Under the pieces are notes generated by a model that was not told the DNA's origin, did not search any database, and saw only the letters and a program-made list of their open reading frames with translations. This document shows, piece by piece, positions 1-64,000 of a DNA stretch of 64,000 nucleotides. Source of the DNA: Pyxidicoccus parkwaysis (GTDB lineage: Bacteria; Myxococcota; Myxococcia; Myxococcales; Myxococcaceae); contig NZ_CP071090.1 in the NCBI RefSeq assembly GCF_017301735.1, forward strand, positions 3,772,001 through 3,836,000. The letters run 5' to 3'. The translations under genes were made by a program, and so were the position numbers. Numbering within the stretch: position 1 is the stretch's first letter; each line of letters begins with the position of its first letter.

Positions 1-245
1 GCCCGCTCGTTGCACGCACTCACGCAGCTCGGCGTGTCGAAGTCCGTCTCGGTGTTCTGCGGCTTGTTGCTCGCGGGCCCCTCGGGGAACCGGTTGCTGG
101 CCCGCGTCGGCGACTGACACGTGTCGAGGCACGAGTTGTACTCGTTGCGGCACAGCTCCGACATGCCTGACGTATTCAGCGTGCCGCAGCCACCCAGCCC
201 ACCTGCCAGCACCACGATTGCGAGAGCGAATCTCATCTCCGCCAT
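1..245 (-). CDS. Cysteine-containing lipoprotein, 3' end outside window
   Basis: The visible 81 residues begin MAEMRFALAIVVLAGGLGGCGT, a short lipoprotein signal peptide with lipobox LGGC. The mature part has spaced cysteines (ELCRNEYNSC, DTCQ, SCVSACNE), so disulfides in the envelope are likely. The start lies 1 bp after the stop of the preceding FAH-family gene; a second ATG at 236 is possible but leaves a poorer signal peptide. The tight spacing makes it the third gene of the operon. No family is recognised and the product is truncated by the window edge. Confidence 0.7.
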   Translation of the reverse strand, partial: MAEMRFALAIVVLAGGLGGCGTLNTSGMSELCRNEYNSCLDTCQSPTRASNRFPEGPASNKPQNTETDFDTPSCVSACNER

Positions 246-246
246 C

Positions 247-1155
247 CTAGCCGATGACGAACCGGCGCCGGCCCAGCACACCACCATCCATCTCCACCAC
301 GTCGCCTGGCTTCAGCATGCGCGGGTTGCGAGCATGAGTCCGCAGCGCGGCGGACAGCCTCGCCATCGCTGGCAGCAGTGCGCCCACCTTCCGCTTCCAC
401 GGTGGCACCGTGAACGCCACTCCCGATGGCGTCCCCGTGAGCACCGCATCTCCCTTTTCCAGCAGACCTGACGACGTCGCCCTCGCCGCCTGGAGCAACA
501 ACTCACGCGGCGACAGGATGAGGTCCATCGTCCGGCCCTGCTGACGAAGCTCGCCATTCACCGTGAGCGTCAACGTCACGTCCAGGCACGCCGCCGCCTG
601 TGGCGTGTCCGGCACCCAGAGCAGCGGCCCCGCCACCATGAACCCCGGGAAGCTCTTCGCCGCGCACCAGAACGCCATCCGGTCCTGCCGGCCCTCACCC
701 AACACCTGCACCGAGCGCGCCGTCACGTCATTCGCCAGGAAGTATCCCACCGGAGGCGCGAAGCCGGGCCGCTCCAGGTCCGCGGCACGCGTGTCCTCCA
801 ACATCAGCAGGCCCAGCTCCACCTCGTAGTCCAGCAACGGAGGCAGTGAGGAGAACCGCGCCGAGAGCGATGCCACGAGCCGCGCATCCAGCCGCTCCAC
901 GGCCATCAGCAGCGACTCATGCGAAGGGCACTTCACCGTGTCGCCCTCGTGCAGCAGCGAGGCCGGGTCCTTGGTGAAGACAGCAGGGCCCTCCGCCTCG
1001 CCGCCCGTCTCGTTGATGTGCGCCGCGTACGTGAGCCCGAGCGCATGCACCTGCCGGGGCGCCAACTCCAGCGGGAGGAGCTTCCCCGGCGTCCGTTCCG
1101 GAGTCAGCGCACGCATGACCGCGGGCGTCGCCTGGGGCGTCTTGAACAACCTCAC
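247..1155 (-). CDS. Fumarylacetoacetate hydrolase (FAH) family protein
   Basis: A 302-residue protein of the FAH fold, which cleaves or decarboxylates beta-diketo or acylpyruvate-type acids with a bound Mg2+ or Mn2+. The visible signatures are LGLTYAAHINETG (about 40-51), the metal ligands in DYEVELG (E111, E113) and NDVTARS (D143), KSFPGF with the catalytic-loop lysine, GDAVLTGTPSGV and the C-terminal LKPGDVVEMDGG. GTG is the start: GGAGGG sits 3 bases upstream, and the codon overlaps the TGA of the preceding gene as GTGA. The substrate cannot be named from sequence. Its neighbours (a CrtC/AttH-like protein and a lipoprotein) do not point to a known aromatic-degradation pathway. Confidence 0.9.
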   Translation of the reverse strand: MRLFKTPQATPAVMRALTPERTPGKLLPLELAPRQVHALGLTYAAHINETGGEAEGPAVFTKDPASLLHEGDTVKCPSHESLLMAVERLDARLVASLSARFSSLPPLLDYEVELGLLMLEDTRAADLERPGFAPPVGYFLANDVTARSVQVLGEGRQDRMAFWCAAKSFPGFMVAGPLLWVPDTPQAAACLDVTLTLTVNGELRQQGRTMDLILSPRELLLQAARATSSGLLEKGDAVLTGTPSGVAFTVPPWKRKVGALLPAMARLSAALRTHARNPRMLKPGDVVEMDGGVLGRRRFVIG

Positions 1156-2219
1156 AGTCCCTCCACCGCGCCGCGAGCCGCCGGCTCCTCGAGGCTCGTC
1201 TCATCCCAGCCGATGTACCGCACGCCGGCCATCGGCTCGGGAGCATGGAACTCCAGCGCCCCCACCGCAGAGGTGAGCCGTCCCTCCTGACGCCACGCCC
1301 CGAAGGGATGCGAGCGGGTGAACAAGTCCACCTCGCACGTGGCCACGTCACTCTGCGCCACGTGGACGTCCCAGCCCGTCGGGTCCCGATACGCATACCC
1401 CGCGAGCGTGCGCGGGTCGCACCACGCACGGCCCTTCATGCGCGCCGTGGCGGACGTCGCCTCGAACAGCAATTCCCCCGCGCGAGGCACCTCCATCCGC
1501 GTGAAGAACAGCCCCGGCATCTCGTGGAACGCATGCGCCTTCCGAGCGGTGCGCAGGTAGATGGGCGTGAGGCGCGGACCGAAGCCCTCGCGCCGGGGCA
1601 GCACGGAGAGCGCTTCCAGCGACGCCTTCGGGTCCTCCTTGAAGACGGGCACGTACAGCCACGTCAGCTCCTCGATGCGCCGGTGTCCCCACAGGTGCTT
1701 CTGCAATCCCGGAGCACCGCGCACGTCGTACCGCCGGCCATCCACCGTGACGGTGCCCGTGAAGGCGACGTCGTCATACGCATGGGCCACGTGCGTCACC
1801 AGCGGCATCAGGTCCGTGCCCCTCGGCGCGCGGCGCACCGCCGAGGACGCCTCCGGCGTGAAGCGCAAATCCCAGTCAATGGCATGTCCACCCGAGGCCA
1901 CGCGCCCATGGCACCGCCCCGGTCCGAGCTCTGACTCACCGATGCGGATGCCGAAGCGCCCCGGCGTACCCGTGTTGAACTCGGAGATGGGATGCAGGGA
2001 CTTCAGCGCCACCGTGGGCGTGGGCGAGGCGCTGTCGAACGCCGCCGCCCATACCGTGGCCCGAGGCTCACCGGGCGCGCCCGGAGCAGGAGAGAAGAGC
2101 GTGTAGCGCAGCCACCACGCGCGCTCGCCGTTTGCGTCCAGGACCACCAGGAACCAGATTTCGAAGAACCCTGGCTGGCCCTTCCAGCGCGGCAGGTTGG
2201 CGCGCTCGCTCGAAGGCAT
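1152..2219 (-). CDS. CrtC/AttH-like lipocalin-fold protein (putative)
   Basis: A soluble protein of 355 residues with no signal peptide. It starts at the internal ATG (MPSSERAN), because AGGGGGG lies five bases upstream of it; the ATG 15 bases further up has no such site. The composition (many W, G and beta-prone stretches, a central QKHLWGHRR motif, DWDLRF-like strands) resembles the two-domain lipocalin proteins of the hydroxyneurosporene hydratase/AttH group. That assignment is by impression only. It is the first gene of an overlapping operon with the FAH-family enzyme and a lipoprotein. Function is unknown; a hydrophobic-ligand binding or hydratase role would fit the fold. Confidence 0.6.
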   Translation of the reverse strand: MPSSERANLPRWKGQPGFFEIWFLVVLDANGERAWWLRYTLFSPAPGAPGEPRATVWAAAFDSASPTPTVALKSLHPISEFNTGTPGRFGIRIGESELGPGRCHGRVASGGHAIDWDLRFTPEASSAVRRAPRGTDLMPLVTHVAHAYDDVAFTGTVTVDGRRYDVRGAPGLQKHLWGHRRIEELTWLYVPVFKEDPKASLEALSVLPRREGFGPRLTPIYLRTARKAHAFHEMPGLFFTRMEVPRAGELLFEATSATARMKGRAWCDPRTLAGYAYRDPTGWDVHVAQSDVATCEVDLFTRSHPFGAWRQEGRLTSAVGALEFHAPEPMAGVRYIGWDETSLEEPAARGAVEGL

Positions 2220-2298
2220 ATCGTCCCCCCTCATGGACGGCGACTGTGCCGTCAGGGAGGCAACGCTCGCAGAGGCGGGGACTTCCCGGCAAGCCGCC

Positions 2299-2853
2299 TC
2301 AGCGGCCCGGCTCGTTCCACATCACGCGGTAGGTGGCGCTCTCCGCGTCGAACGTGCTCACTTCCACCGTCGTCGCGGGTGCGCCCGCGGCGCGACCCAT
2401 GGCGAGCATGACCCCCTGCTTGAAGTAGCGCAGCGAGCCCGGCTCGTTGAGCCAGACCTCCGCCTCGTTGGGGCCGCGCTCGGTGATGCGCACCTCGGTG
2501 TAGTTGTTGCTCGTGCGAAAGCCGTGCTGTGCCTTCCAGAGCATCCGCCACGGCCCCAGCAGCTTCATCACCCCGAGCAGGGCGCGCCCCATCATCGTGT
2601 CGCGGTAGCCGTCAATCATCCGCTCGCCGAGCAGCCGCCACGCCACCTCCTCGGCCTCGTCCGGGTGCAGCGCCTTCGCCGTCAACGCCACGCAGCGAAT
2701 CCACGTCTCCAGCGGGTACGCGGGGAGCAGCGGCCGGTCCAGGTCCAGCCCCTCCATCCGGAGCTGCTCCTTGAGCAGCGGGGACACCCGTCCGGTGAGT
2801 CCCCGGACGAAGAGCCCCTCGACGATGGGCGGAAAGACGAGTCGCTCGGCCAT
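2299..2853 (-). CDS. DUF2378 / TIGR02265 family protein
   Basis: A 184-residue soluble protein matching the myxobacterial paralogous family TIGR02265. It shows the N-terminal VEGLFVRGL element, the central block around LLGERMIDGYRDTMMGRALL, and the C-terminal NYTEVRI...EVWLNEPG strand region followed by a ligand-binding-like sheet. The family is expanded in Myxococcales and has no firmly established biochemical role. The gene lies 79 bp upstream of the three-gene operon on the same strand, so co-transcription is possible but not shown. Confidence 0.85.
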   Translation of the reverse strand: MAERLVFPPIVEGLFVRGLTGRVSPLLKEQLRMEGLDLDRPLLPAYPLETWIRCVALTAKALHPDEAEEVAWRLLGERMIDGYRDTMMGRALLGVMKLLGPWRMLWKAQHGFRTSNNYTEVRITERGPNEAEVWLNEPGSLRYFKQGVMLAMGRAAGAPATTVEVSTFDAESATYRVMWNEPGR

Positions 2854-2945
2854 ATGCCGGGCATTCCATCTCCGGGCCCACCGGTCGGGTCAAGTGTCTC
2901 TGATGTGGCGCCGTGGGTACCGAACGGGGTGGGGCGCTGGAGGGC

Positions 2946-4394
2946 CTACCGGGACTGGGTAGGACAGCGTCCCTCGGGACGGAAGGGCACGGCCCACAGC
3001 CTGCGGACGTCCTGGTCATTCACGGCCGTGAAGAACACGTCCCAGCCCGAGCGCACGAAGCTCCGGGGCCACGCGTCGGACGCCCCGGACGCCACGTTGT
3101 CGAGCGGCAATGTCACCCTGGTGGTTCCATTGCTCACCCAGGCCTCCCGCCCGCGCCCGGAGGTCTGCGCGCTGAAGAAGAGGTTGCCCTGGTCCGCGGC
3201 CAGCTGCTCGGGGATGGAGCCCTCCGCGCCCGGCTCCAGGTCCGTGAGGATGCCCGTGCCTGGCTCGGTGCCGTCGCTCACCCATACCTCGCGCCCGCGA
3301 AGCCCGTCGTCCGCGGAGAAGTAGAGGTGCGACCCGAGCACGGTGAGCTCGGCGGGCAACGAGCCCTCTTCTCCGACGCGGATGTCCTTCACCCGCTTCG
3401 TGCCCTTGGCGGTGCCGTCGCTGCGCCACAGTTCCATATCCATGCCGTCCATGTCCGTGGAGGCCGCGAAGAGCAGCTTGCCACTCAGCGCGCGCATCTC
3501 ACCCGTGGAGGCGAAGTCCCCGACGAGCACCGGCGGTCCTCCGTCCGTCACCAGCAGGTGGACGTTGTGGCGGTGCATGTCACCCATGACGAAGAACACG
3601 CGGCGGCCCACGGCGGTGGGGCCTCCGAGGACGGCGCCCTCGCTCGACATGCGCATCAGCTCGACGGGCGCGGAGCCGGGCGTGAGCTTCATCACCACCG
3701 TGTAGAACACCTGCACCTGGGCGATGAAATAGAGCGAGCCGTCGCTGCTGCGCGTCAGCCGGTCCGGGTTGGTGCCCTCGGGGCCGGGGTCGATGTCCGC
3801 GACGAGCACCGTGCCAGTCGTGGTGCCGTCGCTCGTCCACAGCTCGCGGCCATGGGCCTCGTCGCCTGCGGCGAAGTAGAGCCGGCCGTCGGCCTCGAAG
3901 AACGAGCCGGGGAACGAGCCCGTCGGCCCGGGCCACAGGTCCAACACCATGTGCGTGCCGGCCTTCGTGCCGTCGCTCGTCCAGAGCTCCTCGCCGTGGT
4001 CCGCGTCCTCGGCGGAGAAGAAGACGCGCTCGCCCACGCGGATGAGCTGCGTGGGCGGCATGCCGGTGGGGCCGGGGGGGAAGTCCTTGATCTTGAACGT
4101 GCCTTCGCCCTGGGTGCCGCTGCTCACCCACAGGGACTGGCCGGACGTGTCGTCACCCACGAAGAAGAAGAGGTACCCGCCGGCATGCACCGGCTCGCGG
4201 CCCTCCATTTCCACGTCTGGGAGCGCGGGGCCGAGCGGGACGGGCGTCAAATCGCACAGCTCCCACGTGGCGGACGCCTGGGCGGAGACCCGGCGGGACT
4301 CCGCCTCGTCGCGAGGGGCGGGCCGGGCCGGGTCGGGCGAGGAGCAGCCGGCGAGTACCGCCAGCACCAGGGAGAGGGCACGCCAGCGTCGCAT
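2946..4394 (-). CDS. ELWxxDGT-repeat lipoprotein
   Basis: A 482-residue lipoprotein with signal peptide MRRWRALSLVLAVLAGC. The mature chain has at least six repeats of about 48-50 residues, each built on an (E/S)(L/V/A)WxS(D/N)GTxxGT core: SLWVSSGT, ELWTSDGT twice, ELWRSDGT, EVWVSDGT and EAWVSNGT. The YFSADD-type strands between them fit a beta-propeller, as inferred for the ELWxxDGT repeat family common in myxobacteria. The predicted site is the outer membrane or cell surface, with no catalytic residues seen. The AGGTCCTCG just before the ATG supports this start. Confidence 0.88.
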   Translation of the reverse strand: MRRWRALSLVLAVLAGCSSPDPARPAPRDEAESRRVSAQASATWELCDLTPVPLGPALPDVEMEGREPVHAGGYLFFFVGDDTSGQSLWVSSGTQGEGTFKIKDFPPGPTGMPPTQLIRVGERVFFSAEDADHGEELWTSDGTKAGTHMVLDLWPGPTGSFPGSFFEADGRLYFAAGDEAHGRELWTSDGTTTGTVLVADIDPGPEGTNPDRLTRSSDGSLYFIAQVQVFYTVVMKLTPGSAPVELMRMSSEGAVLGGPTAVGRRVFFVMGDMHRHNVHLLVTDGGPPVLVGDFASTGEMRALSGKLLFAASTDMDGMDMELWRSDGTAKGTKRVKDIRVGEEGSLPAELTVLGSHLYFSADDGLRGREVWVSDGTEPGTGILTDLEPGAEGSIPEQLAADQGNLFFSAQTSGRGREAWVSNGTTRVTLPLDNVASGASDAWPRSFVRSGWDVFFTAVNDQDVRRLWAVPFRPEGRCPTQSR

Positions 4395-4608
4395 CGAGGA
4401 CCTCGACAGGAAGGGTGGACGAACTGGCGGAATCTGGCCGCCTCCGGGCCCGCGCCTACCCGTGCGGAGGGCGGGTGTGAGTCACCGGCGCGCGACACTC
4501 GTGGCATCCGGAAATGACACTTCCTCGGACGCGGGGACCGATTGGCCCGCGCCAGACGCCACCCAAGTTTGCGGCCCCTGTCATGGGCAGCATCGCCTGG
4601 AGGCCGCA

Positions 4609-6024
4609 ATGTCCTGGAGTCCTCTCTTGCCCCGGCCACGAGGACTCGTGGCACTCCTCATGGGAGCCCTCGTGCTGGCCGGCCCGGCGCGAGCCGCGCC
4701 ATCGGACGTCGGCACCTGGTCCAGTGTGATGACCTGGCCCATCTCCGCCACGCACACGCACCTGCAGCCGGACGGGAAGGTGATGTTCTTCGGCGAGTTC
4801 GACGAGGGGGCGGACCCGCCCCGGCGGTGGGACCCCGTCACCAACTCGGTCACCTCGCTGCCGCGTCCCGGGTACAACATCTTCTGCTCGGGGCACTCGT
4901 ACCTCGCGGATGGCCGGCTGCTCGTCACGGGCGGGCACATCGCGAGCCACATCGGGCTGGCGGACGCGAGCCTCTTCAACCCGTTCACGTCGTCGTGGGC
5001 GCGGCTGCCTGACATGAACGAGGGGCGCTGGTACCCGACGAACACGACGCTGCCGAACGGGGACGTCATGGTGCTCTCGGGCGAGGTCAACGGCTCGGGC
5101 GACATCGACACGCTGCCCCAGCGCTTCCTGGCCAGCACCCAGACGTGGCGGAACATGACGGGGGCTGTGCTGAAGCTGCCGTACTACCCGCGCATGTTCG
5201 TGGCTCCGGACGGGCGGCTCTTCTACGCGGGGCCGCAGCGCCAGTCCCGGTGGATGAGCACGTCGGGGACGGGCTCGTGGTCCACGGGGCCGTCCAGCAG
5301 CTTCGGCTCGCGGACGTACGGGCCCGCGGTCATCCTGGACGGGCGCGTGTTCATCATCGGCGGGGGAGACCCGCCGACGCCCACGGTGGAGACCATCGAC
5401 CTGAATGCGTCCTCGCCGTCGTGGAGGTACGTGGCGTCGATGTCCGTGGCGCGGCGGCAGCACAACGCGACGATTCTGCCGGATGGCCGCGTGCTGGTGA
5501 CGGGCGGGAGCCGGGGCAGTGGCTTCGACAACTCGGGCTCGCCTGTGCTGTACGCGGAGCTGTACGACCCGGCCACGAACCGGTGGACGCGGCTGGCGAG
5601 CAACACGGAGTACCGGGGCTACCACTCGACGGCCGTGCTGCTTCCAGACGGGCGCGTGCTGAGCGCGGGCGGCCGCAACAAGCACACGGCGGAGGTCTTC
5701 TCACCGCCCTATCTCTACAAGGGCGCGAGGCCGGCGGTGAGCTCCGTGCCGGGCACGGTGGCGCCCGGGACGTCCTTCACGGTGTCGACGCCGGACGCGG
5801 GGCGGATTACCCGCGTGTCGCTCATCGCCATCGCGTCGGTGACACACGCGTTCGACCAGAACCAGCGGCTCGTGACGCTGGGCTTCACGCGAGGCTCGGG
5901 GAGCCTGACGGTGACGGCACCAGCGAACAACAACGTGGCGCCGCCGGGCTACTACCAGCTCTTCCTGGTGAACGACGCGGGCGTCTCCTCCGTGGGGAAG
6001 ATGGTGCGCATCACCGCGCCGTGA
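4609..6024 (+). CDS. Exported copper radical oxidase (galactose/glyoxal oxidase-like, AA5)
   Basis: A 471-residue secreted protein with signal peptide up to about residue 30 (LAGPARAA). It has kelch-type repeats (DGRLLVTGG, NGDVMVLSG, DGRVFIIGG, DGRVLVTGG, DGRVLSAGG) and a C-terminal Ig-like DUF1929 domain from about 375. All copper-radical ligands of galactose oxidase have counterparts: Cys93 in FCSG and Tyr142 in RWYPT (the thioether pair), Tyr338-His339 in GYHST, and His413 in VTHAFD. Members oxidise primary alcohols or aldehydes to make H2O2; the substrate here is unknown. ATG at 4609 has GGAGG five bases upstream, although the frame is open far upstream. It is transcribed alone. Confidence 0.9.
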   Translation: MSWSPLLPRPRGLVALLMGALVLAGPARAAPSDVGTWSSVMTWPISATHTHLQPDGKVMFFGEFDEGADPPRRWDPVTNSVTSLPRPGYNIFCSGHSYLADGRLLVTGGHIASHIGLADASLFNPFTSSWARLPDMNEGRWYPTNTTLPNGDVMVLSGEVNGSGDIDTLPQRFLASTQTWRNMTGAVLKLPYYPRMFVAPDGRLFYAGPQRQSRWMSTSGTGSWSTGPSSSFGSRTYGPAVILDGRVFIIGGGDPPTPTVETIDLNASSPSWRYVASMSVARRQHNATILPDGRVLVTGGSRGSGFDNSGSPVLYAELYDPATNRWTRLASNTEYRGYHSTAVLLPDGRVLSAGGRNKHTAEVFSPPYLYKGARPAVSSVPGTVAPGTSFTVSTPDAGRITRVSLIAIASVTHAFDQNQRLVTLGFTRGSGSLTVTAPANNNVAPPGYYQLFLVNDAGVSSVGKMVRITAP

Positions 6025-6041
6025 GGGCAGGGCGGTTCCCC

Positions 6042-6064
6042 CCGCGCCGGCTTGCCTGGCGCGG
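6042..6064. terminator. Hairpin between convergent genes
   Basis: CCGCGCC (6042-6048) pairs with GGCGCGG (6058-6064) around a 9-base loop, in the 48-bp gap between the oxidase stop and the convergent MarR-GNAT stop. There is no T-run, so this is a candidate bidirectional terminator only. Confidence 0.4.
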
Positions 6065-6072
6065 CGCCGAGT

Positions 6073-6996
6073 CTACAGCTTCAGCTCCCACGTTTCTCCG
6101 ACGAGGCCCTCTCCGAAGCTCTGATGCGGCTCGGAGTGGACGAGGACGAAGCCGGCCTGCTCGTAGATGCGGCGGGCCGCGTGGAGCACGTCGTTGGTCC
6201 ACAGGCGCACCTTGCGGTATCCGGCCTCGCGGGCGAAGCGCACACACTCCTCCACCAGCCGTTTGCCAATGCCGAGCCCGCGCGCGGACGGCTCCACGAG
6301 CAACAGGCGCAGCTTTGCCACCGTCTTCGTGTCCTTCACCAGGAACACCGAGCCGACATTCTCTCCGTCCCGCTCGGCAATCCAGCAGCGCTCCCGTGCC
6401 GGCTCATACTCCTGGATGAACTTCGCGGCGATGCTGGCCACCAGCGCTTCGAAGCGCTCGTCCCAGCCGTACTCCTGTGCGTACAGCACGCCGTGGCGGT
6501 GGATGACCCAGCCCATGTCGCCCGGCCGGTGCTGTCGCAGGAGGTAGGGCGCCTTCTCCACCTCACGCCCGCCGCCGAGCAGCTCCTCGATGGTCTGCAT
6601 CGACTCCAGCAGGCGCCGCTGCCCGGCAGGGGACAGGCCGGCCAGCAGCGTGCCCACCTCCTTGCTCGATCGCGTGTTGAGCTTCGCGAAGGCGTCCCTG
6701 CCGCGCCTGGTGAGCCGCAGGATGCTCTGCCGGCCGTCGGACTCCGAGCGCTCCCGCGTGACGAACCCGCGCGTGCCGAAGGCCCGCAGCACGCGGCTGA
6801 GGTAGCCCGGATCCAACCCCAGGTCCCGGCTCAGCTCGGCCGCGGTGGGGGCCTCCCGGTTCGCGAGCTCGTACATCACCCGCACCTCGGTGAGGGAGAA
6901 GTCGCTCTCCAGGTGCCCCTCAGGCAGGACGCCAATCCTGTGCGTGTAGAAGCGGTTGAAGTGTCTCACCGCCGCGATGTTCCGGGCCTCGGTCAT
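6073..6996 (-). CDS. MarR-type regulator fused to GNAT acetyltransferase
   Basis: A 307-residue two-domain protein. The N-terminal half (about 1-145) is a MarR winged helix with the recognition region AAELSRDLGLDPGYLSRVLRAF and the wing RSESDGRQSILRLTRRG. The C-terminal half is a GNAT fold with acetyl-CoA loop ARGLGIGKRLVEECVRFAREAGY and the late motif AARRIYEQAGF. Such fusions are known in bacteria; the acetyl acceptor is unknown. The start is placed at 6996 (MTEARNIAA), because more upstream ATG codons would fall inside the two palindromes at 7017-7055. Those are likely autoregulatory operators. Confidence 0.88.
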   Translation of the reverse strand: MTEARNIAAVRHFNRFYTHRIGVLPEGHLESDFSLTEVRVMYELANREAPTAAELSRDLGLDPGYLSRVLRAFGTRGFVTRERSESDGRQSILRLTRRGRDAFAKLNTRSSKEVGTLLAGLSPAGQRRLLESMQTIEELLGGGREVEKAPYLLRQHRPGDMGWVIHRHGVLYAQEYGWDERFEALVASIAAKFIQEYEPARERCWIAERDGENVGSVFLVKDTKTVAKLRLLLVEPSARGLGIGKRLVEECVRFAREAGYRKVRLWTNDVLHAARRIYEQAGFVLVHSEPHQSFGEGLVGETWELKL

Positions 6997-7016
6997 ATCC
7001 GTGCTCCCTGGTGGAT

Positions 7017-7055
7017 TCGTTGCCATTGTCAACGAATTGGTTGCCTGAGGCAACC
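7017..7055. promoter_or_regulatory. Two adjacent palindromes upstream of the MarR-GNAT gene
   Basis: TCGTTG (7017-7022) and CAACGA (7030-7035) form a perfect 6-bp inverted repeat with a 7-bp spacer. GGTTGCC (7039-7045) and GGCAACC (7049-7055) form a perfect 7-bp inverted repeat with a 3-bp spacer. They lie 21-59 bp upstream of the regulator start. Length and symmetry fit MarR-dimer operators; binding is inferred. Confidence 0.6.
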
Positions 7056-7105
7056 ATCTGCCGGGACGGGCGCCGTTCGCGGGCGACGCTCGCCTGCCGG
7101 AGACC

Positions 7106-8101
7106 TCAGCTCGCGGGCTGCACCTCGCGGCTCGCGTACCGCTCCGCCAGCACCGAGCAGACGATCAACTGGAGCTGGTGGTAGAACATCAGCGGCAGGA
7201 CGATGAGCCCCAGCAGCGGGTGCGCACCGAAGATGAGCCGGGCCATGGGCACCCCGGAGGCCAGCGTCTTCTTCGAGCCGCAGAACACCGCGGCAATCTC
7301 GTCCTCCTTCACGAACCCGAGCCACCGCGTCACCGTGGTGCTCAGCGTCAGCACCAGCGCGAGGAGCAGCGCCGCCCCGCCGAACGTCATCGCCACCAGG
7401 CTGCCGCCGTAGTCGGTGAAGAGCCCCGACTTCACCGAGTCACAGAACGACGCGTAGACCAGCACCAGGATGAACACCCGGTCGAACAGGTTGGTGTACT
7501 TCCGGTAGCGCGAGAACCAGCCCCCCAGCACTGGCCGGAGCACCTGGCCGATGACCAGCGGCAGGAGCAGCAACCCCGCCAGCTTGAGGATGGCGTCACC
7601 CAGCGACAGCGACTGCCCCGTTGTCTTCGCGAGCAGGCTGACGATGAGCGGCGTGAGCACGACACCGAGCAGGCTGGACAGGCTCGCGTTGAAGATGGCC
7701 GCCGCCACGTTGCCCCGGGCCAGTCCCGTCATCGCCACGGAGGAGGAGATGGTGGACGGCACCGCGCACAGGTACAGGAAGCCCAGCGACAGGCCGGACG
7801 GGAGCCAGCGGCCCAGGAGCGAGTCGAGCAGCAGCCACAGCAGGGGGAACACGCCGAAGGTGAAGGACTGCACCACGAGGTGCAGGCGCCACTTCATGAA
7901 ACCGGCCTTCAGGTTCGCCAGCGGCAGCCCGAGCCCGTACAGGAGGAACACGAGGAAGATGCCGACGTTGGCGACGACGTCCGCATGCAGCGTCCCGCCG
8001 GTGCGGCCGAAGTCGGGGAACAGGGCGGCCAGCACGACGGCGGTGACCATCCCCACCAGGAACCAATCCCGCACGAGCCGTTTCACGATGCGAAGGGGCA
8101 T
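7106..8101 (-). CDS. Bile acid:sodium symporter-like transporter (SBF/YfeH type)
   Basis: A 331-residue polytopic membrane protein with about ten hydrophobic segments and no signal peptide. Family features include an N-terminal WFLVGMVTAVVLAALFPDFG segment, FLVFLLYGLGLPL, LCAVPSTISSSVAMT with the small-residue-rich crossover region, NASLSSLLGVVLTPL, and FCGSKKTLASGVP near the C-terminus. This matches the YfeH/SLC10A7-like branch of the BASS superfamily; the transported solute is unknown. The start at 8101 has GGAG eight bases upstream and removes a non-hydrophobic 26-residue extension. It is followed on the same strand by the MarR-GNAT gene. Confidence 0.88.
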   Translation of the reverse strand: MPLRIVKRLVRDWFLVGMVTAVVLAALFPDFGRTGGTLHADVVANVGIFLVFLLYGLGLPLANLKAGFMKWRLHLVVQSFTFGVFPLLWLLLDSLLGRWLPSGLSLGFLYLCAVPSTISSSVAMTGLARGNVAAAIFNASLSSLLGVVLTPLIVSLLAKTTGQSLSLGDAILKLAGLLLLPLVIGQVLRPVLGGWFSRYRKYTNLFDRVFILVLVYASFCDSVKSGLFTDYGGSLVAMTFGGAALLLALVLTLSTTVTRWLGFVKEDEIAAVFCGSKKTLASGVPMARLIFGAHPLLGLIVLPLMFYHQLQLIVCSVLAERYASREVQPAS

Positions 8102-8267
8102 GTCAGGGGCTCCATACTCCGTGCGGCACCGGACCTCCACCACCGGCACATGTGTGGCGCGTGTCCGTCGTGCCACCATCGGGCGCCTCGGTGACCGTGG
8201 CTCACCCTGACGCCCACCGCCGGCTCACGGGAGGCACTTGCCGGGCGTGCTACTGTCCGTCGCCGCC

Positions 8268-8939
8268 ATGACCGTGACTCTCCAGGAATTGGGCCCGGAG
8301 CTGCTCGACCAGGTGGGCCCGATGTGCGCCCGCGCCTTCGACGACTATCCCTTCCTCGCGGAGCTGTTCCCCGGGGACTCGGAGCGGCGCGGGAAGGTGT
8401 CCTCGCGCTTCTACCTGGCGACCGTCATCGACTGCCTGGAGTACGGCACCGTGCATGCGCTGGTGGAGGAGGGGCGGCTCGTCGGCGTCGCGGCCTGGCT
8501 GCGTCCGGGGGCCTTCCCTCAGTCACTGCGGCGTCAGGCGGGATTCCTTCCGACGGTGTGGGCGGGCCTGCGCCACTTTCCCGGACGGGCGAGGCTGGCG
8601 CTTCAGGCGCTCGCGCGGCTCGAGCGCTACCACCCGCATACGCCTCCGCACTGGTACCTCGCGGTCATCGCCGTCGACCCGTCGATGCAGGGCCGTGGCC
8701 TGGGCGTGCGGTTGATGAAGCGCGGGCTGGAGATGGCGGCGGAGAAGGGCGACCCGTGCTTCCTGGAGACGGCGAAGGAGTCGAATCGGGAGTGGTATCG
8801 CGGCTTCGGCTTCGAGACCCAGCGCATCGAGCCGTGCTTCGACGGCGGCCCGCCGCAGTGGTTCATGTGGCGGCCTCCGGAGGCCGCGCAGGTTGGCACT
8901 GCGTCACCTGCGCGGGAGCACGGAGCGCGGGCGCCGTAA
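8268..8939 (+). CDS. GNAT family N-acetyltransferase
   Basis: A 223-residue cytoplasmic acetyltransferase. The acetyl-CoA binding motif A is clear (AVDPSMQGRGLGVRLMKRGLEMA) and is followed by the typical TAKESNREWYRGFGFE strand-helix region. The N-terminal half holds a helical substrate-binding region, as in the small GNAT group with PHTPPHWYLAVIAV before motif A. The start at 8268 gives the usual family N-terminus (MTVTLQELGPE). The acceptor is unknown, and it converges on the membrane protein gene at 9007. Confidence 0.85.
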   Translation: MTVTLQELGPELLDQVGPMCARAFDDYPFLAELFPGDSERRGKVSSRFYLATVIDCLEYGTVHALVEEGRLVGVAAWLRPGAFPQSLRRQAGFLPTVWAGLRHFPGRARLALQALARLERYHPHTPPHWYLAVIAVDPSMQGRGLGVRLMKRGLEMAAEKGDPCFLETAKESNREWYRGFGFETQRIEPCFDGGPPQWFMWRPPEAAQVGTASPAREHGARAP

Positions 8940-8973
8940 CGGCTCGGCCCTCGCAGTCGCATGGTGCGTGCCC

Positions 8974-9005
8974 GGCCCGTGACGTGAAGCACCGTCACGG
9001 GGGCC
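8974..9005. terminator. Hairpin between convergent genes
   Basis: CCGTGACG (8977-8984) pairs with CGTCACGG (8993-9000) around an 8-base loop. The flanking GGC (8974-8976) and GCC (9003-9005) extend the stem past a two-base GG bulge (9001-9002). It lies between the GNAT stop and the end of the membrane protein gene, and lacks a T-run. Confidence 0.45.
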
Positions 9006-9006
9006 G

Positions 9007-10815
9007 TCACAATCCCATCGGGCCCAGCTCGTGCGGTATCGACACGCCTTGCCCCGGCGGCGGTAGCGCGAGCACGCGCAGTGCCCCGTCGTGCCACGTC
9101 ATGAAGCACAGGTCCGGAGACTCCAGCGGACGGTCGAAGTCGAAGTGCACGCGCATCGGCCCGGCCTCGGTGGACTCCTTCACGGTGATGCGGAGCCCGG
9201 ACAGTTGCACCTGCGTCCCGGGCGCGGGCGAGACGTCCCGGTAGACCTGCTCCCAGAAGCCCACCTTCCGCTCCTCCGTGTGCACCACGAGGTCGAAGCC
9301 ATTGGCAGAGGTGCGCTCGAGGTAGTGGTCATGCGGCGCGGCGCTGAGCAGCCGGTACCGATGGGGCGCGCGGCCCGTGAGCGCCATGGCCGCGGGGACA
9401 TAGGTGGCAATGGTGGGGTCGGCCGCGGCCACCATGACGAGGGTGCCGTCACATGGCGGAGCAGAGCGGGCGAGGCTCCACTGTGCGTCGGCAATCCGCC
9501 CCAGCGCCACGCCGAGTGCCATCCGGAAGAGCGGCCCGAAGAAGAAGTGGCCCCATACGAGCAGGACCACCGCCACGCGGAGCCCCGTGCGCGTCCACCG
9601 CGAGAGTTCGGCCTCGCGAGAGGCCTGCCAGCTCCGCACGAGCAGCACGGCCACCAGCGCACTGCCCGCCAGCAAGGGAATCATCAGCACCCGTCCACCG
9701 ATGACGCCCACGGCGCCGGGAACGACGGCGGCCAGTCCTCCCGGTAGCAGCCAGCGCAGCGTGCGTCGTTCCTGCTCGGACAGGCGCCCATGCAGGAACC
9801 GCAGGAGCACCAGGGCTCCGATGGTGACGAGTGCTCCCCAGAGCGCGAAGGCGGGATGCAGCGGAGGCACGCTCGCGGCGGCATCGGACGGTGTGGCCAC
9901 GACCAAGTCGGCCAGGAGGATGAGCACGCGCTGGGCCACTGTCGTGACGAAGGTGCCCGGAGCGCGGGCCGGGTCCAGATACGCCGCGCTGCCTCGAGCG
10001 CCGTAACCCCTGGCCACATAGAACGCGAGGTACGCCGCCACCAGGAACACGTAGGGCGCGAGGGCCGGGGCCGCGCGACGCAGGCCTTCTCGGCGGCCGA
10101 ACAATTCATAGGCGCCGATCAACGCCACCGCGCTGAGTGCCGGCTCACCTCCGAGCAGCGCGATGACGAAGAGCAGCGGCCCCAGGAAGAGTCCCGGTCT
10201 CCAACCGTCCTCACGGGCGCGCAGGTGGAACGCGAGTGCGAGCAGGCCCGGCACTCCGGACACGAGCGGATGCCGCGAGGCAATCCACGCTACGGGCATC
10301 AGGTGCGCCGCGGCCACGGCGTAGGCGACGGTGGCCACGGCCGCTAGTGGAACGGGAAGCAAGCGTTTGTGAAGCCAGCCCACCACCGAAACCATCGCCA
10401 GGAACCAGAGGAGGCTGTGCAGGTGGGCGGGGAAGGGCGCCTCGCCGAAGAGCTTCGTGTCCAGGATGAGCAGTGCGCTGGGCAGCGGACGGAAGAAGCG
10501 CACGGACAGCGTGTCGGGCGTCCACCAGGGAAGCAGGCCCCCTTCCCGAAGTCCTGCGGGCATCGTCGTCGCGGTGCCCACGAACTCGTAGAGGCCCAGC
10601 CGGTTCCACTGGCCGAAGTCGTGGAACTGCCCGGACAGGACGAGCCGGTGCAGCAGGTCATCGAGCAACAGCCCCACGGTCAGCGAGGGCAACGACACCA
10701 GCACCCCAAGTCCCAGCGCCAGGATCAGTGAGCGGGGCCAGCGCCACCAGGAGCGCGGCCGTGCAACGGCCTCTGTCGGTGGGCTCCCGCCCGATGCTGC
10801 CCCCATCTCCGGCAT
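9007..10815 (-). CDS. Large polytopic membrane protein, function unknown
   Basis: A 602-residue protein with a short proline-rich cytoplasmic N-terminus and about ten transmembrane segments up to residue 430. A soluble C-terminal domain of about 170 residues follows. The first extracytoplasmic loop after TM1 contains LLLDDLLHR and a long loop rich in W, R and P. This architecture resembles GT-C glycosyltransferase-like proteins, whose catalytic acidic residues lie in the first loop (here DD at about 52-53). The resemblance is topological only and no specific family is recognised. No operon partner is evident. Confidence 0.75.
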   Translation of the reverse strand: MPEMGAASGGSPPTEAVARPRSWWRWPRSLILALGLGVLVSLPSLTVGLLLDDLLHRLVLSGQFHDFGQWNRLGLYEFVGTATTMPAGLREGGLLPWWTPDTLSVRFFRPLPSALLILDTKLFGEAPFPAHLHSLLWFLAMVSVVGWLHKRLLPVPLAAVATVAYAVAAAHLMPVAWIASRHPLVSGVPGLLALAFHLRAREDGWRPGLFLGPLLFVIALLGGEPALSAVALIGAYELFGRREGLRRAAPALAPYVFLVAAYLAFYVARGYGARGSAAYLDPARAPGTFVTTVAQRVLILLADLVVATPSDAAASVPPLHPAFALWGALVTIGALVLLRFLHGRLSEQERRTLRWLLPGGLAAVVPGAVGVIGGRVLMIPLLAGSALVAVLLVRSWQASREAELSRWTRTGLRVAVVLLVWGHFFFGPLFRMALGVALGRIADAQWSLARSAPPCDGTLVMVAAADPTIATYVPAAMALTGRAPHRYRLLSAAPHDHYLERTSANGFDLVVHTEERKVGFWEQVYRDVSPAPGTQVQLSGLRITVKESTEAGPMRVHFDFDRPLESPDLCFMTWHDGALRVLALPPPGQGVSIPHELGPMGL

Positions 10816-11210
10816 GCGCGTGACGCCTCCATGTACCGCGCGGGCGAGCCTACCCCGAAGAAGTCACGCGGCGTCCGGGGGGCCGCTCCCGGGCACGCTG
10901 GATGCGAGCCCGCTTCACCCATGTCGATGCCCGCCCACCACCAGGGCGGGATCCTGAAGGGCGGCGTCACTCCCACGCTCCGAAGGGCGGCGGGGAGAGC
11001 GGTATCCGCCACGTCGATACACTCCGGCTCCTTTATCGCCAGAGCGGCTGCCTGGACGCCGACGGATCTCCTGGGGCGCGAATGTGACGAACGGCACGGA
11101 CCCGGTACGCGACCCCAGCTCGACGCGGAGCGCCACAACGAGGCATGTTCCCCTTCCTGGGCATTGCCCTTCGCCCCGGCTTCCTCCACCATGCCGCGCG
11201 GAGGTGGAAC
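10816..11210. other. Intergenic region, 395 bp, no gene recognised
   Basis: This is the divergent region between the membrane protein gene and the hydroxybutyrate dehydrogenase gene. Short open frames here lack credible codon use or ribosome binding sites. It presumably holds promoters for both sides, but no clear sigma-70 or sigma-54 element was found. Confidence 0.5.
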
Positions 11211-11981
11211 ATGAATCAGGATTCAAGTCGGTGTGCCCTCGTGACGGGCGCCGCGAACGGCATCGGCCTCGCGGTGGCGGAGAACCTGGCGGCCCAGGGC
11301 GTGCGCGTGCTGCTGGCGGACCTCGACGAGGCCGCGGGCTCCGCGGCGGCGAAGCGCCTCCCCGGCGCGCTCTTCCAGAAGGCGGACGTCTCCTCCCGTG
11401 AAGAATGCCGCGCCCTGGTGGCGACCGCCGAGCGTGAGTGGGGCCGCCTGGACATCCTCGTCAACAACGCGGGCCTTCAGTACGTGTCCCCGGTGGAGGA
11501 GTTCCCCGAGGACCGCTGGGAGAAGATGATCCAGATCATGCTCGTCGGGCCGTTCCTGCTGACGCGCTACGCCCTGCCGCTGATGTACGCGCGCAAGTGG
11601 GGCCGCATCATCAACATGTCCTCGCTACACGGAATCGTGGCCTCGCCGTTCAAGTCCGCGTACGTCTCCGCCAAGCATGGCCTCATGGGCCTGACGAAGA
11701 CGACGGCCCTGGAGGCCGCGGACAAGGGCGTGACGGTGAACGCCGTGTGCCCTGCCTACGTGCGCACGCCGCTGGTGGAGAAGCAGATCGCCGACCAGGC
11801 GCGCGTCCACGGAATCTCGGAGGCGGAAGTCATCGAGAAGATCATGCTCGCCCCCGCCGCCGTGAAGCGGCTCCTCGAGCCCTCCGAGGTCGCCGCCTAC
11901 GTCGCCTTCCTGTGCTCGGACGTCGCGGGCGGCATCACCGGGTCTGCGCAGGTGATGGACTGCGGCTGGACGGCTCGCTAG
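11211..11981 (+). CDS. bdhA: D-3-hydroxybutyrate dehydrogenase (SDR family)
   Basis: A 256-residue classical short-chain dehydrogenase interconverting D-3-hydroxybutyrate and acetoacetate with NAD. It shows the TGAANGIG cofactor loop (12-19), D60 in KADVSS, NNAG (85-88), the catalytic Ser in NMSSLHG (about 137), and Tyr151/Lys155 in YVSAK. NAVCPAYVRTPLVEKQI and the terminal GSAQVMDCGWTAR are characteristic of 3-hydroxybutyrate dehydrogenases. GGAGGTGG lies three bases before the ATG, which fixes the start. It converges on, and overlaps by 47 bp, an MHS-family transporter gene. The start codon lies beside a regulatory-like motif shared with the upstream region of the esterase gene. Confidence 0.9.
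   Translation: MNQDSSRCALVTGAANGIGLAVAENLAAQGVRVLLADLDEAAGSAAAKRLPGALFQKADVSSREECRALVATAEREWGRLDILVNNAGLQYVSPVEEFPEDRWEKMIQIMLVGPFLLTRYALPLMYARKWGRIINMSSLHGIVASPFKSAYVSAKHGLMGLTKTTALEAADKGVTVNAVCPAYVRTPLVEKQIADQARVHGISEAEVIEKIMLAPAAVKRLLEPSEVAAYVAFLCSDVAGGITGSAQVMDCGWTAR
11212..11226 (+). promoter_or_regulatory. 15-bp motif TGAATCAGGATTCAA at the bdhA start
   Basis: It overlaps the second and third bases of the bdhA start codon. It matches 14 of 15 positions of the motif repeated upstream of the esterase gene at 16501 and 16544 (reverse strand). The form TGAA-N6-TTCA is palindromic. A shared regulator site is inferred; chance occurrence in coding sequence cannot be excluded. Confidence 0.45.
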
Positions 11982-13299
11982 CCGAGTCCCCGCCGGGGCT
12001 CGCGGAAGGCGCCTCCGCGAGCTCCTCCCGGAAGGTCTCCGCCGACAGGTACACGGAGACCAGCGTCACCACGGCCAGCACCACCATGTAGAGCGACACC
12101 GGCCACGCCTCGCCGCCCGAGCTCGTCAGCAGCGCGGTGGCGACGACGGGCGACAGGCCCCCGGCGAACACCGACGCGAGCTGGTAGCCCAGCGACGCGC
12201 CGCTGTAGCGCACGCGCGTGCCGAACAGCTCGGAGAAGAAGCTGGCCTGCGGGCCGTACATGGCCGCGTGCGCGATGATGCCCAGCACAATCGCCAGCCA
12301 GATGAGCCCCGTCTCCTTCGTGTTCAGCAGCCAGAAGAAGGGGAAGGACATCAGCCCGCAGCCCACCGCGCCCGCCAGGTACACCGGCCGCCGGCCGAAG
12401 CGGTCAGACGCGGCGCCGAACGCGGGAATCGCCACCAGGTGCACCGCCATCGCCACCAGCACCCCGTTGAGGAACGTGGAGCGCGGCAGGCCCAGCCGCT
12501 CCGTGCCGTACGAGAGGACGAACGTGGTGATGATGTAGAAGAAGCCGTTCTCCGCGAAGCGCGCCCCCATGGCCAACAGAATCTGCTTCGGGTACGTGCG
12601 CAGCGCGTCCAGCACGGGGATGCGCGGGGCCTCGGGCTCCGGCTTGCGGTGCTTGAACACCGGCGACTCGGCCACGCGCAGGCGGATGAACACGCCCATT
12701 CCGATGAGCACCGAGCTGAGCAGGAACGGGATGCGCCAGCCCCACGCGAGGAACTGCGCTTCGCTCAGCCGGGAGAAGATGGAGAACACGGCCGTGGCCA
12801 GCAGCATGCCCGCCGGAGCCCCCATCTGCGGCCAGCTCCCGTAGAAGCCCCGGCGATTCGGCGGCGCGTGCTCCACCGCCATCAGCACCGCGCCGCCCCA
12901 CTCACCCCCCAGGCCGAAGCCCTGCACGAGCCGCAGCAGCACGAGCAGCGCCGGGGCCCAGGGGCCCAGCGTGTCGTAGGTGGGCAGGAGGCCCACGGCG
13001 AAGGTCGCCAGGCCCATCAGCATCAGCGTGGCGCTGAGCATGGCCTTGCGGCCCAGCTTGTCTCCGTAGTGACCGAACACCACGCCACCCAGCGGACGGG
13101 CGATGAAGCCGACGGCGAAGGTGCCGAAGGCCGCCATCGTCCCCGTCAGCGGGTCGAAGGAGGGGAAGAAGAGACGGTTGAACACCAGCGCCGCCGCCGT
13201 CCCGTAGAGGAAGAAGTCGTACCACTCGATGGCCGTGCCGATGAAGCTCGCCACCGCCACCTTGATGATGGAGTCCTGCCGCTCCTGCGTGGGCTGCAT
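11935..13299 (-). CDS. MFS transporter, metabolite:H+ symporter (MHS) family
   Basis: A 454-residue inner-membrane carrier with twelve predicted helices. The N-terminal signature IGTAIEWYDFFLYGTAAALVF, the RPLGGVVFGHYGDKLGRKAML loop and LLVLLRLVQGFGLGGEWGGAVLM are diagnostic of the MHS family (proton symport of organic acids such as alpha-ketoglutarate or shikimate). Only the substrate is open; in this context a hydroxy acid such as 3-hydroxybutyrate is a reasonable guess. GGGAGGGGAAG lies just before the ATG. The last 47 bp overlap the end of bdhA on the opposite strand. The porin gene lies 30 bp upstream on the same strand, suggesting one operon. Confidence 0.9.
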   Translation of the reverse strand: MQPTQERQDSIIKVAVASFIGTAIEWYDFFLYGTAAALVFNRLFFPSFDPLTGTMAAFGTFAVGFIARPLGGVVFGHYGDKLGRKAMLSATLMLMGLATFAVGLLPTYDTLGPWAPALLVLLRLVQGFGLGGEWGGAVLMAVEHAPPNRRGFYGSWPQMGAPAGMLLATAVFSIFSRLSEAQFLAWGWRIPFLLSSVLIGMGVFIRLRVAESPVFKHRKPEPEAPRIPVLDALRTYPKQILLAMGARFAENGFFYIITTFVLSYGTERLGLPRSTFLNGVLVAMAVHLVAIPAFGAASDRFGRRPVYLAGAVGCGLMSFPFFWLLNTKETGLIWLAIVLGIIAHAAMYGPQASFFSELFGTRVRYSGASLGYQLASVFAGGLSPVVATALLTSSGGEAWPVSLYMVVLAVVTLVSVYLSAETFREELAEAPSASPGGDSASEPSSRSPSPAQTR

Positions 13300-13329
13300 G
13301 TCTTCCCCTCCCAGTGTCCGGTGTGGTGA

Positions 13330-14772
13330 TTACAGCAGCAGGCGGAGCGTCATGAAGTAGGACGCGTCGATTTCGTCGTCCTCACGGTCCTGCTTCTTCT
13401 GGTAGCGCGCGTAGCGGGCGCCCAGGGCCACATCGTCGGTGAACCAGTAGGTGCCACCGATGTTGAGGTACGTCTGCGCCGTCTTCGTCACCGGCTCCAC
13501 GGCGGGCGAGTCCCCGGTGGCCGGAATGAAGCTGGGCGAGCGGTCCGTCACGCGGGCGAACTGGACGCCCACGCCCGAGCGGCCCTGGATGTTGACGTCC
13601 ACGCCGGCGGAGAACGTCGTCGCCGTGTAGCGCGTGCCCAGGAGCTGGTCCGCGAAGCCCGCCGTGCTGTTGGTGACGTCATTCTGCACGCGGGCGATGT
13701 TGAAGAACGGGGTGATGAAGAGCGGGATGCCCACGTTGGTGTGCAGCTTCAGCAGCAGGTTGCCGCGCAGGTTGTTGCCGTGCAGCAGCGGGTCCGTGCG
13801 CGACGTCATCTGGTAGTTCACGTCGAACACCTGGGCCATGGCCTTGGCCTCGAACAGCTCATGCGTGTACGAGAGCGACGGGCTGAGGACCTGGAAGTGC
13901 AGGTCGTCATCCGGCTGGCCGTTGCGGAAGTTGCCCAGGGGCCGCTCCCAGAAGCGGCTGCCGCCGCCGAACGAGCCGCCCACCTGGTAGGAGCTGGACG
14001 TGCTCAGCGGGTTCGCCGCCGTGAAGCCGAAGCCCAGCCGGAAGCCCTTCCAGTCATACGCCGCCTGCGCGCCCTGGCCGCGGTTGAAGCCGCTGTAGAG
14101 GAGCGGATCTCGCGTGTACTTGTCCGCGAGGAGCGTGTCCGCCACGTGCGTGGAGATGTAGTCCACGCTGGCCGGGTCCAGGATGATGCCGGCCTCCACC
14201 GTTGCGTTCCACCGCTGCAGGCGGATGACCTGGTCGCGGACGCTGAAGGACGCGGTGCCTTCCCAGACTCCCGAGCCGTGCGCGCGGATGTTGCGCTCGA
14301 ACTCGCTCTTGAAGGAGACGTACTGCCCCAGGCGTCCCTCGAAGCCGAAGCGCGTGAGGGCCACCGTCGTCGCGCGGCTCTCGCGGTTGCGGTTGAGCGT
14401 CTGGATGAGGTTCTCCACGTGGATGCCGCCCGCCAGCGCGAGCAGCGGCTTCACGTAGAACGCCTCGTTGCCAATCGCGATCTTCGGCCGGACGACGGGC
14501 GGGGGCGTGGTGTCGATGACCTCGCTGGTGCCCGCCATCTCCTCGGGCGTGGAGGGCTTGTCCTCCTCCTTGGGCTTGTCGGCCTGCGCGGCCTTGTCGG
14601 CGGGAGCCTCGGCGGCGGCGGGCGCTGCCACTGGAGTCTGCTGGGGCGCGTCGGAAGCGGGCGCCGCCGGAGCGGACTCGGTGGCGGCGGGGGCGGGGGA
14701 CTGGGCCCAGGCGGCCGGCACCGTACCCAGGGCCAGCGCGCACAGGGTCGCGGTGATGGGGAATCGCTTCAT
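13330..14772 (-). CDS. Outer-membrane porin with Ala/Pro-rich linker
   Basis: A 480-residue exported protein with a cleavable signal (MKRFPITATL...AWAQ). An Ala/Pro/Lys/Glu linker follows to about residue 80, then a chain of alternating amphipathic strands ending in the C-terminal aromatic motif YFMTLRLLL. Recurrent strand patterns (FGFEGRLGQYVSFKSEFE, GVGVQFARVTDRS, ALGARYARYQKKQD) fit a 16-strand OprP/OprO-like or general porin barrel. The start at 14772 is set by the signal peptide. It lies between the esterase and the MHS transporter on one strand, so it could provide outer-membrane entry for the hydrolysed product. Confidence 0.8.
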   Translation of the reverse strand: MKRFPITATLCALALGTVPAAWAQSPAPAATESAPAAPASDAPQQTPVAAPAAAEAPADKAAQADKPKEEDKPSTPEEMAGTSEVIDTTPPPVVRPKIAIGNEAFYVKPLLALAGGIHVENLIQTLNRNRESRATTVALTRFGFEGRLGQYVSFKSEFERNIRAHGSGVWEGTASFSVRDQVIRLQRWNATVEAGIILDPASVDYISTHVADTLLADKYTRDPLLYSGFNRGQGAQAAYDWKGFRLGFGFTAANPLSTSSSYQVGGSFGGGSRFWERPLGNFRNGQPDDDLHFQVLSPSLSYTHELFEAKAMAQVFDVNYQMTSRTDPLLHGNNLRGNLLLKLHTNVGIPLFITPFFNIARVQNDVTNSTAGFADQLLGTRYTATTFSAGVDVNIQGRSGVGVQFARVTDRSPSFIPATGDSPAVEPVTKTAQTYLNIGGTYWFTDDVALGARYARYQKKQDREDDEIDASYFMTLRLLL

Positions 14773-14807
14773 GGAGAGTGCTCGGGAAGGAGTGGGAGGT
14801 ACTGCTG

Positions 14808-14844
14808 CCGGCCCCGCCGCGTGTGAGGGACGCGGCGGGGCCGG
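14808..14844. other. Perfect 15-bp intercistronic hairpin
   Basis: CCGGCCCCGCCGCGT (14808-14822) and ACGCGGCGGGGCCGG (14830-14844) are exact complements around a 7-base loop, between the esterase stop and the porin start. No T-run follows on the minus strand. An RNA-stabilising, processing or attenuating structure is more likely than a strong intrinsic terminator. Confidence 0.7.
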
Positions 14845-14870
14845 CTTCCTTGGGGGGGAGGGGGAGCGGG

Positions 14871-16307
14871 CTACTGCGCGAGGTAGCGCAGCACCAGGTC
14901 CAGCCCCGCGGAAGAGCGCATGGAGCCGAAGTGGTTGGCGATGAAGCCCTTGTTGAAGTAGCCGCTCGTGTCGTAGTCGCTCAGTGTGGTGAGCGTGTTC
15001 GTCACGCAGCCGTCCATGTCGATGCGCGAGGCGGCCTCGGAGACGTAGTAGTCCTGGTAGTTGGAGCCCTTCGTCTTGTCCGTCATCGTGATGGTGAAGT
15101 ACTTCACGACGTTGTTGCCGCACTGGCCCGTCTTGCCGAAGGCGTAGTCACCGTCCGCGCACGGGGTGGCGAAGAGGTCGCGGGGGCCGTTGAGCGGCTT
15201 GTGGAAGTACGTCTGCACGTAGTTGGAGCGGCTGCCCATCTCGCAGACGATGGTGCCGCGCATGGTGTCGTTGGCGGCGCACAGCGAGTTGGGCTGGGTG
15301 TCGTAGGTGGACACGCCGTGGTTGGCGCCCGAGCCGAGGATGACGTGGGAGAGCTGGGTGAAGGGGTTGACGGCGCCCGAGCGGCCGGCGCTCCACTCCA
15401 CGTACATGCGGCGCAGGGCATCGCGCACGACGGTGACGCCCAGCGAGTGGCCGATGAGGGCCACCTTGCGGTTCGGGTTGTTCTTCATCACCGCCTTCAC
15501 CAGCGACTGGAGGATGGGCGTGGACCAGCCGTGGTCGATGTTGCCCGCGGCGTTCTGCGTGGTGCTGTTGGCGGCCGGGTCGATGGTGGTGACGATGTCC
15601 GTGCGGAAGTCCACGGCGATGACGTGGTAGCGCAGCGCGATGAGCTTCTCGGCGAGCTGATCACGCGCGGTGGTGTCCGCGGTGAACTGGACGTTCTCCG
15701 TGGCGGTGTTGACGGAGGTGCCCTCCGGGAGGACGAACTTCTCCCAGGTGTGCGGGCGCGTGGAGTTGCCGTGCACGAGGATGACGATGGGCTTCGACGT
15801 GTCCTCGTTGTTCTGCGTGTACTCCTTGGCCGCGCAGGGATAGCCGTCGATCTTCGCCACGTTGCCGTCGAGGTAGTTGGTGGCCGCGTTGGGGCCGCCG
15901 AAGGCCACCGCGCCCGTCCACTTGCCGTCGTTGTTGCCGTCCTTGTACGGCGTGGTGCCGGTGGTGTTGGCCTTGTCGTAGTAGAGGTTCGTCACCGAGC
16001 AGCCCGGGTGGTTCGTCAGCGGGCGGTAGTGGCCGTCATAGCTGCGGTAGTTGTCCTGGTTCTGCGGCACGGTGGTGGTGATTTCCGCCATCTCCGGCGC
16101 GTCCTGGATGGACCAGTTGGCGATGTCGATGCCCGCCGCCTGGACCTCGGACGTCTTCGCGGAGATGCGATCGCGACAGGCCTTCACCTCGGCCGGCGTC
16201 TGGTCCTGGGGAGTCACGCCGTCATCCGGGTCCTGGTTCTGACATGCCAGCCCGCACAGCCCGAGGACCGCCGCCACAGCACGAATCGTCATGCGCCGCG
16301 TTGCCAT
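14871..16307 (-). CDS. Secreted alpha/beta-hydrolase (lipase or PHB-depolymerase-like)
   Basis: A 478-residue exported esterase, possibly a lipoprotein (MATRRMTIRAVAAVLGLCGLAC). The alpha/beta-hydrolase core starts with IVILVHGN (174-181, oxyanion loop). The nucleophile Ser288 is in IGHSLG; His459 in ANHFGS is the likely triad histidine, with an Asp from the 430-446 region. A long insert with cysteines (343-396) could be a lid or binding region. The layout, with HGN followed by a short spacer and a GHSLG elbow, is reminiscent of the lipase-like PhaZ7 group of poly(3-hydroxybutyrate) depolymerases, but triacylglycerol lipase remains possible. Its neighbours are a porin, an MHS importer and 3-hydroxybutyrate dehydrogenase, which favours the PHB reading. 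Three repeated motifs lie 160-270 bp upstream. Confidence 0.8.
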   Translation of the reverse strand: MATRRMTIRAVAAVLGLCGLACQNQDPDDGVTPQDQTPAEVKACRDRISAKTSEVQAAGIDIANWSIQDAPEMAEITTTVPQNQDNYRSYDGHYRPLTNHPGCSVTNLYYDKANTTGTTPYKDGNNDGKWTGAVAFGGPNAATNYLDGNVAKIDGYPCAAKEYTQNNEDTSKPIVILVHGNSTRPHTWEKFVLPEGTSVNTATENVQFTADTTARDQLAEKLIALRYHVIAVDFRTDIVTTIDPAANSTTQNAAGNIDHGWSTPILQSLVKAVMKNNPNRKVALIGHSLGVTVVRDALRRMYVEWSAGRSGAVNPFTQLSHVILGSGANHGVSTYDTQPNSLCAANDTMRGTIVCEMGSRSNYVQTYFHKPLNGPRDLFATPCADGDYAFGKTGQCGNNVVKYFTITMTDKTKGSNYQDYYVSEAASRIDMDGCVTNTLTTLSDYDTSGYFNKGFIANHFGSMRSSAGLDLVLRYLAQ

Positions 16308-16467
16308 TTGTAGCTCCGTTGCAATCGCTTACAGGGTTCAGTGGAAGTGCGGGTGGTTCCCTGGCGAAGCACAGCTGAGAAGGAGGGAAGTCCCGGCCTG
16401 CGGCGAAGTCTCCGAGCACCGCAAGTGAGGGATTCGTACCAAAGGACGAGCGCGGGGAGCAAACCGG

Positions 16468-16575
16468 AGTTGAAGGTTGATTCATCTTTCGGCCGCAGCG
16501 AGTTGAAGCCTGATTCAGTATTGCGACGCGTCACGCAGCCGGAAGTTGAAGCCTGATTCAGTATTGCAGCGCGTC
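16468..16575 (-). repeat. Three iterated TGAATCA-type motifs upstream of the esterase gene
   Basis: On the minus strand the motif TGAATCAGGCTTCAA occurs twice (within 16501-16532 and 16544-16575). The two copies share about 30 of 32 bases, including the tail ATTGC..CGCGTC on the plus strand. A third degenerate copy, TGAATCAACCTTCAA, is in 16468-16484. All keep TGAA-N6-TTCA. Copy starts are 33 and 43 bp apart. The position upstream of the esterase-porin operon suggests operator repeats. The flanking 16308-16703 stretch holds no other gene. Confidence 0.65.
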
Positions 16576-16703
16576 GGGTGTCGAGGGGCAGGTGTCGCGC
16601 GTCGCGGTGCGTCAGAGATTGCGAAGCAGGGTGCCCATCGCGGCGCGTCATGGGTGTACGTTCCCGCTCCTGGACCCGACGTCACCCGGAAGGCGCACAC
16701 CGA

Positions 16704-17921
16704 ATGAATCCACGTCATCTCAGCCGGGGGGAGTTCCTCGCCCTCACCGGCCTGCTGTCCGGCTCCGCCCTGCTGCGCGGCACCGCGGAGGCTGCTCCTC
16801 CCGCCGCGCCAGCGAAGAGCGCGCCTCCCGCGATGCCGTCGCGGGCGGAGATGGAGAAGCTCCGCAGCGATTGCCGCGCGTCGCTGTCACTGAGCTTCCC
16901 CAACGACACGGGCGAGGAGCTCATCCGCATTGGCGAGTGGCTGAAGCGCCAGGGCGTGGCGCGGGACTTCTATGGCAGCGGTGAGTTCATCCAGGCCTTC
17001 GAGAAGAAGGTGGCGGGGCTGCTGGGCTTCGAGGATGGCTGCTACATGCCCACGGGCACCATGGGGCAGCTCATCGTCCTGCGCATGTACGCGGACGCGA
17101 GCGGCAACCGGCGCGTGGGCCTGCACCCGTCGTCCCACCACATCCTGCACGAGGACGACGCGCACGCGGTGCTGCACAACCTGCGCGAGGTCGTCCTCTG
17201 CCCGTGGACGCGGCCGCTGCTGGCCAGCGACGTGCGCGACGCGAAGGACCCGCTCGGCACCGTCAGCGTGGAGCTGCCGGTGCGGTGGCTGGGTGGTCAG
17301 CTCCAGACGTGGGAGCAGTTGGAGGAGCTGAAGCAGACTTGCCGCGAGAAGGGCGTGAAGCTGCACATGGACGGGGCGCGGCTGTGGGAGAGCCAGCCCT
17401 TCTACGGGCGCTCGTACGCGGACATCTGCCGCGGCTTCGACTCCGTCTACGTGTCCTTCTACAAGATGGTGGGCGCGCTCAGCGGGGCCATGGTGTTGGG
17501 GAGCGCGGACTTCATCAAGACCGCGCGCGTCTGGCGGCACCGGCACGGCGGCAACCTGTTCCAGATGCTGCCCTATGTGGCCTCCGCGGCCATGCGCCTG
17601 GACGAGGTGCTGCCGAAGATTCCCGGCTACGTGAAGCGCACGAAGTCGCTGACGGAGGCGCTGGCCGCGGACACGCGCATCACCGTGCTGCCGCGTCCCG
17701 TGCAGACCAACATGTTCCGCGTCTACCTGCGCGGCGACCCGGCGGTGCTGACGCGGCAGCGGGACAAGATTGCTCGCGAGGACAAGGTCTGGGTGTCCAA
17801 CGGCTTTGGCCCCACGCGCGTGCCCGGCGTCTGCGAGACGGAGCTCCAGGTGGGCGAGCCCCTGGGGAACATGAAGGACGCGGACATCGCGCGGTCCTTC
17901 TCGCGGTTGCTCGACACGTGA
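16704..17921 (+). CDS. Beta-eliminating lyase / threonine aldolase-family PLP protein, possibly exported
   Basis: A 405-residue fold-type I PLP enzyme. It has the YMPTGTMGQLIVL phosphate-binding segment (114-126), HPSSHHILHEDDAH, the cofactor-binding Asp223 in HMDGARLWES, and the Schiff-base Lys254 in SFYKMVGALSGAM. These match the low-specificity threonine aldolase/beta-eliminating lyase group. The N-terminus LSRGEFLALTGLLSGSALLRGTAEAA looks like a Tat signal (SRxxFL with a hydrophobic core and an Ala-rich cleavage region), but with only one arginine. A PLP enzyme in the periplasm would be unusual. ATG at 16704 is preceded by GGAAGG. Confidence 0.85.
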   Translation: MNPRHLSRGEFLALTGLLSGSALLRGTAEAAPPAAPAKSAPPAMPSRAEMEKLRSDCRASLSLSFPNDTGEELIRIGEWLKRQGVARDFYGSGEFIQAFEKKVAGLLGFEDGCYMPTGTMGQLIVLRMYADASGNRRVGLHPSSHHILHEDDAHAVLHNLREVVLCPWTRPLLASDVRDAKDPLGTVSVELPVRWLGGQLQTWEQLEELKQTCREKGVKLHMDGARLWESQPFYGRSYADICRGFDSVYVSFYKMVGALSGAMVLGSADFIKTARVWRHRHGGNLFQMLPYVASAAMRLDEVLPKIPGYVKRTKSLTEALAADTRITVLPRPVQTNMFRVYLRGDPAVLTRQRDKIAREDKVWVSNGFGPTRVPGVCETELQVGEPLGNMKDADIARSFSRLLDT

Positions 17922-18042
17922 GCAGGCAGGCGTGCCCGGCCGGAGGGAGTGCAGGCGGCCGGGCTCGCTCGCGGAGGGAATCGCGCCCGACACTCTCGGG
18001 CGCGGCGGGTTGCGCGGTCCGCTGGATGCGTTACCTCAAGTC

Positions 18043-18243
18043 ATGACCGAAGTTCAGCAGACAACCCGTGACTACAAGATCCCCGATGGGTGCCCCATCT
18101 GCTCGGCGGACCTCCCGGTGCGCGTCACCGCGTCCGGGCCCAGTGCCGTCTGCAAGCACTGCGGCTGGTTCGGCCGCCCCGTCATCACCGTGACGCACCA
18201 GGGGCTTCGCGTCTCCTACGAGGGCGGGCTGGCACAGGCCTGA
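18043..18243 (+). CDS. Small zinc-ribbon protein
   Basis: A 66-residue soluble protein with a CPIC...CKHC arrangement (two CxxC knuckles about 18 residues apart), a typical zinc ribbon, then short beta strands (RPVITVTHQGLRVSYEGG). The start at 18043 (MTEVQQTTRDY) gives a compact domain. No partner is known. It lies alone between the lyase gene and the convergent caspase operon; its stop is 8 bp from the end of the lipoprotein gene. Confidence 0.7.
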   Translation: MTEVQQTTRDYKIPDGCPICSADLPVRVTASGPSAVCKHCGWFGRPVITVTHQGLRVSYEGGLAQA

Positions 18244-18251
18244 GCCCCATC

Positions 18252-19181
18252 TCAAGGAGGCGTGGGCGAGGGCCCGTCCGGCTTGCAGTAGGAGGGCGGC
18301 GGTCCTTTGTCATTCATCTCCACCGCGATGCTGGCGGTGGGCCGGCACGCGCGGAGCTGCTGGTCGCACTGGTAGGGCGGCTCCCGCTCGCAGTCCGCCG
18401 TCACGTTGCAGGACTTCAGCCAGTACGCCTTCGACTCTTCTTCCGGCACCCGGAGGAGCACCGAGCCCTTCTGACGGCAGTTGCTCGGCGGAGGCTCCAC
18501 AATCGCGCAGGCGCCACCGGGCCAGGGGCCGATCAGCTCGTGGATGCACACGCCGTTCGCGCCGCACTCCGCGTCCACCCGGCATGAGATTCCGAGCGGC
18601 ACGCCGCAGTCCTGGGCCGGTGCTGGCGGTTCATCGGGAGGGGGTGGACGGCACTCGAGCGGCGTCGAGACGAAGTACCAGCCCTCCGGGAGCGCGGCGC
18701 CCGTGGGCGAGTCCTGGGCCGACAGTCGCTGGGGCGCGCGAATCAACACCCGTCCCGGCGAGCCTCCGATGAGCGGCTCCGTGTCATCCCTGCGCCGGTT
18801 GCCATTCGTGTCCTGGTATGCGCCGAGCCAGGCGACGCCCACCTTTGCTCCCGAGGGACGCGTGATGAGGTGCTCGGGGCCGGGCTCGTCGAAGATGCGC
18901 AGCTCGAAGTTGCGGTAGTACTCCGCGCGGATGGCCGTGCCCTGCTGTTCGACGAACACGTCCTGCTCGCCGTAGGGCATGCCCCGGAGGCTCCAGAATA
19001 CGGCCACGCTTACGTCGGGATGCTCCGAGCCGACGTGCTCCGAGGTACCCGTCACGTTGCCCGGCACCGTGAACAGCGGCGTGCCCGAGTACGCGTCGTC
19101 AACGAGCGAGTCGCCACAGCCCAGCGCCGCGCCCACGAGCACCAGCGCGAGCCCCCGGAGGCCTGAAGTCACCACCGCCAT
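18252..19181 (-). CDS. Cysteine-rich lipoprotein, last gene of the ECF/caspase operon
   Basis: A 309-residue lipoprotein (lipobox ALGC at about residue 21). The mature chain has a beta-rich N-terminal half, then a C-terminal region of cysteine-spaced segments (CRVDAECGANGVCIHE, CNVTADCEREPPYQC) like those in many myxobacterial surface lipoproteins. GGGAGGAG sits four bases before the ATG at 19181; the start overlaps the end of the caspase gene by 13 bp. Function is unknown. Overlap with the caspase gene implies co-expression under the ECF sigma factor. Confidence 0.8.
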   Translation of the reverse strand: MAVVTSGLRGLALVLVGAALGCGDSLVDDAYSGTPLFTVPGNVTGTSEHVGSEHPDVSVAVFWSLRGMPYGEQDVFVEQQGTAIRAEYYRNFELRIFDEPGPEHLITRPSGAKVGVAWLGAYQDTNGNRRRDDTEPLIGGSPGRVLIRAPQRLSAQDSPTGAALPEGWYFVSTPLECRPPPPDEPPAPAQDCGVPLGISCRVDAECGANGVCIHELIGPWPGGACAIVEPPPSNCRQKGSVLLRVPEEESKAYWLKSCNVTADCEREPPYQCDQQLRACRPTASIAVEMNDKGPPPSYCKPDGPSPTPP

Positions 19182-20758
19182 ACGACTCCTCCCGAGCCCC
19201 ACCAGGTGAGGGGCGTCACCAGCTCGTGGCCCACCTCCACGCCGTTCTGCACCACGGCGCGCTGGACGAGGTTCGTCACGGGCCCGCCTTCCAGGCGGAG
19301 CGCGATGCCCGCGCCGAGCTGCCGCTCCACCAGCAGGATGCCGCCGAAGCCCGCGCCCCAGGAGCTCCGGTCCTGGACGCTTCGGTCCGTGTCGAAGCGC
19401 TGCTGGTGCAGCACGCCCTCGACGAAGAGGCCGAAGGCCACGCTCGCGGGCTCCAGGTCGATGAAGCGCAGTAGGGACAGGCCCAGTCCGAGCTCACTGT
19501 GACGGCGAGGCAGGAGGCCGTCCGCGCTCGTCGCGCTCACCGTCGCGCCACGCAGGCGCAGGCCCACCGAGCCCCAGTCGAAGTCGACGCCATAGCCGAG
19601 CTGGAGCTGGGGAAGGGCGCCGTCGCCCGCGAGCGACTCGCCTCGCAGCCCTGCTTCGAGCGAGAGGTTGTGCGAGTACGCCTTCGGCCCTCCGCGACGT
19701 CGCACGAGCCTGTCGTAACGGACCGTCTCGTAGGGCAACGCGGCGAGCTCCACCGCGCCCCCCGCCGTGAGCGACACCTGGTACTCGCGGTACTCGTCGG
19801 CCTTGCGCTGCTGCACGAAGTAGCTGCCGGCGGGCAGGGACAGCTCTCGCTTCTGGCCCTGCGGCGTGACTTCCGCCACCACCGGGCCTCCCTGCCGCCC
19901 CTCCATGATGAGGTAGAGCGCGGAGTCCGCCAGCCGGAGCTGACCCGTGCGCCCACGCTGACTGGCCGGTGTCGAGAGCACCAGCTCGCCGCGCCCCTTC
20001 ACCTCCCATGAATAGGTCGGGTGTTGCAGCGCCACCGTCTGGCCGCTCGAGCGCAGCGTCTGCGCGTAGGTGTAGCCGTAGGCCTCGGTCAGCGTCACGT
20101 TGCCGTCGTCATCGTGGTCCGCCGCGCCGCGCAGCGCGTTCGCCAGGTGGTGCGTGAAGAACGAGCCGCGCAGCCGGTCGGACTCCTGGCTCGCCTCGCC
20201 CGCGGCGCTGGAGGTGATGATGGCGAGGCCCTCGGTGGCCACGTGGTCCCTGAGGCTGATGTCGAAGGTCTGCGCGGTGCTGACACCCTTCACGCGCGTC
20301 ACCGTTCCGGAGCGGCACGCGTCCAGCACGAGGAGCCGCACTCCCGCTGGCGAGCCTTCCACCAGCGTCTTGATTTCCTCCAGCGGAAGCTCCGTGCGAC
20401 CCAGGTGCAGCGATGCCGCGTCCGCGTGGCCCGAGTAGAAGACGATGAGCGCGGTGGGCTGGCCGGCTCCAGCCTGGACACGGATGGCGGCATTCACGTC
20501 CTGGAGCGCGCGCCGCACGTTGGCCGCGTCCTCGCCGAGCAGCAGCAGCGTGCGCCGGGAGGAGACACCTCCTTGCTCGCGCAGCACGTCCGAGAAGAGG
20601 CGCGCGTCCTGCTCCGCGTACAGGAGGCCCACCTCACTGGCGGCGCCATCGTTGTGGCCGATGGCCACGACCCACGTCTGCTCCGGCAACGCTCTCGCTG
20701 ACAGCGGCGCGAGCAACGCGAGGACGAGTCCGAAGAGCACGCCTCGGTTCGTGCTCAT
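19169..20758 (-). CDS. Exported caspase-family (C14-like) protein with C-terminal barrel-like domain
   Basis: A 529-residue protein with a signal peptide (to about residue 23, ARALPEQT). The caspase fold covers about 28-230 with the His-Cys dyad His111 in FYSGHAD and Cys148 in LDACRSG. A canonical EF-hand loop, D214-x-D216-x-D218-G-N-V-T-x-x-E225, is visible near the end of this domain, as in calcium-activated metacaspases. After a PEGA-like linker (about 270-350) the C-terminus (370-529) consists of alternating strands and ends in WRW, suggesting an outer-membrane or surface barrel. The gene follows the anti-sigma gene with an ATGA overlap. Predicted site: periplasm or cell surface; substrates unknown. 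Confidence 0.85.
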   Translation of the reverse strand: MSTNRGVLFGLVLALLAPLSARALPEQTWVVAIGHNDGAASEVGLLYAEQDARLFSDVLREQGGVSSRRTLLLLGEDAANVRRALQDVNAAIRVQAGAGQPTALIVFYSGHADAASLHLGRTELPLEEIKTLVEGSPAGVRLLVLDACRSGTVTRVKGVSTAQTFDISLRDHVATEGLAIITSSAAGEASQESDRLRGSFFTHHLANALRGAADHDDDGNVTLTEAYGYTYAQTLRSSGQTVALQHPTYSWEVKGRGELVLSTPASQRGRTGQLRLADSALYLIMEGRQGGPVVAEVTPQGQKRELSLPAGSYFVQQRKADEYREYQVSLTAGGAVELAALPYETVRYDRLVRRRGGPKAYSHNLSLEAGLRGESLAGDGALPQLQLGYGVDFDWGSVGLRLRGATVSATSADGLLPRRHSELGLGLSLLRFIDLEPASVAFGLFVEGVLHQQRFDTDRSVQDRSSWGAGFGGILLVERQLGAGIALRLEGGPVTNLVQRAVVQNGVEVGHELVTPLTWWGSGGVVWRW

Positions 20759-21516
20759 GGCCGCAGCCCCTGCTTGTCCATGATGAACGGCGTGCTGATA
20801 CAGCCCTTGGGGCACGAGGGCGCGGTGCCGGGGCCCGTGGACTCGCAGCGCGGCGGGGCGCTGCTGTCGGGGCAGTGCACGAGGTAGAGCGTCTCGCGGC
20901 CCGGCTGCGCGTCGAGCGACACCGCGCCGGGGAGCTCGATGGCGTTGCCCGCGGACAGGTGTGTCCGTTGCTCGGGCTCGCGCGGCCAGGCGGTGTAGAG
21001 CGCTCCCGAGGACTCGACGCCGAGGACCATCACCTGGCCTTCCTGTGGCAGGTCCACGGCGAAGCGGATCCGGTCTCCTGGAGTGAAGGCGCCTCCGCTG
21101 ACCATCTCCTCCGCGTGGTCTCCCGCGAGCCGGAACACGTGCAGCGCGGGCGAGCCCTTCATGCGCGTGCCCGGGGTCTCCACCTCCGGACGCACCAGCA
21201 CGAAGACGACGGCGGCGGTGGCCGCGACGGCCAGCGGGGCGAAGTAGCGCAGCAACCGGCGGTGCAGGGGCGGGGGCTGGTCGAGCCCCGTCCGGATTCG
21301 CGCCAGCATCGCGCGTGGGTCCACGCCATCAACGGCGTCGAAGCCGGCACGGCGCTCGGACATGCGAGCGGTGCAGTCCGCGCAGCCGGCGAGGTGTTGC
21401 TCGATTTGCTGCGCGGCTTCCTTCGCGAGCTCGCCGGCATGGAGCCGGTCCAGCGACAAGTCGGACGGGCAGCCCGGGCCGCCTTGCCGCAGGGTGGTGA
21501 AGTCAGGGGGGCTCAT
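20755..21516 (-). CDS. Anti-sigma factor with zinc finger and DUF4384-like domain
   Basis: A 253-residue membrane protein. The N-terminal ZAS-type zinc finger has His41-x3-Cys45-x2-Cys48 (QHLAGCADC). One transmembrane segment follows (about 92-108), then an extracytoplasmic domain with FAVDLPQEGQVMVLGVESSGALYTAWPRE, which resembles DUF4384 sensory domains, and a short cysteine-rich C-terminus. It should bind and inhibit the ECF sigma factor encoded immediately upstream (the genes overlap by 4 bp) and release it on an envelope signal. DUF4384 modules often occur with caspase-like proteins, which fits the next gene. Confidence 0.85.
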   Translation of the reverse strand: MSPPDFTTLRQGGPGCPSDLSLDRLHAGELAKEAAQQIEQHLAGCADCTARMSERRAGFDAVDGVDPRAMLARIRTGLDQPPPLHRRLLRYFAPLAVAATAAVVFVLVRPEVETPGTRMKGSPALHVFRLAGDHAEEMVSGGAFTPGDRIRFAVDLPQEGQVMVLGVESSGALYTAWPREPEQRTHLSAGNAIELPGAVSLDAQPGRETLYLVHCPDSSAPPRCESTGPGTAPSCPKGCISTPFIMDKQGLRP

Positions 21517-22223
21517 GACCGCCTCCTTCCGAATCCGAAGAACCCGGACGCCTTGCGCTCCGGTGGCGAGTTGTTGGCTGCGGGGGCCTCGGTCGCCAGG
21601 GCGGTCCTGGCTGCGGCCCAGGCCTGGAATCGCTCGAGGAGGTTTCCCACCGTCCGCTTGGACACGCCGAGGACCTCGGCGGCTTCTTCGTGCGACATGC
21701 CGTCGAGGAAGACATAGACGGCCGCGCTGGCCTGCTTCTCATCCGCATCCGCGATGAGTCGGCGGAGGAGGACGAGGTCATCAGGGCGCACGGGCTCGGT
21801 GCGCTCCTCGGCATCTCCGGCGGCGGGCATGTGCTCCGCGTACAATTCGGCTCGGCGGGAGCGGTCTCGGATGAGGTTGAGACAGTAATGGGTGGCGATT
21901 TGATACAGCCAGGTGGTGAGCTGGCTCTGCTGCCGGAACCCCTCCGCGCCTTTGAATGCGCGGATGAAGATCTCCTGCGTTGCCTCCTCGGCGTCCGCGG
22001 GATTGCCCAATAGGCGCAGGGCCCGGCGGTAGACGCGCGGACCATGCTGGTTGAAGAGCTGGGAGAGCTGCTGTGAGTCGGCTCGGCTCACGACACCATT
22101 CGAGGGAGGGTGGGGGGCGGAGCGTAACAGTGATGACTTGCCCGGTTCGATACGCCCCCGGGACGCCTGGCTCCCCTGCGGGGCCGGCGTGTCGCTCCGG
22201 GTCTGAACTAGGATGGTCATCAT
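21513..22223 (-). CDS. ECF RNA polymerase sigma factor
   Basis: A 236-residue sigma-70 family ECF protein. Region 2 is at about 50-120 with the DAEEATQEIFIRAFK and WLYQIATHYCLNLIRDRSRR motifs. Region 4 is at about 165-210 with MSHEEAAEVLGVSKRTVGNLLERF. A 48-residue N-terminal extension precedes region 2. The two adjacent ATGs at 22223/22220 have GGGAG upstream with 9-12 bases spacing; a later GTG start without the extension is possible. It heads the operon sigma, anti-sigma, caspase, lipoprotein. Its start codon is base-to-base against the start of the divergent metzincin gene, so the two promoters must overlap the opposing genes. Confidence 0.9.
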   Translation of the reverse strand: MMTILVQTRSDTPAPQGSQASRGRIEPGKSSLLRSAPHPPSNGVVSRADSQQLSQLFNQHGPRVYRRALRLLGNPADAEEATQEIFIRAFKGAEGFRQQSQLTTWLYQIATHYCLNLIRDRSRRAELYAEHMPAAGDAEERTEPVRPDDLVLLRRLIADADEKQASAAVYVFLDGMSHEEAAEVLGVSKRTVGNLLERFQAWAAARTALATEAPAANNSPPERKASGFFGFGRRRS

Positions 22224-23493
22224 GCGAGCCGTCTCCCGCCTTCACTCCCTTGGACCCGTGGGGCTGGATTTCGGGCAAACGCGATTCGCGACACGGGTTT
22301 TTTCGTTGCTGGTCCTGGGGTTGATGGCGGCGTGCTCGGCGAGCGAGCCCCCGGATGCTTCCCCTCCTGAGGTCTGTTGGACCCCACTGGATAAGGCCGC
22401 GATTGCGAGCCCCTGGCGGGCTCCGTGGAACACGGTGGGCGAGCCTGGGCTCGATGCAGCGGGTTTGGGGACGGAGGTGGAGGTGGCGGTCGGGGCAGTG
22501 GGGACGGCGCTCCGTGTATCCGGGCTGGACGGGGCGTCGGCATGCTTCCAACTGCACGAGGTGACGGACCCGGATGGCAGCGCGTGGGTGACTCCGCCGG
22601 TTTCGGCTGAGGATTATGGGCCGTACTGCTCGAGCTGTCCGGAGCGTGTGTCCGTGGGCGTGGGCTCGGGGTTGTACGTGCTGCCCTCGGGTGACCCTGG
22701 GCCTGCTGTTGCGTCACGGCTGCGCGTTCGGGTCGCGGCTCGCGAGTGCTCGACGTTCCTTCCGACGCGGACGGGGGAGGCTCCGGCGCGGCTGCGGGTC
22801 GAGTCGTTGAATCTGGATGACGTGGCGGAGACGCGTGAAGGCGTGGTGTTGCTGGAGGTGGCCATCACCGCTGGCTCCGTGTTCCATGACGACGATGCGC
22901 CTCTTCCGGCGGTGCTGGTGCAGGCGATTACTGAGGTGAATGCGCTGCTGCGTCCGGGGCGGCTTTCGGTAAAGGCTGTTCGTGTGCGGCGCGTGGATGG
23001 AGCGGACCCGATTGAGTTCCAGCGCGGGGACTTCACTGCGCTGAACCGATTGCATGCCACGGTGCATGACTGTGACCAGGGTGGGGCAGCGCCGGATGAC
23101 GGTTGGGTGCCCGTGGTGCTCGCGGGATGTCTGCGCCTTACCGACCCGGTGTTGAAGACGTCGACCGAACCGGAGGGCTTCGTGCCGCACATCCCGGATG
23201 GACTGGCGGCGCAGGGCAGGGCGCACGGTGTCTTCATCCGGGGGCGAGATTGTCGCGAAGGCTCACAGCCTGCTGCGTGGCCGGCGGGGTATCTCGGCCG
23301 GCTCATTGCGCATGAGTTGGGGCACTACCTGGGGCTGTACCACTCCGTAGAGGAGGACGGGACGCCGGACCTCCTCGACGACACGGGCGCGGACAATTTG
23401 ATGTTCTGGCGCCCGGCTTCAGTTGCGTCACCTGCGTTCAGCGCGAGCCAGTTCCGCGTCATGCGCCGGCATCCGGCAGTGCGGTGGGAGTAG
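22222..23493 (+). CDS. Metzincin-type metalloprotease lipoprotein
   Basis: A 423-residue protein with a long n-region followed by a lipoprotein signal (VFSLLVLGLMAAC, Cys38). The extended zinc site HELGHYLGLYH (His364, Glu365, His368, His374) is followed 20 residues later by NLM, a plausible Met-turn (Met394). This is the metzincin pattern, close to pappalysin or reprolysin-like enzymes. The 250-residue N-terminal part is beta-rich and unassigned. AGGA lies eight bases before the chosen ATG; a GTG at 22258 is an alternative. It is divergent from, and touching, the ECF sigma gene, hinting at joint control. Confidence 0.82.
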   Translation: MRAVSRLHSLGPVGLDFGQTRFATRVFSLLVLGLMAACSASEPPDASPPEVCWTPLDKAAIASPWRAPWNTVGEPGLDAAGLGTEVEVAVGAVGTALRVSGLDGASACFQLHEVTDPDGSAWVTPPVSAEDYGPYCSSCPERVSVGVGSGLYVLPSGDPGPAVASRLRVRVAARECSTFLPTRTGEAPARLRVESLNLDDVAETREGVVLLEVAITAGSVFHDDDAPLPAVLVQAITEVNALLRPGRLSVKAVRVRRVDGADPIEFQRGDFTALNRLHATVHDCDQGGAAPDDGWVPVVLAGCLRLTDPVLKTSTEPEGFVPHIPDGLAAQGRAHGVFIRGRDCREGSQPAAWPAGYLGRLIAHELGHYLGLYHSVEEDGTPDLLDDTGADNLMFWRPASVASPAFSASQFRVMRRHPAVRWE

Positions 23494-23557
23494 GCGGAGT
23501 GGAATTAGATTTCGTGCTCGTGCGATGTGACCGACGCGCCCCTCAGCGAGGAAATCA

Positions 23558-24316
23558 ATGACGTACGAGCGGCCAAAACCGAAAGCGAAGCTGAGCAAGC
23601 CTGAGCGAAAGGAACTCCTGGAGCAGTACTACGGCGAGTATCGGAACTGGGCGGCCGAAGACCCATCCTGCCTGAATCGCAAGGTTCCGCGGCAAGCGTT
23701 CGATGACCTGCTGAATCGGGTCGGCGATTTGCTTCTCGAACAGGCGGCGGCGCTGGCAACGACTCCGGGCCCGGTTCGTGAATTCCTAGATCAGAACCCA
23801 TTACCCCCGTCGCTGGAGGGAAAGCTCCCCGACGAGTTTCGGGCCTTCTCGCTGGCGCTGAATGCATTGAAGCAATGGGTGGCGGCCGAACAGGCGGCGA
23901 CGGATCGCTACCTGCTGGGCGGGAACGCGCGCACCGAGTGCCGGGACGCCGCTGACGCGTGCATCGTTTCAGGCACACCGCTTGCCGATGACGATGTCGA
24001 GCTTCATCATCCAGTGCGTGACGGTCGTCCGCCGATCCCAGTCAGCAAGAATGGCCACGACCAGATTGAGGGACAAGTCTCCACTCCCCACGACGACAGT
24101 GCGTCGTCCATGTTGAGAGAGCTGAAGCGGCAGATGAATCGCTCCTGGGTCCATCTACGCCAAGGCTGCCTCGACCATCTCGGTGAGCCAGTGGAGCACT
24201 CGACGCCAAGTGTGGCCGCAACCTCCCGCTCGTTTGCGAAGAAGGCGGCCAATGCGACGGGGATGTCGTACCGGGAACTGCTTTCGTGGCTTGATGACTC
24301 GGATCTCGGCGCATAG
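23558..24316 (+). CDS. Unrecognised protein with HNH-like histidine motif; lower GC
   Basis: A 252-residue soluble protein. Residues 1-130 are helical and charged (KPERKELLEQYYGEYRNW). A central segment VELHHPVRDGRPPIPVSKNGH carries clustered histidines (HH...GH) in a spacing like that of small HNH nuclease or wHH-type domains. The C-terminal 90 residues are helical and end LLSWLDDSDLGA. GAGGAAA precedes the ATG. Base composition is visibly less G+C-rich than neighbouring genes, with more A/T at third positions, suggesting acquisition by transfer. Nuclease activity is not established. Confidence 0.65.
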   Translation: MTYERPKPKAKLSKPERKELLEQYYGEYRNWAAEDPSCLNRKVPRQAFDDLLNRVGDLLLEQAAALATTPGPVREFLDQNPLPPSLEGKLPDEFRAFSLALNALKQWVAAEQAATDRYLLGGNARTECRDAADACIVSGTPLADDDVELHHPVRDGRPPIPVSKNGHDQIEGQVSTPHDDSASSMLRELKRQMNRSWVHLRQGCLDHLGEPVEHSTPSVAATSRSFAKKAANATGMSYRELLSWLDDSDLGA

Positions 24317-24374
24317 GGCAGGCCCGCTCGGCGGTCTATAAGCCGCCAGACGCACACAAGAGAGGGGGCACGCC

Positions 24375-25109
24375 ATGTTCATTCTCATTCCCGTGGGCCG
24401 GGAGTGGACCATCACGAAGCAGGGGCGGGCGCGGGCCGAATACCGTTGCCAGCAGTGCAACCTGTCCACGCCGGTGAGCCTCCTCGCCGAGGGCGTGGGC
24501 GCGGGCCTCAGCGCGCTCTTCCTCAATGACGAGAAGGCACAACGGGAGGCCTCCGACGCCGCCTCTCAGTCCGTAGCCGAGGACGTGCGGTTGTCGCTGC
24601 GCCTCATGCGCTGCCCCGGCTGTGGCGTTCGGGACAGGAAGGCTGTCGCGAAGGTGTTGGCCCAGGGCTTCTGGCCCGCGGTGGGCTACGCCCTGCTGGC
24701 CTGCTTCATCTGGGTGCCTGTGGTGTTCATGCTGTTGCCGCTGCTCCCGGCCGACCACGCGCTCGCCGATCTTCTCCTCATCGGGGGCCTCGTCGTGGTT
24801 TTCGCCGCCACCTTCGCGAACACACTGAGGCGCCGATACCAGCGGCGCATGCTGCGCGCCTCCGAGGGCGTCCGGTTCGGCGACGAGGCCGACGAGGTGC
24901 CAGCGGAGGAGGCAGCGGCTCCAGCGGTTGAGGTGGCTTCCGCGCCCACTGTGCGGCGCGGCTCGCCGTACACCGTTCATGACGACGTCCCTGAGCCAGA
25001 GCCCCTCAAGGCTGGGGAGGGAGTCCCATGCCGGCACTGCGGGACGCCAAACCTGCCGGCTGCCGAGTTCTGCCGGCAGTGTCTGGGCACACTGGGAGGC
25101 ACTGCTTGA
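24375..25109 (+). CDS. Zinc-ribbon membrane protein
   Basis: A 244-residue protein with four CxxC knuckles in two pairs: CQQC (about 25) with CPGC (about 79) in the N-terminal cytoplasmic part, and CRHC with CRQC at the C-terminus (a DZR/zinc_ribbon_2-like domain). Two transmembrane helices lie between them (about 98-150: FWPAVGYALLACFIWVPVVF and ADLLLIGGLVVVFAATFA). GAGGGGG is placed seven bases before the ATG. Function unknown. Such proteins are often membrane adaptors, but nothing here specifies a partner. Confidence 0.75.
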   Translation: MFILIPVGREWTITKQGRARAEYRCQQCNLSTPVSLLAEGVGAGLSALFLNDEKAQREASDAASQSVAEDVRLSLRLMRCPGCGVRDRKAVAKVLAQGFWPAVGYALLACFIWVPVVFMLLPLLPADHALADLLLIGGLVVVFAATFANTLRRRYQRRMLRASEGVRFGDEADEVPAEEAAAPAVEVASAPTVRRGSPYTVHDDVPEPEPLKAGEGVPCRHCGTPNLPAAEFCRQCLGTLGGTA

Positions 25110-25293
25110 CGCGGAGAGCCGTGGCTCCGCCGCCTCGCTCGTGCGGCTGACTGCCCTCGGAGTGTTGCCGGAGAGCAACGCGTGAGGGCTCCAGGCGCTG
25201 CGGATTCTGCTCCAGAGGCTGGCGCGGGACTTGCGACAGGCGCGCCGCCCGGCACGCTCGTGTCGCCGGTGCGCCACACCTGCCAGGAGAACC

Positions 25294-26046
25294 ATGTTCC
25301 ACGGTGCTACACGTCGTGAGGTCCTACTCTGGGCGCTGGGCAGCCATGCCCTGGTGCGTACCCTCCTGGCTCAGGAGGCCCTGGCCGCGCCAGTGCGGAA
25401 GGAAGTCCAAGCCTGGGCCTCCCGGACGTACCAGCTGTGTGCGGACGTCCAGGGCCGGAAGTTGGAGCCACGGGAGTGGCAACGACAGGTGGAAGAGCTC
25501 TTCGCGCGTGTCCCGCTCCCCGACCTGCTCCGCGCCATCGACTTCGACAAGCTGAAGCCCGGAATCTCGCTGCCGGATGATCGCGCGGACGCGGTGAGCG
25601 CTCCCTTTCCAGAGGTGGAGGGAATGCCTCGGCGGTTCGGTACGAAGATCTTCGGGATGCAGCAGGGGCGGGCGATCGTGCCGCACGGACACCAGAACAT
25701 GGCTTCGATGCATCTGGTGCTCGCGGGCGAGTTCCACCTGCGACACTTCGAGCGGGTGGAGGACCAGTCCGAACACCTCGTGCTCCGGCCCAGCATCGAC
25801 CGGGTCTCGAAGCCGGGAGACCTCTCCAGCATTTCGGACCAGCGGGACAACGTGCACTGGCTGGTGGCGACGCGGGGACCTGCCTACACGTTCGACCTCA
25901 TCGTCGTCGGGCTCGAGCCAGACCGTGGCTTCGACTGGAAGATGGACCATGTCGACATCGGCGGCGCCGAGCGGCTGAACGGCGGCCTGCTCCGCGCGCG
26001 CCGCATCGACTTCGACGAGGCGATTCGACGCTACGGCAAGAGCTGA
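25294..26046 (+). CDS. Tat-exported cupin-fold protein
   Basis: A 250-residue protein with a twin-arginine signal at the N-terminus (ATRREVLLWALGSHALVRTLLAQEALA). The mature part contains a cupin-like metal site region PHGHQNMASMHLVLAGEFHLRHFERV, with histidines spaced as in cupin motif 1. A second strand region, DQRDNVHWLVATRGPAYTFDLIV, corresponds to motif 2. Tat export fits a folded metalloprotein. AGGAG lies four bases before the ATG. The reaction is unknown; cysteine- or thiol-dioxygenase-like folds share this layout. Confidence 0.72.
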   Translation: MFHGATRREVLLWALGSHALVRTLLAQEALAAPVRKEVQAWASRTYQLCADVQGRKLEPREWQRQVEELFARVPLPDLLRAIDFDKLKPGISLPDDRADAVSAPFPEVEGMPRRFGTKIFGMQQGRAIVPHGHQNMASMHLVLAGEFHLRHFERVEDQSEHLVLRPSIDRVSKPGDLSSISDQRDNVHWLVATRGPAYTFDLIVVGLEPDRGFDWKMDHVDIGGAERLNGGLLRARRIDFDEAIRRYGKS

Positions 26047-26111
26047 CGGGCGAGAACCTCCCGCCCATCAGGCGCACCTGTGCGTCCTGCTCCTTCTGTT
26101 GCGCGGCTGGA

Positions 26112-26141
26112 GCTAGCTTATTAGCATGCTAGCATCCTAGG
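26112..26141. promoter_or_regulatory. Palindromic operator-like region upstream of the RHH gene
   Basis: GCTAGC occurs at 26112-26117 and 26128-26133, TAGCATGCTA (26122-26131) is a perfect palindrome, and CCTAGG follows at 26136-26141. This A/T-richer cluster lies 13 bp upstream of a ribbon-helix-helix regulator gene, consistent with autoregulation. Confidence 0.55.
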
Positions 26142-26153
26142 AGCGAGGTGCTG

Positions 26154-26315
26154 ATGGCCGACGACGTCAAGCAGTTCAACGTGTACCTGCCGGCCTCTCT
26201 CATTCGCGAGGTGAAGCACCACGCCGTGGAGACCGAGCAGTCGCTGTCGGCGATCGTGGCCGCCGCCCTGCGCGCCTACCTCGACGAGCAGCCACAGAAA
26301 CGGAGAAAGCCATGA
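26154..26315 (+). CDS. Ribbon-helix-helix (CopG-type) DNA-binding protein
   Basis: A 53-residue protein, [20 protein letters not shown]..., with the RHH layout. A short beta strand (KQFNVYLP) is followed by helix 1 ([16 protein letters not shown]) and helix 2 ([17 protein letters not shown]), and the chain ends in a basic tail. The gene overlaps the following VOC gene as ATGA. GAGCGAGG lies upstream. No toxin gene is adjacent, so it looks like an operon regulator rather than half of a classical toxin-antitoxin pair. The palindromes just upstream are its probable target. Confidence 0.78.
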
Positions 26316-26686
26316 CGACGAACGGGGTCGCGGGACTCCTCATCGAGACGCACAACTGGGGCAAGACGGTCGCCTTCTGGAAGGCGCTCGGGTACGAGCT
26401 CGAGTTCGAGACGGATCACCACTCAGGCCAGCTTCGCCATCCCAGCGGCGGGCCGTTCCTCTTCATCGCCGAGCGTCCCGAGGGCACGCCGCTCCAGCTC
26501 CAGGCGATGCTCACGGTACGCGACGCCGCGCAGTTCGTTCCTCCGAGCTCGGGCACCGTCGTGCGCCCCTTCGAACCGCAACATTGGGACGTCCTCGAGT
26601 TGCTGCTGGCTGATCCCGATGGCCGCCACTTCAGCGTGCAGGCGCCGTTGCCCGAAGGAGCCAAGAAGGAGCATCCCCATGGCTGA
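26312..26686 (+). CDS. VOC superfamily (glyoxalase-like) protein
   Basis: A 124-residue single-domain vicinal-oxygen-chelate protein. It has the first beta-alpha-beta unit [25 protein letters not shown], a central [12 protein letters not shown] strand, and the C-terminal [18 protein letters not shown] element. These match the bleomycin-resistance/glyoxalase group. Substrate unknown. It is translationally coupled to the RHH regulator upstream (ATGA) and overlaps the methyltransferase gene by 8 bp. Confidence 0.85.
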
Positions 26687-27536
26687 CGTGTCGCCCCTCG
26701 TTCCCGAGAACACCGCCGTCCGCGTCGCGCTGTGGCGCGCGCTCCACGTGCTGAGCGATCCCGCGCCGCACGTGTTCGAAGACAAGGTGGGCCTCGCCCT
26801 CGCGGCGCCGGACGCTGATTGGCAGAAGCGGCCGGACATGAGCCCGTTCACGCGGCCTTTCCGCGCCTCCATCCTGGCTCGCGCGCGCTTCGTGGAAGAC
26901 CTCCTCGAGGAGCGGGCTGCTCGCGGCGTCGCGCAGTACGTCATCCTCGGCGCGGGCCTCGACACCTTCGCGCAGCGCCGGCCGGAGCTCGCCTCCCGCC
27001 TCCGGGTGTTCGAGGTCGATCAGCCGGCTCCCCAGGCTTGGAAGCGGCAACGTCTCGTCGACCTGGGATTCGGTGTCCCTTCGTTCCTGCGGCTCGTGCC
27101 GGTCGACTTCGAGCGTGGCGAGGCGTGGATGGAGCGGGTGGCAGCGGCGGGCTTCGACGCGAAGCAGCCGACGCTTGTCGCCTCCACGGGCGTCAGCATG
27201 TACCTCACGCGGGACGCCATCATGGCCACGCTGCGGCAGGTCGCGGCACTCGCGCCGGGCTCGACGCTCGTCATGTCGTTCATGCTGCCCATCGAGCTCT
27301 CGGACCCGGAGGTGCGCCCCGGCATCGAGGCAGCGATGCGGGGCGCGCGAGCAGCCGGCACGCCGTTCATCAGCTTCTTCACGCCGGAGGAGATGCTCGC
27401 GCTGGCCCGCGAAGCTGGCTTCCGGGACGTGAAGCACGTGTCGGCGGCTGCGCTCGCCGAGCGCTACTTCGCCGGTCGAGCTGATGGTCTTCGCCCGCCC
27501 AACAACTCGGAGGAGTTGCTGGTCGCGATGACGTAG
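26679..27536 (+). CDS. SAM-dependent methyltransferase (leucine carboxyl methyltransferase-like, TIGR00027 group)
   Basis: A 285-residue class I methyltransferase. The SAM-binding motif QYVILGAGLDTFAQR (about 86-100) is followed by VFEVDQPAPQAWKR, which is characteristic of the LCM/TIGR00027 family, and by a VASTGVSMYLTRDA block (motif with Y/L). The C-terminal region has the typical FFTPEEMLALAREAGF. The likely role is O-methylation of a small molecule or acid. The start at 26679 overlaps the end of the VOC gene. It is the last gene of the RHH-VOC-methyltransferase operon; an intrinsic terminator is found 89 bp downstream. Confidence 0.87.
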   Translation: MADVSPLVPENTAVRVALWRALHVLSDPAPHVFEDKVGLALAAPDADWQKRPDMSPFTRPFRASILARARFVEDLLEERAARGVAQYVILGAGLDTFAQRRPELASRLRVFEVDQPAPQAWKRQRLVDLGFGVPSFLRLVPVDFERGEAWMERVAAAGFDAKQPTLVASTGVSMYLTRDAIMATLRQVAALAPGSTLVMSFMLPIELSDPEVRPGIEAAMRGARAAGTPFISFFTPEEMLALAREAGFRDVKHVSAAALAERYFAGRADGLRPPNNSEELLVAMT

Positions 27537-27624
27537 CGCCTTCGCTTCAGCAGGAGCTGCCCCATTCAGAGCATCGCACCGATATGCGTGATGCCCAGGA
27601 GAGCGGGCCATCCTGATGCACAAC

Positions 27625-27656
27625 GGCCCACCCCGGGGCTTCGGGGCGGGCCTTTT
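27625..27656 (+). terminator. Rho-independent terminator
   Basis: GGCCCACCCCG (27625-27635) pairs with CGGGGCGGGCC (27642-27652), with a single A/C mismatch, around a 6-base loop, followed by TTTT (27653-27656). It is placed downstream of the methyltransferase gene and oriented to end that operon. The remaining sequence to 27793 shows no gene. Confidence 0.85.
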
Positions 27657-27793
27657 CTGGTGGCGTGCATCAACTCGCACGCGGCGAACAGCCTCTGAGC
27701 CACCGAGACCAGGTTCGTTCAGAGGAGCCGCGCAGAAGCCCGAGTTTCCGGCTTGGGCGGTGAGGCCCCCTGACAGGACCTACCCCGGGTGGC

Positions 27794-29680
27794 CTAACGA
27801 AGCTCCTCTGCGCGGACATAACGGCCGATGAGCACCTGCAGGTCCGGCACCGTCTCGCGGTGGAACTGCTGCACCAGGGCCAGCCGCGCGGAGGCATCCG
27901 TGCTCGCGGCCGAGCCAAGCACCGAGATGAGCGCGGAGCGCGTCCGGGCATCAGACTCCGTCGCGAGGCGCGCGGCGGCCGCGGCGAGCACGGCCTGCGA
28001 GGCCGCCCGGTCCTGCTCACGCACCTGCTCGGCCAAGGTGTCCGCGATGGCCCGGCGCACCTGCGCGTCCTGCTCCTGACCCAGCCACTCGACGAGCACC
28101 GGCTCCATCGTCTCCGGCTCCATGCGGCGCCAGGCCCTGGCGGCATGTGCTCGCACCAGCGGGGACTCGTCCGAGGCATGCGTGCGGAGCGTGTCCGCGA
28201 AGCGCTCGTCGCCAGCATTGCCGATGGCGTCCAGTGCCACCGCGAGGTCTTCCGTCTCTCGCGCCGTGCGCAGCCGCGTGTCCAGCTCCTCGTGCGCGAG
28301 TTGGCTCAGCTCGGGCTGCCTCGTGTCCGTGCGGTGGGAGAGGGCGCCGAGCGCCAGCAGCGACGCGTCCGCCACCTGCCGCTCCTCCGCGTCCGTGCGG
28401 AGGCCTCGCGACTGGTCGATGAGCGCCTTCGCGGTGCGCTCCGTGGGACGCGGCACGTCCTGCAGGGCCACGGCGGCGCGCATGCGGTCCTGCGTGTTCA
28501 GCCCCCGGTCCTTCAAGGCCGCCGCGAGCCCGCTCTCCGCCGCGAGCGTCCCCGTCTTCTCCAGCGCCAGGAACAGCGCGGCGTGGATGGGCTCCGGCAG
28601 CGTCCCCCCACGCATGCCGGCGATGACGTTCGCAATCGCCTCCGGGTGCACGGACAGGTAGCTCGCCAGCCGGCTCGTGGCGTCATGCAGCCCATTGGGC
28701 CCCGCACCGAGCCGCTTCGTGAAGTCCGCCAGCGCCGCGTCGAGCGTGAGCGCCGCGAGCGCGGGCTCCGGAGCCGCGGGCAGGTCCGAGGCTCGCGTGG
28801 CACCGGCAGGCGCGCTCCCCCAGGCGAAGCGCTCCGCATCGAGCCCGGCCAGCACCGTCGGCGCGCCGCTGACGCCGTCCAGCCGCTCCACCTGCACCTC
28901 CGACGTCACGTCACTCAGCAGCCGGCTGCCCATCCACACCTTCAGGTGCTCCGCTCCACCGAGCGTGCCCACCCAGCGGCCCTTCGCGTCCAACGTCGCT
29001 CGCGTCTCCGCGGAGAGGACGTCCACGCGCATCCGGCCCCCGAGCTGCGGAGGGAGCAGGGGCAGGGTGGATGCGATGTATCGCGCATGCGTCCTCGTGA
29101 AGGACGGCGCCTCGTCCGACGCCGCCGCGTCCAGCGTGTACGTCGCATCGAACGCGCCCAGTGAGTCCTTGTGCCGGGACACCCACTGCGCGCGGCCCAG
29201 CGGCGGGAGGATGACCTCCGACGACTGGAGCATCCCCTGGAGCTGGCGCCGTGCCTCGACGTCCACGGACGGCGCGAAGGCGAAGTCTCCGAAGCGGCAG
29301 TCGCGCCCAATCTGCACCAGGAACGGCGACTCGAGGGCGGCGCGGCGGGCCGGCTCTACCTCCGCCGCGCCTCCTTCGAGCAACTGCACATCGGTCAGAG
29401 TCGCGGCAATGACCCACCCCGTCGCCGAGCGCTCCTCCAGGACGCGCCACCACATCGTGGCCTCCAGGCGGAGCTGCTGGGACGAAGCGGACTCCGACGC
29501 TTGCGCCGAGCTGCTGGCGCGAACGTGGAAGGCAAGCTCCTCTCCCGCGGCGAACCGGCAGGACAGGGGACGCCGGGCCACCGGCGACTGCTGCGTGCCC
29601 CCAGAGGGACGCACCCAGGCATAGACAGTGGCCAGCGCGAGGACGAGGGCTCCGAAGAGCACGGGCGTGCGGCGGGTCAT
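27794..29680 (-). CDS. Exported HEAT-repeat protein with lipoprotein-N-like domain
   Basis: A 628-residue protein with an N-terminal signal or anchor (LFGALVLALATVYAWV). Residues 40-270 are a beta-rich region with repeated strands (FAAGEELAFHVRASS, WVIAATLTDVQLLEG). Residues 310-620 consist of alpha-helical HEAT-like repeats (for example LVRAHAARAWRRMEPETMEPVLVEWL, QVRRAIADTLAEQ). A beta-barrel followed by HEAT helices is the layout of the vitellogenin/lipoprotein N domain, which carries lipid; homology is inferred only from this layout. It begins 17 bp after the C-type lectin lipoprotein gene, so the two form an operon. Confidence 0.75.
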   Translation of the reverse strand: MTRRTPVLFGALVLALATVYAWVRPSGGTQQSPVARRPLSCRFAAGEELAFHVRASSSAQASESASSQQLRLEATMWWRVLEERSATGWVIAATLTDVQLLEGGAAEVEPARRAALESPFLVQIGRDCRFGDFAFAPSVDVEARRQLQGMLQSSEVILPPLGRAQWVSRHKDSLGAFDATYTLDAAASDEAPSFTRTHARYIASTLPLLPPQLGGRMRVDVLSAETRATLDAKGRWVGTLGGAEHLKVWMGSRLLSDVTSEVQVERLDGVSGAPTVLAGLDAERFAWGSAPAGATRASDLPAAPEPALAALTLDAALADFTKRLGAGPNGLHDATSRLASYLSVHPEAIANVIAGMRGGTLPEPIHAALFLALEKTGTLAAESGLAAALKDRGLNTQDRMRAAVALQDVPRPTERTAKALIDQSRGLRTDAEERQVADASLLALGALSHRTDTRQPELSQLAHEELDTRLRTARETEDLAVALDAIGNAGDERFADTLRTHASDESPLVRAHAARAWRRMEPETMEPVLVEWLGQEQDAQVRRAIADTLAEQVREQDRAASQAVLAAAAARLATESDARTRSALISVLGSAASTDASARLALVQQFHRETVPDLQVLIGRYVRAEELR

Positions 29681-29697
29681 GGTCGCGTTCCTCTTCG

Positions 29698-32259
29698 TTA
29701 CTGCAGGGTGATGGCCGAGCCGCTGCGGTCCAACAGCGTCGAGGTGAACGCGTAGCCGTCGTAGCTGAACAGGTTGTACTCAGCCAACGTGTCGTAGCCC
29801 CAGCACACGTAATAGAAGGTGATGCCCCACTTCTTCTTCTTGCACCAGTTGGCCTCGAGCTGCTCGATGGTCAGGTCGATGCTCCCGTCGAGCGTGGAGA
29901 TGCGGAACACCGCGTCCGCGTCGTACGCCACCGTGAGCTTCACCGGGTTGGTGCTGTTCACCACCAGGTACAGCTTCGCGTTCACGCCATCGCTGTCGCT
30001 GGTGTTGAAGCCGAGGATGGTGACGGATGCGGACAGCGTCGCCTTGTAGATGGTGAGGTTCAGCGTGCCGCTCACGCTGAGGCTGGCATTCACGTACGGA
30101 CGGACCTGCGCGGAGATGCTCGTGGTGGACGCGGTGACGCCCATGTCGAAGCCGGCCGTCGCGCTGAAGCACCCCGAGATGTTGATAGAGGCCACCACCA
30201 CGCCATACGTGTACGTGAGGCACTTCTCCTTCGCGTAGCTCTTGTCGTACGTGTACGTCACCGAGCCCGCGGATTTGCTGTAGCTCAGCAGCGACACGCC
30301 GAACACCTTGAAGCCCGTGTCCATGGACGCGACGGCCGGCGACACCGTGGCGGACGCATCACCCCACGCCTGCGCCAGGTCGAAGCTACCGAAGAAGCCC
30401 TTGAGGGACACCGTCGCGTCGTTGTCCGTGTACGCGCCCGTCAGGTTGAACGTGTTCGTCGAGCCGCCGGACAGACCGAGCTGAATCGTGCTCGAGGAGC
30501 CCCACGCGTTGCTGTACGTCTTCGTCACGTCCAGCGACGAGGCCAGGTTCGACGTGTGGCTGCCGCGCACCAGCCGCACGGTGAACACCTTGCAGTTGTT
30601 CGCGGTGCCGTTCTGCCCGGCCACCATCGGGTCACCGCGCTCGGGGAAGGGCACCATGGCGCAGGCGCGCACCTGGAAGTCGGTGGCCGCCGCCCACGGG
30701 CCGCCGGGGCTGGTCAGCGTGCGGAACTCCGGAGTGGGGTGCAGCCGCGCGTCGAACTGGAGGTCCTCGCCCGGCTTCACGGTGTTGATGGGGGCGTGCA
30801 GCGCCTCGGGGTTGGCGTTCAGCCGCTTCCAGCCGACGTTGCCCGTGTCCGGCTGCGCGATGATGTCGTACGCGAAGTCCACCGTGCCTGGCAGCGTGGA
30901 CGAGCCCGCCTCGTCGAAGTCACGGCCGAAGGCCGCCACGGTGAGGTTGGCGATGAAGAGCGGACGGGGCGCCTCGCCCGCGCCCGCGTTCACGTCCGCG
31001 GGCGGCGCTTCCGAGTCCAGCACCACCACGGACGAGTCCGGCGTGGCCTGCTTCAATTCCACGTCCGTGCCCGGCGGCGGGCGCACGGTGACGTTGATGA
31101 CGCAGCCCGTGCGCTCCACGCCCGTCACCGGGTCCTTCGTCTTGCAACGCTGGCCCACCGTCGTCGTGGCTTCCTTCTCGTTGTAGACGAGCCACTTGTT
31201 CTCCTCGGTGGTGAACTCGTCCGCGCCGTCGAGCAGGACGAAGAAGTTGGCGGCGCGCTGCGGGTCTCCCCCCAGGCACTCGGGCGGGACGATGCCCGTG
31301 ATGTCCACGTACTGCTGGCTGCTGTCGCCCGTCAGGGTGACGCGCGTGCCGCCCACCAGGCAGCTCTGGAGGCTCTCCAGTTCCGCCTGCGTGGGGTTGG
31401 GGCCGCTCGGCTTCTGCATCAGGCCCAGCGAGACGACGAAGCTGTTGGTGCTGCCCGTGCCCTTCAGGCCCACCCGCGCCTTGAGGGGGAAGTTGACGAA
31501 GAGGTTGCCGCTCGCGGCCTGGTCCACGTTGAGGCTGTTCACCTCGATGGTGAGCGGACCGCCGATGCAGGTCTGAAGCGCCACGTCATAGCGCTGGCCC
31601 GTCGGGCACTGGCACCGGTACGTGCTGGCCCCGGAGGCAATGCCGCACGTGGCACCGCCGCCGCACGAGACGGGCGTCGAGCCGAACTCGCACACGTACT
31701 GGCTGGTGTTGGCGCACTTCACGTCGTCCCAGTAGCCGCTGTCCGCCCACATGCGGGCGCATTGCTGGATGCCGGCCTCGGGATGACCTCCGCCGTCGTT
31801 CGGCTCGCCCGAGGCCCAGTGGAGGTAGGTGGGCGTGTCGCCCTCCACCGTCTGCCAGCCGGCGGAGGTGCTCGTCTGCCCGCTGAGCTGCGACAGGCCG
31901 ATGTACGTCAGCTCGCCGCCGGTGATGGAGTGGATGGCCTCGTTGCCGCTGTCGCTCATCGGCACGGCGAGCCGGCCGCCCATCGCCGTGCAGTCCGCCT
32001 TCGCGGCCGCCCACGTCCGCGCGGTGGAGTAGCGGTAGTACACCGTGTCGCCGCTGGTGATGCTCGCGGCCGGCGCCGGGGCGCACAAGTCCGTGGAGCT
32101 GAGCGACGCGCTCTGCACGCCCGGCTCGGGAAGGGGAGACGCGGGGTCCACGTCCGCGACCTCCGTGCCCGCGGTTCCGCCGCAGGCACTCCAGACGGCG
32201 ACCGCAAGACACAACAGTACGCAGCGCGGCACGAGGCCGCGCGGTTCATTTGCACGCAT
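29698..32259 (-). CDS. C-type lectin-domain lipoprotein
   Basis: An 853-residue lipoprotein (lipobox VWSAC, Cys26). A C-type lectin domain covers about 60-190: YYRYSTARTWAAAKADCTAMGG at the start, EPND (a mannose-type EPN loop), and SGYWDDVKCANTSQYVCEF with the WDD/C signature at the end. A small EGF-like cysteine segment follows (CGGGATCGIASG...CQCPTGQRYD). The remaining 600 residues are beta-rich, with immunoglobulin-like and barrel-like stretches of Thr, Ser and Val. GGAG lies eight bases before the ATG. It is co-transcribed with the HEAT-repeat gene. Sugar binding at the cell surface is expected from the domain. Confidence 0.88.
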   Translation of the reverse strand: MRANEPRGLVPRCVLLCLAVAVWSACGGTAGTEVADVDPASPLPEPGVQSASLSSTDLCAPAPAASITSGDTVYYRYSTARTWAAAKADCTAMGGRLAVPMSDSGNEAIHSITGGELTYIGLSQLSGQTSTSAGWQTVEGDTPTYLHWASGEPNDGGGHPEAGIQQCARMWADSGYWDDVKCANTSQYVCEFGSTPVSCGGGATCGIASGASTYRCQCPTGQRYDVALQTCIGGPLTIEVNSLNVDQAASGNLFVNFPLKARVGLKGTGSTNSFVVSLGLMQKPSGPNPTQAELESLQSCLVGGTRVTLTGDSSQQYVDITGIVPPECLGGDPQRAANFFVLLDGADEFTTEENKWLVYNEKEATTTVGQRCKTKDPVTGVERTGCVINVTVRPPPGTDVELKQATPDSSVVVLDSEAPPADVNAGAGEAPRPLFIANLTVAAFGRDFDEAGSSTLPGTVDFAYDIIAQPDTGNVGWKRLNANPEALHAPINTVKPGEDLQFDARLHPTPEFRTLTSPGGPWAAATDFQVRACAMVPFPERGDPMVAGQNGTANNCKVFTVRLVRGSHTSNLASSLDVTKTYSNAWGSSSTIQLGLSGGSTNTFNLTGAYTDNDATVSLKGFFGSFDLAQAWGDASATVSPAVASMDTGFKVFGVSLLSYSKSAGSVTYTYDKSYAKEKCLTYTYGVVVASINISGCFSATAGFDMGVTASTTSISAQVRPYVNASLSVSGTLNLTIYKATLSASVTILGFNTSDSDGVNAKLYLVVNSTNPVKLTVAYDADAVFRISTLDGSIDLTIEQLEANWCKKKKWGITFYYVCWGYDTLAEYNLFSYDGYAFTSTLLDRSGSAITLQ

Positions 32260-32408
32260 GGGAGACGCTCCAGGACTGCGAGTGGGGTCTCTCCGGGCCG
32301 GGAGGACCGTGCACACCCACCGCGGCCAATGGGCCTCAGCGGGGGCACACGGACTTGGACCCGTGGCGTGAAAATCCGGGCAACGCCGGTGGATGATTTT
32401 CGCGGTGA

Positions 32409-33653
32409 CTACTTCTGGACGGTGTCCAGGCGGTTCACGTTGCGCAACTCAGGGAACAGCCACGCCCAGAGCGCCACCACCACCACGGTGCCCACCGCGC
32501 CAATCACCACCGCGTGGACGGCGCCCACGGCTTCGGCCAGGGCTCCCGCGCGGAACTCGCCCAGCTCGTTGGAAGCGCCGATGCACATCATGTTCACCGC
32601 GCCCACGCGGCCGCGCATGTCGTCCGGCGTGGACACCAGCTCCAGCGTGTGCCGCACCACCACGCTGATCATGTCCGCCGCGCCCGCCACCGCCAGGGCC
32701 ACCAGCGACAGCGGCAGCGAGCGGCTCACGCCGAACACGAACGTGGCCGCGCCGAAGATGGCCACCGCGATGAACATCTTCCACCCGGCGCGCTCACCCA
32801 CCGGCCGAACCGCGAGGAACACCGCCACCACCGCGGCGCCCATGGCCGGAGCACCGCGCAAGAGCCCCAGGCCCAAGGGGCCCGTGTGCAACACGTCCCG
32901 CGCGTAGATGGGCAGCAGCGCCACCGCGCCGCCCAGCAGAACCGCGAACAGGTCCAGGGTGATGCTCCCCAGGAGCAGCCGCTGCCGGCGCACGAAATGG
33001 AGGCCCGCCACCAGCGTGGCGAAGGACAGCTTCTCCGTGGACGCGCTGCCCGTGCGCACCTTCAGCGAGAGAATCCACACCACCGTGAGCGCGCACAGCG
33101 AGGCCGAGGTGATGTAGGCCCCCTTGGCGCCCAGCCACCCGTAGACGAGACCGCCCACCGCCGGGCCGGCGATGGTGGCCACCTGCCACGTGGTGGAGTT
33201 GACGGCCACCGCCTTCGTCAATTCCTCGCGCGGCACCAGGTGCGGCGTGAGCGCGGAGCCCGCGGGCGCGTAGAAGGCGCGCGCCGCGCCGAAGAGCACC
33301 AGCACGCCGTAGACGAAGCGCACGTCGCGGATGTGCCCCAGCGTGAAGGACAGCAGCAGCAGGCTGCACAGCAGCATCACCGACTGGCACACCGCGAGGA
33401 TGGTGCGCCGGTCCACCCGGTCGGCCACCTGTCCGCCCAGCAGGCTGAAGGCGAGGAAGGGGAGGAACTGGGCCAGGCCCGTGTAGCCGAGCGCCAGCGC
33501 GCTCCCGGTCAGCTCGTATATCTGCCAGCCGATGGACACGGACTCAATCTGCGCGGCGAGCACCGCGCACAGCCGTGCAATCTGGTACACGCGGAAGTCG
33601 CGATGGCGGAAGACCGAGTGGGAAGGGGAGGCGTCGTCAACGAGGGCGGCCAT
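32409..33653 (-). CDS. MFS exporter (EntS/enterobactin-exporter-like)
   Basis: A 414-residue permease with twelve transmembrane helices. The motif A loop GGQVADRVDRRTILAVCQ follows helix 2. The N-terminal FRHRDFRVYQIARLCAVLAAQIESVSIGWQIYELTGSALALGYTGLAQFLPF is typical of the MFS_3/EntS branch of exporters, and the late loop STPDDMRGRVGAVNMMCIGASNELGEFRAG is conserved in it. The start at 33653 gives this N-terminus, although the frame stays open upstream. It lies 68 bp downstream of the histidine kinase on the same strand. Substrate unknown. Confidence 0.9.
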   Translation of the reverse strand: MAALVDDASPSHSVFRHRDFRVYQIARLCAVLAAQIESVSIGWQIYELTGSALALGYTGLAQFLPFLAFSLLGGQVADRVDRRTILAVCQSVMLLCSLLLLSFTLGHIRDVRFVYGVLVLFGAARAFYAPAGSALTPHLVPREELTKAVAVNSTTWQVATIAGPAVGGLVYGWLGAKGAYITSASLCALTVVWILSLKVRTGSASTEKLSFATLVAGLHFVRRQRLLLGSITLDLFAVLLGGAVALLPIYARDVLHTGPLGLGLLRGAPAMGAAVVAVFLAVRPVGERAGWKMFIAVAIFGAATFVFGVSRSLPLSLVALAVAGAADMISVVVRHTLELVSTPDDMRGRVGAVNMMCIGASNELGEFRAGALAEAVGAVHAVVIGAVGTVVVVALWAWLFPELRNVNRLDTVQK

Positions 33654-33721
33654 GCTGGAACGGGGCTCTAACGCACGCGCCCCGCTCGCGCCACCCCGAC
33701 GAGGCCCGCTCGCCCTCACCC

Positions 33722-35545
33722 TCAGTGCAGGACGGGCGTGGGAGCCACCACCACCGGCTGTCGGGGAAGCTCCACCGTGAAGGAGGAGCCCAGCCCCGGC
33801 TTGCTGTGGACGGCGATGGTGCCGCCCATCCCCGAGAGGATTTCGCGGACGATCCAGAGCCCCAGCCCCAGGCCGCCATAGTGCTGCTCGGACACGGCGC
33901 GCTCGAAGCGCTCGAAGATGCGCAGGTGGTCTACCTCCGCGATGCCGATGCCCTCGTCGCGGACGATGAGGCGCGCGAAGCGCTCGTCTCCCGTCACCAG
34001 GAGGTGGATGGGGCGGCCCCTGCCGTACTTGATGGCGTTGGCGAGCAGGTTCGTCACCACCTGCTCCAGGCGGATGCGGTCCCACCTGCCGCGCGCGCTG
34101 CCCTCGGTGCGCAGCACCAGCGTGCTGCCGCTGCGCGCCAGTTCCTCACGGAAGCGGATGGCCACGTCGCGCACCACCTCCGAGAGGTCCAGCTCCTCCA
34201 GGTGATAGGGCAGGCGCCCCTCGCGCACCCGGGCGATGTCCAGCACCTCGTCCACCAGGTGCCCCAGTCGCTCCACCTGCCGTGCGATGACCTCCGCCCT
34301 GGAGGCGAGCTGCTCGGGCGGGCACTTCTTCTCGCCGTGGGTGATGCGCAGCAGCGACTGCGACTGGAGCCGCAGCGTCGTCAGCGGCGTGCGCAGCTCA
34401 TGCGAGGCGATGGTGAGGAACGTGTCCCTCGCGTGGACGGCCTCGATGAGCTCCTGGTGCAGGCGGCTGTTGTCCACCGCCAGCGCCACGCGGCGCGCCA
34501 CGTCCCGCGCCAGCTCCACCTCGGTGTCACCGAGGCGGCGCGGTGGAATGGTGGAGAAGCTGATGGCGCCCAGCACCCGGCCCCGGCCCATGAGCGGCAG
34601 GCGCATGCAGGAGCCCGTCGGGTCTCCCAGTCTCAGGTGGCCCGCCAGCTCCGGCGAGTCACCCGGCTCGGCGCCGAGGAGGCAGGGTGGGTCGGTGGCG
34701 TTGCGCAGCCGCTGCTCCTCGCGCGGGTCCTGGTGGGCCACCGCCTCGCGCTGCATCCGGCCGTCTTCCTGGAGGAGGTCGAGGACGCAGCCGTCCGCCA
34801 CCAACGGCACCGACAGGCGCACCGCGAGGGTGAGCGCGCGCCCCAGGTCCGGCTGCTCCGCGAGCGCGCCGCTCAGCTCCGCCAGCAGGGCGAAGCGCTG
34901 GCGCGCGGCCTCGGCGGATGCTCGCGCGGCCTCCGCGGCCCGGGCCTGTCCCTCCAACTCGCGCGTGGCGCGCAGCTCGATTTCCGTCATCGCCGAGGTC
35001 GCCAGGTCCTCGAGGATGGCCAGGTCATCCTTCGTCCAGGCGCGCGGCCCGGTGTCGATGGCGCACAGCGTGCCGAGGACTTCACCGCTCGGGGTCTTCA
35101 GCGGATAGCCGGCGTAGGCCACCACGCCGAGCTGATCCACCGCGAGGTTCTCCCTCAGCATCGGGTCCTTGCGGGCGTCCTCGATGACGAGCGGCTGGCG
35201 GGTGGCCACCACGTGGATGCAGAAGGAGTGGGTGAGCGGAGTCTGCCGGACATCACACCAGGGAGGAGGCAGGCCCGAGCAGCTCTTGAAGAACTGCCGG
35301 TCCTTGTCGAGCAGCGTGACGAGCGACACGGGCACGTGCAGCGCCCGTGTCGTCAGCCGCGTCAACCGGTCGAAGGCCTCCTCGGCGGGACTGTCCAGCA
35401 GGGCCGTGCGCTGCAGGGCATCCATCCGGCGCTGGCGGTTGATGATCTGCTGGAGCTCGTGCACCTGCCTCTCCAATCGCCCGGATGCCTGCTGGGGTGC
35501 CGCGCCCTGCGTACCGCCTTCGTGTGTGCCGCTCTCCGGGTGCAT
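33722..35545 (-). CDS. GAF-domain sensor histidine kinase
   Basis: A 607-residue soluble hybrid-type sensor without a receiver domain. A first GAF domain covers about 58-195 (VSLVTLLDKDRQFFKSCSG, GTLCAIDTGPR), with a coiled linker (200-225). A second GAF-like region spans 240-360. The DHp domain has the phospho-acceptor His382 in IASHELRTPLTTLRLQ, and the ATPase domain carries the N, G1 and G2 boxes (NLLANAIKYGRGR, VRDEGIGI, GGLGLGLWIVREILSGMGG). No transmembrane segment is seen, so it senses a cytoplasmic ligand or redox state. GGGAGGCGGGT precedes the ATG. No response regulator is adjacent; the partner is elsewhere. Confidence 0.9.
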   Translation of the reverse strand: MHPESGTHEGGTQGAAPQQASGRLERQVHELQQIINRQRRMDALQRTALLDSPAEEAFDRLTRLTTRALHVPVSLVTLLDKDRQFFKSCSGLPPPWCDVRQTPLTHSFCIHVVATRQPLVIEDARKDPMLRENLAVDQLGVVAYAGYPLKTPSGEVLGTLCAIDTGPRAWTKDDLAILEDLATSAMTEIELRATRELEGQARAAEAARASAEAARQRFALLAELSGALAEQPDLGRALTLAVRLSVPLVADGCVLDLLQEDGRMQREAVAHQDPREEQRLRNATDPPCLLGAEPGDSPELAGHLRLGDPTGSCMRLPLMGRGRVLGAISFSTIPPRRLGDTEVELARDVARRVALAVDNSRLHQELIEAVHARDTFLTIASHELRTPLTTLRLQSQSLLRITHGEKKCPPEQLASRAEVIARQVERLGHLVDEVLDIARVREGRLPYHLEELDLSEVVRDVAIRFREELARSGSTLVLRTEGSARGRWDRIRLEQVVTNLLANAIKYGRGRPIHLLVTGDERFARLIVRDEGIGIAEVDHLRIFERFERAVSEQHYGGLGLGLWIVREILSGMGGTIAVHSKPGLGSSFTVELPRQPVVVAPTPVLH

Positions 35546-35639
35546 ACCCGCCTCCCCCCACGCTGGAGGAACTGCCCCGCTGTCCCCTCAAGGGTGCGCA
35601 CCACACATCGGCGATGCCCGGGTGAGCGCGGATGTGGCC

Positions 35640-35743
35640 TCCTGGTTCTGATAATCTGAAAATCAAGTATTGAGAGTCAGGCCGGCGAAACGGTAAAACT
35701 CTCCTCGCGGTCGAAATCAATCCGGTGAGGGAGACGCGTCGCC
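35640..35743 (+). promoter_or_regulatory. AT-rich promoter-like region
   Basis: The stretch around 35649-35690 (ctgataatctgaaaatcaag and following) is markedly A/T-rich for this genome and lies between divergent genes. It probably holds the promoter of the small lipoprotein gene at 35744 and of the histidine kinase. No exact -35/-10 pair can be fixed. Confidence 0.4.
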
Positions 35744-36136
35744 ATGAACTTCAGGAGAAGCGCCGTGCTGATGGGAGTCTCGGGACTGCTGGCCGTGATG
35801 TCCGGCTGTGGGGACGCGCGGACCGGGCCGGACACGCCCGCAGTGGAGGACGGTCCGGACGAGCGCGGCGGCACCGTGACGGAGATGGTCTACACGGACC
35901 ACGCCATCGTCACGTGTCAGAGCGCGACGATGTACGGCAACTACTCGACGACGTCGGGGCCGAGAGACCCCATCCGCACGCTCTACTACGGCGACAAGGT
36001 CGGCATCCGGCAGGACGCGGGCACGGCGTCGTGGGCCGTCATCCTGGACTACGGACCGGATGACTGGGGCTACCTGATCCGCTCGTGCATGACCCGCTGC
36101 AGCGGCACCAACAACCCCATCCCGGGCTGCTTCTGA
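35744..36136 (+). CDS. Small SH3-like lipoprotein
   Basis: A 130-residue lipoprotein with signal MNFRRSAVLMGVSGLLAVMSGC. The mature region has SH3b-like strands (IRTLYYGDKVGIRQD, SWAVILDYGPDDWGYLIRSCM) and four cysteines near the ends (VTCQ, RSCMTRCSG, PGCF). GAGGGAG lies upstream. The next gene, 26 bp downstream, encodes a related secreted small protein with the same fold pattern, suggesting local duplication. SH3b domains in secreted proteins often bind peptidoglycan; that role is inferred. Confidence 0.72.
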   Translation: MNFRRSAVLMGVSGLLAVMSGCGDARTGPDTPAVEDGPDERGGTVTEMVYTDHAIVTCQSATMYGNYSTTSGPRDPIRTLYYGDKVGIRQDAGTASWAVILDYGPDDWGYLIRSCMTRCSGTNNPIPGCF

Positions 36137-36162
36137 GCCCGTCGCGCACGCTGGAGGAACGC

Positions 36163-36465
36163 ATGACGACGACGAACCGGAAGGTGTTGCCGTACGTGGC
36201 GCGCGCGGTGCTGGTGGGCCTCTTCGCGGTGGGTGCGTGGCAGGCCTTCAAGGTGACGCCCGCGTACGCGAGCACGCGACTGACGGTGTGCGCGCAGGAT
36301 TTGTACGTGCGCGACGCGCCCGCAGGCATCTTCATCGGCACGCTGTATCAAGGGCAGACGATGGAGGTGACGGAGTACTCGCCCAGTGGCCAGTGGGCCT
36401 ACGGCTTCGCGTATGGCCACGTGAACAAGTGGGGCTGGGTGCAGAACGGCTGGTTCTGCAAGTAG
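36163..36465 (+). CDS. Small secreted SH3-like protein
   Basis: A 100-residue exported protein. The signal peptide (ARAVLVGLFAVGAWQAFKVTPAYAS) precedes a single SH3b-like domain of about 60 residues. That domain contains LYVRDAPAGIFIGTLYQGQTMEV and WAYGFAYGHVNKWGWVQNGWFCK, a typical bacterial SH3 pattern with the conserved NVRxxPxG-type turn. A cysteine pair (VCAQ, FCK) may form a disulfide. GGAGGAA lies upstream of the ATG. Forms a tandem pair with the lipoprotein gene just before. Confidence 0.75.
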   Translation: MTTTNRKVLPYVARAVLVGLFAVGAWQAFKVTPAYASTRLTVCAQDLYVRDAPAGIFIGTLYQGQTMEVTEYSPSGQWAYGFAYGHVNKWGWVQNGWFCK

Positions 36466-36490
36466 GCCGATGCCCAGGCCGCGCGCGGCG

Positions 36491-37162
36491 TCACTCCTCT
36501 TCGCCGCGCGCGAGCCTCATGCCGGGATGGGCCTCCGCGAGCGTCGTGTGCTCGCGCTCCTGCGTGAGGCCGGGGGCACTGGCGAGCGTCTCCTCCTCGC
36601 GCTCCTGCGTGAGCCCCGTGGAGCTGGAGAGCTTCGTGTCGCCGTGCGGGTTAGCGGCCCTCGCCACCGAGTGCGTGTGCGCGCGCTCCAGCCGGGTACT
36701 GGACAGCGGGTGCTCGCTGCCCGGGGTGCCCTCGGCCAGGGTGCGGTGCGTGGGCTCGACGTGGATGTACTCGAAGCGCTCGCGCGGCTCGCGGGGCGTG
36801 AGGAGGGCGCCGAGCGGTCCCGGCAGGTACTCATGGAGCCGGTGCAGTGAGCCGTCGGAGAGGGCTTCGGCCAGCACGCCGCAGACGACTCCCGTGTGCT
36901 CCATCGCGAAGCCCGGCCGCACGTGCTCGCGGCCGGCGATGCGCGTGTAGAGCGCGTCCTCGTCGAAGTCCTGCTCCGGGCCATCGGTCTCCAGCATGCG
37001 GACCAGCGGGGCGGGGAGGTCCTCGGCCAGCCGGAGGACCTCCTTCCTTCCGAGCCGCTCGCCCACCACGCCGAGCACGGCGCTCGCGACGCGGGCGGCC
37101 TCTTCGGGGCCGGACAGGCCCGCGCGCTCGGCGACGCGCATCAGGAAATCGTCGTGGGTCAC
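36491..37162 (-). CDS. DUF2267 family protein with repeated acidic tail
   Basis: A 223-residue protein. The N-terminal 130 residues match DUF2267: two helical repeats with RVAERAGLSGPEEAARVASAVLGVVGERL, EVLRLAEDLPAPLVRML and EHTGVVCGVLAEALSDGSLHRLHEYLPGPL. The C-terminal 90 residues are low-complexity and repetitive, with GLTQERE(E/H) and TLA(E/S)A units (positions about 180-215). DUF2267 has no established biochemical role. The function of the tail is unknown; it is probably disordered. Confidence 0.82.
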   Translation of the reverse strand: MTHDDFLMRVAERAGLSGPEEAARVASAVLGVVGERLGRKEVLRLAEDLPAPLVRMLETDGPEQDFDEDALYTRIAGREHVRPGFAMEHTGVVCGVLAEALSDGSLHRLHEYLPGPLGALLTPREPRERFEYIHVEPTHRTLAEGTPGSEHPLSSTRLERAHTHSVARAANPHGDTKLSSSTGLTQEREEETLASAPGLTQEREHTTLAEAHPGMRLARGEEE

Positions 37163-37274
37163 CGCCTGCCTCCTTCCGCTCCTGGGACGTTGTGCACGTG
37201 CGGCGCGTCCCGGCCTTCCGCGCCCGAAGGTCCCAAGAGGGGCAGGCAGGGGCCCGTGCTACCGTCGCCGGACG

Positions 37275-38597
37275 ATGCGCCTTCCCAACGCCGCAGTGCC
37301 CCGTGCCGCTGCCGTCCTCTCCCTCGTGCTCCTGTCCGTACTGGCGGGCTGCCGCAAGACGGACGCCGAGCGGGCCGCCGAGGAGCGGGCGGAAATCGAG
37401 AAGAAGATTCGCGACTCGTACGCGCTGGTGCCGTACCGCGCCATCAAGCTGACGTACCGGGCCGAGGGCCAGCCCAACGCGCCCGAGGAGATTGCCGCCC
37501 TCTGGAAGGCCGTCGAGGAGACACGGGCGCTGCCGGAGAAGCCCGCCACCGCGGAGGAGTCGCGCCGCGTGGCGAAGCTGTACCTGGACCTGGGCATCGC
37601 CTTCTACAAGGCGAAGAAGACGCTGGAGAAGCGCGACGAGGACGAGTTCCCCCTGCTGTGGAACCGCTTCATGCCGGAGACGCCGGGCCCGCTGTCGGGG
37701 TACGACGCGGGGCAGGAGCACGCCATCCTCGCCGCCGTGTGGGTGGTGCTCGACCAGGCGGACCGGAGCGACCGCGTCCCCGCCACGGATGTCGTGTTCT
37801 ACGAGTTGGCGCGCGCCGTGCCCCAGCCCTCGTGGCCCGCGGGGCTGCGCGTGGGAGTGCAGGGCGGCCGCGGCCTCGCGTTCTGCGGCGCGGGCTACCA
37901 CTACGCCGCCGAGGAGGAGTTGAACGCCTATCTCTCCGGTATCGAAGCGCTGTCGCCGGACAGCTTCACGCCGATGCCGCACGCCACGGCCGTGGAGGAG
38001 CGCGAGGCGCTGCTCGCCGCCGGCTACTTCGTGCGTGCGTGGAACCGCATGGGGCTCAAGCGCGAGCGCGCCGCGGAGGACGACATCGAGCGCGGCCTCC
38101 AGTCGCTGGAGAAGCTGGGCGTGGAGAACGAGTTGACGTGGTGGGGCTGGGCCTTCATCCACTTTCGCCGCGAGCGCTACGAGGAGTCCGCGAAGTTCCT
38201 CGACAAGCTGGCCGCGAGCCCGTTCATCAGCGCCACCGCGCGCGAGGAGATTCACGCCAGCGCGGAGGAGATGCGCAAGCACGGCAAGAAGCTGCCCATC
38301 TTCCTGCAGGCGCGCGCGGCCCTCATCCTCACCGAGGCGCTCGTCGCCCGGGCGGGCGGGCTGGAGAACATCCTCGTCGTCGTGCTCGGCCCGGAGCGCG
38401 GGAAGCAGGTCTACGAGCCCATCGCGTGGATGGACCGGGTGCGCCGGGGCGTGGGCTCCGTCTCGATGGACTCGGTGAAGAAGGGCGCGGGCGACACGCT
38501 GAATGCCGCGAAGGACATGGGCGGCAAGGGGTTGGAGGCGCTGAAGAAGAAGCTGGGCGGGGGCGCGGACTCCACCGCGGAGTCCGGCCCCCACTGA
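37275..38597 (+). CDS. Helical lipoprotein, function unknown
   Basis: A 440-residue lipoprotein (LLSVLAGC, lipobox at about 26). The mature region is alpha-helical with paired, TPR-like segments (AKLYLDLGIAFYKAKKTLEKRDEDE, GWAFIHFRRERYEESAKFLDKLA) and a glycine/lysine-rich C-terminus. This ends GGKGLEALKKKLGG..., resembling an amphipathic anchor. No catalytic motif or known family is evident. The frame is open far upstream, but the signal peptide fixes the start at 37275. Confidence 0.75.
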   Translation: MRLPNAAVPRAAAVLSLVLLSVLAGCRKTDAERAAEERAEIEKKIRDSYALVPYRAIKLTYRAEGQPNAPEEIAALWKAVEETRALPEKPATAEESRRVAKLYLDLGIAFYKAKKTLEKRDEDEFPLLWNRFMPETPGPLSGYDAGQEHAILAAVWVVLDQADRSDRVPATDVVFYELARAVPQPSWPAGLRVGVQGGRGLAFCGAGYHYAAEEELNAYLSGIEALSPDSFTPMPHATAVEEREALLAAGYFVRAWNRMGLKRERAAEDDIERGLQSLEKLGVENELTWWGWAFIHFRRERYEESAKFLDKLAASPFISATAREEIHASAEEMRKHGKKLPIFLQARAALILTEALVARAGGLENILVVVLGPERGKQVYEPIAWMDRVRRGVGSVSMDSVKKGAGDTLNAAKDMGGKGLEALKKKLGGGADSTAESGPH

Positions 38598-38607
38598 CGG
38601 CCTTCGC

Positions 38608-40035
38608 TCAGGGCACCTCGGCGGGGATGCCGAGGCTGCGCAGCCACGCGTTCGCCAGCGGCGTCGGGTCCTGGCCCGTCTGCGTCTTCACGAGGTCCAG
38701 GAACTGCTGCATGCGCGCGGTGCCGCCCACGTGCTGGCGGTAGAAGGTGGACAGCGCGCGGTCGATGGCCGCGGTGCCAATCTGCTTCTCCAGCGCCTTG
38801 TAGAAGAAGGCGCCCTTCTTGTAGGGGATGTTGGACCAGAGCGGGTGGGTGAGGATGTCAATCGCGTTGCAGGTGGAATCCGGCAGCGCGAGGGTGTCGC
38901 CGCGCGAGACGGCGCGGTCCAGCTCGCCCTTCCACTGCACCCAGACGGCGGCCTCGGCTTCCGCGCCCTCGGTGGCGCGCACGGAGCGGGCGGTGAGGTA
39001 CTCGGCGGTGCCCTCGGAGAGGACGAAGTCCTCCCAGCACTGGATGCGCACGCCGTTGCCGTACCAGCCGTGGGCGGCCTCGTGCTGGTGCACCAGCTTG
39101 TCTTCCATGGCGTCGGAGGCCACGTGCCAGTACGGGTGGTGCTCCATGCCGCCGTACGCGCCCGGGCCCCAGTTGGCGGACACGGAGCCGACCTTGTCGC
39201 CGAAGGTGTACGGGCCGTACTGCCGCTCGTAGAAGTCCACCGCGTCCTTCAGGTGCAGCGTGCCCGTGGTGGCGGCGGCGGCCTCACCGGGCAGGTGCCA
39301 CACGGAGACCTGCGTGCCCTCGGACGTCGTGCCCAGGGGCAGCTCGGTGTAGTCGCCCACCGCCCACGCAATCATGTACGCCGGAGCGTCAGCGGGAATG
39401 TGCGTGGGGTACACGGCCTTCTTGCCCGCGGGGACGTTGCTCACCTTGAGCGAGAACTTCACGCCGTCCGCCAGCGCCGGGTGACAGGGGAAGAGGTTCG
39501 GACAGAAGGACGGCCACAGGAAGGTGCTGCCGTTGGGCAGGTAGCCGTCGAAGTCGGGCGTCTCGGCGAAGATGTAGTCGACGAGGACGGTGTTCGCCCA
39601 GACCGGCATGCCGATGTCGAGCTGCCCGTCCTGCACGGTGTAGTTGAGCGCGCCGCAGCGGCTGCGCACGCCCAGAATCTGGATGTTGCCGACCTTCAGC
39701 GACAGGCCCGGCGCGAGCGACGGAGCGACCTGGATGGCGGCCGTGGCGCTCAGCGTGTCCAGCTTCACGTCCAGCGACGTGGTGAGGATGTTGCGCGACA
39801 GGCTCGCCCGGGGCTGAGGCAGCGGGATGCGGTCCACCACCGCGCACAGGTCGGGACAGGCGCCGAACGGCGAGCCGTCCGAGACCGTGGCGCAGGACAG
39901 GGACTCCTGCGTCTCACCCAGCACCTCGGACTCGGAGGTGGGGGAGGTCGTGGGGGCTTCGGTCTCCGCGGGCGCACAGGCCCAGAGGCTCGTGAGGGAC
40001 AGGAGGACTGCGGCTCTTCTTGCAACAGTATGCAT
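38608..40035 (-). CDS. M1-family metallopeptidase-like lipoprotein
   Basis: A 475-residue lipoprotein (SLTSLWAC, Cys20) with the gluzincin site HEAAHGWYGN (His318, Glu319, His322) and the third ligand Glu341 in LSEGTAEYL, 18 residues later. The exopeptidase motif of M1 enzymes (GAMEN) appears as GGMEH (295-299), so substrate specificity may differ. The N-terminal beta-sheet domain (about 80-250) fits the M1 N-domain, while the usual C-terminal helical domain is short. It is convergent with the helical lipoprotein gene, with a 10-bp gap. The start was chosen by signal peptide. Confidence 0.85.
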   Translation of the reverse strand: MHTVARRAAVLLSLTSLWACAPAETEAPTTSPTSESEVLGETQESLSCATVSDGSPFGACPDLCAVVDRIPLPQPRASLSRNILTTSLDVKLDTLSATAAIQVAPSLAPGLSLKVGNIQILGVRSRCGALNYTVQDGQLDIGMPVWANTVLVDYIFAETPDFDGYLPNGSTFLWPSFCPNLFPCHPALADGVKFSLKVSNVPAGKKAVYPTHIPADAPAYMIAWAVGDYTELPLGTTSEGTQVSVWHLPGEAAAATTGTLHLKDAVDFYERQYGPYTFGDKVGSVSANWGPGAYGGMEHHPYWHVASDAMEDKLVHQHEAAHGWYGNGVRIQCWEDFVLSEGTAEYLTARSVRATEGAEAEAAVWVQWKGELDRAVSRGDTLALPDSTCNAIDILTHPLWSNIPYKKGAFFYKALEKQIGTAAIDRALSTFYRQHVGGTARMQQFLDLVKTQTGQDPTPLANAWLRSLGIPAEVP

Positions 40036-40169
40036 GTGTGTTTTCCAGGAAAGACTGGCAACTCCAGCGACTCTCCTAACACACCTTCCGGCCGGCATTG
40101 AGGACGTCCCGGGTGGTGGAGCCACGGCACGCCGTGTTATCCGGCCGCTCCCTCCAGGAGCCCGACGAC

Positions 40170-40844
40170 ATGCCCGCGACGAAGAAGGCCGTGGTGAAGA
40201 AGGCGCCCGCGAAGAAGGTGGCGGCGAAGAAGTCCGTGGCGACGAAGACGCCCGCGAAGAAGGCCTCGCTCGCGGGGGAGGCGCCCATCCTCCCATTCGA
40301 GAGTCAGCGCGCGTGGGACACGTGGCTCGCGAAGCACCATGCGTCGTCGCGCGGGGTGTGGCTGAAGCTCGCGAAGAAGGCGGCGGGTGTCCCTTCCGTC
40401 AATTACGCGGAGGCGCTGGAGGTGGCGCTCGTGTGGGGCTGGATTGACGGGCAGAAGCAGAGCTTCGACGACGCGTGGTGGCTCCAGAAGTTCACGCCAC
40501 GCGGGCCGAAGAGCATCTGGTCCAAGGTGAACTGCGAGAAGGTGCAGGTGCTCATCGATGCGGGGAAGATGCAGCCCTCCGGGCTCGCTGCGGTGGAGAG
40601 CGCGAAGCAGGACGGGCGCTGGGCGCAGGCCTACGAACCACCGAGCAAGGCCACCGTGCCCGAGGACCTCGCGGCCGCCTTCACCGCGAACCCGAAGGCC
40701 GCGGCGTTCTTCGCCACGCTCAACGCCGCCAACCGCTATGCCGTGCTGTGGCGTGTGCAGACGGCGAAGAAGCCGGAGACTCGCGCCCGCCGCATCTCCG
40801 ACCTCGTGGCGATGCTCGCCCGCCACGAGAAGCTCCACCCCTGA
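40170..40844 (+). CDS. YdeI/OmpD-associated family protein with histone H1-like N-terminus
   Basis: A 224-residue protein. Residues 1-36 are made of KKAP/KKA repeats (AVVKKAPAKKVAAKKSVATKTPAKKAS), a histone H1-like, DNA-binding tail. The rest matches the YdeI family (DUF1801-type): RAWDTWLAKHHASSRGVWLKLAKK, YAEALEVALVWGWIDGQKQSFDD and WLQKFTPRGPKSIWSKVNCEKV. AGGAG is placed nine bases before the ATG. YdeI proteins are linked to peptide resistance in enteric bacteria, but the role in myxobacteria is unknown. The tail is an addition to the family. Confidence 0.85.
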   Translation: MPATKKAVVKKAPAKKVAAKKSVATKTPAKKASLAGEAPILPFESQRAWDTWLAKHHASSRGVWLKLAKKAAGVPSVNYAEALEVALVWGWIDGQKQSFDDAWWLQKFTPRGPKSIWSKVNCEKVQVLIDAGKMQPSGLAAVESAKQDGRWAQAYEPPSKATVPEDLAAAFTANPKAAAFFATLNAANRYAVLWRVQTAKKPETRARRISDLVAMLARHEKLHP

Positions 40845-40888
40845 GCACGGGGAGTCGCGCCCACGGGCCCGGTTTGTCCTGACACACT

Positions 40889-40939
40889 GTGAGAGTGTAT
40901 CGTGTCACTGTCGGTGAATTTCATTCACTGACATCTCAC
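40889..40939. promoter_or_regulatory. Nested palindrome upstream of the cysteine-rich lipoprotein
   Basis: TGTCGGTGAAT (40909-40919) and ATTCACTGACA (40923-40933) form an inverted repeat with one mismatch and a 3-bp centre. The outer GTGAGA at about 40889 and TCTCAC at about 40934 extend the symmetry. It lies 26 bp upstream of the start of the gene at 40959, as an operator or leader hairpin would. Confidence 0.55.
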
Positions 40940-40958
40940 TGGGAGAGGGAGAACCGGA

Positions 40959-41540
40959 ATGAGAGCACTGCCGTTGAAGGCCATTGTCTTTACCGCGCTC
41001 CTTGCAGTGACACAGCTCGTCGCCTGCCAGGGCCCGGAGGATGCGGATGCGGCGGACTCCACCAGCGAGCCGCGCGAGAGCAGTGGAATGCGCATCACGG
41101 CGAATACCCTGGCGCAGCTCGCCTCGAACGCGTACCTGCGCCTGGAGGCGCTGGAGCAGGAAGACGTCCTCGTGTTCGACCCCGCCTCCGGACCCATCGA
41201 CTACGCCCGCATCGTGCTCGTCACAGGTGAACAGCAGCTCCCGATGGACCGCTGGCTCCAGGATGCCGCGCGGGAGCAAGGGGTTGATGCCAAGACGCTC
41301 GAGTCGCGCGTGCTGACCGTCAAGCTGACGGGAGCTTCCGTGGAGCTCGTGTCGTTGGATCGGTCTGGCCCCCAGCAGCAGCAGAACTGCTCCCCGGACA
41401 ACCCGGCCTGCTGCGAGATCTGCTGTACCTACTCGTACGACTGCTACTACGACTTCTACATTCAACGGTGGTTCTGCTACTGCGCCGTCTGGTCATGCTG
41501 CGGCGCCCCTCAGAGCGTGGCGGCCTCCGCGCCCCACTGA
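40959..41540 (+). CDS. Lipoprotein with cysteine- and aromatic-rich C-terminus
   Basis: A 193-residue lipoprotein (LAVTQLVAC, Cys23). The middle is a soluble domain (ANTLAQLASNAYLRLEALEQEDVLVFD...). The last about 55 residues are extreme in composition: ten cysteines in 44 residues, many as pairs (NC, ACC, EICC, SCC), and many Tyr, Phe and Trp. GGGAGAGGGAG precedes the ATG. The pattern resembles secreted disulfide-rich mini-domains, but no family is recognised. The palindrome just upstream implies dedicated regulation, and a strong terminator follows. Confidence 0.72.
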   Translation: MRALPLKAIVFTALLAVTQLVACQGPEDADAADSTSEPRESSGMRITANTLAQLASNAYLRLEALEQEDVLVFDPASGPIDYARIVLVTGEQQLPMDRWLQDAAREQGVDAKTLESRVLTVKLTGASVELVSLDRSGPQQQQNCSPDNPACCEICCTYSYDCYYDFYIQRWFCYCAVWSCCGAPQSVAASAPH

Positions 41541-41551
41541 GCAGCGAGGAG

Positions 41552-41585
41552 TCCCTTGCGCTCGCTTGGGGAGCGCAAGGGATTT
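41552..41585. terminator. Terminator between convergent genes
   Basis: TCCCTTGCGCTC (41552-41563) and GAGCGCAAGGGA (41571-41582) pair perfectly around a 7-base loop, followed by TTT on the plus strand. It lies between the cysteine-rich lipoprotein gene and the end of the exporter operon and may serve both directions. Confidence 0.75.
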
Positions 41586-41598
41586 CCCCAGGCTGACT

Positions 41599-42735
41599 TC
41601 ACGCCGACGTCTTGCGGAACCTTCGCGAGGCCAGCGAGATCACCAGGGTGCCGAACACGCCGAGCAGCACCACCTGCCGCCACAAGTCGCCGAGGCTCGC
41701 GCTCTTGAGCAGCGTGCCGCGCAGCACCTCCACGTAGTAGCGCACCGGGTTGAAGTACGTCACCCACGCGAGCCAGTCCGGCATGGCGTGAATCGGCGTC
41801 ATCACCCCGGACAACAGCACCGCGGGCAGCAGGAAGAGGAAGCCGCCGACGAAGGCCTGCTGCTGCGTGCGGCTCAGCGTGGCGATGAGCAGTCCCACGC
41901 CCAGCGTGGACAGCAGGTAGAGCAGGGTGGCCAGCGCCACGATTCCCAGGTTCCCCCGCAGCGGCACGTGGAAGACCCACGCGCCCACGCTCAGCGCGAG
42001 CCCCACGTCCACGAGGCCGATGAGGACGAAGGGCGTCACCTTGCCCGCCATCAGGATGCCGGGCTTGAGCGGTGTCACCTGGAGCTGCTCCAGCGTGCCG
42101 CTCTCGCGCTCTCGCGCCAGGCCCATGGCCATGATGATGGTGGTGACGACGAGCAGCAGCATCGCCGCGATGCCCGGCACCACGTATACCGCCGTGGACA
42201 GCTCCGGGTTGTAGAGGACGCGCGGCACCAGCGTCACCGGCGACCGCGGCGGCGTCTCTCCACGAGCCACGGCCTCCGACTGCAGCAGCCGCGTCGCACG
42301 GTCGGCCGCGTGCCGCGCCACCATGTCCACCGCCACGCCCGAGCGCACCGGGTCCGAGCCATCCACCAGTGCCTGCACCTGCGCGCCCGTCCCGCGCAGC
42401 ACGTCCTGCTGGAACTCCGGAGGGAAGACCACCGCCACGGAGGCCTCGCCGCGCTCCAGCAACTCCTGCGCGGTGCGCTCGTCCTGGGGCTCCGCCTTCA
42501 AGTCGAGCGTGTCCCCGGCCAGCAGCGAGCGCGCATAGTCGCGGCTCTCCGAGGTGTGGTCGCGGTCCACCACCGCCGTGGGCACGTGGCGCACGTCGAA
42601 GTTCACCGCGAAGCCGAGGACGAAGAGCTGCATCAGCGGCGCAATCGTGAGCAGGGCCATGACGCGCCTGTCCCGCACCGTCTGCCGGACCTCCTTCACC
42701 ACCACGGCCCGGTACTGAATGACCAGGGGATGCAT
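41599..42735 (-). CDS. ABC-2 type permease of the exporter (second permease)
   Basis: A 378-residue integral membrane subunit. An N-terminal helix (about 25-45) is followed by a large extracytoplasmic loop (to about 180). Five C-terminal helices follow with the ABC-2 signature (GLARERESGTLEQLQVTPLKP, RTQQQAFVGGFLFLLPAVLLSGVMTPI). This matches YbhR/YhhJ-type permeases. It is the last gene of a five-gene minus-strand operon starting with the HlyD gene at 46645; a 15-bp gap separates it from the first permease. Two distinct permeases should form the heterodimeric channel. Confidence 0.9.
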   Translation of the reverse strand: MHPLVIQYRAVVVKEVRQTVRDRRVMALLTIAPLMQLFVLGFAVNFDVRHVPTAVVDRDHTSESRDYARSLLAGDTLDLKAEPQDERTAQELLERGEASVAVVFPPEFQQDVLRGTGAQVQALVDGSDPVRSGVAVDMVARHAADRATRLLQSEAVARGETPPRSPVTLVPRVLYNPELSTAVYVVPGIAAMLLLVVTTIIMAMGLARERESGTLEQLQVTPLKPGILMAGKVTPFVLIGLVDVGLALSVGAWVFHVPLRGNLGIVALATLLYLLSTLGVGLLIATLSRTQQQAFVGGFLFLLPAVLLSGVMTPIHAMPDWLAWVTYFNPVRYYVEVLRGTLLKSASLGDLWRQVVLLGVFGTLVISLASRRFRKTSA

Positions 42736-42750
42736 GCGTCCGTCCTCCCT

Positions 42751-43881
42751 TCAGTCCAACCGTCGATGGAAGCGGCGCGTGGCCAGCGTCAGCATCACCG
42801 TCGCGAACGCCGCCATGGCCAACAACTGCGGCCACAGCACGTCCACGCCGTTGCCGCGCAGCAGCACTCCGCGCAGCGTGCTCACGAAGTACCGCGCCGG
42901 AATCAACATGCTCACCACCTTCAGCGGCGGGGGCAGGTTGGCGATGGGGAAGATGAAGCCCGACAGCAGCATGGACGGCAGCACGGACGTCATCGTCGCC
43001 ACCTGCGTCGCCACCACCTGGTTGCGCGTCACCACCGAGATGAGCAGCCCCTGGCCCAGCATGCCGATGAGGAACAGCAGAGCGCCCAGCCCCAGCGCCA
43101 CCACGCTGCCACGCACCGGCACGTCGAACACCCACGCGCCCGCTGTCAGCACCAGCAGCACCTGGAGCAGTCCGATGCCGAGGTACGGCAGCAGCTTGCC
43201 CACGATGATTTCCATGCGCCCCACGGGTGTGGCGAAGAGCTGCTCCATGGAGCCGCGCTCCCACTCGCGCGCCACGGTGAGCGCGGTGATGAGCACCGCG
43301 ACGATGGCCAGCAGGTACGACGCCAGCCCCGGCACCAGGAACAGCGCCGAGCGGCTGTTCGGGTTGAACAGCGTCCGCACCCGCACCTCCAGCGGAGGCG
43401 CCCGAGGCGCGAAGCCCGCGAGCTTCCGGCTCGCCATCTCCACCAGGGCCTGCATCTTGGCCATCGCCTGCGTGGCCGTGTTGCCGTCCGCGCCGTCCAG
43501 GAGGAACTGCACCTCGGCGCCGCCGGTGGCTACGTCCTCGGCGAAGCGGCGGGGCACCACCAGCACGCCAATGGCGCGGCCGCGTCGCAATTCGCGCAGT
43601 GCTTCCTCGGGCGACGTGCCCTCCCACTCAACGATGAACTCCTCGGACGCCGTCACGTTGCGCACCAATTCACGCGACTGCGCGGTGCGGTCCTGGTCCA
43701 CCACCGCGAGGCCCAGGTGGTCCACGTCGAAGCTGATGCCGAAGCCGAAGAGCACCAGCAGCAGCACCGGCATGGCCAGCGCGAGGTAGAGGGTGCGGAT
43801 GTCGCGACGGATGTGCAGCACCTCCTTGCCGGCCATGGCGAGGATGCGGCCCACCGTGCGCTTCACGTGTGAAGTGGCCAT
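42751..43881 (-). CDS. ABC-2 type permease of the exporter (first permease)
   Basis: A 376-residue subunit homologous in layout to the next permease: one N-terminal helix, a periplasmic domain of about 140 residues (with LRELRRGRAIGVLVVP), and five helices including EWERGSMEQLFATPVGRMEIIVGKLLPY and MLPSMLLSGFIFPIANLPPPLK. YbhS-like. It starts 6 bp after the stop of the ATPase gene. Its companion is the permease at 41599. Confidence 0.9.
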   Translation of the reverse strand: MATSHVKRTVGRILAMAGKEVLHIRRDIRTLYLALAMPVLLLVLFGFGISFDVDHLGLAVVDQDRTAQSRELVRNVTASEEFIVEWEGTSPEEALRELRRGRAIGVLVVPRRFAEDVATGGAEVQFLLDGADGNTATQAMAKMQALVEMASRKLAGFAPRAPPLEVRVRTLFNPNSRSALFLVPGLASYLLAIVAVLITALTVAREWERGSMEQLFATPVGRMEIIVGKLLPYLGIGLLQVLLVLTAGAWVFDVPVRGSVVALGLGALLFLIGMLGQGLLISVVTRNQVVATQVATMTSVLPSMLLSGFIFPIANLPPPLKVVSMLIPARYFVSTLRGVLLRGNGVDVLWPQLLAMAAFATVMLTLATRRFHRRLD

Positions 43882-43887
43882 GGCGCG

Positions 43888-44826
43888 TCAGTCCTCCCCT
43901 CGCTGCGCCCCGGCGGTGAGCGCCAGGAACACGTCGTCGAGCGTGGGCGCGGACTCCTCCATCTCCAGCGGGTCCACGCCCCGCGCGCGCAGCCACTGCC
44001 CGAGCGAGTCCGCCGTCAGCCTCGCCGGGTCCACGCGCACCGTCGCGCCCGAGCCGAAGCGGCTCACGTCCAGCACGCCGGGCTCGCCGCGCAGCGCGTC
44101 CAGCGCGTGGGCGAGGTTGGGGCCGCGCACCTCGAGGACGCGGCCCGGGGCGTGCGTGCGCTTGAGTCCCTCGGGCGTGTCCAGCGCCACCAGCCGGCCG
44201 TCCACCATGATGCCGATGCGCGCGCAGTTCTCCGCCTCGTCCATGTAGTGCGTGGTGACGAAGACGGTGGTGCCGCCCGCGGCCAGCTCGCGGATGAGCG
44301 ACCAGAAGGAACGGCGCTGCATCGGGTCCACACCCGCGGTGGGCTCGTCGAGGAAGACGATGCGCGGGCGGTGCAGCACCGCGCTGGCCAGCGCCACGCG
44401 CTGTTGCAGACCGCCCGGCAGCGAGCCCGTCACCTCGTCCTGGATGGAGGTGAGCTGCATGCGCTCCAGCATCTCGCCGATGCGCCGCTCCAATTCGCGC
44501 CCGTGCGCGCCGTAGGCGGACGCGAAGAACTCCAGGTTCGCGCGCACCGTCAGGTCCAGGTACAGCGAGAAGCGCTGGGACATGTAGCCGATGCCCGCCT
44601 TCACCCGTTCCGGCTCGGCGCTCACGTCGTGGCCCGCGACACGCGCGTGGCCTCCCGTGGGCTTCAAGAGGCCGCACAGCATGCGGATGGTGGTGGACTT
44701 GCCGGCGCCGTTCGCGCCCAGGTAGCCGAAGATTTCTCCGGTCCCCACGGTGAAGCTCACGTCGTTCACCGCGGTGAAGGCGCCGAAGCGGCGCGTGAGG
44801 TGCTCCACCTCGATGGCGGTGCTCAT
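43888..44826 (-). CDS. ABC exporter ATPase (YbhF C-half-like)
   Basis: A 312-residue ATP-binding subunit. It has Walker A GANGAGKST (about 37-45), Q-loop YMSQRFSLYLDLTV, signature LPGGLQQRVALASAVLHRPRIVFLDEPTAGVDP (note LPGGL rather than LSGGQ) with Walker B, and H-loop VTTHYMDEA. The C-terminal DRIxxL-type domain carries RGVDPLEMEESAPTLDDVFLALT. ATGA overlap couples it to the upstream ATPase gene. In E. coli YbhF this and the following domain are one chain; here they are separate genes. Confidence 0.92.
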   Translation of the reverse strand: MSTAIEVEHLTRRFGAFTAVNDVSFTVGTGEIFGYLGANGAGKSTTIRMLCGLLKPTGGHARVAGHDVSAEPERVKAGIGYMSQRFSLYLDLTVRANLEFFASAYGAHGRELERRIGEMLERMQLTSIQDEVTGSLPGGLQQRVALASAVLHRPRIVFLDEPTAGVDPMQRRSFWSLIRELAAGGTTVFVTTHYMDEAENCARIGIMVDGRLVALDTPEGLKRTHAPGRVLEVRGPNLAHALDALRGEPGVLDVSRFGSGATVRVDPARLTADSLGQWLRARGVDPLEMEESAPTLDDVFLALTAGAQRGED

Positions 44827-45584
44827 GCGGCCCTCCCGCCGGTGCCATTGCGCCGCTCCACCAGCGCGAGGAACACCGCCTCGAAGTTGGAGGCCGCAAC
44901 ACCGTGCTGGCGCGCCAGCTCTCGCGGGCCGCCCTCGGCGATGAGCTCGCCCGCGTAGAGCAGCCCCACGCGGTGGCAGCGCGCGGCCTCGTCCATGTAC
45001 GGCGTGGACACCACCAGCGTCATGCCGTCGTGGACCAGCGTGTAGAGCAGCTCCCAGAGCTCTCGGCGGCTCACCGGGTCCACGCCGTTGGTGGGCTCGT
45101 CCAGCAGCAGCACGCGCGGCCGGTGGAGCAGGGCGCACGCCAGCGCCAGCTTCTTGTACATGCCGCCGGAGAGCGCATCCGCGCGCCGGTCCGTGAAGCG
45201 GCCCAGCCGGGTGATGTCCAGCAGCTTCTCGCGCCGCGACGCGAAGTCCTCCTTCGACAGGCCGAACAGCCGCGCGAAGAAGTGGAGGTTCTCATCCACG
45301 CTCAGGTCGCCGTAGAGGGTGTTGCGCTGCGGCACCAGGCCCAGCCCCTCGCGCACCTGGGAGCGCGGGTGCGTCGGGTCCTCGCCCAGCATCCGCACGT
45401 GGCCGCCGTCCGCGCGCAGCAGGCCCGCCATGAGGCGGATGGCCGTCGTCTTCCCCGCGCCGTCCGGGCCCACGAGGCCGTACACCTCGCCGTGGCCCAC
45501 CGCCAGCGAGACGCCGCGCAGGGCCTCCGTCTTGCCGAAGCTCTTCCGCACCGCCTCCAGCGCGACGTCCGGCGCGTCGCTCAT
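44823..45584 (-). CDS. ABC exporter ATPase (YbhF N-half-like)
   Basis: A 253-residue ATP-binding subunit. It has Walker A GPDGAGKTT (the D after GP is typical of the N-half of YbhF/RbbA-type proteins), Q-loop LVPQRNTLYGDLSV, signature LSGGMYKKLALACALLHRPRVLLLDEPTNGVDP, and H-loop STPYMDEA (the histidine is replaced by proline, as in this subgroup). It overlaps the HlyD gene stop as ATGA and the second ATPase gene likewise. Together the two ATPases drive the two permeases. Confidence 0.92.
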   Translation of the reverse strand: MSDAPDVALEAVRKSFGKTEALRGVSLAVGHGEVYGLVGPDGAGKTTAIRLMAGLLRADGGHVRMLGEDPTHPRSQVREGLGLVPQRNTLYGDLSVDENLHFFARLFGLSKEDFASRREKLLDITRLGRFTDRRADALSGGMYKKLALACALLHRPRVLLLDEPTNGVDPVSRRELWELLYTLVHDGMTLVVSTPYMDEAARCHRVGLLYAGELIAEGGPRELARQHGVAASNFEAVFLALVERRNGTGGRAA

Positions 45585-46645
45585 GGCTGCTGCTCCGCCA
45601 CCGCCGGCGCCTGCCGGGGCTGCAGCGTGATTTCCACCGGCATGCCCGGCAGCAGCACGCCCTCCGGCGCGTCGATGTGGACCTCAACGGGGTAGACGAG
45701 CCTGTCCCTGTCGCTGCGCGTCTGCACGTTGCGCGGCGTGAAGGCCGCCTCGCGCGCGACGGTGACGACGCGGGCGTTGAAGGTGCGGTCCGGGTACGCG
45801 TCCGCGCGCACCGTGGCCTCCTGTCCGGGGTGCGCCGCCGCCAGCTCCGCGTTGGGCAGGTAGAAGGTGGCCTTGGGACGGGCCGTGTCCACCAGCCGCG
45901 CTACCACCGCGCCGGGCAGGGCCAGCTCTCCGGGCTCCAGCGCCAGCGTCTCCACCGTGCCCGAGATGGGCGCACGCAATTCACACTCCGCCACGTTGAT
46001 GCGGGCGCGGCGCACCGTGGCGTCGGCGGCCTCCACTCCGCGTGCGGCGGACTCGGCCTGCTGCAGGCTCGCGCGCTCCTGCTCGGCGGCGGCGCGGGCC
46101 TGTCGCCCGGCGGCGGTGCTGGCGTGACGCGCGGCCTCCAACTGCTGCTCCAGCGACGCGGCCTGCGCCTTCGCCTGGTCCAGCGAGGCCTCCGTCGTCG
46201 CCGCCCCCATCTGCTGGAGGCGGTCCGCCTGCCGCTTCGCGAGTCCCTGCTGGTCCGCGAGCGAAGCAATCTGCGCCTGGCTGCCCGTGGCCTGCGCGGC
46301 CACGGCCTCGCTGTTGCGGGTGGCGGCCATGGCAGCGGCCTTCGCGGCATCTGCCTGGGCACGCGCCATGGCCAGCCGCGCCTCTGTCTCCGAGAGGCTG
46401 GCCTCGGGCTCGGTGCAGTCGAGCGTGACGAGCAGCGCGCCCTTGGCCACCCGGTCGCCTTCCTCCACGTGCCGCGTCACCACGCGGGCGTTGATGCGGG
46501 AGCGCACATCCACCCCGGTGCCCTCCACCACACCCGAGCCGCCAGCAGGGCCTTCCGCCGCCCGGCGGTCCTTCAGGATGCGGACGCCCAGCAGGGCGCC
46601 GAGCACGCCCACCAGGACCACGAACAACAGGACGGCACGTCGCAT
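45581..46645 (-). CDS. HlyD-family membrane fusion protein of the exporter
   Basis: A 354-residue periplasmic adaptor (YbhG-like). An N-terminal anchor (MRRAVLLFVVLVGVLGALLGVRIL) is followed by the lipoyl half-motif VVTRHVEEGDRVAKGALLVTLD. A long alpha-helical coiled coil (about 85-205, rich in Ala, Gln and Arg) comes next, then the second half ECELRAPISGTVETLALEPGE and the beta-barrel region. GGGGAGAG lies three bases before the ATG. It links the inner-membrane pump to an outer-membrane TolC-like protein encoded elsewhere. It is the first gene of the exporter operon; export of drugs or metabolites is inferred from the family. Confidence 0.92.
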   Translation of the reverse strand: MRRAVLLFVVLVGVLGALLGVRILKDRRAAEGPAGGSGVVEGTGVDVRSRINARVVTRHVEEGDRVAKGALLVTLDCTEPEASLSETEARLAMARAQADAAKAAAMAATRNSEAVAAQATGSQAQIASLADQQGLAKRQADRLQQMGAATTEASLDQAKAQAASLEQQLEAARHASTAAGRQARAAAEQERASLQQAESAARGVEAADATVRRARINVAECELRAPISGTVETLALEPGELALPGAVVARLVDTARPKATFYLPNAELAAAHPGQEATVRADAYPDRTFNARVVTVAREAAFTPRNVQTRSDRDRLVYPVEVHIDAPEGVLLPGMPVEITLQPRQAPAVAEQQP

Positions 46646-47085
46646 GGACTCTCCCCTCGAAGCCGCGACTCGTCGCGCGGTGACGGGCAGGCCCATGGCA
46701 AGGCCCATGCCGTGGGCGCGTCAGTCGGAGGGAGTGCCGGGGTGTCGGATGCCCGCGCGGTCCCCCTGCCGGAAACCCGGCACCCCCGCCGGAAGGCCGA
46801 CGGGCTCCTTCCAGCGGGCCGTTCACATCCTTTCGTCCGGCAAACCCGTCTCGGCAAAACTGCGCACGCGCCGTGAGCGGGGCTCCTTCCGAGGGGGCGA
46901 GTCATTCGACACCGCTTCTTCATGCTTCTTCACGGGCTGGCGAAAAGGGCGGCGTGGCACCTTGGGCCCGACCTCTTCCAGGGGGAGGAGGGGCCGCCGG
47001 AGGCCGCATGCGCCGGTGGCATCGCCATTGCTCAGCGAGTCGTGCGCCACATCCCGTGCGCACCCGAGGAAGGGGAAGACGCCCC
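46646..47085. other. Intergenic region, 440 bp, no gene recognised
   Basis: This is the divergent region between the exporter operon and the histidine kinase. Open frames here are read-throughs of high-GC sequence without signal peptides, conserved-looking motifs or strong ribosome sites. It presumably contains promoters, but no convincing operator was found. Confidence 0.45.
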
Positions 47086-47316
47086 ATGCTGCTCGACATG
47101 TACCTGTTCTTCTGTCTGCCACTCCCGAGCCCGGCGCGCGCCTCCGTCCTGCCTCGACGGGTACGGGGTGGTTCCGGGAGACAGGCCTCGCCCGGTCCCC
47201 GGAAGCCCTCGCGCCAGGACGCGGGCGGGCAGGCCGGCAAGGGGACGCGGGGGAAGCGGCGCTCGACCCGGCCAGCGCTTCGGGTCATCGATGGAGGCCG
47301 CCCCGGCGTACCATGA
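47086..47316 (+). CDS. Possible small basic protein upstream of the kinase
   Basis: A 76-residue frame with a short hydrophobic start (MLLDMYLFFCLPLPSPARAS) and a very basic Gly/Arg-rich body ending in LRVIDGGRPGVP. GGGGAAG lies about nine bases before the ATG and the stop is 26 bp from the kinase start, which suggests a leader or small gene of the same operon. The composition could also be a high-GC artefact, so it is listed with low confidence. Confidence 0.35.
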   Translation: MLLDMYLFFCLPLPSPARASVLPRRVRGGSGRQASPGPRKPSRQDAGGQAGKGTRGKRRSTRPALRVIDGGRPGVP

Positions 47317-47342
47317 GACACGAGGTGTGAGTGGAAGAGGCC

Positions 47343-48675
47343 ATGGACTCGCGGACCCGGCGCAACTTCAAGGACATCCAGCTCCGGCACCTCAGCCGCA
47401 TCTTCGGGCGCATGGTGGTGCTGCGAGCCTCCGTCGGCGCCGGCCTCTTCCTCGCGGTCGCGGCGATGGTGGTGGCGGACGGCGCGCCGTGGCGGATGGT
47501 CTGGCTCGTCGTGCAGAAAGTCTGCGCGCTCTCGTTCTTCTTCTTCGAGCTGCGTCGTTACAAGCGTGAGGGACTCACGAAGCGCAGCGTGCCCATCAAC
47601 CTGCTCCTGGGCGTGATGTTCCAGCAGAGCCTGGTGATGGGGACGGGAGGCCTGGCCAGCCCGCTCCTGTTCATGGTGTTCCCGCTGGCCTTCGTGGGCG
47701 CCACCACGCTTCCTCGGGTGTGGCATCTGCGCGTATTCAAGGCGGAGCTCCTGGCCTTGACGTTGATGGCGGTGCCCCAGCTCGCGGGCTGGTTGCCCAT
47801 GCTGCCGCTGTCCTACGTGGGCGCGCCGCCCCGGCCGTGGATGTTCGCCATCGCGTTGGGGATGTTCCTGCTCATCATCGCGACCAACGCAGTGGGCGCC
47901 GCCATCCGCATGACGTTCGACGACATGCTCCTCGACGCGCTGGCGCAGCGGGACGAACTGCTGGCCACGCACCGCTCGTACTCGCGCGCGCTGGAGTCCA
48001 TGTCCGGCGAGATTGCCCATGAGCTCAAGAACCCGCTGGCCACGGTGAAGGGGCTCACGCAGCTCATGGTGCGCGAGGCCGGCCGCGCCCAGCCCACCGA
48101 GCGCCTGGAGGTGCTGTCGAGCGAGGTGGTGCGGATGCAGGGCATCCTGGAGGAGTTCCTCAACTTCTCGCGGCCCCTGGTGCCGTTGTCGGTGAGCGCG
48201 GTGGACCTGGTGGCGCTGTGCGACGAGGAGCTGGTGCTTCATGAAGGACTGGCGGCGCAGGGTGAGGTGAAGCTGGAGCGCGTGGGCGTGGGGCCGGTGC
48301 ATGCGGTATGCGACCCGCGCAAGGTGAAGCAGGTGGTGATGAACCTGCTTCACAACGCAATCGAGGCGAGCCCGCGCGGAGGCCACGTGATTCTGGAGGT
48401 GGACGCGAACTCCATCGGCGAGGCTCGGGTGTCCATCAAGGACCAGGGCGAGGGCCTTCCGCTCCAGGTCGCGGGCCGTGCCTTCGAGGCGGGCGTCACC
48501 AGCAAGTCGAAGGGCTCCGGGCTGGGGCTGACGGTGGCGCGCGCGCTGGCGCGGCAGCATGGTGGAGACGTCAAGCTGGAGAACGCGTCCGGAGGAGGGT
48601 GCGTGGCGGAGCTGGTGCTGCCCAGGGAGCTGCCCGCGGACATCCTCAAGCCCGTCGGTTCAGGCGAGGTGGCCC

Positions 48676-48686
<11 letters not shown>
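47343..48686 (+). CDS. Membrane-bound sensor histidine kinase
   Basis: A 447-residue protein with about six transmembrane helices (residues 25-190) and no extracytoplasmic sensor domain. DHp His226 is in SGEIAHELKNPLATVKGLTQLM. The ATPase domain has the N box NLLHNAIEASPRGG, the G1 DQGEGLP and the G2 SGLGLTVARALARQHGG. This matches the NtrB-like group of kinases that pair with NtrC-type regulators. Its stop overlaps the start of the NtrC-type gene by 11 bp, so the pair is cognate. A GTG twelve bases upstream is an alternative start. Confidence 0.9.
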
Positions 48687-50109
<1,423 letters not shown>

Positions 50110-50219
50110 GGCGCCCGGTCCGGGAGTGTCCACTCTCCGGGTGAAGTGTTTCCTTGTCGGCATCGCGTCATGGTGGGGCTGCTGGAAGCGGCGCGGATGC
50201 GGTCATTCTTCGCCGCACC

Positions 50220-50795
50220 GTGCCCGCGACCCTGCGCTCGAGACCCGTGCCCGACGCCATACCCCCACGTCCCCCCGTCACATCGTCGCAGGTGAGCATC
50301 CTGCTGGTGGACGACCTTCCGGCGAACCTCTTCGCGCTGGAGTGCATCCTCGCCCCGCTCGGGCAGCGGCTGGTGCGCGCCGCGTCCGGACAGGAAGCGC
50401 TCCGGCGGGTGCTCGACGAGGACTTCGCCGTCATCCTCCTGGACCTGCGGCTGGGCGACATGAACGGCGTGGACGTGCTGACGCTGCTGCGCCAGCGCGA
50501 GCGCAACCGGCGCACGCCCGTCCTCATCCTGTCCGGAATGGACGGGGACGCTCCGGAGCTGCAACCGGCCTTCAAGCAGGGCGCCGTGGACTACATGCGC
50601 AAGCCCCTGGTGCCCGACGTGCTGAGGGACAGGGTGTCACTCTTCGTGGAGCTGCGTCAGATGCAGGCCGCGCTGCGTCGACAGGAACAGCAGATCGGCG
50701 AGCTGTCCCGGCGGCTCGACGAAGCCGAGCGCGAGCTGGCCGTGCGCCGTTCCGCTTCTGGGACGCCCGTTCCACATCCGGAACGCGCGGAGTGA
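50220..50795 (+). CDS. Stand-alone response regulator with coiled-coil tail
   Basis: A CheY-like receiver: VSILLVDDLPANLFALECIL, phospho-acceptor Asp in VILLDLRLGDMNG, LILSGMDGD, and the conserved Lys in VDYMRKPLVPD. An amphipathic coiled coil follows (MQAALRRQEQQIGELSRRLDEAERELA) instead of an output domain. The start is uncertain: TTG 50154, GTG 50220 or GTG 50247 are in frame and none has a strong ribosome site. The gene lies 111 bp after the NtrC gene and may relay signals or act as an adaptor. Confidence 0.82.
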   Translation: MPATLRSRPVPDAIPPRPPVTSSQVSILLVDDLPANLFALECILAPLGQRLVRAASGQEALRRVLDEDFAVILLDLRLGDMNGVDVLTLLRQRERNRRTPVLILSGMDGDAPELQPAFKQGAVDYMRKPLVPDVLRDRVSLFVELRQMQAALRRQEQQIGELSRRLDEAERELAVRRSASGTPVPHPERAE

Positions 50796-50857
50796 GCCGG
50801 CGCCCCTCGGTGCGCTGAGCCACGGGCTCGGGAACAAAGCATGCAGACAGGCGTTGG

Positions 50858-50876
50858 GGGCGATTTGTTGTCGCCC
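50858..50876 (+). other. Hairpin before the CocE gene
   Basis: GGGCGA (50858-50863) and TCGCCC (50871-50876) form a 6-bp stem with a 7-base loop between the receiver gene and the hydrolase ribosome binding site. It could be a leader structure or a weak terminator; no T-run follows. Confidence 0.35.
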
Positions 50877-50894
50877 TCTCCCCCAGGAGCGTGC

Positions 50895-52835
50895 ATGCAC
50901 TCCGTGTCCCGCAGCCTCGCGGCACTGCTGCTGTTCTCCCTCGCCAGTCCCGCGGGGGCGCAGAGCACCGCGCAGGCCCAGAAGCCTCCGTACGGCTATT
51001 CCCCCGAGCGCGTCGAGCGCATCCGCTCGCACTACATCAAGTACGAGTTCCGCATCCCGATGCGCGACGGCGTGCGCCTGTTCACCGCCGTCTACGTGCC
51101 GGTCGACGCGTCGCCGACGAAGCGCTACCCCATGCTGATGATGCGCACGCCCTACACCGTGGCGCCGTATGGCGTGGACCGGTACCCGGGCTCGCTGGCT
51201 CCGAGCGAGGCCTTCGAGAAGGAGGGCTTCATCTTCGTGGGCCAGGACGTGCGCGGCACCCACATGTCCGAGGGCGAGTTCCTCAACGTCCGCCCGCACA
51301 ACCCGAAGAAGTCCGGGCCGAAGGACGTGGACGAGAGCACGGACACGTACGACACCATCGACTGGCTCGTGAAGCACGTGCCCAACAACAACGGCCGCGT
51401 GGGCCAGTGGGGCATCTCGTATCCGGGCTTCTACACGTCGGCGGGTGCCATCGACTCGCACCCGGCGCTCAAGGCCGTGTCCCCGCAGGCGCCCATCGCC
51501 GACTGGTTCTGGGACGACATGCACCGGCACGGCGCCTTCAACCTGGCGCTCGCGTTCAACTTCTTCTCCGTCTTCGGCCAGCCACGTCCGCAGCCCACCG
51601 ACAACGAGGAGTGGAAGCCCTACGACATGGGCACGCCGGACGCGTATGACTTCTTCCTGGACCTGGGGCCGCTGCGCAACGCGGACGCGCAGCACCTCAA
51701 GGGTCAGGTGGCCTTCTGGAAGGACATCGTCGCGCACCCCAACTACGACGCCTACTGGCAGGCGCGGAACCTGCTGCCGCACCTGAAGAACATCAAGGCG
51801 GCGGTGATGACGGTGGGCGGCTGGTTCGACACCGAGGACCTGTACGGCCCGCTGCGGACCTACGCGGCGATCGAGAAGCAGAACCCCGGCACCACCAACA
51901 CGCTCATCATGGGCCCTTGGCGCCACGGCGGCTGGCAGGCCACCGAGGGCTCCGAGCTGGGTGACGCGGAGTTCGGCTTCAAGACGAGCGAGACGTACCA
52001 GGACCTGGCGCTCGAGTTCTTCAAGTCGTACCTCAAGGACAACAAGAAGCCGGACCTGCCGGAGGCGCTGGTGTTCGAGACGGGCGCCAACCGCTGGCGC
52101 CGCTTCGAGTCCTGGCCGCCGAAGGGCGTGCGCGAGACGAAGCTCTTCTTCCAGCCGAAGGGCGGCTTGTCCCTCAACAAGGCGCCCACCGCCACCACGG
52201 AGACGTTCGCCGAGTACGTGAGCGACCCGGACAAGCCGGTGCCGTACACGGCGGAGCTGACGTCGGGCTGGAGCAAGAACTACATGACGGAGGACCAGCG
52301 CTTCGCGTCGCGCCGGCCGGACGTGCTGGTGTTCGAGACGGAGCCGCTCACGCAGGACCTCACGCTGGCGGGCCCGCTGGAGGCGGAGCTCTGGGTGTCC
52401 ACCACCGGCACGGACGCGGACTGGGTGGTGAAGCTGGTGGACGTGAATCCGGGCAAGCAGCGCGGCTGGAAGAAGGAGGACGAGTTCTCCGGCAAGAAGA
52501 ACCGCGGCGGCCAGCAGACGCTGGTGCGCGGTGAGCCGTTCCGCGGCCGCTTCCGCGACAGCTACAGCGAGCCGAAGCCCTTCAAGCCCGGCGAGGTGAC
52601 GAAGGTGCACTTCACCATCAACGACGTGTTCCACACCTTCCAGCGCGGACACCGGGTGATGATCCAGGTGCAGTCGAGCTGGTTCCCCTTCATCGACCGC
52701 AACCCGCAGACCTTCGTCCCCAACATCTTCGAGGCGAAGGCCGAGGACTTCACGCGCGCCAACCACCGCGTCTACATGTCCGCGGCGCACCCCAGCTTCG
52801 TGAAGGTGGGCGTGCTGCCGTCGGACGACGAGTAG
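50895..52835 (+). CDS. Exported CocE/NonD-family hydrolase (peptidase S15-like)
   Basis: A 646-residue enzyme with a signal peptide (LLLFSLASPAGAQ). The alpha/beta-hydrolase triad is clear: nucleophile Ser175 in GISYPG, Asp312 in GGWFDTEDLYG, and His344 in GPWRHGGW. The C-terminal jelly-roll (from about 440, RRPDVLVFETEPLTQDLTLAGPLEAELWVSTTG) is typical of X-Pro dipeptidyl peptidase, cocaine esterase and alpha-amino-acid ester hydrolase. AGGAG lies five bases before the ATG. The natural ester or peptide substrate is unknown; export suggests a role in degrading outside material. Confidence 0.93.
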   Translation: MHSVSRSLAALLLFSLASPAGAQSTAQAQKPPYGYSPERVERIRSHYIKYEFRIPMRDGVRLFTAVYVPVDASPTKRYPMLMMRTPYTVAPYGVDRYPGSLAPSEAFEKEGFIFVGQDVRGTHMSEGEFLNVRPHNPKKSGPKDVDESTDTYDTIDWLVKHVPNNNGRVGQWGISYPGFYTSAGAIDSHPALKAVSPQAPIADWFWDDMHRHGAFNLALAFNFFSVFGQPRPQPTDNEEWKPYDMGTPDAYDFFLDLGPLRNADAQHLKGQVAFWKDIVAHPNYDAYWQARNLLPHLKNIKAAVMTVGGWFDTEDLYGPLRTYAAIEKQNPGTTNTLIMGPWRHGGWQATEGSELGDAEFGFKTSETYQDLALEFFKSYLKDNKKPDLPEALVFETGANRWRRFESWPPKGVRETKLFFQPKGGLSLNKAPTATTETFAEYVSDPDKPVPYTAELTSGWSKNYMTEDQRFASRRPDVLVFETEPLTQDLTLAGPLEAELWVSTTGTDADWVVKLVDVNPGKQRGWKKEDEFSGKKNRGGQQTLVRGEPFRGRFRDSYSEPKPFKPGEVTKVHFTINDVFHTFQRGHRVMIQVQSSWFPFIDRNPQTFVPNIFEAKAEDFTRANHRVYMSAAHPSFVKVGVLPSDDE

Positions 52836-52982
52836 CGTCGAACCACGGGCCGGAGGCGTCAGTGCTTCCGGCCCGACACCTCCGGGGGACGGCATGGACG
52901 TCGCCGCCATCCTCACGGGAGATCCCCCCGCGTTCCTGTTACGCTTCATGCGCAACGCGGTAACACCTGGGATGTGAGGGAC

Positions 52983-54059
52983 ATGACCGGCACGGAGGGG
53001 CCCGACAGCGGGCGGGTGGAGCTCGACGGCAGTCAGGGTGAGGGGGGAGGGCAGATCCTCCGCTCGGCGCTGTCGCTGTCGCTCATCACCGGCCGTCCCT
53101 TCCGCATCTCCCGGCTGCGCGAGAAGAGAGACCCGCCGGGCCTGCGTCCCCAGCACCTCGCCTGCGTGCGCGGCGCCGAGGCGCTGAGCGGCGGCTCCAG
53201 CGAGGGCGCCACCGTGGGCGCGTCCGAGCTCACCTTCACGCCCGGCCCCGTGCGCGCGGGCAACTACCTGTTCGAGGTGGGCACCGCCGGCAGCACGCCG
53301 CTGCTCTTCCAGTGCCTCGTGTACCCGCTGGCGCTGGCCGGCGGCGGGCAGCTCACCCTGCGCGGCGGCACGCACCTGCCGCACAGCCCCAGCTTCCACT
53401 ACCTCGCCACCGTCTGGCAGCCGGTGGCCCGCGCGTATGGCCTGCCGGTGAGGCTCACCATGCCGCACGCGGGCTTCTACCCGGAGGGCGCGGGGGAAAT
53501 CGTCGCGGAGGTGGGCGAGCCGGAGGAGCCGCCGCTGCTGGTGGAGCTCCCCGCGCGCGGCATGCTGCGCGAGGTGCGCGTGTCCTCATTCACGGGCGGG
53601 CTGCCATTCACCATCGCCGAGCGCCAGTCCCGCGCCGCCGTGTCCGCCCTGCGCGAGCGCGGCATCCTCGCCGAGGCGGAGAACCGGCCGCTGGCGGTGA
53701 CGCGCTCGGTGGGCACCGTCACCTTCGTGCTGGCCCAGTTCGAGCACACCATCGCCGGCTTCACCGCGCTGGGTGAGCGGGGCCGTCCCGCGGAGGAGGT
53801 GGGGCGCGAGGCCGCCGTGGCGCTGGCGGACTTCATGGAGACCGGGGGCGCGCTGGACGAGCACCTCGCCGATCAGATTCTGCTGCCCGCCGCGCTGCTG
53901 GCCTCGGGGCGGCTGGGCCCGGCGACTCCGGGCACCACGCGCTTCTCGGCGGCGCGCATCACGGACCACCTCACGACGCACGCTCGCGTGGTGGAGCGCT
54001 TCCTGCCGGTACACGTCAGCATGGATCCGGGCGGTGACGTGGAGGTCCGCCCGCGCTGA
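52983..54059 (+). CDS. rtcA: RNA 3'-terminal phosphate cyclase
   Basis: A 358-residue RtcA. The N-terminal LDGSQGEGGGQILRSALSLS is diagnostic. RPQHLACVRGA, GGGTHLPHSPSFHY-type and PHAGFYPEGAGE segments follow. The catalytic nucleophile (His309 in E. coli) corresponds to His294 in DEHLADQ. It converts RNA 3'-phosphates to 2',3'-cyclic phosphates. A GTG nine bases upstream is possible; ATG 52983 has GAGGG just before. Neither rtcB nor rtcR lies next to it, unlike in enteric operons. Confidence 0.93.
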   Translation: MTGTEGPDSGRVELDGSQGEGGGQILRSALSLSLITGRPFRISRLREKRDPPGLRPQHLACVRGAEALSGGSSEGATVGASELTFTPGPVRAGNYLFEVGTAGSTPLLFQCLVYPLALAGGGQLTLRGGTHLPHSPSFHYLATVWQPVARAYGLPVRLTMPHAGFYPEGAGEIVAEVGEPEEPPLLVELPARGMLREVRVSSFTGGLPFTIAERQSRAAVSALRERGILAEAENRPLAVTRSVGTVTFVLAQFEHTIAGFTALGERGRPAEEVGREAAVALADFMETGGALDEHLADQILLPAALLASGRLGPATPGTTRFSAARITDHLTTHARVVERFLPVHVSMDPGGDVEVRPR

Positions 54060-54068
54060 CGGCGAGGC

Positions 54069-54413
54069 TCAGGCCTCTTCCTCGTCACCCCGGTTGGCGC
54101 CGAAGGTGTTGGAGCCGGAAATCTCCTTCGTCGTGTTCCGGTACGCCCGGAGCGCGAAGGGCGTGGCCGCCACGAAGATGATGCCGATGAGGCCCACGGC
54201 CATCCACGGGAAGGGCTTCTGCTTCACCTGGATGTCCTTGCCATAGGAGTTGAGGTTGTTCCCCATGGCGCGCTGCTTGGCGAGCTCCCGCTCCTCGGCC
54301 GTCTTTTCGCGAGGGGCGTTGAACTCCTGCACCGGGCGCCGGGGCTGCGCCAGCGCGGCGCCGCCCGAGAAGAGGGCGAAGACGAGAAGGAGCTGGGGGA
54401 GGGCGTTTCGCAT
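54069..54413 (-). CDS. Small exported membrane protein, unknown
   Basis: A 114-residue protein. An N-terminal signal (LLLVFALFSGGAALAQ) is followed by a charged segment (FNAPREKTAEERELAKQRAMG). A single transmembrane helix (PWMAVGLIGIIFVAATPFALRAY) and an acidic tail follow. It is convergent with rtcA (9-bp gap). The start at 54413 gives the signal peptide. No family is recognised; it is probably an envelope protein anchored by one helix. Confidence 0.7.
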   Translation of the reverse strand: MRNALPQLLLVFALFSGGAALAQPRRPVQEFNAPREKTAEERELAKQRAMGNNLNSYGKDIQVKQKPFPWMAVGLIGIIFVAATPFALRAYRNTTKEISGSNTFGANRGDEEEA

Positions 54414-54516
54414 GACGCCAGAGGCTAACACGACCCAACGGACAGGCTGAACAGGGCTTGCGTGGTTGAGGGGCCTCCGTTACGGCGCAGAAAGCCCACA
54501 TTTCCCCCTGGACACC

Positions 54517-56280
54517 ATGCTGCGACTTCCCTTCGTCGCCCTCATCAACCTCCTGCTCCTCGTGCGGAGCCTGCTCGGGCTGCCCTTCCGGCTGCTCGCC
54601 TCGCGTCACCGGCCGGCCTACGTGCGCTTCCGGCTGACGGGGGACCCGCCGTACCGGGAGCGGCGCAGGGCGCGGTTCCAGCTCGGGGGCTCGCGGCCGG
54701 AGCCGGCGGCAGTCACTTCCTTGGAGCGATTCCGCGAGTCGCTGCGGCTGCTGGCGGCGGACGCCCGGGTGAAGGGCATCCTGCTGGAGGTGGAGAACCT
54801 CGAGGTGCCTCCGGCGAAGCGCGACGCGCTGGTGTCGGTGCTGGGGGACTTCCGCAGGGCAGGCAAGCGCGTGGTGGCCTGGGCGGTGAGCGTGGACACG
54901 GACGCGTACCCCCTCATGTGTGCGGCGGACGAGGCGCTGCTCGCGCCGATGGGCCGGGTGGACGTGGTGGGCTACGCGGCGGAGGCGACGGCGCTGGGCG
55001 AGGGCCTGTCGCGCGTGGGCATCCAGGCCCACTTCGTGCGGCGCGGCGACTACAAGACGGCGCCGGAGCTCTTCACCCACGCGACGGTGTCCGACATCCA
55101 GGCGCGCACGGTGGAGTCCTTCCTGGACGAGCGCTACGTGGACCTGGTGGACGCGGTGGCGCAGGGGCGCCGCAAGACGCCGGAGGAGGTGAGGGCGCTC
55201 ATCGACCGGGGGCCCTTCAGCGCGAGGCGCGCGGTGGAGGCGGGGCTGGTGGACGCGCTGGTGAGCGAGGCGGACCTGCCGGTGCACCTGGGGCTGGTGA
55301 AGCCGGGCGAGGGGCACGAGGACGAGACGGAATTGGAGCCGATGGCGACGTACCTGGCCACGGTGCCGTTTCCGCCGGTGCGCTGGAGGCGGCTGAGGCT
55401 GCCGCCGAGGGTGGCGCTGGTGCCGGTGTCGGGCCTCATCGTCCCGGGGCAGGCGGGGAGCAGCGAGCGGATGACGTCCTCGGGCTCGGTGGTGAAGGCG
55501 CTGCGGGCCGCGGGGAGGGACAGGCGCACGAAGGCGGTGGTGCTCTACATCAACAGTCCGGGCGGGGCGCCGCTGGCGTCGGAGCAGATGCTGGAGGCGG
55601 TGCAGCGGGTGGGGCGGAAGAAGCCGGTGATTGCCTTCATGGACCGGGTGTGCGCCAGCGCGGGGTTCATGGTGGCGGTGGGGGCGAAGGAGATCTGGTC
55701 CGCGCCGCACGCGGTGGTGGGGTCGATTGGCGTGTTCGCGGGGAAGTTCGACGCGTCGGTCTTGCTGGAGCGGCTGGGCGTGCACCGCACGGTGATTGTC
55801 CGGGGTGAGAACGCGGCGCTCAATTCCAACTCACGCGGCTTCACGGAGCGCGAGCGGGCGGCGCTGGAGGCGGAGGTGGAGGAGATCTACCAGGCCTTCC
55901 TGGCGTACGTGGCGAAGGGGCGCGGCCGGACGCCGGAGGAGATTCATTCGCTCGCGGAGGGCCGCGTGTACTCGGGGATGCGGGCGAAGGGGCTGGGGCT
56001 GGTGGACCACGTGGGCGGCTTCGAGGCGGCGTGCGGCCGGGCGCTGGAGTTGGCGAAGGTGCCCGCCGAGCGCTTCGACCTCGTCACGTATGGCGGGCCG
56101 AAGCAGCGGTTGTCGTTGCTGAAGCTGCTGATGGGCGCGGCGCGGGCGCAGGTGTACGCGCTGTGCCCCACGGCCTGGAGCCTGGGTGGGCCGTGGGGGA
56201 CGGACGACCTGGAGGAAATGATCAGGGCGCTCGGGCTTCGCTCGGGGCTGGATTCACCTGAGTCAGGACGTCTTCCTTGA
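54517..56280 (+). CDS. sppA: Signal peptide peptidase SppA (67K type)
   Basis: A 587-residue membrane protease that cleaves signal peptides in the bilayer. An N-terminal anchor (LPFVALINLLLLVRSLLGLP) is followed by a tandem S49 fold. The general base Lys180 lies in RGDYKTAPE of the N-domain. The nucleophile Ser381 is in RVCASAGFMVAVGA of the C-domain, with the INSPGG oxyanion region at 345-350 and VVGSIGVFAGK. The double-domain length matches E. coli SppA. The start at 54517 follows the signal anchor; no strong ribosome site is seen. The 3' end overlaps the parvulin gene by 59 bp on the opposite strand. Confidence 0.93.
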   Translation: MLRLPFVALINLLLLVRSLLGLPFRLLASRHRPAYVRFRLTGDPPYRERRRARFQLGGSRPEPAAVTSLERFRESLRLLAADARVKGILLEVENLEVPPAKRDALVSVLGDFRRAGKRVVAWAVSVDTDAYPLMCAADEALLAPMGRVDVVGYAAEATALGEGLSRVGIQAHFVRRGDYKTAPELFTHATVSDIQARTVESFLDERYVDLVDAVAQGRRKTPEEVRALIDRGPFSARRAVEAGLVDALVSEADLPVHLGLVKPGEGHEDETELEPMATYLATVPFPPVRWRRLRLPPRVALVPVSGLIVPGQAGSSERMTSSGSVVKALRAAGRDRRTKAVVLYINSPGGAPLASEQMLEAVQRVGRKKPVIAFMDRVCASAGFMVAVGAKEIWSAPHAVVGSIGVFAGKFDASVLLERLGVHRTVIVRGENAALNSNSRGFTERERAALEAEVEEIYQAFLAYVAKGRGRTPEEIHSLAEGRVYSGMRAKGLGLVDHVGGFEAACGRALELAKVPAERFDLVTYGGPKQRLSLLKLLMGAARAQVYALCPTAWSLGGPWGTDDLEEMIRALGLRSGLDSPESGRLP

Positions 56281-57181
56281 TCTCCACGCGGGTCTTGTCC
56301 CGCAGCGACTGCACCAGCGTGTCCAGCGCCTTCGCCCGGCGCTCCGCGGACAGCCGCTGGACGATGCGCGGCTGTGCCTGCTCGAAGGTCTGCTCGCTGC
56401 CGGGCTGACGCGCCTGGAGCATCAACAGATGCACGCCCTGATCAGTCTCGATGGGGGTGGAGAGCTGGCCCACCGTCTTGAGCGACAGGGCCGCATCCGC
56501 CAGCGCCGAGCCGCCCACCGCCTCCAATTCCTGTCGCGTCCGGAAGCCCAGGTCGCCACCGGAGGCCTGCGTCGAGGAATCCTGTGAGTTGGCACGCACC
56601 GCCGCGTCGAATGCACGCGGGACGTCCAAGCCACGGCGAATCTCCGTCGCCAGCTGGGCCGCGCGCGCGAGCGCCTTCTGACGCTCCGGGGTGCCCCGGG
56701 CGCCGGTGAGCAGCAGGTGGCTGACCTTCACCCGCTCGGGCTTCACATACTCAGACAGATGTGAGTCATAGAATGCACGGGCTTCCGCGTCGCTCGCCTC
56801 GGCGGCCTCGGCGGCCTCGGGTGCCTCTGTCTGGAGTTGCACCAGACGTTGCACCATGACCTTCTCGAGCATGTCGCGGACCTCCGGGTCCGCTTCCAAC
56901 CCGCGACGCCGTGCTTCCTGCACCAGCAATTCAAAACGCACGAGGTTGTCGAGAAACTCTTTCTTCTTCTCCAGCGTGGCGTAGCGGGAGCGGACAAAGG
57001 CTGGCTGCTCCGCCAGCTTCGCCTCCAACTCCTTCCGGGTGATGCTTCCATCTCCAACGACCGCCACCACTTCTCCCTCGGTGGAGGTGCTCCCGGACCC
57101 GCCTCGGTTGCAGCCGCCAACCCCGACGCCCAGTGACATCGCCACCGCCGCCGTCCTCGCCCAGTACGAAAGCCGCTTCAT
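56222..57181 (-). CDS. SurA/PpiC-type parvulin lipoprotein
   Basis: A 319-residue periplasmic peptidyl-prolyl isomerase or chaperone lipoprotein (GVGGC lipobox). The N-terminal SurA-like helical domain (ITRKELEAKLAEQPAFVRSRYATLEKKKEFLDNLVRFELLVQEARRRG) precedes a parvulin domain (about 150-265). That domain carries VKVSHLLLTG, GGDLGFRTRQELEAVGG and VGQLSTPIETDQGVHLLML, the usual catalytic-fold strands. It probably assists folding of exported proteins. Divergent from a second parvulin-like lipoprotein gene. Confidence 0.9.
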   Translation of the reverse strand: MKRLSYWARTAAVAMSLGVGVGGCNRGGSGSTSTEGEVVAVVGDGSITRKELEAKLAEQPAFVRSRYATLEKKKEFLDNLVRFELLVQEARRRGLEADPEVRDMLEKVMVQRLVQLQTEAPEAAEAAEASDAEARAFYDSHLSEYVKPERVKVSHLLLTGARGTPERQKALARAAQLATEIRRGLDVPRAFDAAVRANSQDSSTQASGGDLGFRTRQELEAVGGSALADAALSLKTVGQLSTPIETDQGVHLLMLQARQPGSEQTFEQAQPRIVQRLSAERRAKALDTLVQSLRDKTRVEIKEDVLTQVNPAPSEARAP

Positions 57182-57345
57182 TCATCGTTCTCCGGCCGCA
57201 AGCCTTTCATTCATTCCAGGCTTTGGACCTTTGTCAGACATGCATCGCTCAGGGCGATGACGTTTAAAAAGCCATAGTCATCTTGCAGTAAATTTCCACT
57301 TTGCGATATCCCCTCTGCCCGCGAACGGAGAGCGGGCAGGCGGAT
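57182..57345. promoter_or_regulatory. Divergent promoter region between two parvulin genes
   Basis: A 164-bp region with an A/T-rich stretch (tttaaaaagccatagtcatc, about 57264-57283; gtaaatttccactttgcgat, about 57287-57306) that probably holds promoters for both genes. Exact elements cannot be set. Confidence 0.4.
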
Positions 57346-58281
57346 ATGGCGACGCAGCGACGAATTCTTGATGTGGCAAGTGCCTGCGTCCTGCTCTGGT
57401 GCGTGGGGTGTGACGGGCAGCGTCCCTCGAAGGCCGAGGCCTCGGACAGCAGCGCCGTCGTGGCGCGCTTCGAAGGCGGCGTGGTGACGAGCGACGAGGT
57501 GCTGCGCGAGAGTCAGCGGCTGCCTCCCAATCTGCGCGCGAAGTTCGAGACGGGCCCCGGCCGCAAGGAGTTCATCCAGTCCCTGGTGGACAAGCGACTG
57601 CTGGCGCAGGAGGCCGCGCGGCGCGGGTACGCGGATGATCCGGAGATCCGCCGGCAGGTGCGCGAATTGGAGGAGCGGCTGACCATCCAGGCGTTGCTCG
57701 CGGCGGAGGAGAAGGCCGTGGCGGCGCCCACGGAGGCCGAGGCGCGGGCCTTCCACGCAGCCCACCCCGAGCGCTTCGCGGAGCCGGAGCGGCTGCGGCT
57801 GGCGCGCGTGCTCGTGTCCGTGCCGCCGGGCAGCACGCGGGCGGCGTGGGAGCAGGCCCGTAAGAAGGCAGAGGGACTGCGGCGTCGGCTGGTGGCGGGC
57901 GAGCCGGTGGCGAAGGTGGCGGAGGCCGGTGACGGCACCGAGCGCACGCGGGGCGGGGAGCTGGGGCTGCTGGCGCGCGGGGAGTTCGGGAGCGCCGCCG
58001 TGGAGCAGGCGGCGTTGGCGCTGATCCAACCGGGCGCCGTGACGCCCGTGGTGGAAGACGTGGTTGGGGCCGCGGTGCTTGTCCTGCTGGAGCGGCGGCC
58101 CGCGCGCGTGCCGCCATTCGAAGAGGTCCGCTCGGCGGTGCTGGCGCAGATGGCGCCCGGGACGCAGCGGAAGGTCTTCGAGCAGGTGCTGTCGCGGGTT
58201 CGGGGCGCGGCGGCGGTGAAGTTCGAAGGTGGCGAGGGGACTGCTCCGGTGTCGGACGGAGCTCCCGTCGCTCGTCAGTGA
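57346..58281 (+). CDS. Parvulin-like lipoprotein
   Basis: A 311-residue lipoprotein (LLWCVGC). The N-terminal SurA-like region (VTSDEVLRESQRLPPNLRAKFETGPGRKEFIQSLVDKRLLAQEAARRGYADDPEI) is followed by a divergent parvulin-like domain (LRLARVLVSVPPG, RGGELGLLARGEFG, PGAVTPVVEDVVGAAVLVLLERRPA). Conserved catalytic residues are weaker than in the divergent neighbour, so chaperone-only activity is possible. AGGCGG lies before ATG 57346. A giant Ig-repeat protein gene follows 46 bp downstream, which could be its client. Confidence 0.85.
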   Translation: MATQRRILDVASACVLLWCVGCDGQRPSKAEASDSSAVVARFEGGVVTSDEVLRESQRLPPNLRAKFETGPGRKEFIQSLVDKRLLAQEAARRGYADDPEIRRQVRELEERLTIQALLAAEEKAVAAPTEAEARAFHAAHPERFAEPERLRLARVLVSVPPGSTRAAWEQARKKAEGLRRRLVAGEPVAKVAEAGDGTERTRGGELGLLARGEFGSAAVEQAALALIQPGAVTPVVEDVVGAAVLVLLERRPARVPPFEEVRSAVLAQMAPGTQRKVFEQVLSRVRGAAAVKFEGGEGTAPVSDGAPVARQ

Positions 58282-58327
58282 TTGGGCTGTAGCGTTCTTC
58301 GTCGTACGTGGTGACAGAGGGGGAGCT

Positions 58328-61300
58328 TTGCTCCTGGACAGCTTGAAGCGGTGCCTTGCGCTCGTCGCGCTGGTGGCGGGGCTCGTGTATGCGGGGAGTG
58401 CGCAGGCGCAGACGCGTGTGGCGACGGCCTTCCCGCTGACGCCGCTGCGCGCCGGTGGCGACGCCGTGGACCTGGGCTTCTCGGCGGAGGGCGCGGTGCG
58501 CCAGCTTCGCGTGGCCGTCAAGGCCACGTCGCCGTCGCTGGGGACGCTGGTGGACGCGCGCGACCTCATCGTCGACCAGGACGTCGCGGGCGCCATTGCC
58601 TTCCACGTGCGCGTGCCGCTGCGGCGCGCGCTGCCTGCCGACGCCGTCATCGACGTGGAGGCCAGTCCGGCCACCGGCGGCACCGGCTCGCCGCTGACGG
58701 CCCGGTTCGAGCTGTCCAGTCCCCCGCCGGCCCTTCCGGCCGGGGCGGTGAAGGTGAACGCGAGCCAGGACCTCACCCAGCTCGTGGTGCGTGTGAAGGC
58801 CCAGGGCCCGGTAGAGCACGCGGAGCTGACGCTGGTGGGCGCCTCGGTGGAGGCGCTGCGCCAGGTGCATGGCAGCCTCAGCGACGCGGAGGCCGTGGCC
58901 TTCGCCAGCGTGCGCCGGCAGACGGCGCGCCCGCGCGTGCAGGGCTCGAGCGAGGTGGAGTTCGTCGTCTCCCTGCCGGACGGGATGAAGGTCCCCGTCG
59001 ACGGCGTCGTCGTGGCCGATGTCGCCGTGCATGACCCGTATGGCCGGGTGGTGAGCAGCTCGGCGGTGGAGTTCACCAGCGGGCGCGCCTTCGACCCGCT
59101 CGTCTCGCTGTCGGTGGGCCCGGCGCCCCTGTTGCTCTCCGGGGGTTATGGCACCACCGCCTCGGTGCAGGTGACGGGGCACTTCGCGCTGGCCGGCGAC
59201 GTGGACCTCAGCGGCGCGCGGCAGGGCGTCACCTATGAGTCCTCGGACACGTCGGTGTTCGTGGTGTCCCCGGACGGTCTCCTCCAGGGCCGGCAGGACG
59301 GCACCGCCCGGCTGACGGTGCGGTTCGGCGGGGCGACGGCCACCGCGGACGTCCTCGTGGACTCGGACGCGGACCTCGCGCGGGTGGAATTGTTCCCCGA
59401 GCAGCCCGTGGTGGAGCGCGTCGGAGGGACGACGCAGCTTCGCCTCGAGGGCGTGCTCACCGACGACCGCCGCGTGGACCTCACGGCGGGAGCGCTGGGG
59501 ACGGTGTGGGCGTCGGAGATGCCGGACGTGGCGAGTGTGGGGCGGGACGGGAAGGTGACGGGGCTCCGCCCGGGCGTGGCTCGCATCCGCGCGACACATG
59601 CCGGTACGGCTTCGCACATCGACGTCGTGGTGAAGGACGGGGCTCCCACGGTGCGGGTGGTGGCTCCGTCGTCAGTGGTGGCCGGTGCCGCGTTCGACCT
59701 CAGCGCGGTGGCCTCGGACGACATCGCGGTGACGCACGTGGAGTTCCTCGTCAACGGTGTGCCCGCGGGCCGCGACACGGAAGCGCCGTACGCGCTGCGC
59801 GTCCTGGCGCCTCCCTATGGCGGTGCCACGCTCACCCTCGCCTCCGCTGTCGTGGACAGCGGAGGCCAGCGCGTGGTGGGGCCGGCGGTGAGCGTGCGCG
59901 TGACGGGGACTCCCGCGCCCAGCACCCAGGCCGTCATCTTCGAGAACCCGGAGCCTGGGGCCCTGCTCGTGCAGGGACTGCCGCAGGTGCTTCGCGTCAC
60001 CAGCGGCTCATGGCAGAGCGCGGGCCTCTCCACCGATGACTTCCAGGTGGTGCGCTTCTTCATCGACGACGCGCTCGCCGGCTCGGTGGATCTGCCTCGC
60101 GTGGAGATTCGCAAGCACCCCACCACGGGCGAATCCATCGTCGTTCCCCTCTGGGAGCTGACCTTCACGCCACGCGCGGGGACGGCGGGCTCCAGCGTCG
60201 CCGTGCGCGCGGAGGCGCTGGACAGGAGCGGCGCGCCGGTGCGCTCGGACACGTTGCTGGTGCGCGTGGTGGCGGATGCGCCGCCGCTGCTCGCCGTGCA
60301 GAGCCCGCTCGGCTCTCAGGCGGACGCGGTGGCGGCGGCGCCCTTCCGGGTGGGTGGAACGGTGAGCGACGACGCCATGGCCTTCGGCACGCAAGTGGCC
60401 CTCCTGGTGGATGGCACCTCGGTCGACTCGGTCCGGCTGACGCGCGGAGGGCTGGGCGGGACGCCCGCCGGCAGCGAGCCCTTCACCCTCGCCTGGACGC
60501 CTCCGGCCAGTGACGTGGGGCGGGTGCGCCGCCTGGAGGTGGTGGCCACCGACAGCGCGGGCCAGCAACGCCGGCGGCAGGTGGATGTGACGGTGAAGGC
60601 GGACCGGCCTCCGCAGGTTGCCATCCTCACGCCCTCGGCTTCTTCCACTCCGGTGGGCGGCAACCGCATCGAGTTGACGGCGCGCGTGCTGGACGACACG
60701 TCCGGCACCGTGCAGGTGCGCTGGTGGGTGGGTGGCGTGCCGGTGGGCATGTCCACCACGCCGCCGTATCTCGTCTCGTACGTCCTGCCCTCGGTGCGGA
60801 CGCAGACGCCGCTGACGGTGGCCGCCGAGGCGAAGGACGCGTCCGGGCTGACCACGCACGTCGAGCTCGGCATCACGGTGGTCCCCGACACTGTTCCTCC
60901 CTCCGTGTCGTTGGTGGTGCCGAAAGACCAGGTCAGCGTGCCGGACACGCAGGACCTGCTCGTCACCGTGGCCGGCCTGGATGACGTGGACGTGGTGAAG
61001 GTGGAGGTGCTGCTGGATGGCCAGACGGTCTTCACCGACACGTCGCCCGGAGAGAACAGCGGCGTGCGCGGCTCCTTCATCACCCACACGGTGCTGGCGG
61101 CCTCGCAGCTCCAATCCGCGACCACGCACACCCTGACGGCGCGGGCCCATGACGCCTCCGGCAACGTGGGCCGGGCGCCCGAAATCCAGGTGCACACTAA
61201 AGCGGACGCCGCGCCCACCGTGTCGTTCGCCGCGTCCACGCCCACCGAGGTCACCATGGGCACCCGGGCGGACGTGGAGGTGCTCGCCTCGGATGACGTG

Positions 61301-64000
61301 GGCGTGAAGTCCGTCGACCTGTTCATGGACGGCACGAAGGTGGGCACCGCGACGGTGCCGCCGTACCACTTCTCGTTCGAGGTCAGCGGGCCGGCGCGCG
61401 CGGTGACCCTGGAGGCGCGCGTGACGGATGGCACGCGCACCAGCACGGCGCAGAAGGTGTTCTCGGTGGTGGCGGACAAGCGCGTGCCGTTGCTCACGTT
61501 CCGCGCACCGGCGCTGGGGCTGCCCGTCTTCGGCGGCCGCGACTTGCAGGTGGAGGTGGCCGCGACGGACGACGTGAAGGTGGCGAAGGTGGAGCTGTTC
61601 GCGCCCGCAAACCTCGGTAACGCGGAGTCGGTGACGTCGGACGGGCTGTACCAGGTGTACCGCTGGAAGCTGCTGGCCAGCGCGGTGAAGGTGGGCGAGC
61701 CCCTGACGCTGCGGGCGGTGGCCACCGACTCCAACGGACTCACCGCGGAGCGCACGCTGAATGTGTCCGTGGTGAAGGACGAGGCGCCGGTGCTGGCCAT
61801 CGTCACGCCCGCGCCGGGGACGCCCTACAAGGAAGGCGAGGACGTCCGCCTGGGCGTCACCGTGGGTGATGACGACGGGGTGGTGGGCCTGGTGGGCCTG
61901 TCCGGCGGAGTCCGCCAGGGCACGCTGGCCGAGTCCGGACCGAAGCTGTCGCTCGACGGCCAGCAGTTCCTCACCGTCTGGGCGCCCATCATCAGCAAGG
62001 GCGCGCCGCCCACCGTGGGCGCCGAGGCCCGGGACACCTCGGGGAAGACGGGCAAGGCCGAGGTGGCGCTCACCGTGCGCCCGGACACCGAGAAGCCCTC
62101 CGCGGTGCTCACCTCGCCACTGCCGCCCGCCAGCGGCACGCTCACCGTGCGCAAGGATGGGGCGCTGGGCGTGCGCGTGGAGGTCGGGGACGACGTGCGC
62201 GTGGCGCGCGTGGTTCTGGAGCTGGATGGCCAGCCGGTGACGAAGGAGGGCGGCGACGTCCTCACGGCCAAGGACGCGCGCTACGAGGAGACGCGCACGC
62301 CCAACCCGCTGTCGCCCGGGGACATCATCATCAGCCGCCGCTTCCTCGCGAGCTTCGAGGGGACGCTCGGGCTCAAGGGCGTGGCCAAGGGGGCGCACAA
62401 GCTCCTCGCCCGCGCGGTGGACCCGGCCGGCAATGCGACACCCACCAGCGAGCTGGCCTTCGACATCGTCGAGGCGCAGGACACCGAGCCTCCGAAGCTG
62501 TCGCTCCGCTTCCAGGGCACGCCGTCGGACAAGACGTGCGTGGCGGGCTCGGCCGTCGTGTTGCAGGCGTTGGTGTCGGACGACGGCCAGGTGCAGGCGC
62601 TGGAAGTCACCGCGGATGGCGTGGCCCTGGAGGTCGCGGCGTTCCCTCCGTCTCCCCAAGTCCAGAAGAGCTGGCCGCTGACGCTGCCCACGCTGGGCGC
62701 GTTCGGGCCCCGGACCTATACCGTCACCGCGAAGGCCACGGACGCGGCGGGCCGCATCTCCCATGCGAGCCTGTCCTGCGAGCTGGTGCCGGACGCGGCG
62801 CCAGTCGTGCGCTGGGTGCAGCCGGCGGAGAACGGCACGCTCCTCGAAGAGGCCGCGCAGGCGGTGCAGGTAGAGGTGGAGGAGGACACGGGCGTCAGCT
62901 CGGCGTGGCTCGTGGCCTCGACGCGGGCTCCGGTGAGCTTCACCGGCACGGGCGCCTTCCTGCTGCCGACTCCGGATGCGGCGGCGAGTGGGGCCTACGG
63001 TAGCTCCGTGCGCCTGGAGTTCGGCCAGGACCAGGTCTTCACGCTGAAGAAGGGCCCCACCGCGCTGGAGGTCCAGTCCCCCGCGACGGGGACGTTGGGC
63101 AATGCGCCGCGCCGGCTCGTGCTGTCCGTGGAGCCGGAGACGGCCGCGGGACTGCGGGCGGAGGTTCGCTACCGCTACACCGTCACTCCGGGCATGGAGA
63201 ACAACCCGGAGGTCCAGGCGTTCCTCGCCGCCCACCCGGGCGGCCGCCGGACGGTGGACCTGGCGGCCTCGCTGTACCAGGTGAACCTGGGCGTTCCCCA
63301 GGCCATCCAGCTCGAGGAGGCCACCGTGGTGCTCCTCGCGGCGGCGGACAAGACGGCGCCGGCCATCTCCCAGGTGGGCGTGCGCTACGAGGGCACCTTC
63401 GTCCAGGTGCGCGCGGTGGCCTCGGGCGAGCGGCTCACCGTGCAGCCATGGAGCATGACCGTGCCGGCCGGCCAGCTGACGCAGGCGCGCTCCACGCAGC
63501 GCCTGCCAGAGGGCTGGGCACCGAGCCCGGCGCGGCTCACCGTGGCCGTGCGCGACACCGCGGGGGCCGTGACGGTGCAGGGCCGGCAGGCCCGCGCCGT
63601 GGCCGACACGCAGGGCCCGGACGTGCGCATCACCCAGCCGCTCAGCGGCGCGTCCCGCGTGGCCCGCGAGACGTTCGTCGTCCAGGTGGATGCCCGGGAC
63701 GCGGTGGGCGTGCGCCGGGTGGAGCTGCTGGTGGATGGCGTCAGCCGTGGCGTGCGTGAGGGAATCGGGCTGGGGCTCGTCTCGTTCGACCTCAGCATCC
63801 CCACGCCGAGCGCCGGCACGCCGCTGCAGCTCGTGGCGCAGGCGGAGGACCGCGCCGGCAACGCCAGCGTGTCCGCGCCCGTGTACGTGGACATCCGCGA
63901 TGACGAGGGGCCGAGCGTCGGCCTGTCGCGGCTGGAGTACCGCCTCGCGGAGGAGGCGCAAGGCGTCTGGCGTCTCGTCCCGGATACGGAGCTGCGTACC
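58328..64000 (+). CDS. Giant secreted Ig-repeat protein, 3' end outside window
   Basis: The frame is open from TTG 58328 to the window edge (1891 codons, no stop). AGGGGG lies four bases before the TTG. A signal peptide follows (CLALVALVAGLVYAGSAQAQ). After an N-terminal beta domain, two Big_2-like modules are visible (YESSDTSVFVVSPDGLLQG and VWASEMPDVASVGRDGKVTG). About a dozen Ig-like modules of 85-110 residues follow, each starting with an (A/P)PxVxxxxP motif and a DDxxVxxVxxxVDG strand (for example APTVRVVAP, RPPQVAILTP, VPPSVSLVVP, APVLAIVTP, GPDVRITQP). Likely a surface adhesin or filament. It follows the parvulin lipoprotein genes. Confidence 0.85.
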   Translation, partial: MLLDSLKRCLALVALVAGLVYAGSAQAQTRVATAFPLTPLRAGGDAVDLGFSAEGAVRQLRVAVKATSPSLGTLVDARDLIVDQDVAGAIAFHVRVPLRRALPADAVIDVEASPATGGTGSPLTARFELSSPPPALPAGAVKVNASQDLTQLVVRVKAQGPVEHAELTLVGASVEALRQVHGSLSDAEAVAFASVRRQTARPRVQGSSEVEFVVSLPDGMKVPVDGVVVADVAVHDPYGRVVSSSAVEFTSGRAFDPLVSLSVGPAPLLLSGGYGTTASVQVTGHFALAGDVDLSGARQGVTYESSDTSVFVVSPDGLLQGRQDGTARLTVRFGGATATADVLVDSDADLARVELFPEQPVVERVGGTTQLRLEGVLTDDRRVDLTAGALGTVWASEMPDVASVGRDGKVTGLRPGVARIRATHAGTASHIDVVVKDGAPTVRVVAPSSVVAGAAFDLSAVASDDIAVTHVEFLVNGVPAGRDTEAPYALRVLAPPYGGATLTLASAVVDSGGQRVVGPAVSVRVTGTPAPSTQAVIFENPEPGALLVQGLPQVLRVTSGSWQSAGLSTDDFQVVRFFIDDALAGSVDLPRVEIRKHPTTGESIVVPLWELTFTPRAGTAGSSVAVRAEALDRSGAPVRSDTLLVRVVADAPPLLAVQSPLGSQADAVAAAPFRVGGTVSDDAMAFGTQVALLVDGTSVDSVRLTRGGLGGTPAGSEPFTLAWTPPASDVGRVRRLEVVATDSAGQQRRRQVDVTVKADRPPQVAILTPSASSTPVGGNRIELTARVLDDTSGTVQVRWWVGGVPVGMSTTPPYLVSYVLPSVRTQTPLTVAAEAKDASGLTTHVELGITVVPDTVPPSVSLVVPKDQVSVPDTQDLLVTVAGLDDVDVVKVEVLLDGQTVFTDTSPGENSGVRGSFITHTVLAASQLQSATTHTLTARAHDASGNVGRAPEIQVHTKADAAPTVSFAASTPTEVTMGTRADVEVLASDDVGVKSVDLFMDGTKVGTATVPPYHFSFEVSGPARAVTLEARVTDGTRTSTAQKVFSVVADKRVPLLTFRAPALGLPVFGGRDLQVEVAATDDVKVAKVELFAPANLGNAESVTSDGLYQVYRWKLLASAVKVGEPLTLRAVATDSNGLTAERTLNVSVVKDEAPVLAIVTPAPGTPYKEGEDVRLGVTVGDDDGVVGLVGLSGGVRQGTLAESGPKLSLDGQQFLTVWAPIISKGAPPTVGAEARDTSGKTGKAEVALTVRPDTEKPSAVLTSPLPPASGTLTVRKDGALGVRVEVGDDVRVARVVLELDGQPVTKEGGDVLTAKDARYEETRTPNPLSPGDIIISRRFLASFEGTLGLKGVAKGAHKLLARAVDPAGNATPTSELAFDIVEAQDTEPPKLSLRFQGTPSDKTCVAGSAVVLQALVSDDGQVQALEVTADGVALEVAAFPPSPQVQKSWPLTLPTLGAFGPRTYTVTAKATDAAGRISHASLSCELVPDAAPVVRWVQPAENGTLLEEAAQAVQVEVEEDTGVSSAWLVASTRAPVSFTGTGAFLLPTPDAAASGAYGSSVRLEFGQDQVFTLKKGPTALEVQSPATGTLGNAPRRLVLSVEPETAAGLRAEVRYRYTVTPGMENNPEVQAFLAAHPGGRRTVDLAASLYQVNLGVPQAIQLEEATVVLLAAADKTAPAISQVGVRYEGTFVQVRAVASGERLTVQPWSMTVPAGQLTQARSTQRLPEGWAPSPARLTVAVRDTAGAVTVQGRQARAVADTQGPDVRITQPLSGASRVARETFVVQVDARDAVGVRRVELLVDGVSRGVREGIGLGLVSFDLSIPTPSAGTPLQLVAQAEDRAGNASVSAPVYVDIRDDEGPSVGLSRLEYRLAEEAQGVWRLVPDTELRT

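What the first reader, a model, noticed from the sequence alone, without database searches (positions are those of the whole stretch)
18252..22223. ECF sigma / anti-sigma / caspase / lipoprotein operon
Four overlapping genes place a caspase-fold protein under an ECF sigma system with a DUF4384-like anti-sigma. The caspase has a signal peptide, so it would act in the envelope rather than as a cytoplasmic death protease. It ends in a strand-rich region that may sit in the outer membrane. This could be an envelope-stress or fratricide/predation response that is not well described.
Basis: partly seen in the sequence, partly recalled or inferred. Interest (0 to 1): 0.75.

Follow-up and report, generated by a model that had tools for sequence, protein, structure and literature searches.

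The report
Outer-membrane caspase paired with anti-sigma factor
A soil bacterium related to Myxococcus carries a caspase-like protease built onto an outer-membrane barrel, and sequence patterns suggest that it works by cutting itself free and then cutting the neighbouring membrane protein that holds a gene switch off, which would give these long-puzzling bacterial caspases a signalling job rather than a killing job.

Summary
The four-gene operon is real: ECF sigma, zf-HC2 anti-sigma with a TM helix and DUF4384-like periplasmic domain, exported caspase, lipoprotein. Sigma-caspase operons were already noted in 2012 (PMC3501461), but I found no proposed mechanism. New here: a [Lys/Arg]-Gly motif fixed in three variable or disordered linkers. 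It is in the caspase loop after the catalytic Cys (RVK157-G, 101/101), in the caspase-to-barrel linker (100/100; background 28%), and in the anti-sigma linker just outside the membrane (RMK120-G, 94/94; 5/16 and scattered in anti-sigmas without caspase). The basic-P1 pocket residues of metacaspases are invariant. Across three caspase branches, Lys or Arg mostly matches between loop and anti-sigma. Four caspase-less anti-sigmas of one clade lost the motif; two other caspase-less lineages kept it. Best model: a self-releasing, outer-membrane-tethered site-1 protease that cuts its cognate anti-sigma. 13 of 15 caspases in this genome sit beside such an anti-sigma; 155/195 sampled Myxococcota genomes have the caspase. 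Cleavage itself is inferred, not shown.

The parts
21513..22091 (-). ECF sigma factor gene (regions 2 and 4); likely GTG start at 22091, ORF open to 22223
   Evidence: Pfam Sigma70_r2 1.1e-19; conservation of orthologues begins at the GTG/TTG
20755..21516 (-). anti-sigma factor, 253 aa: zf-HC2 domain, TM helix, linker, periplasmic DUF4384-like beta-sandwich
   Evidence: Pfam zf-HC2 above cut-off, DUF4384 below; AF2 model pLDDT 85.8
21196..21249 (-). anti-sigma TM helix, residues 90-107
   Evidence: AF2 helix 90-107 and hydrophobicity
21154..21165 (-). SITE 3: anti-sigma juxtamembrane R118-M-K120-G121, proposed site-1 cleavage between K120 and G121
   Evidence: K/R at 120 94/94, G121 94/94, R118 78/94, flanks variable; end of the low-confidence linker
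20773..21147 (-). periplasmic DUF4384-like beta-sandwich, residues 124-248
   Evidence: AF2 strands; no PDB match at E<1e-3
19169..20758 (-). caspase (C14) fused to an outer-membrane beta-barrel, 529 aa
   Evidence: Pfam PF00656; AF2 model pLDDT 87.5, pTM 0.70
20690..20758 (-). signal peptide, about residues 1-23
   Evidence: hydrophobic N-terminus ending SARA (sequence); N-terminal hydrophobic stretch in every homologue aligned
19964..20683 (-). caspase domain, residues 26-265
   Evidence: VIA Z 22.4 to procaspase-7, 21.9 to AtMC4
20426..20428 (-). catalytic His111 (SGH)
   Evidence: 101/101; aligned to metacaspase SGH
20315..20317 (-). catalytic Cys148 (DAC); D146 and D51 are candidate S1 pocket
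   Evidence: 101/101 each; metacaspase S1 residues in PMC4357240, PMC7206013
20285..20296 (-). SITE 1: R155-V-K157-G158, K at Cys+9, start of the disordered p20/p10 loop (157-173)
   Evidence: K157, G158 101/101; pLDDT <50 at 157-173
20084..20119 (-). EF-hand-like loop D214-x-D-x-D-G-x-V-x-L-x-E225 between two helices
   Evidence: D214, E225 101/101, D218 96/101; helix-loop-helix in AF2; no Pfam EF-hand hit
19691..19702 (-). SITE 2: R353-R-R355-G356 in the linker before the barrel, proposed self-release site
   Evidence: [KR]G in 100 of 100 homologues with this region, background 28%; low pLDDT linker
19172..19678 (-). C-terminal 8-stranded outer-membrane barrel, residues 361-529, ending ...VVWRW
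   Evidence: AF2; Foldseek OmpA 7e-7, NspA 3e-6, OmpW 5e-6, OmpX 1e-5; C-terminal F/L/W in 76 of 96 homologues
18252..19181 (-). Cys-rich putative lipoprotein
   Evidence: lipobox-like LGC; no Pfam family; related gene up- or downstream in most loci

Best explanation
The operon encodes a proteolytic signalling relay across the envelope. The ECF sigma factor is held at the inner membrane by a zinc-finger anti-sigma factor. The caspase is exported and anchored in the outer membrane by its own 8-stranded barrel, with the protease facing the periplasm (an even number of strands puts both ends there). On a signal (inferred: barrel perturbation, or Ca2+ at the EF-hand-like loop) it cuts its own post-Cys loop at RVK157|G158, as metacaspases do, and cuts the linker before the barrel at RR355|G356, which frees the protease. 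It then cuts the anti-sigma factor just outside the inner membrane at RMK120|G121, acting as the site-1 protease. The 13-residue stub left would be finished by a resident site-2 protease, releasing the sigma factor. Shown here: anatomy, fold, dyad, pocket residues and conservation of the three [KR]-G sites. Inferred: every cleavage, the order of events, the signal and the regulon.
For: (1) [KR]-G is fixed at 101/101, 100/100 and 94/94 in three linkers whose neighbouring columns vary (anti-sigmas fall into 61 clusters at 50% identity; most flanking columns 0.2-0.6 conserved). (2) AF2 puts site 1 at the edge of a loop with pLDDT <50, and sites 2 and 3 in low-confidence linkers. (3) Dyad and basic-P1 pocket residues are invariant: S109, H111, D51, D146, C148, matching TbMCA2 D95/D211 (PMC4357240) and AtMC4 S84/D137 (PMC7206013). 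(4) Branch B caspases have R at Cys+9 and R in the anti-sigma; branches A and C have K in the caspase loop and nearly always K in the anti-sigma. In L228 both motifs changed (SRG to SRA, ARG to ARS). (5) Anti-sigmas without caspase: [KR]G within 30 aa of the TM in 5/16, scattered. (6) Caspase-less anti-sigmas L283, L337, L345, L346 of one genus lost the motif. (7) 13 of 15 caspases in this genome adjoin such an anti-sigma. (8) Two operons outside Myxococcota, one AT-rich, keep all three sites. (9) Site-2 proteases (PF02163) are present. (10) Precedent: Csx29, a caspase-like protease, cuts an ECF sigma inhibitor (PMC10028731).
Against: No cleavage was measured. Two caspase-less lineages (L161/L179/L180, which keep a barrel-only protein, and L177) keep the anti-sigma motif, so it is not strictly tied to a cognate caspase. 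The K/R concordance is between clades, probably one switch; four branch A anti-sigmas carry R opposite K in the caspase loop. The P3 correlation (raw Fisher 8e-6) is not significant once phylogeny is taken into account. G121 is at the edge of the folded domain, so part of its conservation could be structural. Branch C lacks K-G in the post-Cys loop (it has GKS). Some branch B anti-sigmas have RS in place of RG.
Confidence: 0.6

Rival explanations
1. The caspase is the output, not the input: the sigma factor induces an envelope caspase that matures by self-cleavage (sites 1 and 2) and digests envelope or foreign proteins, for instance in predation, development or cell death. The anti-sigma is cut by an unrelated site-1 protease or not at all.
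For: First genes of ECF operons are often autoregulated, so the caspase would be induced too; cell death during development is known in myxobacteria and was the proposal in PMC3501461. Sites 1 and 2 need no anti-sigma.
Against: Does not explain why the anti-sigma linker carries the same [KR]G (94/94) nor why R replaces K in both partners in branch B. 13 parallel anti-sigma-caspase sets in one genome suit signalling channels better than one effector.
Confidence: 0.2
2. The anti-sigma [KR]G is structural: a cap at the start of the periplasmic domain, or a docking motif, not a cleavage site.
For: AF2 confidence jumps at 121; two caspase-less lineages keep the motif.
Against: A homologous folded domain exists without it in L283, L337, L345, L346. 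K/R at P1 with R at P3 matches the caspase loop rather than a generic glycine cap.
Confidence: 0.12
3. A separate trypsin-like or other Lys/Arg-specific envelope protease cuts all three sites, activating caspase and sigma factor together.
For: The three sites share one consensus.
Against: No such gene was recognised in the operon or its neighbours, while the encoded caspase itself has a basic-P1 pocket.
Confidence: 0.08

Closest known systems
Sigma-70 / metacaspase operons of Myxococcus xanthus and others (Asplund-Samuelsson 2012, PMC3501461)
   Same: Same operon kind: sigma factor with a metacaspase gene, in four of five M. xanthus metacaspases, also reported in Anaeromyxobacter, Haliangium, Sorangium, Ralstonia, Fibrobacter
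   Different: The passages read gave no anti-sigma pairing, barrel, cleavage-site motif or mechanism; cell death was suggested there
RIP-activated ECF systems (RseA/DegS/RseP; RsiW, RsiV, RsiP)
   Same: TM anti-sigma, short periplasmic linker, site-2 proteases present in the genome
   Different: Proposed site-1 protease is a caspase encoded in the operon and anchored in the outer membrane, not DegS, PrsW or signal peptidase
Cas7-11 / Csx29 / Csx30 / CASP-sigma (PMC10028731)
   Same: Caspase-like protease that relieves an inhibitor of an ECF sigma factor
   Different: There CRISPR-guided and TPR-CHAT; here envelope, no CRISPR parts, C14 domain with barrel
Metacaspases / orthocaspases (AtMC4, TbMCA2, MaOC1)
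   Same: His-Cys dyad, acidic S1 residues, Lys/Arg in the loop after p20; AtMC4 Lys225 is both inhibitor and first cut
   Different: Exported, with beta domain and outer-membrane barrel, paired with an anti-sigma factor
Cell-surface signalling (FecA/FecR/FecI type)
   Same: Outer-membrane protein talks to inner-membrane sigma regulator
   Different: No TonB-dependent receptor; the link would be a released protease

Membership tests
Peptidase family C14 (caspase/metacaspase) | C14 profile above curated cut-off | tested here: met
   PF00656 39.6 bits against 21.4
Peptidase family C14 (caspase/metacaspase) | His-Cys dyad at the expected places in the caspase fold | tested here: met
   H111, C148 invariant 101/101, aligned to metacaspase SGH and D[AS]C[HR]SG; VIA Z about 22 over residues 19-263
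Peptidase family C14 (caspase/metacaspase) | Lys/Arg-specific proteolysis | not testable with these tools
   Only pocket residues D51, S109, D146 examined, invariant
NCBIfam caspase_w_EACC1 (NF047832) | score above curated cut-off | tested here: not met
   62 bits against 140
zf-HC2 anti-sigma factors | zf-HC2 domain followed by one TM helix, gene next to an ECF sigma gene | tested here: met
   24.9 bits against 22.2; TM 90-107
DUF4384 (PF14326) | score above gathering cut-off | tested here: not met
   19.9 bits against 27; called DUF4384-like only
Outer-membrane 8-stranded barrels (OmpA/OmpX/NspA/OmpW type) | 8-stranded up-down barrel with C-terminal hydrophobic/aromatic residue | tested here: met
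   AF2 strands 361-528, Foldseek 7e-7 to 1e-5, terminal F/L/W in 76/96; predicted, not fractionated
[quoted passage not shown]
   Motif and candidate protease only
[quoted passage not shown]
   several matches over cut-off
Csx29-Csx30 CRISPR-associated protease system / known defence systems | TPR-CHAT protease with CRISPR effector; PADLOC models | tested here: not met
   no PADLOC match for the four proteins

The most novel reading that the evidence does not exclude
A whole class of bacterial caspases are not death enzymes but self-releasing, outer-membrane-tethered site-1 proteases, each dedicated to its own anti-sigma/sigma pair, so that one myxobacterial genome runs about a dozen parallel caspase-to-sigma signalling channels from outer membrane to transcription.
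Probability: 0.5. Interest if true: 0.92.

Novelty: new variant of a known kind. Interest (0 to 1): 0.78.

Why it matters
The functions and substrates of most bacterial caspase homologues are unknown, and the usual guess is programmed cell death. This predicts a substrate, a cleavage site to the residue, and a function for a caspase family found in 155 of 195 sampled Myxococcota genomes. It would be a chromosomal, envelope counterpart of the Csx29-Csx30 logic and a new kind of outer-membrane-to-sigma signalling, in which the messenger is a protease that cuts itself loose. A peptide assay would test it.

Tried and rejected
A profile of 17 diverse caspases had no stretch conserved enough for a collection scan; nine were used. 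Defence-system reading: no PADLOC match. P3 Arg covariation between caspase loop and anti-sigma: raw Fisher 8e-6, but only 3 independent pairs on supported branches, so not counted as evidence; the earlier smaller set gave p=0.007. A shared ECF promoter upstream of sigma: GAAC-N14-CTGTTA-like in the window and its closest orthologue, spacing not kept in others, so not claimed. Plasmid collection: only distant caspases; their neighbourhoods were not examined. Anti-sigma periplasmic domain: no PDB match at E<1e-3, which is no evidence of a new fold. Automatic picking of the anti-sigma site mis-assigned several long linkers or wrong frames. Rules were tightened, but that set still holds a few doubtful picks, another reason to discount it; the counts quoted come from the alignments.

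Full report
OBSERVATION. The window holds, on the - strand, an ECF sigma factor, a zf-HC2 anti-sigma factor with a weak DUF4384 match, a C14 caspase with a signal peptide and a Cys-rich putative lipoprotein. Junctions overlap (ATGA twice). The sigma start is probably GTG 22091, since orthologue conservation begins there.

CASPASE STRUCTURE. AlphaFold2 with 68 homologues gives pLDDT 87.5, pTM 0.70. Residues 19-263 match procaspase-7, caspase-8 and metacaspase 4 at Z about 22. Residues 361-528 form 8 strands that Foldseek matches to OmpA, NspA, OmpW and OmpX at 7e-7 to 1e-5. The protein ends VVWRW, and 76 of 96 homologues end in F, L or W. An even number of strands puts the protease in the periplasm. 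The loop 157-173 has pLDDT below 50; the linker around 350-360 is also low.

CONSERVATION OF THE OPERON. There are 15 such caspases in this 13.2 Mb genome, the window's own included. Counting neighbourhoods, 13 of 15 adjoin an anti-sigma of this type: window, L031-L037, L162-L164, L219, L220; not L038 or L221. 155 of 195 sampled Myxococcota genomes carry the caspase at E <= 1e-30. 80 further loci were taken from genome contigs, and sigma - anti-sigma - caspase is the rule in them; a lipoprotein gene lies down- or upstream. Two operons lie outside Myxococcota (L061 and the AT-rich L366). The sigma-metacaspase operon as such was reported in 2012 for M. xanthus and relatives (PMC3501461).

THREE [KR]-G SITES. 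Aligning caspases and anti-sigmas shows a Lys/Arg-Gly dipeptide fixed at three places. Site 1, nine residues after the catalytic Cys: K157 and G158 101/101, R155 94/101. Site 2, between soluble part and barrel: [KR]G in all 100 sequences that reach it, against 28% of random windows in the same proteins. Site 3, in the anti-sigma linker 13 residues after the TM helix: K 90 or R 4 of 94, G121 94/94, R118 78/94. Most columns beside sites 2 and 3 are 0.2-0.6 conserved. The anti-sigmas fall into 61 clusters at 50% identity, and the zinc ligands of the same proteins are less conserved (83/94). The AF2 model of the anti-sigma has TM 90-107, a linker with pLDDT about 50 and a folded domain from about 122. 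So site 3 is where a site-1 protease would be expected to cut.

WHY THE CASPASE IS THE CANDIDATE PROTEASE. Its dyad is intact and its S109, D51 and D146 are invariant. These are the counterparts of Asp95 and Asp211 of TbMCA2 and Ser84 and Asp137 of AtMC4, proteases that cut after Lys/Arg (PMC4357240; PMC7206013). In AtMC4 Lys225 in the linker after p20 both blocks the active site and is the first self-cut, a direct precedent for site 1. The caspase-like Csx29 proteolytically relieves an ECF sigma inhibitor in a CRISPR system (PMC10028731).

CONCORDANCE AND CONTROLS. More distant operons form two further branches. In branch B the caspase has R at Cys+9 (SRG, RRG, PRK) and the anti-sigma has ARG/SRG/TRG-like motifs; site 2 is [AST]RG-like. 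In branch C the anti-sigma has KG, the caspase CHSGxGKS, with KG near its N-terminus and in its linker. So Lys versus Arg mostly agrees between partners, but at clade level and perhaps by one event; four branch A anti-sigmas carry R. In L228 both motifs changed together. Sixteen zf-HC2 anti-sigmas without caspase have [KR]G within 30 residues of the TM in 5 cases, at scattered places. Four full-length anti-sigmas of one genus whose operon lacks the caspase have lost the motif (L283, L337, L345, L346). Against this, L161/L179/L180, which keep sigma, anti-sigma and a barrel-only protein, and L177 keep it. A P3 correlation (raw p 8e-6) does not survive phylogenetic pairing.

MODEL. See Best explanation. 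Shown: anatomy, predicted fold, motif fixation, neighbourhoods. Inferred: cleavage, self-release, order, signal, site-2 step (PF02163 proteins exist). An EF-hand-like loop 214-225, invariant at both ends and helix-loop-helix in the model, suggests Ca2+ dependence as in metacaspases; this is inference.

NOVELTY. Searches for metacaspase with anti-sigma, and for caspase, anti-sigma factor, Myxococcus and RIP, found no such proposal in the open-access library; subscription papers and preprints were not searched. The nearest statement is that ECF54 may be controlled by proteases including CHAT proteins (PMC8999054). I rate it a new variant of a known kind: RIP signalling with an unforeseen protease and an outer-membrane tether.

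Noticed in passing
L161 (G000:C1:10195500-10203500), L179, L180: Paralogous operons in which the caspase domain is gone: sigma, anti-sigma with TR[IS]KG, and a stand-alone barrel-like protein (in L161 with RKG near the start of the barrel and a C-terminus like that of the L037 caspase). The barrel may be the sensor.
   Followed up: partly
L219, L220, L253-L282 (branch C): Caspases with a lipobox-like N-terminus followed by an EKG motif near it, and an aromatic OMP-like end: possibly tethered at both ends.
   Followed up: partly
window 20084-20119: EF-hand-like loop DxDxDGxVxLxE inside the caspase domain; similar loops in branch B, branch C and in the TPR caspase L221.
   Followed up: partly
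L228: Caspase loop SRG to SRA and anti-sigma ARG to ARS changed together in one genome: a possible compensatory P1' change.
   Followed up: no
L164, L165 and relatives (branch B): Some branch B caspases appear to have hydrophobic TM-like stretches in place of the barrel, suggesting an inner-membrane variant.
   Followed up: no
window 18043-18243 (+): 66-aa protein with two CxxC pairs (zinc-ribbon-like), conserved next to the operon in L039.
   Followed up: no
window 22100-22180: GAAC-N14-CTGTTA, ECF-promoter-like, upstream of the sigma gene in the window and its closest orthologue; spacing not kept in others.
   Followed up: partly
window 22222-23493 (+): Divergent gene with weak M10/M12 metallopeptidase matches, conserved beside the operon in L039.
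   Followed up: no
window 18252-19181 (-): Cys-rich putative lipoprotein without a Pfam family; relatives lie either downstream of the caspase or upstream of the sigma gene.
   Followed up: partly

Follow-up and report, generated by a model that had tools for sequence, protein, structure and literature searches.

A caspase-like protein of Pyxidicoccus parkwaysis with an EF-hand-type loop, a predicted outer-membrane barrel and a candidate anti-sigma substrate

The functions and substrates of bacterial caspases are largely open. Elsewhere, ECF sigma and anti-sigma factors are subject to regulated proteolysis of the DegS-RseP type, and the clan CD protease gingipain RgpB takes a basic P1 residue. 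The sigma-caspase operon itself is already known since 2012: passages of Asplund-Samuelsson et al. (PMC3501461) describe operons that Myxococcus metacaspase genes share with sigma-70 genes. The terms ‘EF-hand’, ‘EF hand’ and ‘calcium’ are absent from the main text of that paper, and ‘caspase’ occurs zero times in the paper on EF-hand and EF-hand-like loops by Rigden et al. 2011 (PMC3123361). An excerpt of PMC6426788 counts seven archaeal orthocaspase proteins with an EF-hand motif. In the metacaspase TbMCA2, the calcium site is formed by Asp173, Asp189, Asp190 and Asp220 and the S1 residues are Asp95, Ser156 and Asp211, according to sections of PMC4357240. Among the open-licence PMC papers that our searches listed, no title or abstract describes an outer-membrane-barrel caspase, or a caspase acting as an anti-sigma protease. 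Here, we describe a locus of a soil myxobacterium at which sequence alone points to a substrate and a partner, to the bonds likely to be cut in each of enzyme and substrate, and to a promoter-like element with a target gene.

The window, i.e., the whole 64,000-nt stretch of DNA that was analysed, covers forward-strand positions 3,772,001–3,836,000 of contig NZ_CP071090.1 from Pyxidicoccus parkwaysis (GCF_017301735.1). All positions below are those of the window, and all features lie on the (−) strand. The ECF sigma factor P0003 (21513..22223) matches both PF04542 and PF08281 above their cut-offs. It is followed by the anti-sigma factor P0002 (20755..21516), a membrane-bound zf-HC2 protein of 253 aa (PF13490, 24.9 bits against a cut-off of 22.2, and a structure model) whose gene overlaps both neighbours. 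The third gene (19169..20758) encodes P0001, a caspase-like protein of 529 aa in which the translation, Pfam, and a structure model indicate a signal peptide, a caspase fold, a beta linker, and an 8-stranded barrel. The operon ends with P0004 (18252..19202), a probable lipoprotein with homologs at the orthologous loci. With Sigma70 regions 2 and 4 in one partner and a zinc finger and one membrane helix in the other, P0003 and P0002 form an ECF sigma/zf-HC2 anti-sigma pair. A Pfam search found no FecR match in P0002, which sets the pair apart from FecR-type cell-surface signalling, and no TonB-receptor match in P0001. The gene order ECF sigma/anti-sigma/caspase recurs across Myxococcota, and the trio is kept in many paralogs with tight translational overlap. 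Upstream sequence of more than 2,200 nt was available for 84 distinct family members: it holds an ECF sigma gene in 75, a sigma gene together with an H-x3-C-x2-C protein in 70, and no sigma gene in nine.

By its Pfam match, its catalytic dyad and its predicted fold, P0001 is a member of Peptidase C14. The PF00656 match scores 39.6 bits (curated cut-off 21.4), and translation confirms the dyad of the initial annotation, His111 (codon 20426..20428) and Cys148 (codon 20315..20317), which is invariant in 73/73 relatives. Structural alignment of the model places the caspase fold at residues 25–262 (19973..20686). Caspase and metacaspase structures superpose on model residues ∼18–263, e.g., caspase-7 4jr2_A (VIA-align Z 23.0, 208 aligned, rmsd 2.7) and metacaspase-4 6w8r_A (Z 22.7, 210 aligned, rmsd 2.6). 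With the caspase alone as query, phmmer found no solved close relative at E ≤ 10; a profile search for solved relatives led to metacaspases, matched mostly across the first half. The TbMCA2 S1 residues Asp95, Ser156, and Asp211 correspond to D51, S109, and D146, which are kept in 73, 72, and 73 of the 73 relatives, and the pocket is predicted to suit basic residues. The inter-subunit linker, which joins the caspase halves, is modelled with low confidence (pLDDT<50 for residues 154–175). It contains a T-R-V-K-G motif (residues 154–158; 20285..20299), within which K157 is conserved in 73/73 and R155 in 65/73 non-redundant relatives.

The protein had also been annotated as exported, and both ends of it support this description. 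A hydrophobic N-terminus, found at the same position in orthologs, is predicted to be a signal peptide of about residues 1–24 (20687..20758). At the other end, residues 361–528 (19175..19678) are modelled as eight long antiparallel strands forming a barrel, with Foldseek matches to NspA 1p4t and OmpX 1qj9 (both E 3e-6), OmpA, and OmpW. P0001 ends in ...GSGGVVWRW, and a terminal F, L, W, I or Y is likewise present in 79/106 family members whose C-terminal length is 240–300 aa. The C-terminus is thus predicted, from the model, to be an 8-stranded outer-membrane barrel. By analogy with OmpA-type barrels, this topology would place the caspase domain in the periplasm.

Residues 214–225, DHDDDGNVTLTE (20084..20119), form a predicted EF-hand-type calcium loop, as judged by sequence pattern and conservation. 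The PROSITE EF-hand pattern PS00018 spans 13 positions, the last of which is a hydrophobic residue. The description of a canonical, full EF-hand loop holds for the first 12 positions, with ligands at 1, 3, 5, and 12 and a hydrophobic residue at 8; the full pattern is not matched because position 13 is Ala226. Among the 73 relatives, 58 match the first 12 positions and four match all 13. When PS00018 was searched without its 13th position, this loop was the single occurrence in the window’s 83,691 aa (stop-to-stop frames of at least 100 aa). The strict form DxDxDGx[ILV]xxxE arose in 19 of 200,000 shuffles of P0001, and the presence of the loop in this protein is not due to chance. A true EF-hand domain was considered and rejected: PF00656 is the sole Pfam match, with no EF-hand model matching P0001 at E ≤ 1, Ala226 stands at position 13, and the pattern matches P0001 once, leaving no second loop with which to pair. 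The loop was also first described as lying just after the caspase core. In the model it is instead inside the fold, where it connects helix 200–212 with helix 223–238 as the last helix-loop-helix.

The initial annotation proposed following the loop through orthologs that keep the dyad, and within the family such relatives do retain it. Positions 1 and 12 are invariant in the 73 non-redundant relatives, none of the 237 alignment columns varies more than position 2, and three relatives have Ile, Gly or Thr at position 3. D1, D5, and E12 are each present in 30/30 proteins gathered without the loop as a criterion; this recount leaves out 80 loci from a genome-contig pattern scan, which are biased for loop counts because the loop was one of the two search patterns. 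A loop pattern is also matched by 57/60 branch-2 loci. The sample from other phyla comprises nine of ten plasmid records (a second Nonomuraea plasmid was left out), and in six of these nine distant relatives the loop is missing although H and C are present.

The anti-sigma factor carries an R-M-K-G motif (residues 118–121; 21154..21165), the proposed cleavage site by motif and alignment. It lies outside the modelled helix 84–107 (21196..21267), which contains the hydrophobic membrane segment. The same R-x-K-G motif stands in the caspase’s own inter-subunit linker (R155-x-K157-G158). Directly outside the membrane helix, R-x-K-G is present in 76/88 anti-sigmas (46/54 non-redundant), where chance would give about 0.01 per anti-sigma tail, and in an alignment of 41 anti-sigmas K120, G121, and R118 rank 4, 5, and 10 among 221 columns, with variable positions around them. 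It occurs in 0/26 control zf-HC2 proteins from the same genome with no adjoining caspase, i.e., the 28 outside the genome’s 12 PF00656 loci minus L206 and L207, which adjoin caspases undetected by PF00656. In branch 2, the anti-sigma tails have R-G (46/46) in place of K-G (0/46), and the caspase linkers are likewise basic-glycine, mostly SRGG, PRKAGG, and PRKPGG. One branch-2 caspase (L244) is oriented divergently from its anti-sigma. R-G alone is a frequent dipeptide in such GC-rich genomes.

Several loci depart from this pairing. The linker motif is also found in sigma-unlinked family members (L079, L080, L081, and others), so its presence does not strictly depend on a linked anti-sigma. In L046 and L050, two divergent caspases that are sigma-linked, both the linker motif and D146 are missing, and the anti-sigmas of these two retain K-G. 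TRIKG also occurs in L243, a homologous anti-sigma of the genome beside which no caspase was found. In the anti-sigma model, K120-G121 borders an ordered domain (pLDDT below 50 up to residue 118 and about 95 from 121), so the motif could be the structural start of this beta domain. The periplasmic domain is modelled as a beta-sandwich; its structural matches are weak and scattered, and for this reason we claim no family for it.

A conserved promoter-like element lies 5′ of the sigma gene (22253..22278) in 7/7 ortholog genomes, or 8/8 with the window’s genome counted. The same element, with one mismatch, lies 5′ of a C-type-lectin lipoprotein gene (32358..32383) in 4/7 ortholog genomes, or 5/8 on the same count. 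The product of that gene, P0005 (29698..32316), is exported, contains a C-type lectin domain (PF00059, 49.6 bits) and is a candidate target of the sigma factor.

On the sequences and models, the best explanation is that P0001 is a caspase anchored in the outer membrane, that its anti-sigma factor is what it cuts, and that calcium has a structural role in it; we put the probability of this reading a little short of even. P0001 may thus switch genes on by cleaving the membrane protein of the adjacent gene. The loop with its conservation, the operon, the shared motifs, and the promoter-like element are read from sequence, and the folds from models; from these we infer location, calcium binding, substrate, and order of events as follows. 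The C-terminal 8-stranded barrel would tether P0001 to the outer membrane and leave its caspase domain on the periplasmic side. The EF-type loop, set between the two final helices of the caspase fold, most likely holds one stabilising calcium ion, which perhaps permits complete folding of the caspase only once it has been exported. The caspase, with a predicted specificity for cutting after Lys or Arg preceding Gly, would first cut its own linker between K157 and G158 of R155-x-K157-G158. It would next cut the anti-sigma periplasmic linker between K120 and G121 of R118-x-K120-G121. With this second cleavage regulated proteolysis would begin, and the freed sigma factor would transcribe at least one surface lectin gene besides its own operon. 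We tentatively extend this scheme to repeated myxobacterial transmembrane switches, in which an outer-membrane caspase, calcium-folded after export, would cut itself and then its anti-sigma at a basic-glycine motif common to both, turning genes on; in this complete form we consider it possible rather than probable.

Calcium could have a larger or a smaller part than this. If external calcium were the signal, the loop would be empty at low calcium and its filling would activate the protease. The initial annotation had envisaged such control and linked it to the calcium activation of metacaspases. A complete EF loop within an exported protease fits this idea, as does the lectin domain of the predicted sigma target, since the C-type lectin fold often uses calcium. 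However, the loop is kept in relatives from Nonomuraea and Nostoc (L176 and L177), both without a hydrophobic N-terminus, and so is not peculiar to exported forms. It is also single and unpaired, and in the model it sits at the opposite end of helix 200–212 from the active-site loop, probably ∼20 Å away judging by helix length. Moreover, two assignable TbMCA2 calcium ligands are absent: Asp220 aligns with R155 (Arg in 65/73 relatives, Asp in none) and Asp189 with L126. Asp190 aligns with E127, a variable position, and Asp173 has no assignable counterpart. Metacaspase activation was accordingly rejected as a model for the loop, which is another site, and control by external calcium appears improbable. 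Periplasmic calcium tracks the outside concentration; the loop would therefore normally be filled, making calcium a structural cofactor and not a switch. A structural site is likelier than calcium control. Conversely, the loop could be an evolutionary remnant with no bound calcium, or with magnesium bound to no effect. Its absence from six dyad-keeping relatives among the nine from plasmids and the three substitutions at position 3 among 73 agree with this, but the ligand positions are fixed like catalytic residues while the interleaved ones are among the domain’s most variable, and most branch-2 loci also match a loop pattern. We regard a remnant as very improbable.

The caspase could also be an output of the sigma factor and no part of the switch, a surface or periplasmic protease serving cell death, remodelling or predation, with the anti-sigma R-x-K-G being structural and the caspase motif used in self-processing only. 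Most of the nine family members without an upstream sigma gene retain the linker motif, the anti-sigma motif abuts an ordered domain, and in passages of Asplund-Samuelsson et al. 2012 (PMC3501461) the Myxococcus enzymes are suggested to act in death. Yet the three genes overlap tightly and are repeatedly conserved in many paralogs, and without contact it is difficult to account for a motif that both partners have in common and that changes in parallel in branch 2. We consider an output role unlikely. Contact need not mean cleavage: the anti-sigma motif could be a pseudosubstrate that is bound uncut and holds or senses the caspase, with another protease cutting first. A common motif implies recognition only, and in cell-surface signalling as described in part of PMC11637429 an outer-membrane protein protects the anti-sigma; against this, H and C are both retained in 73/73 relatives, as expected of an active enzyme, and a pseudosubstrate seems improbable to us.

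If the outer-membrane-anchored caspase does cut its anti-sigma, caspase proteolysis would here relay a signal from the cell surface to transcription instead of causing cell death, and the calcium loop would possibly link export with folding. P0001 shares the His/Cys dyad, the caspase fold, and the sigma-70 operon link with prokaryotic caspase homologs (PF00656), and differs in its predicted barrel, motif-matched anti-sigma partner, and family-wide calcium loop. With the calcium-activated metacaspases TbMCA2 and AtMC4 it has in common the fold and the S1 residues (D51, S109, and D146), but the TbMCA2 calcium site is unlike the P0001 loop, which is a separate site. The loop resembles the EF-hand and EF-hand-like loops (Dx[DN]xDG) of PMC3123361 in ligand pattern and modelled helix-loop-helix, but is single and within a caspase fold. 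The archaeal orthocaspases likewise combine a caspase with an EF-hand motif; in the excerpt of PMC6426788, however, the EF-hand is tallied as an extra N- or C-terminal domain, whereas the P0001 loop is in-fold and family-wide in an outer-membrane branch. As proposed here, P0001 would resemble gingipain RgpB as an exported, calcium-stabilised clan CD protease (sections of PMC4357240); the two differ in family and calcium sites. Finally, regulated proteolysis and cell-surface signalling through a TonB-dependent receptor and FecR also combine an ECF sigma factor, a membrane anti-sigma, and an outer-membrane component. The P0001 system has neither FecR nor a TonB receptor, and its predicted outer-membrane component is a caspase-type protease.

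The caspase-like protein P0001 is encoded on the minus strand at 19169–20758 of the window and is 529 residues long. Its genome is 13.2 Mb in a single contig, and the closest named relative at the locus is Pyxidicoccus caerfyrddinensis (90% identity). The PF00656 caspase family matches residues 29–215 (39.6 bits, cut-off 21.4). The initial annotation had described a dyad of H111 and C148 and an EF-hand-type loop at D214–E225, and all lie at these positions. Open frames across the window (83,691 aa) hold no match to the 12-residue EF pattern other than this loop, and the strict pattern arises in 19 of 200,000 shuffles of P0001. Conservation in relatives, which the annotation had proposed as a check, likewise bears out the observation. 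Across 73 relatives (pruned at 80% identity, 237 alignment columns), position 1 is always Asp, position 12 always Glu and position 8 always Val or Ile; position 5 is Asp in 71 (Asn and Glu once each), and position 3 is Asp, Ser or Asn in 70. None of the 237 columns varies more than position 2, and position 11 has rank 213. Part of this sample came from a scan using the loop as search pattern; a recount excluding those loci left 30 proteins, all with D1, D5 and E12 and 27 with Asp, Asn or Ser at position 3, and position 2 was again the most variable column. Such alternation of invariant ligand positions with unconstrained ones suggests selection for a metal site, and the loop is quite likely to bind calcium.

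An AlphaFold2 model of P0001, built on an alignment of 38 relatives (mean pLDDT 81.9, pTM 0.65), places the loop within the caspase fold, joining helix 200–212 to helix 223–238. Both caspase-7 (4jr2_A; Z 23.0, 208 aligned, rmsd 2.7, model residues 18–262) and plant metacaspase-4 (6w8r_A; Z 22.7, 210 aligned, rmsd 2.6, model residues 26–267) superpose on this model. The active-site loop precedes the intervening helix (13 residues, ∼20 Å), so the EF-type loop would lie far from it. Of 96 genomes of the family, 92 encode a P0001 relative, as do 163 of 195 in the phylum sample. Ten plasmid records also hold a relative; among the nine fetched, those from Runella, Nonomuraea and Nostoc keep the loop, and six contain the His and Cys and lack it. 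Of the loop-bearing proteins, those from Nonomuraea and Nostoc lack a hydrophobic N-terminus, so the loop is not confined to exported forms.

Residues 361–528 of P0001 form eight long strands, modeled with high confidence, that match OmpX, NspA, OmpA and OmpW. The last residue is F, L, W, I or Y in 79 of 106 members with C-terminal lengths of 240–300 aa. An outer-membrane anchor is very likely. Barrels of the OmpX/OmpA kind have both termini in the periplasm, which would place the caspase domain there.

Upstream of the caspase gene lie genes for a zf-HC2 anti-sigma factor and an ECF sigma factor, with a 4-base overlap at each junction. Among distinct members with >2,200 nt upstream, 75 of 84 have the sigma gene and 70 of 84 have both. 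The sigma–caspase association is already known: the portions consulted of Asplund-Samuelsson et al. 2012 (PMC3501461) report that four M. xanthus operons with sigma-70 genes hold four of five metacaspases, and that further genera share the arrangement. Those portions mention no anti-sigma factor or barrel, and a text search of the paper for EF-hand and calcium gave no occurrence. The last gene of the operon (P0004, 18252–19202, minus strand) encodes a cysteine-rich probable lipoprotein matching no Pfam family over cut-off; homologs lie beside orthologous caspases, and a few paralog loci give weaker matches. A divergent gene (22213–23493, plus strand), whose start overlaps that of the sigma gene, has weak reprolysin/matrixin metalloprotease matches around HELGHYLGLYH.

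A promoter-like element, TTGCCCGAAATCCAGCCCCACGGGTC (22253–22278, minus strand), precedes the sigma gene and is conserved in orthologs. At ≤1 mismatch it has three sites in the genome: this one, one elsewhere, and one at 32358–32383 (minus strand) before a C-type-lectin lipoprotein gene (29698–32316, minus strand). Seven ortholog genomes all carry it before sigma, and four carry it before the lectin ortholog (once on another contig). The evidence here is cross-genome conservation rather than match count, because 15 of 100 shuffles of the window alone give ≥2 matches at ≤3 mismatches. The same-strand gene following the lectin gene (27794–29680) shows weak Vitellogenin_N and HEAT repeat matches.

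An R-x-K-G motif lies directly outside the membrane helix in 76 of 88 anti-sigma tails (46 of 54 after pruning at 60% identity), against ∼0.01 expected by chance per tail; K-G, alone or within R-x-K-G, is present in 84 of 88 (50 of 54 pruned). In the pruned set, 46 of 48 R-x-K-G occurrences begin 0–29 residues past the helix. K120, G121 and R118 are kept in 40, 40 and 37 of 41 aligned anti-sigmas (ranks 4, 5 and 10 of 221 columns). In the caspase, R-x-K-G recurs 6–10 residues past C148, in a stretch with pLDDT <50, and 41 of 54 pruned pairs have it in both partners. A set of 26 zf-HC2 proteins from the same genome, for which no adjacent caspase was found, shows no R-x-K-G and two cases of K-G.

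These patterns suggest that the caspase may cleave its partner anti-sigma, a reading we hold at about an even chance. Several observations count against it. The anti-sigma motif sits at the border of an ordered domain in the model. Nine family members have no linked sigma, and the eight of these whose linkers were read all have K-G there (R-x-K-G in seven, Q-x-K-G in one). In two divergent caspases linked to a sigma gene (L046 and L050), D146 and the linker motif are missing, yet K-G persists in the partner anti-sigmas. Finally, the homologous anti-sigma L243 has the motif with no caspase found beside it; it may be cleaved in trans. L243 (10.199 Mb in the same genome) lacks the zinc-finger motif and has TRIKG outside its membrane helix. 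L046 and L050 (1.77 and 0.52 Mb in the same genome) each combine a lipobox-like N-terminus and a barrel-like C-terminus with an ATCHSG active site, in which the S1 Asp is replaced.

A genome search based on the anti-sigma alignment revealed four further caspases missed by PF00656, all with intact His/Cys (L242, L244, L245 and L246, at 4.86, 10.97, 12.11 and 0.79 Mb), for a total of at least 16; PF00656-based counts of bacterial caspases may fall short in myxobacteria. Three of the four belong to a divergent second branch that keeps the His, Cys and loop. This branch was sampled from one family of genomes, where 57 of 60 fetched loci match a loop pattern and 14 of 60 gave no usable anti-sigma tail. 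All 46 of its pairs (10 of 10 pruned) have R-G in the anti-sigma tail and none has K-G there; the linkers of its caspases mostly read SRGG, PRKAGG or PRKPGG. Such parallel change in both partners supports putative recognition of the same bond type, although R-G is a common dipeptide. Branch-2 caspase copies (G033, G071 and G061) contain in-frame stops and are possible recent pseudogenes.

The initial annotation had linked the loop to metacaspase calcium activation and raised possible control by external calcium; the conserved calcium-type loop is borne out, and neither extension is supported. The calcium ligands of TbMCA2, given as Asp173, 189, 190 and 220 in the part of PMC4357240 consulted, are not kept where they can be assigned. 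Asp220 aligns with R155 of P0001 (Arg in 65 of 73 relatives, Asp not among the residues listed), Asp189 with L126 and Asp190 with E127, a variable column; Asp173 could not be placed. We therefore reject identity of the loop with the metacaspase site. For calcium itself, a structural role is moderately favored, and a switch is improbable. For the S1 pocket, of the TbMCA2 residues Cys92, Asp95, Ser156 and Asp211 (same portion of PMC4357240), the last three align with D51 (73 of 73), S109 (72 of 73) and D146 (73 of 73), and their retention predicts that the P0001 family would cleave after basic residues.
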